DNA of 12,392 nt, from assembly GCA_003141795.1 (NCBI GenBank), contig PLNO01000118.1, forward strand, positions 1 to 12,392, given 5' to 3'. The notes below the pieces were generated by a model. The model saw only the letters and a list, made by a program, of their open reading frames with translations, was not told the origin of the DNA and did not search any database. Position 1 is the first letter of the stretch, and each line of letters starts with the position of its first letter. Shown here piece by piece: positions 1-12,392 of the stretch. Made by a program: the position numbers and the translations under genes. Origin of the DNA: Spirochaetaceae bacterium (GTDB lineage: Bacteria; Spirochaetota; Spirochaetia; SZUA-6; Fen-1364).

Positions 1-223
1 CGCCCGTGCGGGGCGCGACGGACAGAGTGCCTATGTCATGGGCAAGCACGACGAGTTTCAATCCACGCGCCCGTGCGGGGCGCGACTGGTGGCATCGGTA
101 AACTCTTTGTAAGCCTTGTCGTCGTTTCAATCCACGCGCCCGTGCGGGGCGCGACAATCATCCTGGTGGACGTTGAGGTCCAACGGCATGAGTTTCAATC
201 CACGCGCCCGTGCGGGGCGCGAC
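1..223 (-). CRISPR. Type I-C CRISPR array, leader-proximal end (partial)
   Basis: Three complete identical 32-bp repeats lie at 55-86, 124-155 and 192-223, and the last 19 bp of a fourth at 1-19. Spacers are 20-54 (35 bp), 87-123 (37 bp) and 156-191 (36 bp). Read on the minus strand, each repeat begins GTCGCGCCC, forms a 7-bp stem CGCGCCC/GGGCGCG around a 5-nt loop, and ends TGGATTGAAAC, the classic I-C repeat tail. That orientation, and the cas2 side holding the leader, mean transcription runs right to left, so 192-223 is the first repeat and the array continues past the left edge. Cas5c should cut at the 3' base of the stem, leaving the 11-nt handle TGGATTGAAAC on each crRNA. The repeats are undegraded, which fits an active or recently active array. 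Spacer targets are unknown. Confidence 0.98.
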
Positions 224-470
224 TGTCATATTACAATTCTATTCTATACATAGAGCTGGATCTCTGCAAATGCGAATGTGGAGGATTTGTCCTCCCCGGC
301 TGCCGCAACAAGCTCGGGAAGGCTTCTATCTCTATTCTTTCAAAGGAGATGCGCTTTTCGCGAACCCCCACGGTTTTTCTGTGAACTTGAGGTTCGCGAT
401 GATCGATTGGTCGAGTGTCTTTCGTCCAGGGCCTTCGTACAGCGGACCGCATCTGATCGGGCAGGGGACG
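224..470 (-). promoter_or_regulatory. CRISPR leader between cas2 and the array
   Basis: This 247-bp stretch between the cas2 stop and the first repeat contains no convincing gene. Its array-proximal 60 bp are AT-rich, as in leaders. It holds a perfect 9-bp inverted repeat TCGCGAACC (358-366) / GGTTCGCGA (391-399) with a 24-nt spacer, and a small hairpin GGAGGA/TCCTCC (280-285/290-295). Leaders drive array transcription and mark the end where Cas1-Cas2 insert new spacers. The dyad could be a protein-binding or integration-guiding element, or a stem in the cas2 3' region; the sequence does not decide between these. Confidence 0.75.
241..269 (-). promoter_or_regulatory. Candidate array promoter in the leader
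   Basis: On the minus strand a -35-like TTGCAG (269-264) is followed after exactly 17 bp by a -10-like TAGAAT (246-241, 5 of 6 to TATAAT). Transcription would start near 234, about ten bases before the first repeat, which suits production of a pre-crRNA. The -35 matches the consensus in only three positions, so this is a prediction from spacing and the -10 box. Confidence 0.45.
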
Positions 471-758
471 CTACACGATCATCGGCCCCTCGGGGTCGCC
501 AACCTCCTTTGCCCCGACATGCTCGACACGATTGCGCCAATTCGCACCAAGGAAGTAGAAACGAAGGCTGTCGTAGTGCTCGTCGATCGCTTTGATAAGG
601 CGGGAGCGAAGTACGGCCCACTGTTCGGGATCGAGAAGGCACTCGAACACCGAATACTGCACCCGCCTGCCGTAGCCCTGGCAGATCTTGGCCACATTGC
701 GGAGGCGACGGGTACCGTGATCATCCTGTGCCACGTCGTAGCTCACGAGTACCATCAT
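471..758 (-). CDS. cas2: CRISPR-associated endonuclease Cas2 (type I-C)
   Basis: The 95-residue product has the usual Cas2 length. It starts MMVLVSYDV, with the conserved Asp of the first ferredoxin-like strand at residue 8, and continues with the family signature YGRRVQYSVFEC. Cas2 dimers are the scaffold between two Cas1 dimers in the spacer-integration complex. The start codon is 2 bp downstream of the cas1 stop, so the two genes are translationally coupled. Two ATGs in tandem (758 and 755) are possible starts and differ by one Met. The gene is last in the operon and faces the leader and array, as usual for I-C. Confidence 0.97.
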   Translation of the reverse strand: MMVLVSYDVAQDDHGTRRLRNVAKICQGYGRRVQYSVFECLLDPEQWAVLRSRLIKAIDEHYDSLRFYFLGANWRNRVEHVGAKEVGDPEGPMIV

Positions 759-760
759 GG

Positions 761-1792
761 CTATTTCCAGACAAAAGCGGGGTAGCCGTCCATGTCGCCC
801 CGAATGTGCCGTGCAAGAAGGAGAGCCTGGGTTTGGAAGACGATGCCGACGTGCATTTCCTCGCCGACAAAGGGATGGACGAGCGCATCCTGCTTCCTCT
901 TCTGGTATGCAGAAACGACGGTCTTCCTCCCTGCCTCCGACAGAAGAACTGCACCCGATTCGCTCACCGTCAGGTCTTTCGGGTCGATCTGTCTGAGGTT
1001 GATCAGAGAAAGCACGAGGCGATCGGCGATGAACGGTCGAAACTCCTCCATCACGTCGAGGGCGAGGCTCATGCGCCCCGGCCTGTCCCTGTGGAGGAAC
1101 CCCACGGCGGGGTCGAGGCCTGTGGTCTCCAGCGCAGAACGAAGATCGTGGTAGAGCATCGTGTAAACGAAGGAGAGGAGGGCGTTCACGCGATCGAGCG
1201 GAGGACGCCTGTTCCTATCCCTGAAGGAGAAGTCGGCTTTCTGGGCGACGATGAGCTCGTTGAACACGTCGAAGTAGAGGCGCGCGGAGTCGCCCTCGAT
1301 GCCCCGGAGGCGATCGAGATCTCGCTCCTCCATTGCGGCATCGATCCGCGCCTTCAGCTCATCGGCGGCACGCGATGCCTCGTCGGCCTTCATTTGCTCA
1401 GCGTGGTCGCGGAGCGCACGAAGGATGACCTGGCGACAGTTGGCGATCTTCGCCGCGACGATCGCCCGTGCGATGATCGCCGAACGCCGTCGATCATCGG
1501 AGATGCGATACTGCGCTCGCCTGAGCAACACATTGCCCGTTGTCGGACCTTCGATGCGGGCAAGGAATCGTCCGTACGCGCTCAAGTAGCTGATAGTCAC
1601 ACCACACTTCGCACAGTACCCCATGAGGGAGGGGCTGATGAGAGCGTCGCCGAAACAGACGATCGACCCGATGCTGATGACAGGCACGCGGAGCTTGGTC
1701 TCCCCGCCGGTTCTGACGGCTATCGCTTCACCTTCCTTCTTGAGATAGGCGCCCTGGCTCATGACGTAGAGGGTATTGAGCACACGTTTCAC
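761..1792 (-). CDS. cas1: CRISPR-associated integrase Cas1 (type I-C)
   Basis: Cas1 catalyses spacer insertion at the leader end of the array with Cas2, and with Cas4 for PAM selection. The frame is open further upstream to an ATG at 1897, but homology to I-C Cas1 begins at KRVLNTLYV, so I choose the GTG at 1792. It gives 343 residues, the typical length, has the ribosome site GGAGGAGG just upstream, and overlaps the cas4 stop by 4 bp (GTGA). The N-terminal beta-rich half is followed by the helical catalytic half with the expected metal ligands: E166 in GIEGDSARLY, H234 in GFLHRDRPGR, and the acidic pair D246/E249 in DVMEEFRP. No truncation or substitution suggests loss of activity. Confidence 0.97.
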   Translation of the reverse strand: MKRVLNTLYVMSQGAYLKKEGEAIAVRTGGETKLRVPVISIGSIVCFGDALISPSLMGYCAKCGVTISYLSAYGRFLARIEGPTTGNVLLRRAQYRISDDRRRSAIIARAIVAAKIANCRQVILRALRDHAEQMKADEASRAADELKARIDAAMEERDLDRLRGIEGDSARLYFDVFNELIVAQKADFSFRDRNRRPPLDRVNALLSFVYTMLYHDLRSALETTGLDPAVGFLHRDRPGRMSLALDVMEEFRPFIADRLVLSLINLRQIDPKDLTVSESGAVLLSEAGRKTVVSAYQKRKQDALVHPFVGEEMHVGIVFQTQALLLARHIRGDMDGYPAFVWK

Positions 1793-2421
1793 TCGGAGGC
1801 CTCCTCCTTCAGCACGCGCGAGAGGTAACGATCGACGGACACGGATTTGCTGAGCTTCTTGGGCATGCAGAGCCGCAGCAGAGAGCAGCGTGAGCATTTG
1901 GCTGAGACGTAAACGGGCGGGGGAGTCAGCCCAGCATCGACGAGTTTGTGGAGCTTCTCCGCCGTGACCCTGGTGAGCTCCCTCAGGGCGTCGTCAAACA
2001 GAACAGGCGTTCGGCGCCGTGTCTTTCCGTAGTACAGCGCCCCTTCCTTGACGGGTACGCCGCGCATCTCTTCGAGACACATCGCCTGAGCGCAGAGCTG
2101 GACCTCGTCCGCGCTTCCCTGTTTGGGTCTGCCTCGCTTGTATTCGACGACAAGGATCGCCCCGTCCGCGCCGTACTCAACTGCGTCGGTTTTTCCCGAC
2201 AACCCCAACGCAAGGGATCGTATCGGCATGCCGAACTCGGTTTTCTTCACGGGCCGCGCCTCTCGCGAGCCCGAATGCGCGCGGGCGTGGAGGATCTCCC
2301 CTTCGGTCGTGTAGAGATTCTCCGCCCACAGCTGCTCGACGTGGATGAGCGCGCACTGCCGCTCGCAGAAGAGGAAATGTTGAAGCGCCGAAAGGGGAAG
2401 GAGATCCTCATCCGAATACAC
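1789..2421 (-). CDS. cas4: CRISPR-associated exonuclease Cas4 (RecB-like, 4Fe-4S)
   Basis: Cas4 trims prespacers and helps choose those with the correct PAM before handing them to Cas1-Cas2. With the GTG start at 2421 the protein has 210 residues and begins YSDEDLLPLSALQHFLFCERQ, the normal I-C Cas4 N-terminus; an AGAAGAGAG ribosome site lies 9 nt upstream. A GTG at 2430 is an alternative. Iron-sulfur ligands are C19 and the C-terminal trio C176, C179 and C185 (KCSRCSLLRLC). RecB-type nuclease residues are D79 in GKTDAVEY, E93-x-K95 in VVEYKRG, and Q108. The frame upstream of 2421 runs through GC-rich hairpins and is not considered coding. The stop codon overlaps the cas1 start. Confidence 0.95.
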   Translation of the reverse strand: MYSDEDLLPLSALQHFLFCERQCALIHVEQLWAENLYTTEGEILHARAHSGSREARPVKKTEFGMPIRSLALGLSGKTDAVEYGADGAILVVEYKRGRPKQGSADEVQLCAQAMCLEEMRGVPVKEGALYYGKTRRRTPVLFDDALRELTRVTAEKLHKLVDAGLTPPPVYVSAKCSRCSLLRLCMPKKLSKSVSVDRYLSRVLKEEASE

Positions 2422-2442
2422 GCCATGCACCTCTCTTCTTGT

Positions 2443-2515
2443 GGGGGGAAGTCTCCCCCCTGGGCTGGGCCAAAGGTCCCAGCCCACCCCTCTCCGCGGG
2501 GGTAAAACCCCCGCG
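2443..2515. repeat. Three tandem GC-rich hairpins in the cas7-cas4 gap
   Basis: Three back-to-back perfect inverted repeats fill the only long gap in the operon. The first is GGGGGGA/TCCCCCC (2443-2449/2454-2460, loop 4). The second is TGGGCTGGG/CCCAGCCCA (2461-2469/2478-2486, loop 8 with an inner CC/GG pair). The third is CGCGGGGG/CCCCCGCG (2495-2502/2508-2515, loop 5). They look like an intergenic palindromic repeat element or an mRNA-processing/attenuation structure. No U-tract follows, so a classic intrinsic terminator is unlikely. Their position just ahead of the cas4 ribosome site could lower expression of the adaptation genes relative to the Cascade genes. Confidence 0.85.
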
Positions 2516-2552
2516 ACGCCCCCGGGCTGCATCAGCAATCGCGCTCCGGTTG

Positions 2553-3422
2553 CTATATCTTGTCGATGAGCTCTACCTTTGCGGGGACTTTGTCTTTGTG
2601 GACGAGCACCTCATAGTCCGAGAACGCCCGCGCCGGCGAGGCCGGATCATGGGTTGGCTTCACTTCGATCAGCTCGAAGAGTTTGTGCGCCGGTGAGTTG
2701 CCAAGGATCCCATCGTGTTTGAAGACAAAGAGTTTGCGCGCTACCATCTTCCCTCGTGCCGCGGAATGGTCGTGCTCGAACATGTTGATCAGGGCCTCCC
2801 AGAACAGATCCAGATCATCGGTGGAAAATCCTGTCTGTTGGGCAAGATGCCCCGAAATATAGCCTTCGGTGCGATAGAGACCGTACGGGATGACGTTCTT
2901 CCGTCCCATGGTACGGTTGTCTCCCTTTTGGCTCTTGGCTTCGGCCTCTGTTGCCACGGCCATACGGGTTATGGTGATCTCACGCGGAAGGACCGGCTCA
3001 ATGCTTTGTCCAAAATTGAGCTGAACGGGCCCGCGAACCTGCCCGCAGTTGAACTCCTTCAAAGACATTACTGCGCCGAAAGTCCTGATGTCGAAATAGT
3101 TCTTACACATCCACGCGCGTGCAGCGGGGATCTTTTCTTCTTCCCCTTTTACTCCTTCCACCTCAGGGGCGAGGTAAGCATTCTTCTGCTCCAACGTCAG
3201 GACAGCCTTTTCGCGCACATAGATGAGGTTGGGGGCTTTCTTGCCCTTTATGATTTCGACGTAGTTCCTGATCTTTCTCTTGAGACAAACATCGGTGACA
3301 ATCCCATGATTGGTCTCGGGATCTATGCGCGGAAGGTTTCCCGCATCGGGATCTCCGTTAGGATTGCCATTCTCGACATCGAAAAGATACACGAACTCAT
3401 AACGATTCTTCAGTTCAGACAT
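2553..3422 (-). CDS. cas7: Cascade backbone subunit Cas7c (Csd2)
   Basis: Cas7c is the repeated backbone subunit of Cascade/I-C that coats the crRNA and displaces every sixth nucleotide. The 289-residue product has the usual length and the family signatures NGNPNGDPDAG (residues 18-28), FDIRTFGAVMS, and RTMGRKNVIPYGLY. The ATG at 3422 is preceded by AGGAGG at a 7-nt spacing. The gene lies 42 bp downstream of cas8c and 131 bp upstream of cas4. The protein appears complete and undisturbed. Confidence 0.97.
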   Translation of the reverse strand: MSELKNRYEFVYLFDVENGNPNGDPDAGNLPRIDPETNHGIVTDVCLKRKIRNYVEIIKGKKAPNLIYVREKAVLTLEQKNAYLAPEVEGVKGEEEKIPAARAWMCKNYFDIRTFGAVMSLKEFNCGQVRGPVQLNFGQSIEPVLPREITITRMAVATEAEAKSQKGDNRTMGRKNVIPYGLYRTEGYISGHLAQQTGFSTDDLDLFWEALINMFEHDHSAARGKMVARKLFVFKHDGILGNSPAHKLFELIEVKPTHDPASPARAFSDYEVLVHKDKVPAKVELIDKI

Positions 3423-3464
3423 TGTGTTGCCTCCTTATAACAATTCCTTGTTGTTGACGGCCGC

Positions 3465-3842
3465 TCAGGCGACCGTGTCCTTCGTTTCCTTTTTGGTGAA
3501 GAATGCTTTGCGTTGATGGTAATAACCCAAGGCGAACATTCCTTGGTCTTCCAGATTCAGATGAGCCGGAAATCCTTTGGCGGGATCGATTCCTTCCAGA
3601 ATCGACTGGATGAGTTGTTCTTTATGGATTTTAGGTCCTGTGTCCAGTTTCGCGAGGTGATGCTGCGATAATCGAATGAGTTGTGGGAAGACAACGCTTG
3701 GTGTCGCCGACGCAGCACCAAAGAACCTGTCTTTGATTGTTGCGTTGGCCCCAGGTATTGCCTCTTCTTGTGCCTTCTCGAGGACAGCGAAAAGCCGTCC
3801 CAGTCGATAAGCAATGCTGGTGGAGTTCTCATTCAGAGCCAT
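3465..3842 (-). CDS. cas11: Cascade small subunit Cas11c, internal translation within cas8c
   Basis: Subtype I-C has no separate small-subunit gene; the small subunit is known to be made from an internal start in the 3' part of cas8c. Here an ATG at 3842, in frame with cas8c codon 450, is preceded by AAGGAGGTGA (3854-3845) at a 5-nt spacing from GGAGG, a near-ideal ribosome site in the middle of a coding sequence. The product is 125 residues, starts [20 protein letters not shown] and is mainly helical in appearance, as expected of Cas11. The CAAGGAGGTG stretch is identical to that in front of cas8c itself. Several copies per complex would bind along the Cas7 backbone and stabilise the non-target strand. 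The function is inferred from position, size and family precedent. Confidence 0.88.
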   Translation of the reverse strand: MALNENSTSIAYRLGRLFAVLEKAQEEAIPGANATIKDRFFGAASATPSVVFPQLIRLSQHHLAKLDTGPKIHKEQLIQSILEGIDPAKGFPAHLNLEDQGMFALGYYHQRKAFFTKKETKDTVA

Positions 3843-5189
3843 TGTCACCTCCTTGTTTCTGTAATTCCTCGTCAACACACCCTTGATCAATGCAGCGCGG
3901 CAGTAAGTGATATCGTGATCCGCTCGTATGCGCTCGATCACTTCAGCGAGGAGCGATGTTGGATAGGGAATACCTTCCATTACCGAGCGCATCATTGCGC
4001 CGGCGAGAGTCGGATTAATGTTCTCACTCTTTCCCAGCAGAGCGGTTTCAATGAGCAATTGCCAGATGCCAGGAAAGATCGGTTGATTATCGAATTCTCT
4101 TATGATTTCGATGTCAGCGAAGTGACTGCCGATATGCCTGTTGAGAGCCGCGACAGTATCGACATACCAGAAACGCACTGCAACCCTTGACGCATTCGGT
4201 GCAAGCCCGAGGATGTAGAAACGCATGGAATCGTCTGGGACCATCGCCGGCTTGGTCCCTTGCCGCACAGAGCTGAGATAGTCGTTGATTTTCTTTGCGT
4301 CAGCAGCGTCAACCGCTGCGTCTCTGCGGGGGTCGAGAATATTGCCCATAAAATCTTCTATTGGGGAAGATCGCTCCGTCCAAAAAACGGTGGTTGCATC
4401 TCCGATCTGCACCTTCTGGTGTGAATCGAACCGAAGAAGGTAATTGAGCGCTGTCGTGTATGCAAATGCCGCTCGCTGACTTACTGGCGCGTTGAGGTTC
4501 TGCTCCTTTCCATACGAACGGAAAGCATCGAGATTGAAAGACACCAGGGAGGCGCCCATTGTCTGCGCATCCTTGATGCCCTTGATCTTTGGGTGCAGGA
4601 CCGCAATAGGTGCTCTTTCTCCTGTGACGAGGCACACGCCTTGCGCACCATCTGCCGAAAGGCTTTTGTGTTCGTTCCACGCGGACACCACCGCCTCGCG
4701 TTGGTGGACAAAGCGGTGTTCCCGATCTAGACGAAAAACGAGGTTTTGGCCGACCATCTCATCCCATGGAAAATCCTTCGGTCGCTTCGTGGGATTCCAG
4801 GTATCGAGGAATCGCAGAACCGCGATCATGCCTGCATCCTTCAGCTTTTCGCCGACTTCGTGCTGGTGTCGCCTGAACTCTTCGAAAGTTTTGATACTTC
4901 TTTCCGGTTTTCCCTTTTCATCAAGGCCCAGTACGTATCCGGTGTTGTCCCACATAAAATTGGACGCAACCCCGGACGCGCGAATGACCGCCTCTGGGAC
5001 CATTATGGGCACCGGGCGTGGCTTCTTTCCGGACGTGTCACGAATGTCCTGGATATCAACAAGCGTCCCTTCTTTATCAATGACGAGTGCAAAAGAGATG
5101 CTTTGCGGGCCGAATCCTGGTAGGGCAATACCAGACTCGGGGGTATTTCTTAGGCGTTCATAATACTCGTACAGTGCCTGCAGAATCAT
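3465..5189 (-). CDS. cas8c: Cascade large subunit Cas8c (Csd1)
   Basis: Cas8c is the large subunit that recognises the PAM and recruits Cas3. The 574-residue protein starts [15 protein letters not shown], the typical Csd1 N-terminus. The frame is open to an ATG at 5303, but the ATG at 5189 has AAGGAGG (5203-5197) at the right distance and overlaps the cas5 stop by 4 bp (ATGA), so I choose it. Recognisable Csd1 stretches include [20 protein letters not shown] near the N-terminus and the C-terminal helical part that doubles as Cas11c. Length is within the family range and no frameshift is seen. Confidence 0.95.
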
Positions 5190-5878
5190 TTCCGCACCTC
5201 CTTGCTTTCGAAGGAAGGCACTTCTATTACTCCGTGCCGCATATACGCGTGAAAGAATCGGGGCTCCATATCGTTCCTGAAGTCGATGTCGTGCAGCATC
5301 CACCCCAGATCGCGGTCTTCTTTGATTGGCGAAGGCAGGATGGCGTCTTTATCGATCCAATCAAAGCTCGCGGGGAACTCACGCGTGCCAAAATACGGCT
5401 GATTGAAACACTGGCCTGCCTCAGCCCGGCGCATGAAAATCTCGTAGTGCTTGCCCGGTTCCCGGTCGTGCGGATCAGGGACGCCATTCTTCTCGACCGT
5501 TCCCGCCCTGTCGGTAATATCGAAGGCGGCCTCAATGACATAGTCGACGTCCTCGAGTACCATTGCTGCTCGTTGCTGTCGATCCTCCTCGATGTAAGTT
5601 CCCAGCGGTGACGTCTGATCCTGCATAGCTCTCTGTACGTTTCTCAGAGGGATCTTTGAGGCGAGCTCATTTCTTCTGATATTGGTAAATCGAATGGGTG
5701 CGAGCACGTGAATGCGCTCGATCCGCCAACGAATGGCTGGCTTCCAGTAAATGGCCTCAAGAATTCCGCGCGCCGCCGAGGGAGTCGGGACATCGTAGCT
5801 TACCCGCTCCACTTTCATCTCTGGGCGGGTGAAGCATGCGTACCGTCCCCAGACATGCAGTGCGATACCGTGTGCCAT
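5186..5878 (-). CDS. cas5: Cas5c (Cas5d), crRNA-processing Cascade subunit
   Basis: In subtype I-C, which lacks Cas6, Cas5 is the endoribonuclease that cuts the repeat at the 3' base of its hairpin and then holds the 5' handle. The 230-residue protein has the glycine-rich N-terminal Cas5 strand and the family stretch [21 protein letters not shown]44, K143 and H144 correspond in context to the Tyr-Lys-His catalytic set described for Bacillus halodurans Cas5d, so processing activity is expected. The ATG at 5878 has AAAGGAGC upstream. It is 12 bp downstream of cas3 and overlaps cas8c by 4 bp. The same enzyme should also process the repeat-like RNA at 8434-8458. Confidence 0.96.
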
Positions 5879-5890
5879 CTCTTGCTCCTT

Positions 5891-8131
5891 TCAGATTACG
5901 AGGCCATCGGGGTCGTTGAAGTCCCTGTCGGTGGGGTTGAGACCGAAATCCTCGTCATAAGCATTCTTCATTCCGGAGTCTGTGAGGACGTAGTACCGAC
6001 TGTCTTGAAGCGCTTCGACGTCGCCAGCTTCAACGAGTTTCGCCAACGCTCCCGGATAGCCTTGGACGGTGTATGGCTGCAACTCGCGCAACAAGTGGCC
6101 CGGGCTTTTGTTCCACCGAAGCTGTTCGCAGAGTTCTCTTGCGTTGTCGTCAAGAGGCACCACGACGGGAATTTGTGCATCAGGGATCAAACGATACAGT
6201 TCCGCCACCTTTCTGAAAGGGAAATCTCCGTTCATGGCTGCGGATACGAACAGCGACATGATCCCTGGTGAATCCAGTCCCCCTCCTTGATCTTTCATCC
6301 AATACATTTCCTTGAAATAGGCGTGTACTGTTTCCGAGTCCAAGATGCGCCCTCCGTGCTCGCGCAGAACGAGCTCCGCAGTCTGCGCGCTTTGCCGGAA
6401 ATGACCGGCGGGTAACCCATCTTCCGGAGTAAAGACGTAGAGCGCACCGCCCGTCGCGATTCGACCCTCTCGATTACATCGCCCTGCCGCCTGCACGAGT
6501 GAATCGATCCCGGCCATGGCCCTGAATACGACGGGGAAATCCAGATCAACTCCGGCTTCGACGAGTTGGGTGCTGATAACACGACAAGGCTTCCCTTCGC
6601 TGAGTCTTTTACGGATACTATCTGGCTCAAGGTCCTTCAAGTTCCCGAGCACTCTGGACCGATGCACCGGGCACATCGCAGCAGAGAGGTGAAAAATGCC
6701 GGCCTCGCCGTGCAGGGCCTGGAATAACTCTCGTGCGTGCCTCTTTGTGTTGACGATGCAGAGGCAGCGCTCTTCTTTCCTTATCCGGCTCACCAACTCA
6801 ATGTTGGTTATTGTTCCCAAGTCTGTCTCGTGCACCCGCCTGAATGCTTTTTCGAGATCGAGCGGGGCGCTCATCATTTCCCGTGCCCCCGTGAGACCGC
6901 TCTTGAACTCTTCATCGGCCATGAGTGCGGGCTGTGTGGCCGTGCACAAGACGATGCTCGATCGATAGTGCGTGACCAGTTCTCGAATCACCCCAAGAGT
7001 GGGCTTTAAGAGAGAAACGGGGAGCATTTGAGCCTCGTCGAGGATGACAACGCTTTCCGCCACACTATGAAGCTTGCGTGTCTTGGATGATCTGTTCGCG
7101 AAAAATGATTCAAAGAATTGGACATTCGTGGTGACGACGATCGGTGCATCCCAGTTCTCGGCCGCCAATCGACGTCGTTCTTCCGCATCATCGTCATCCG
7201 TCTGATCTTTCTCCTGGATGAAGTTCGAGTGATGTTCGAGGACGGCCTCAGCGCCGAACACGTCTCTGAATACCTTCGCGGTCTGCTCGATGATGCTTGT
7301 ATAGGGGATGACATAGATGACGCGCTGAAGGCCGTGGAGTAGCGCGTGTCGAAGAGCAAAAGCCATAGAAGAAAGCGTCTTGCCTCCACCGGTAGGTACG
7401 GTAAGAGAGAAAAGGCCTGGAGATTGCTGCGCGGCCGTCTGACATTCCGCGAGAATGCGCGCTCGGAGTTGATTTACATCAGTGGGCTTGGCCTCTTCCG
7501 CCATGTCACGCAGATGTTTGTCGAGCAAGGGGGATAGATCGTTCAATGCCGGACCTTGCCCCCGCTTTGCTTTGTTTTGTGGATCAAAGAAAGCCTCTGT
7601 ATCGAGGAAGTCTGCATCGACGAGGCAGGAATACATCATTCGAGTAAAGAACGCCGCGCTGAAGCCCCGGTTCTCCGGAGACGACGGGGGTCGATCTATT
7701 GGCGGCGTTTCAAGGGATTGAGGGAGCTCATCTGATAGGTAGCCATTGCTGTTATTTGATCGGGCGAGCCGCCGTTCCAGGCAGCTCTCCTCTCCTCCCT
7801 CGTTTCCATTCGGTAACCCCGAATGATGCCCCGCCACGCAGTAAGCGATCAACTTCCCGAACCCTTTGGGTGCTTTGAGCTTTTCTACCGCATATTTTGC
7901 CCCCGGTGTCGAATGGTCGACCCTGATGTTTGCACCTCTGATCCGCCTCTGAAATTCGGGCGATTCCTTGCCATCGTCGTGCAGCAGTCCAACCGCTTTG
8001 CCCCAGTTCTCGGCACCGAATGCGGCCGCGAACTCTGAGGCTTTTTGTGCGACATTGCGAAGATGTTCAGAAAGCGTCTGGACTTGCCCATCCTCCGAGA
8101 GGTGGGCAATGATTGAATCTGGTGGGATCAT
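5891..8131 (-). CDS. cas3: Cas3 HD nuclease-helicase (type I-C)
   Basis: Cas3 is recruited by target-bound Cascade and unwinds and shreds the non-target strand. The 746-residue protein has an N-terminal HD nuclease with H23, H51-D52 (LLHDDGK), H73 and H102-H103, ending near the YSCLVDADFLDTE segment (about 167-179). The SF2 helicase follows, with Walker A PTGGGKT (246-252), Walker B DEAQ (365-368), TAT motif III (397-399) and motif VI QAAGRCNREGR. All key residues are present. The ATG at 8131 is preceded by AGAAGG. It is the first established gene of the operon, about 230 nt downstream of the predicted promoter. Confidence 0.97.
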   Translation of the reverse strand: MIPPDSIIAHLSEDGQVQTLSEHLRNVAQKASEFAAAFGAENWGKAVGLLHDDGKESPEFQRRIRGANIRVDHSTPGAKYAVEKLKAPKGFGKLIAYCVAGHHSGLPNGNEGGEESCLERRLARSNNSNGYLSDELPQSLETPPIDRPPSSPENRGFSAAFFTRMMYSCLVDADFLDTEAFFDPQNKAKRGQGPALNDLSPLLDKHLRDMAEEAKPTDVNQLRARILAECQTAAQQSPGLFSLTVPTGGGKTLSSMAFALRHALLHGLQRVIYVIPYTSIIEQTAKVFRDVFGAEAVLEHHSNFIQEKDQTDDDDAEERRRLAAENWDAPIVVTTNVQFFESFFANRSSKTRKLHSVAESVVILDEAQMLPVSLLKPTLGVIRELVTHYRSSIVLCTATQPALMADEEFKSGLTGAREMMSAPLDLEKAFRRVHETDLGTITNIELVSRIRKEERCLCIVNTKRHARELFQALHGEAGIFHLSAAMCPVHRSRVLGNLKDLEPDSIRKRLSEGKPCRVISTQLVEAGVDLDFPVVFRAMAGIDSLVQAAGRCNREGRIATGGALYVFTPEDGLPAGHFRQSAQTAELVLREHGGRILDSETVHAYFKEMYWMKDQGGGLDSPGIMSLFVSAAMNGDFPFRKVAELYRLIPDAQIPVVVPLDDNARELCEQLRWNKSPGHLLRELQPYTVQGYPGALAKLVEAGDVEALQDSRYYVLTDSGMKNAYDEDFGLNPTDRDFNDPDGLVI

Positions 8132-8358
8132 GGCGTGCCTTCTTGGTGTTTTGACGCGCGAACAACAAATGAATGCTTTTCGTGGACCGAGATTCGGAAC
8201 GGAGCGATCTTTACCCTAATGGTTTGCTTAAAACGAAAGATGAGTCTTGGCGTAAAGATATGGCGTAGCCGCAAAACCACGCCATATAGTTTATGGGGAA
8301 GGAGTACATTGGGACGCGAGTACGTCGGGTGCCTCACGAAGCTATATTTCTCTATCAT
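8128..8358 (-). CDS. Possible leaderless small ORF ahead of cas3 (doubtful)
   Basis: An ATG at 8358 lies 7 nt past the predicted -10 box, so the transcript could begin at or next to this codon (leaderless). The frame then stays open for 76 codons and ends with a TGA that overlaps the cas3 ATG by 4 bp, the coupling used elsewhere in this operon. The predicted peptide is rich in Arg, Lys, His and Phe and resembles no family I know. Against it, there is no ribosome site, and the same frame remains open upstream through the promoter to 8631, so the openness may be chance. It is listed because of the stop/start overlap. Confidence 0.2.
   Translation of the reverse strand: MIEKYSFVRHPTYSRPNVLLPHKLYGVVLRLRHIFTPRLIFRFKQTIRVKIAPFRISVHEKHSFVVRASKHQEGTP
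8258..8287. promoter_or_regulatory. 9-bp inverted repeat in the cas3 5' untranslated region
   Basis: ATATGGCGT (8258-8266) and ACGCCATAT (8279-8287) are perfect inverted copies separated by 12 bp, with arm centres 21 bp apart, two helical turns. This geometry suits a dimeric DNA-binding protein, for example the WYL regulator encoded nearby. As RNA it would form a hairpin in the cas3 leader, about 70 nt into the transcript. Neither role is proven. The palindrome at 9924-9944 ahead of the WYL gene has a different sequence, so a shared operator is not evident. Confidence 0.6.
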
Positions 8359-8365
8359 ATGCTTT

Positions 8366-8394
8366 ATCATAGCATAAGTTAGAATGAAATGCAA
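8366..8394 (-). promoter_or_regulatory. Predicted promoter of the cas operon
   Basis: On the minus strand TTGCAT (8394-8389) is followed after exactly 17 bp by TATGAT (8371-8366, 5 of 6 to TATAAT), with a TG one base upstream, making an extended -10. Transcription would start near 8359 and run into cas3. The surrounding AT-rich island contrasts with the GC-rich genes. The spacer-like part of the adjacent crRNA-like element is complementary to exactly this promoter, which independently supports its being functional. Confidence 0.7.
8368..8388 (-). promoter_or_regulatory. Self-target of the crRNA-like RNA: PAM plus pseudo-protospacer
   Basis: Read on the minus strand, TTC (8388-8386), the usual type I-C PAM, is followed by ATTCTAACTTATGCTATG (8385-8368). 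This agrees with the spacer-like stretch at 8459-8476 at positions 1-5, 7-10 and 13-18. Mismatches are at 6, 11 and 12; type I guides do not pair at positions 6 and 12. The site fills the space between the -35 and -10 boxes and covers half of the -10. Bound Cascade would block RNA polymerase, and pairing that stops near position 18 would be expected not to license Cas3 cutting. Confidence 0.82.
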
Positions 8395-8431
8395 CACCTT
8401 TTCACTATTCTGATTTCTTGATAAACTGATT

Positions 8432-8514
8432 ATGTCAGCTGATGCTGTGGGTTGAAACATTCTTACTTGGGCTATGGCGGCTCGGCCGGTTATTGATCGT
8501 GTCGAGCCGGCCGA
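8432..8514 (+). ncRNA. CreR-like crRNA-mimicking regulatory RNA (degenerate repeat, pseudo-spacer, 3' hairpin)
   Basis: The plus strand at 8434-8458 resembles one shortened array repeat. It begins GTC, forms a 4-bp stem CAGC/GCTG (8436-8439/8444-8447), and ends TGGGTTGAAAC, which differs from the true handle TGGATTGAAAC at one base. The handle starts immediately after the stem, where Cas5c cuts. The next 18 nt (8459-8476), ATTCTTACTTGGGCTATG, target the cas promoter 70-90 bp away with a correct PAM. A GC-rich hairpin follows, either CGGCTCG/CGAGCCG (8478-8484/8503-8509) or TCGGCCGG/CCGGCCGA (8482-8489/8507-8514), and may form the 3' end. A weak promoter is possible: GATAAA at 8420-8425, with TTTTCA 15 bp upstream. 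Cas-regulating RNAs of this design (CreR) are known in other CRISPR subtypes. The role here and the RNA ends are inferred; a CreTA antitoxin is the alternative. Confidence 0.78.
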
Positions 8515-8734
8515 TCCGGGGGTTGCCTTGTGTGGAGTGGCCATGTCCATGACGGTGCAACACTCCGCTGATTCCGCAAGGGTTTTCGAAATCCCGACTC
8601 TGCTGTTAGTTTTCATATATGCACGATTCAATGGTTCCTATCGTGTACCGACAAATGACTCCTTGGTGGGAGTTTGCGCTTTCATGTGCCGGAGTTGAAA
8701 TGGCGATACTCGGCACCATCCCTCCGTTTTGGGC
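8515..8734. other. Intergenic stretch without recognisable gene
   Basis: I find no convincing coding frame here. Short open frames on both strands lack ribosome sites and family resemblance. The stretch lies between the 3' hairpin of the crRNA-like element and the end of recognisable similarity in the cas3 relic, so it may be decayed or rearranged DNA. A dyad GTGCCG (8689-8694) / CGGCAC (8710-8715) flanks a weakly handle-like GTTGAAAT on the plus strand; I do not count it as a second repeat. Confidence 0.5.
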
Positions 8735-8848
8735 TCTGCATGCGGCCGTGAACTCCGCCGCACGTTTCGTTGTGTCGCGGACGCGCTCCGCAAGCAGCTG
8801 CTCTCTTCTCCCGTCTTCCGTTCGATGTGCGAGCACCGGTTCTTCCAT
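8735..8848 (-). pseudogene. Relic of a second cas3: N-terminal fragment of the HD domain
   Basis: From an ATG at 8848, with GAGGTGAT upstream, the frame encodes MEEPVLAHRTEDG and continues to KRAAEFTAACRAQNGG. This parallels the intact Cas3 N-terminus from IIAHLSEDG to KASEFAAAFGAENWG, with one extra residue. Nucleotide similarity is also visible, for example ATGCGGCCG at 8739-8747 and in the matching part of cas3 (8021-8029). Similarity stops before the HD dyad, the first catalytic His (H23 of Cas3) is Arg here, and the frame ends at a TAA at 8606. It follows the WYL gene by 51 bp in the same direction. I infer that a former cas3 start stayed next to the regulator after recombination or duplication. 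A functional short protein is unlikely. Confidence 0.75.
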
Positions 8849-8899
8849 TATCACCTCGACTTTCTCACAGTAGTGGCGCAACGAGCGCGACACCCCGCA

Positions 8900-9886
8900 T
8901 CATTTTTCCACGATGTACAGCTCCGCCATCGCTCGTGCCTCTTCGGCAATGCGTTGCCGAAGTTCGGCGGGCGCAAGCACTTCCACGTCGGCTCCCCAGC
9001 CGCGGATCCAGGGAACCATCTCGCGCGGCTCGGCGATGTGGGCGCGCCAGATGAGCTTGCCACCGGGAAGATCAGTCAGGTCCTGGCTGGCATGCCAGAC
9101 CGTCTCGCGCACCCTGTGGGCCACCTGCGCGGAGAAGCGCAGCACGACGTCCACGGGCTCGGCGTCGGAGTACCAGATGCCCCAGGCGTTTTCCAACATG
9201 CGGGCGATCTTCTCGTCGTGGGGGATCGTGTACGTGTCAGTCGTGAGGGTCGCCTGGAGGATCCTGTCGATGCGCAGCGTACGCAGATGCTTCTCGCCGG
9301 CGCATTGGCCTATGGCCTGAACGGTCTGTCCGACGGCGTAGGGAACGATGAGGTAAACGGCGAAGTGGTAGACGTCATCGGCGTTCCGATGGGCCGAGTG
9401 ATGAAGCAGTTCCACCGTTCTCCCTTCCGACCATCCGCGCGTGAGTGTTTCAAGGACGCTGAGATACACCGGATCGCGTCGAGCCCGCGAGCCCTCGACC
9501 TTTTCGGCCTCGGCGACGATGTGATCCGCGATGGTGGGAGAAAATGCCTGCAGCGACTGGCCGAGCTTCCTCAACGCCGATGCCGCATGGGGATTGAATC
9601 GGTCCATCCGATCCGCCATGAGCCGGCTTGCGAGGTACAGCGATAGTGACTCGTGGATGGTGAGGCGGATGTGGCCGAGGTAGCTGTCTCGATTGATGCC
9701 GATCAAGCCGTGGTCATCTTCGTTGACCGGTAGGAACGAGCTGAGCTCCGTGACGTACCGGGCCGCGGTGGATCTGTGCACTCCGAGCCGTCGCGCGATT
9801 TCAGACCTGTGCAGGCCCCGCGGATGCGCCAGGAGCAAATGCTCGAGTTGAATGAGACGTTCTGACTTCGTTGTTGCGGCTACCAT
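8900..9886 (-). CDS. WYL-domain HTH transcriptional regulator
   Basis: The 328-residue protein has an N-terminal winged HTH (about residues 8-48, GLHRSEIARRLGVHRSTAARYV). A WYL-type ligand-binding domain follows (about 140-210, ending LRTLRIDRI), then a C-terminal WCX-like extension (about 243-325, with WIRGWGADVEVLAPAELR). The Trp-Tyr-Leu triplet itself is replaced by other residues around TVQAIG, while the RTLRIDRI tail is retained. Such regulators sense nucleic acid or nucleotide signals and commonly control CRISPR, BREX and CBASS loci. Position upstream of and co-directional with cas3 and its relic suggests control of this locus. No clear ribosome site decides the start; a GTG at 9898 adds four residues. 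Confidence 0.9.
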   Translation of the reverse strand: MVAATTKSERLIQLEHLLLAHPRGLHRSEIARRLGVHRSTAARYVTELSSFLPVNEDDHGLIGINRDSYLGHIRLTIHESLSLYLASRLMADRMDRFNPHAASALRKLGQSLQAFSPTIADHIVAEAEKVEGSRARRDPVYLSVLETLTRGWSEGRTVELLHHSAHRNADDVYHFAVYLIVPYAVGQTVQAIGQCAGEKHLRTLRIDRILQATLTTDTYTIPHDEKIARMLENAWGIWYSDAEPVDVVLRFSAQVAHRVRETVWHASQDLTDLPGGKLIWRAHIAEPREMVPWIRGWGADVEVLAPAELRQRIAEEARAMAELYIVEK

Positions 9887-9923
9887 TTGGAAGGCCACTA
9901 TTTACATTCACATTATCGTCCCG

Positions 9924-9944
9924 GACCTAACGATTCAGTAGGTC
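9924..9944. promoter_or_regulatory. Palindrome upstream of the WYL gene, candidate operator
   Basis: GACCTA (9924-9929) and TAGGTC (9939-9944) form a 21-bp dyad with two further pairs around the centre. An interlaced second dyad, CGATT (9931-9935) / AATCG (9945-9949), overlaps it. The site lies 26-38 bp upstream of the possible start codons of the WYL gene. Related regulators often repress their own promoter through inverted repeats, so autoregulation is plausible. On the minus strand TTGACC (9946-9941) could be a -35 box, but no well-spaced -10 accompanies it. Confidence 0.5.
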
Positions 9945-10037
9945 AATCGCGTCTTCCATCGTTACAGCGGCGCGGCGTTTTCGGCAGGTGCAGGCTAACG
10001 AATGCGTCGGGGAAGGCGTCGGTTTCGCACGGTCCTC

Positions 10038-11345
10038 TCACGAACGCGGTATTTCCATCCGATGGTTGCGCTGGATGAGCGTGCGCCACTGGCCCGGCAC
10101 ATGGGCCTGCTCCGCGTAGTCAGGCCACCGCGCCACGGCGGCGCGCACTTCGTCCACGATAGACTCCGCCCGCCCACGCTTCATCAAGGCGCTTTTGGCG
10201 CAAGCGCGGAAGTCGTCCAGCGTGAAGGCATCGCGCTTTCCGTTCATGGTCATCTGGTGGCTCGCCGTCCACGCGCCGTTCGGGTTGTAGCTGTAGGTGA
10301 GATCGAATGCCGGCGCGAGGGACCACTGCCCAGTCTTGTCCATCAGGAAGGCGATGTTCTTGACGTGATCGTCCTGATTGCGGGCGATGATGTTGAACGT
10401 CATGCGCCGGAATTGTTGTTCCACCGCCTCCATCGGCAGGTTGAGCTGGCGGATCGCAAGCAGCGCCTGCTCGTAGGCGTATGCACCCGCCTGGTTGAAA
10501 TCGAAATGGGCCAGGCCGCAGAGCGACTGCATGTGCAGCTTCTCGCCGCCTTCCAACCGGTCGAAGCGGCGGCTCATGAAGTGCCGCCGGCCGCTTTCTT
10601 CGAGGATGCGGCATTCGCCCATGGTCACGCCCGCGGCTTTTGCCATCAGGGAGTAGGCGTACTCCATGGCACCGAACCCCTTGGGATCTTCAAGCTCTTT
10701 GTCCTTGTTCCCCGTCACCCCGTCGAATTTCAGGATCCAGTAACCGAATCCCGTTCCCGCCGCGATTTGTCCCGAACGCACCTCGTCGGTTTGCGGGTTC
10801 CATGCAATAACCGCCTTCGCCCGTGCACCACCCGCGGAGGTGCCGACGCGCAGGATGTCATTCAAAGCGTCTTTTCTGTGCCGCTTGTCGAAGGTGACTT
10901 TCAGGTTGTTGCGCTGGCTGAGAACCTCCGAAGCCAGCCTCACCAGTGCATCGATCTCGATCTTCTTCGCCTGTCTCGGTTGTGGCCCCACGGCCGGGGC
11001 GAACTCCAGCGCTCCCATGCCACGGCGACCCGTGTAGCAGAGCCTTTCCACGGAATTGAAACTGTCAGGTGTTCGCCCTTGCGTTGCCAGCCACGCGTCG
11101 ATCAGGGCATTGCCGAACGCATCGGGCAATGAATCCGCCAACAGACCGGGCAGGCCGTGGAAGGTCCGCCGCGACAACTCGGGGAAGACGTGGACCCGAT
11201 CGTCCAGAGGGAGGGTAAGAGGAGAGACCTGGATTCCGCTGCGGACAAAGGCTGGATCGTACTGGAACGCCGCGAAGGCTTCACCGTCCTCCAATGAGAC
11301 GGCCCCGATGGTCCGCCCCCAGAGCCGCACTTCTGCCAGCGTCAC
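10038..11345 (-). CDS. hipA: HipA-type serine/threonine kinase toxin
   Basis: HipA toxins phosphorylate a cellular target (glutamyl-tRNA synthetase in E. coli) and slow growth. The 435-residue protein has the family length and both HipA domains. S170 in GTSAGGARAKA is the equivalent of the autophosphorylated serine loop, and K206 in WILKFD is the likely ATP lysine. The catalytic motif N323-x-D325-x-H327-x-K329-N330 is intact, and D348 in APAFDLT is the metal ligand. The toxin therefore looks active. The GTG start at 11345 overlaps the hipB stop by 4 bp, with GGGGAGATGA as ribosome site. The gene ends 139 bp before the WYL gene. Confidence 0.95.
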   Translation of the reverse strand: MTLAEVRLWGRTIGAVSLEDGEAFAAFQYDPAFVRSGIQVSPLTLPLDDRVHVFPELSRRTFHGLPGLLADSLPDAFGNALIDAWLATQGRTPDSFNSVERLCYTGRRGMGALEFAPAVGPQPRQAKKIEIDALVRLASEVLSQRNNLKVTFDKRHRKDALNDILRVGTSAGGARAKAVIAWNPQTDEVRSGQIAAGTGFGYWILKFDGVTGNKDKELEDPKGFGAMEYAYSLMAKAAGVTMGECRILEESGRRHFMSRRFDRLEGGEKLHMQSLCGLAHFDFNQAGAYAYEQALLAIRQLNLPMEAVEQQFRRMTFNIIARNQDDHVKNIAFLMDKTGQWSLAPAFDLTYSYNPNGAWTASHQMTMNGKRDAFTLDDFRACAKSALMKRGRAESIVDEVRAAVARWPDYAEQAHVPGQWRTLIQRNHRMEIPRS

Positions 11346-11695
11346 GGCTCATCTCCCCACGTCCACTTTCGGGACTGAGGCTTTATCGCCTTGGCTGCGG
11401 AGGCTCGCCGACGTCTCTTCCCGCCAAGCTTCAATCGTTCGATCGGGCTCGACACAGGTTCCGGGACGAGGAGGTCGAAATGCTCGATGAGGCCGAGAGC
11501 CCGGCAGATCCGAATGAAGCCCGACATCTGCGTTGCCACCCCGCCCGATTCCAGTCGTTCGACGGTGCGCTTTGAGATGCCCGCCTGCTCCGCCAGTTGA
11601 GCCTGCGTGAGGTTTTGTTCCAATCTGAGCCTGGCAAGCCGGCCGCCAAGCTCAGTGAGAACAGCTTCGTCCGTGGCTTGTTTCACAATCTTCAT
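11342..11695 (-). CDS. hipB: HipB-type Xre antitoxin and autorepressor
   Basis: The 117-residue protein carries a Cro/C1 HTH (about residues 17-70, LTQAQLAEQAGISKRTVERLESG) and a basic C-terminal tail (KRRRRASAAKAIKPQSRKW). HipB neutralises HipA and the complex represses the operon. The antitoxin gene comes first and is translationally coupled to hipA (GTGA). It is somewhat longer than E. coli HipB because of the C-terminal tail, which could contact HipA. The ATG at 11695 has no strong ribosome site, so translation may depend on a very short leader. Confidence 0.93.
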   Translation of the reverse strand: MKIVKQATDEAVLTELGGRLARLRLEQNLTQAQLAEQAGISKRTVERLESGGVATQMSGFIRICRALGLIEHFDLLVPEPVSSPIERLKLGGKRRRRASAAKAIKPQSRKWTWGDEP

Positions 11696-11699
11696 AATA

Positions 11700-11745
11700 C
11701 GCCAAATGTGGCGAATAAATGACCAAATGTCAATTAATATGACAT
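11700..11745 (-). promoter_or_regulatory. hipBA operator/promoter region with repeated boxes
   Basis: The octamer CCAAATGT occurs at 11702-11709 and 11723-11730, a 21-bp period that places both on the same helix face. Each copy sits in a dyad: CGCCA/TGGCG (11700-11704/11709-11713) and TGAC/GTCA (11720-11723/11729-11732). A third dyad, ATGTCA/TGACAT (11727-11732/11740-11745), overlaps. On the minus strand TTGACA (11733-11728) is a perfect -35 box lying within the operators; the -10, about 17 bp on (CACATT, 11710-11705), is weak. HipB binding here would cover the promoter. Confidence 0.6.
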
Positions 11746-11774
11746 AAAAGTCGATTTCAATGACCGGGGTATAG

Positions 11775-11799
11775 CCGGTGGCACCATGAGATCCACCGG
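11775..11799 (-). terminator. Hairpin after the isomerase gene, possible terminator
   Basis: CCGGTGG (11775-11781) and CCACCGG (11793-11799) form a perfect 7-bp stem with an 11-nt loop, starting 8 bp beyond the isomerase stop. There is no U-tract on either strand, so it could stabilise a 3' end or act with Rho rather than terminate by itself. Confidence 0.35.
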
Positions 11800-11806
11800 G
11801 AGTTTC

Positions 11807-12392
11807 CTACGTCACGTCGACGAGCTCGATCCCCGTCAGCCGGGCAAAAGCCTTCCACCGACCCATCACGTCACCGAGGTTCAGAACCTGATGATGGGTT
11901 CCCGCGTTCTCGAGCCACAGGTCGGCCGTCTCCTCGATGGTCTTTGTTTTCGGGCGCAGGAAGAAGTACGGCATCTCGATGTTCGGCAATTCCCGCTCGT
12001 CGAGGATGGTCCCCTGCATGCCGACCAGGCGGAAGTGGCCCGAGCCGACATTGGCAAGCGATACGAGCGAAGCGGGCCCGGGCTGCGCGCTGAAGAGCAC
12101 CGTCGGGGGATCACCGAGCCCCCCGATCCGCAGCTCCCGTTTGATGAGTCGCGGCTTGCGGTCGTGGCGGGAGACTTTCCAGTTGCCCTCTCCCATGTGG
12201 CTCATGAGGATCGCGTTGCGGTCATAATCCATGGCGTACATCTCCGTGAAGTGCGCGTCCCCCGCCAGGGTGTGTCCCGCAACCATGAGGCTCGAGCACA
12301 GCACGTCGCCTTCCGCCGCGTAGCCGAAACCCTCGGCCATGAGGTTTGACGCTGCCAGCATGTGGATCTGCTCGAAGCGCCCGTCGTCCGCC
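11807..12392 (-). CDS. L-arabinose/L-fucose isomerase-family protein, C-terminal part (partial)
   Basis: The frame is open to the right edge, so the gene starts outside the window; about 194 C-terminal residues are present. The segment resembles the metal-binding half of L-arabinose isomerase. It shows EGFGYAAEGD, FTEMY, LMSHMGE and GTHHQV, which match in order the Glu, Glu, His and His positions that hold Mn2+ in AraA, and KPRLIKRELRIGG matches the KPRIEVHPLGIGG-like stretch. The enzyme would interconvert an aldose and a ketose in the cytoplasm. The divergence from classical AraA leaves the substrate open, hence no gene symbol. It points to sugar metabolism and probably lies outside the defence island. 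Confidence 0.8.
   Translation of the reverse strand, partial: ADDGRFEQIHMLAASNLMAEGFGYAAEGDVLCSSLMVAGHTLAGDAHFTEMYAMDYDRNAILMSHMGEGNWKVSRHDRKPRLIKRELRIGGLGDPPTVLFSAQPGPASLVSLANVGSGHFRLVGMQGTILDERELPNIEMPYFFLRPKTKTIEETADLWLENAGTHHQVLNLGDVMGRWKAFARLTGIELVDVT

Follow-up and report, generated by a model that had tools for sequence, protein, structure and literature searches.

What is a single degenerate CRISPR repeat doing outside its array, directly upstream of the cas operon of a Spirochaetaceae bacterium, and where does the sequence that follows it point? We addressed this question in a stretch of 12,392 bp (contig PLNO01000118.1), referred to below as the window, which carries a type I-C CRISPR-Cas locus.

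The cas operon lies on the minus strand and is organized in the order cas3, cas5c, cas8c, cas7, cas4, cas1 and cas2, followed by the array; the reading frames of the cas genes are open. The first gene, cas3, occupies positions 5891–8131. The cas5c gene (5186–5878), which begins 12 nt after cas3, encodes the predicted pre-crRNA endonuclease, and its product matches the solved type I-C Cas5c chains over its length (E = 6e-77 for PDB 7kha_A and 5e-77 for 8dex_A). It is followed by cas8c (csd1; 3465–5189; PF09709, E = 2e-194), whose start was judged from the open reading frame and the Pfam match, and by cas7 (csd2; 2553–3422), named from its open reading frame and operon position, plasmid matches to the same stretch being annotated as cas7c. 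Further on, we found the orfs of cas4 (1789–2538; PF01930), the true start of which is probably further in, and cas1 (761–1897; PF01867), as well as cas2 (471–758), named from its position alone. The array (1–223, minus strand) is composed of the repeat GTCGCGCCCCGCACGGGCGCGTGGATTGAAAC and is cut by the window edge. As no more than 12 nt separate cas3 from cas5c, the relevant promoter is the one upstream of cas3, and the lone repeat is located there as well.

This repeat, GTCAGCTGATGCTGTGGGTTGAAAC, was found on the plus strand at 8434–8458. It is built of GTC, AGC, TGAT, GCT, G and the 11-nt segment TGGGTTGAAAC (8448–8458), and a 4-bp stem (CAGC/GCTG) that shares bases with GTC may form. The segment resembles the 5' handle of a crRNA: it is identical to the array handle TGGATTGAAAC at 10 of 11 positions, which agrees with an earlier note, made from the DNA letters alone, that had placed it one base away from the array handle, while the preceding 21 nt agree at only three positions in an ungapped comparison. 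Cleavage by Cas5c is predicted to leave the 5' end at position 8448. The same note had described a short stem immediately before the handle. The 4-bp stem is indeed possible, but when the repeat is folded by itself, the structure of lowest energy sequesters the handle instead (-6.2 versus -4.8 kcal/mol). No second handle with one mismatch at most was detected 55–80 nt from the lone one, so that the element does not lie between two array repeats, and an Rfam scan gave no family above its gathering score. It should be mentioned that a handle-like TAGAATGAAAT with two mismatches is present on the same strand at 8380–8390, inside the target described below and 68 nt before the lone handle, which is an array-like spacing; the best match of the bases after it is 8/15. 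A possible second repeat, GTCGAGCC, was seen by eye from position 8501.

The 18 nt behind the handle, ATTCTTACTTGGGCTATG (8459–8476, plus strand), represent a putative guide. Their unique best partner in the window is ATTCTAACTTATGCTATG on the minus strand (8368–8385), located 237–254 nt upstream of the cas3 start, with a TTC PAM directly 5' of it (8386–8388, minus strand). Guide and target are identical at 15 of 18 positions (1–5, 7–10 and 13–18), with mismatches at 6, 11 and 12; if only positions 1–17 without 6 and 12 are counted, 14 of 15 agree. This match in register with TTC had been pointed out before, and both reading and a script reproduced it. Beyond position 18 the similarity ends, 4 of the next 22 positions matching the target side. 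Such short complementarity, well below that of a full spacer, would be expected to avoid cleavage.

Could a match of this kind be accidental? We regard it as barely credible that the similarity is a product of chance or the trace of an old promoter-derived spacer without function, even though it concerns a single match of 18 nt whose length was chosen post hoc. When guides were shuffled and compared with 630 nt around the cas3 start, a region with 26 TTC sites, only one in 200,000 was as good (14/15 at positions 1–17 without 6 and 12), which bears out the claim that the match exceeds chance expectation. Likewise, among all 18-mers of both strands of the window, only the site itself (15) and the guide (14) scored above 10 of 15 against the protospacer. 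Accident is also opposed by the control with guides swapped between loci and by the pairing profile in blocks of five nucleotides, both described below.

The target is located between two promoter-like boxes of the minus strand, TTGCAT (-35; 8389–8394; 3 of 6 consensus bases) and TATGAT (-10; 8366–8371; 5 of 6), separated by 17 nt. Its place between these boxes agrees with the earlier note, but the putative promoter is weaker than the note had it: its boxes hold 8 of 12 consensus bases in total, 61% of dinucleotide shuffles of the stretch reach the same best score, and a sigma-70 and terminator scan of the stretch upstream of cas3 returned 0 sites. The leader between this promoter and cas3 (8132–8360, minus strand; about 228 nt, its start being predicted) contains no open reading frame of at least 15 codons led by a Shine-Dalgarno (SD) sequence. 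A hairpin, ATATGGCGT...ACGCCATAT, was read by eye in the leader (8255–8290, minus strand) and may be an attenuator.

To learn whether guides and upstream sites change together across type I-C loci, a check proposed in the earlier note, we assembled a comparative set. Cas3 homologs were aligned, and the best 80 genome loci among the matches listed were taken together with 5 viral loci, 2 plasmid loci and draws from different phyla (at most 30 loci each). The Cas3 proteins of the best 80 genome loci are at most 51% identical to that of the window over the best segment, so they are more distant than the close relatives with 60–80% Cas3 identity (67–79% for P0001–P0014), which entered the analysis as proteins; a scan of genome contigs with the single Cas3 protein found no relative. 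In total, 234 loci including the window were collected, 211 of them with cas3, and after removal of 14 duplicates 197 non-redundant loci remained; only identical Cas3 pieces were dropped, so that the 197 loci still include relatives, which nevertheless differ in their guides. Two regions were analyzed, the gap between cas3 and cas5 where it is at least 80 nt long (45 loci) and the 600 nt upstream of cas3 (190 loci). A sequence counted as a lone handle if it differed from TGGATTGAAA at no more than one position and had no second handle at the distance typical of arrays. A guide was scored as matching if at least 13 of 15 positions agreed, with at least 8 of 9 in the seed and a flanking TTC or TTT, a threshold set after early results had been seen.

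By this measure, 20 of the 26 near-intact lone handles are followed by a guide aimed at its own region (17 of 21 in gaps and 3 of 5 upstream of cas3). The six handles that fail belong to loci L021, L057, L062 (two), L064 and L124; the guide of L064 has a perfect seed with 11/15, and one of those in L062 reaches 10 with a seed of 8. When two handle mismatches were allowed, L033, L141 and L227 were added, giving 22 loci in total, with TTC as the PAM in 21 of them and TTT in one. The element is situated in the gap in 18 of 45 loci and upstream of cas3 in 4 of 190 (the window, L151, L157 and L227), leaving 27 gap loci and 186 upstream regions in which the same test revealed none. In L157 and L227 cas3 and cas5 are close together, as in the window, and the upstream position is rare, being found in 3 of 123 loci with this arrangement. 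Besides the window, the 22 loci belong to Desulfobacterota, Pseudomonadota, Bacillota, Verrucomicrobiota and Planctomycetota, the phylum being for some that of the central genome of the draw. Three come from cultured bacteria: Desulfonema magnum (L004), Kushneria aurantia (L023) and Candidimonas nitroreducens (L060). The gap of L049 contains two copies of one handle and guide at a distance of about 166 nt, the second preceded by N bases, and the guide match in the 600 nt upstream of cas3 in L151 is perfect (15/15) with TTT instead of TTC.

The guides vary from locus to locus, and none of the 26 near-intact ones matches another locus (0 of 6,064 swapped pairs). The co-variation check was therefore passed, with 22 of 197 loci showing guides fitted to their own region and no swapped pair doing so. 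At the same threshold, array spacers gave 0 matches in 1,203 spacer-region tests and shuffled guides 11 in 52,000. Shifting the register from -4 to +4 (first 25 handles) removed all matches except two at +2 and one at +4, which were taken to be the guide finding itself. When each of the 64 trinucleotides was used as the PAM (25 handles), only TTC exceeded single non-self matches; AAC (16) and AAT (9) reflect the handle's own end, and TAC and TTT gave one match each. A search for handles limited to the region upstream of cas3 in the loci collected first had revealed no other locus above 11/15; the pattern emerged only when the search was extended to complete loci and in particular to the gap between cas3 and cas5. 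Loose GAAAC and GAAAT handles outside the window produced 77 matches at 11/15, 10 at 12 and 3 at 13; since the counts for control handles and PAMs at 11 and 12 were similar to these or a little smaller, all were regarded as background. Promoter scores near the targets of the 22 loci averaged 7.95 compared with 7.01 after shuffling, and 0 of 100 shuffled sets scored as high.

Because the threshold had been chosen after results were seen, we also derived a pairing profile from sites selected only by TTC and guide positions 1–5, which yielded 20 sites, corresponding to 20 of the 26 guides. Comparison of these sites with their guides revealed that: (i) positions 7–11 match in 20, 19, 19, 20 and 18 of 20 cases (96 of 100 cells); (ii) positions 13–17 match in 15, 18, 18, 14 and 17 cases (82 of 100 cells); (iii) positions 6, 12 and 18 match in only 3, 4 and 6 cases; and (iv) positions after 18 are near background, except for position 21 (14 of 20). 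In the 22 pairs, matches at positions 6 and 12 number 2 and 4, compared with 4.2 and 6.1 expected; this deficit is not significant, and the two positions therefore look free rather than avoided. Position 21, past the paired stretch, agrees in 14 of 22 pairs versus 6.2 expected by composition (one-sided P = 0.0005, uncorrected).

A similar reading frame has been described for CreA, the crRNA-like RNA of the haloarchaeal CreTA system. In the passages of PMC8501985 that deal with H. hubeiense CreA, positions 6 and 12 can be changed freely and take no part in pairing, whereas a change at any one of positions 1–5 or 7–11 cost about 10^4-fold in the assay. The statement of the earlier note that type I guides do not pair at positions 6 and 12 thus fits both these accounts and the I-C profile (3 and 4 of 20). 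The I-C set shows the CreA frame with a third block of five, 13–17, added to it. The window shares with CreA the TTC PAM, the free positions and the seed blocks 1–5 and 7–11, the latter paired here except at position 11. The first repeat of CreA, as the relevant part of PMC9458426 presents it, keeps its handle while the remainder is degenerate, a state resembling that of the window repeat (10/11 in the handle, 3/21 in the rest). In contrast to CreTA, the putative promoter targeted in the window is followed by cas3, no gene for a toxin was detected, and the guide matches at positions 13–18 but not at 11.

Taken together, the own-region aim of 20 of the 26 handles, set against clean controls, and the pairing profile support a CreR-like reading of the element, and the recurrence of such guides in type I-C loci likewise speaks for the CreR-type autorepression proposed in the earlier note. 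Thus, on the basis of the sequence comparisons, we consider it likely that 8434–8476 encodes a CreR that leads Cascade to hold down its own I-C cas operon. The match, its register and PAM, the layout of the operon and the repeated occurrence of the pattern were observed; from them a chain of transcription, processing, binding and repression can be proposed. A plus-strand transcript would be cut by Cas5c after the short stem to give an RNA starting with the handle at 8448; as the system is of type I-C, this processing would be carried out by Cas5c and not by Cas6. Cas5c, Cas8c and Cas7 would assemble on this guide RNA, and the resulting Cascade would read TTC and pair guide positions 1–5, 7–10 and 13–18 with the site spanning the -35/-10 region. 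With pairing ending at position 18, Cas3 would receive no licence to cut, while access of RNA polymerase would be blocked. If Cascade were diverted by array crRNAs or anti-CRISPR proteins, expression of cas3-cas5-cas8-cas7 would be released. Since position 11 is mismatched in the window, repression might be weak unless positions 13–18 compensate.

This mismatch is peculiar to the window among the 22 loci, and it raises the question of whether the element is a fossil, that is, a once active regulatory guide now decaying. The stem of only 4 bp, which is not the best fold, and the weak promoter agree with such decay, as does the remnant adjoining the element, a broken 5' end of a second cas3 (8893–8606, minus strand). 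We nevertheless find decay improbable, given that positions 13–18 all match, that 14 of 15 informative positions have been kept while the rest of the repeat diverged, and that the cas genes are open.

The cas3 relic is most similar, among the proteins compared, to the N-terminus of the Cas3 protein P0003 (65% over 43 residues) and is located between the element and a gene for a WYL/WCX regulator near cas3 (8900–9898, minus strand). P0003 is encoded on a contig with the same reported length (3,588 nt) as that of a WYL relative, P0130. This suggests that the block with the guide and the promoter was perhaps gained by recombination and took the operon from a WYL-cas3 arrangement. WYL/WCX regulators near cas3 were also observed in L183, L186, L187, L189 and L192. 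In the draw from Chloroflexota some WYL matches belong to open frames of roughly 1,100 aa, where Cas3 follows closely on the WYL part, which suggests WYL-Cas3 fusions. Further along the window, the CRISPR locus adjoins a gene for a HipA-like protein with an HTH partner, a HipBA-type toxin-antitoxin pair (10038–11695, minus strand), beyond which lies the end of an L-arabinose isomerase gene (11807–12391).

A lone repeat outside an array may also be left by a mobile element and block Cascade by mimicry, as Racr RNAs do; one for type I-C, RacrIC1, is named in the part of PMC10651486 concerned. In the window, however, the repeat stands at the cas operon and its guide matches a site upstream of that operon, and searches of the phage and plasmid collections with the region 8132–8620 gave no match, so that a Racr origin appears very improbable.

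What does the guide regulate, the cas genes themselves or a small gene between them and the target? We looked for SD-led orfs of at least 15 aa between the target and the next cas gene in 26 loci, namely the 22 with an element and the weaker L026, L054, L062 and L064. By raw count such orfs are present in 13 of 26 loci and absent in 13. The latter are L004, L011, L025, L026 (which has a longer orf without an SD sequence by the same rule), L041, L055, L064, L141, L157, L171, L223, L227 and the window; in them the gene that follows is cas5 or cas3, in agreement with a CreR function. Among the former, L049, L054, L077, L101 and L151 have candidate SD-led orfs as well, and in eight loci a small SD-led orf is located between the target and the guide. 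In L017, L104 and L062, the last with a poorer guide match, its products are 24-aa peptides that resemble one another and may be small toxins or signals kept down by the I-C Cascade; in L033, L050, L060, L132 and L023 the products contain a hydrophobic stretch and differ in sequence. By analogy with CreTA and CrePA, the guides of about eight other loci may thus repress a small peptide gene.

Could the same apply to the window, its guide being a CreA-type antitoxin with which Cascade represses a leader toxin RNA or peptide, while the cas3 promoter lies further down? The peptide genes of these eight loci and the existence of CreTA and CrePA in other CRISPR systems lend this some weight, and the window leader does hold a 32-aa orf (8309–8211, minus strand). 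This orf lacks a Shine-Dalgarno match, however, and no SD-led orf of at least 15 aa was found between the target and cas3, although a toxin RNA would escape such a search; moreover, the guide is oriented divergently to cas3 and is placed beyond the target rather than after a toxin gene, and the scan tool found no second promoter, although it lists none at all here. We therefore regard an antitoxin role in the window as rather unlikely and repression of the cas operon as the preferred reading.

Several known systems share the principle. CreR is given for types I-B, I-E and V-A in the pertinent part of a 2026 review (PMC13131331), and a passage of PMC12737573 words its scope as 'Type I and Type V-A'; among the matches listed, no title or abstract opening reports it in type I-C. 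Like CreR, the window element consists of a lone degenerate repeat by the cas genes, a partly complementary guide and a putative cas promoter region with a PAM; unlike CreR, it belongs to type I-C, and pairing in the I-C set falls into three blocks of five. In our judgement, the principle is the same, while the subtype, the predicted processing enzyme and the three-block pairing rule are different. In CrePA, as presented in section 3.3 of PMC12737573, a KilA-N protein toxin is repressed by a crRNA-like CreA. A CRISPR effector thus acts with a crRNA-like RNA at a promoter, as proposed for the window, but the window contains no KilA-N toxin, and small peptide orfs occur only in the other I-C loci.

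The original paper on CreR is reportedly Liu 2023. Shmakov 2023 (Nucleic Acids Res.) is said to have described standalone repeats and mini-arrays of type I loci whose spacers show partial complementarity to the promoters of cas genes, and Workman 2021 the tracr-L of type II-A, a built-in RNA that reportedly turns Cas9 on its own promoter. The latter resembles the window in that an effector acts on its own promoter, while its parts, Cas9 and a tracrRNA, are unrelated.

On balance, it seems probable that type I-C systems of several phyla share a Cas6-less guide layer, made by Cas5c, fitted to each promoter and read in three blocks of five (positions 1–5, 7–11 and 13–17, with 6, 12 and 18 free), which would serve two uses, a throttle on the cas genes, as in the window, and the holding down of a small SD-led peptide gene elsewhere. 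If the first holds, the Cas6-less type I-C would join the subtypes that sense the supply of free Cascade by a built-in guide, and cas expression would be under feedback from both the crRNA load and attack by anti-CRISPRs. If the second holds, the peptide gene of the other loci would poison or signal when Cascade fails. The profile of five, five and five would provide a simple rule for finding such guides, and natural sequence would reveal through it the positions that the type I-C effector does not read. Gene regulation by Cascade would then become a question to be put locus by locus, each with a predicted RNA and a predicted site, and the cultured hosts would make such work practical.
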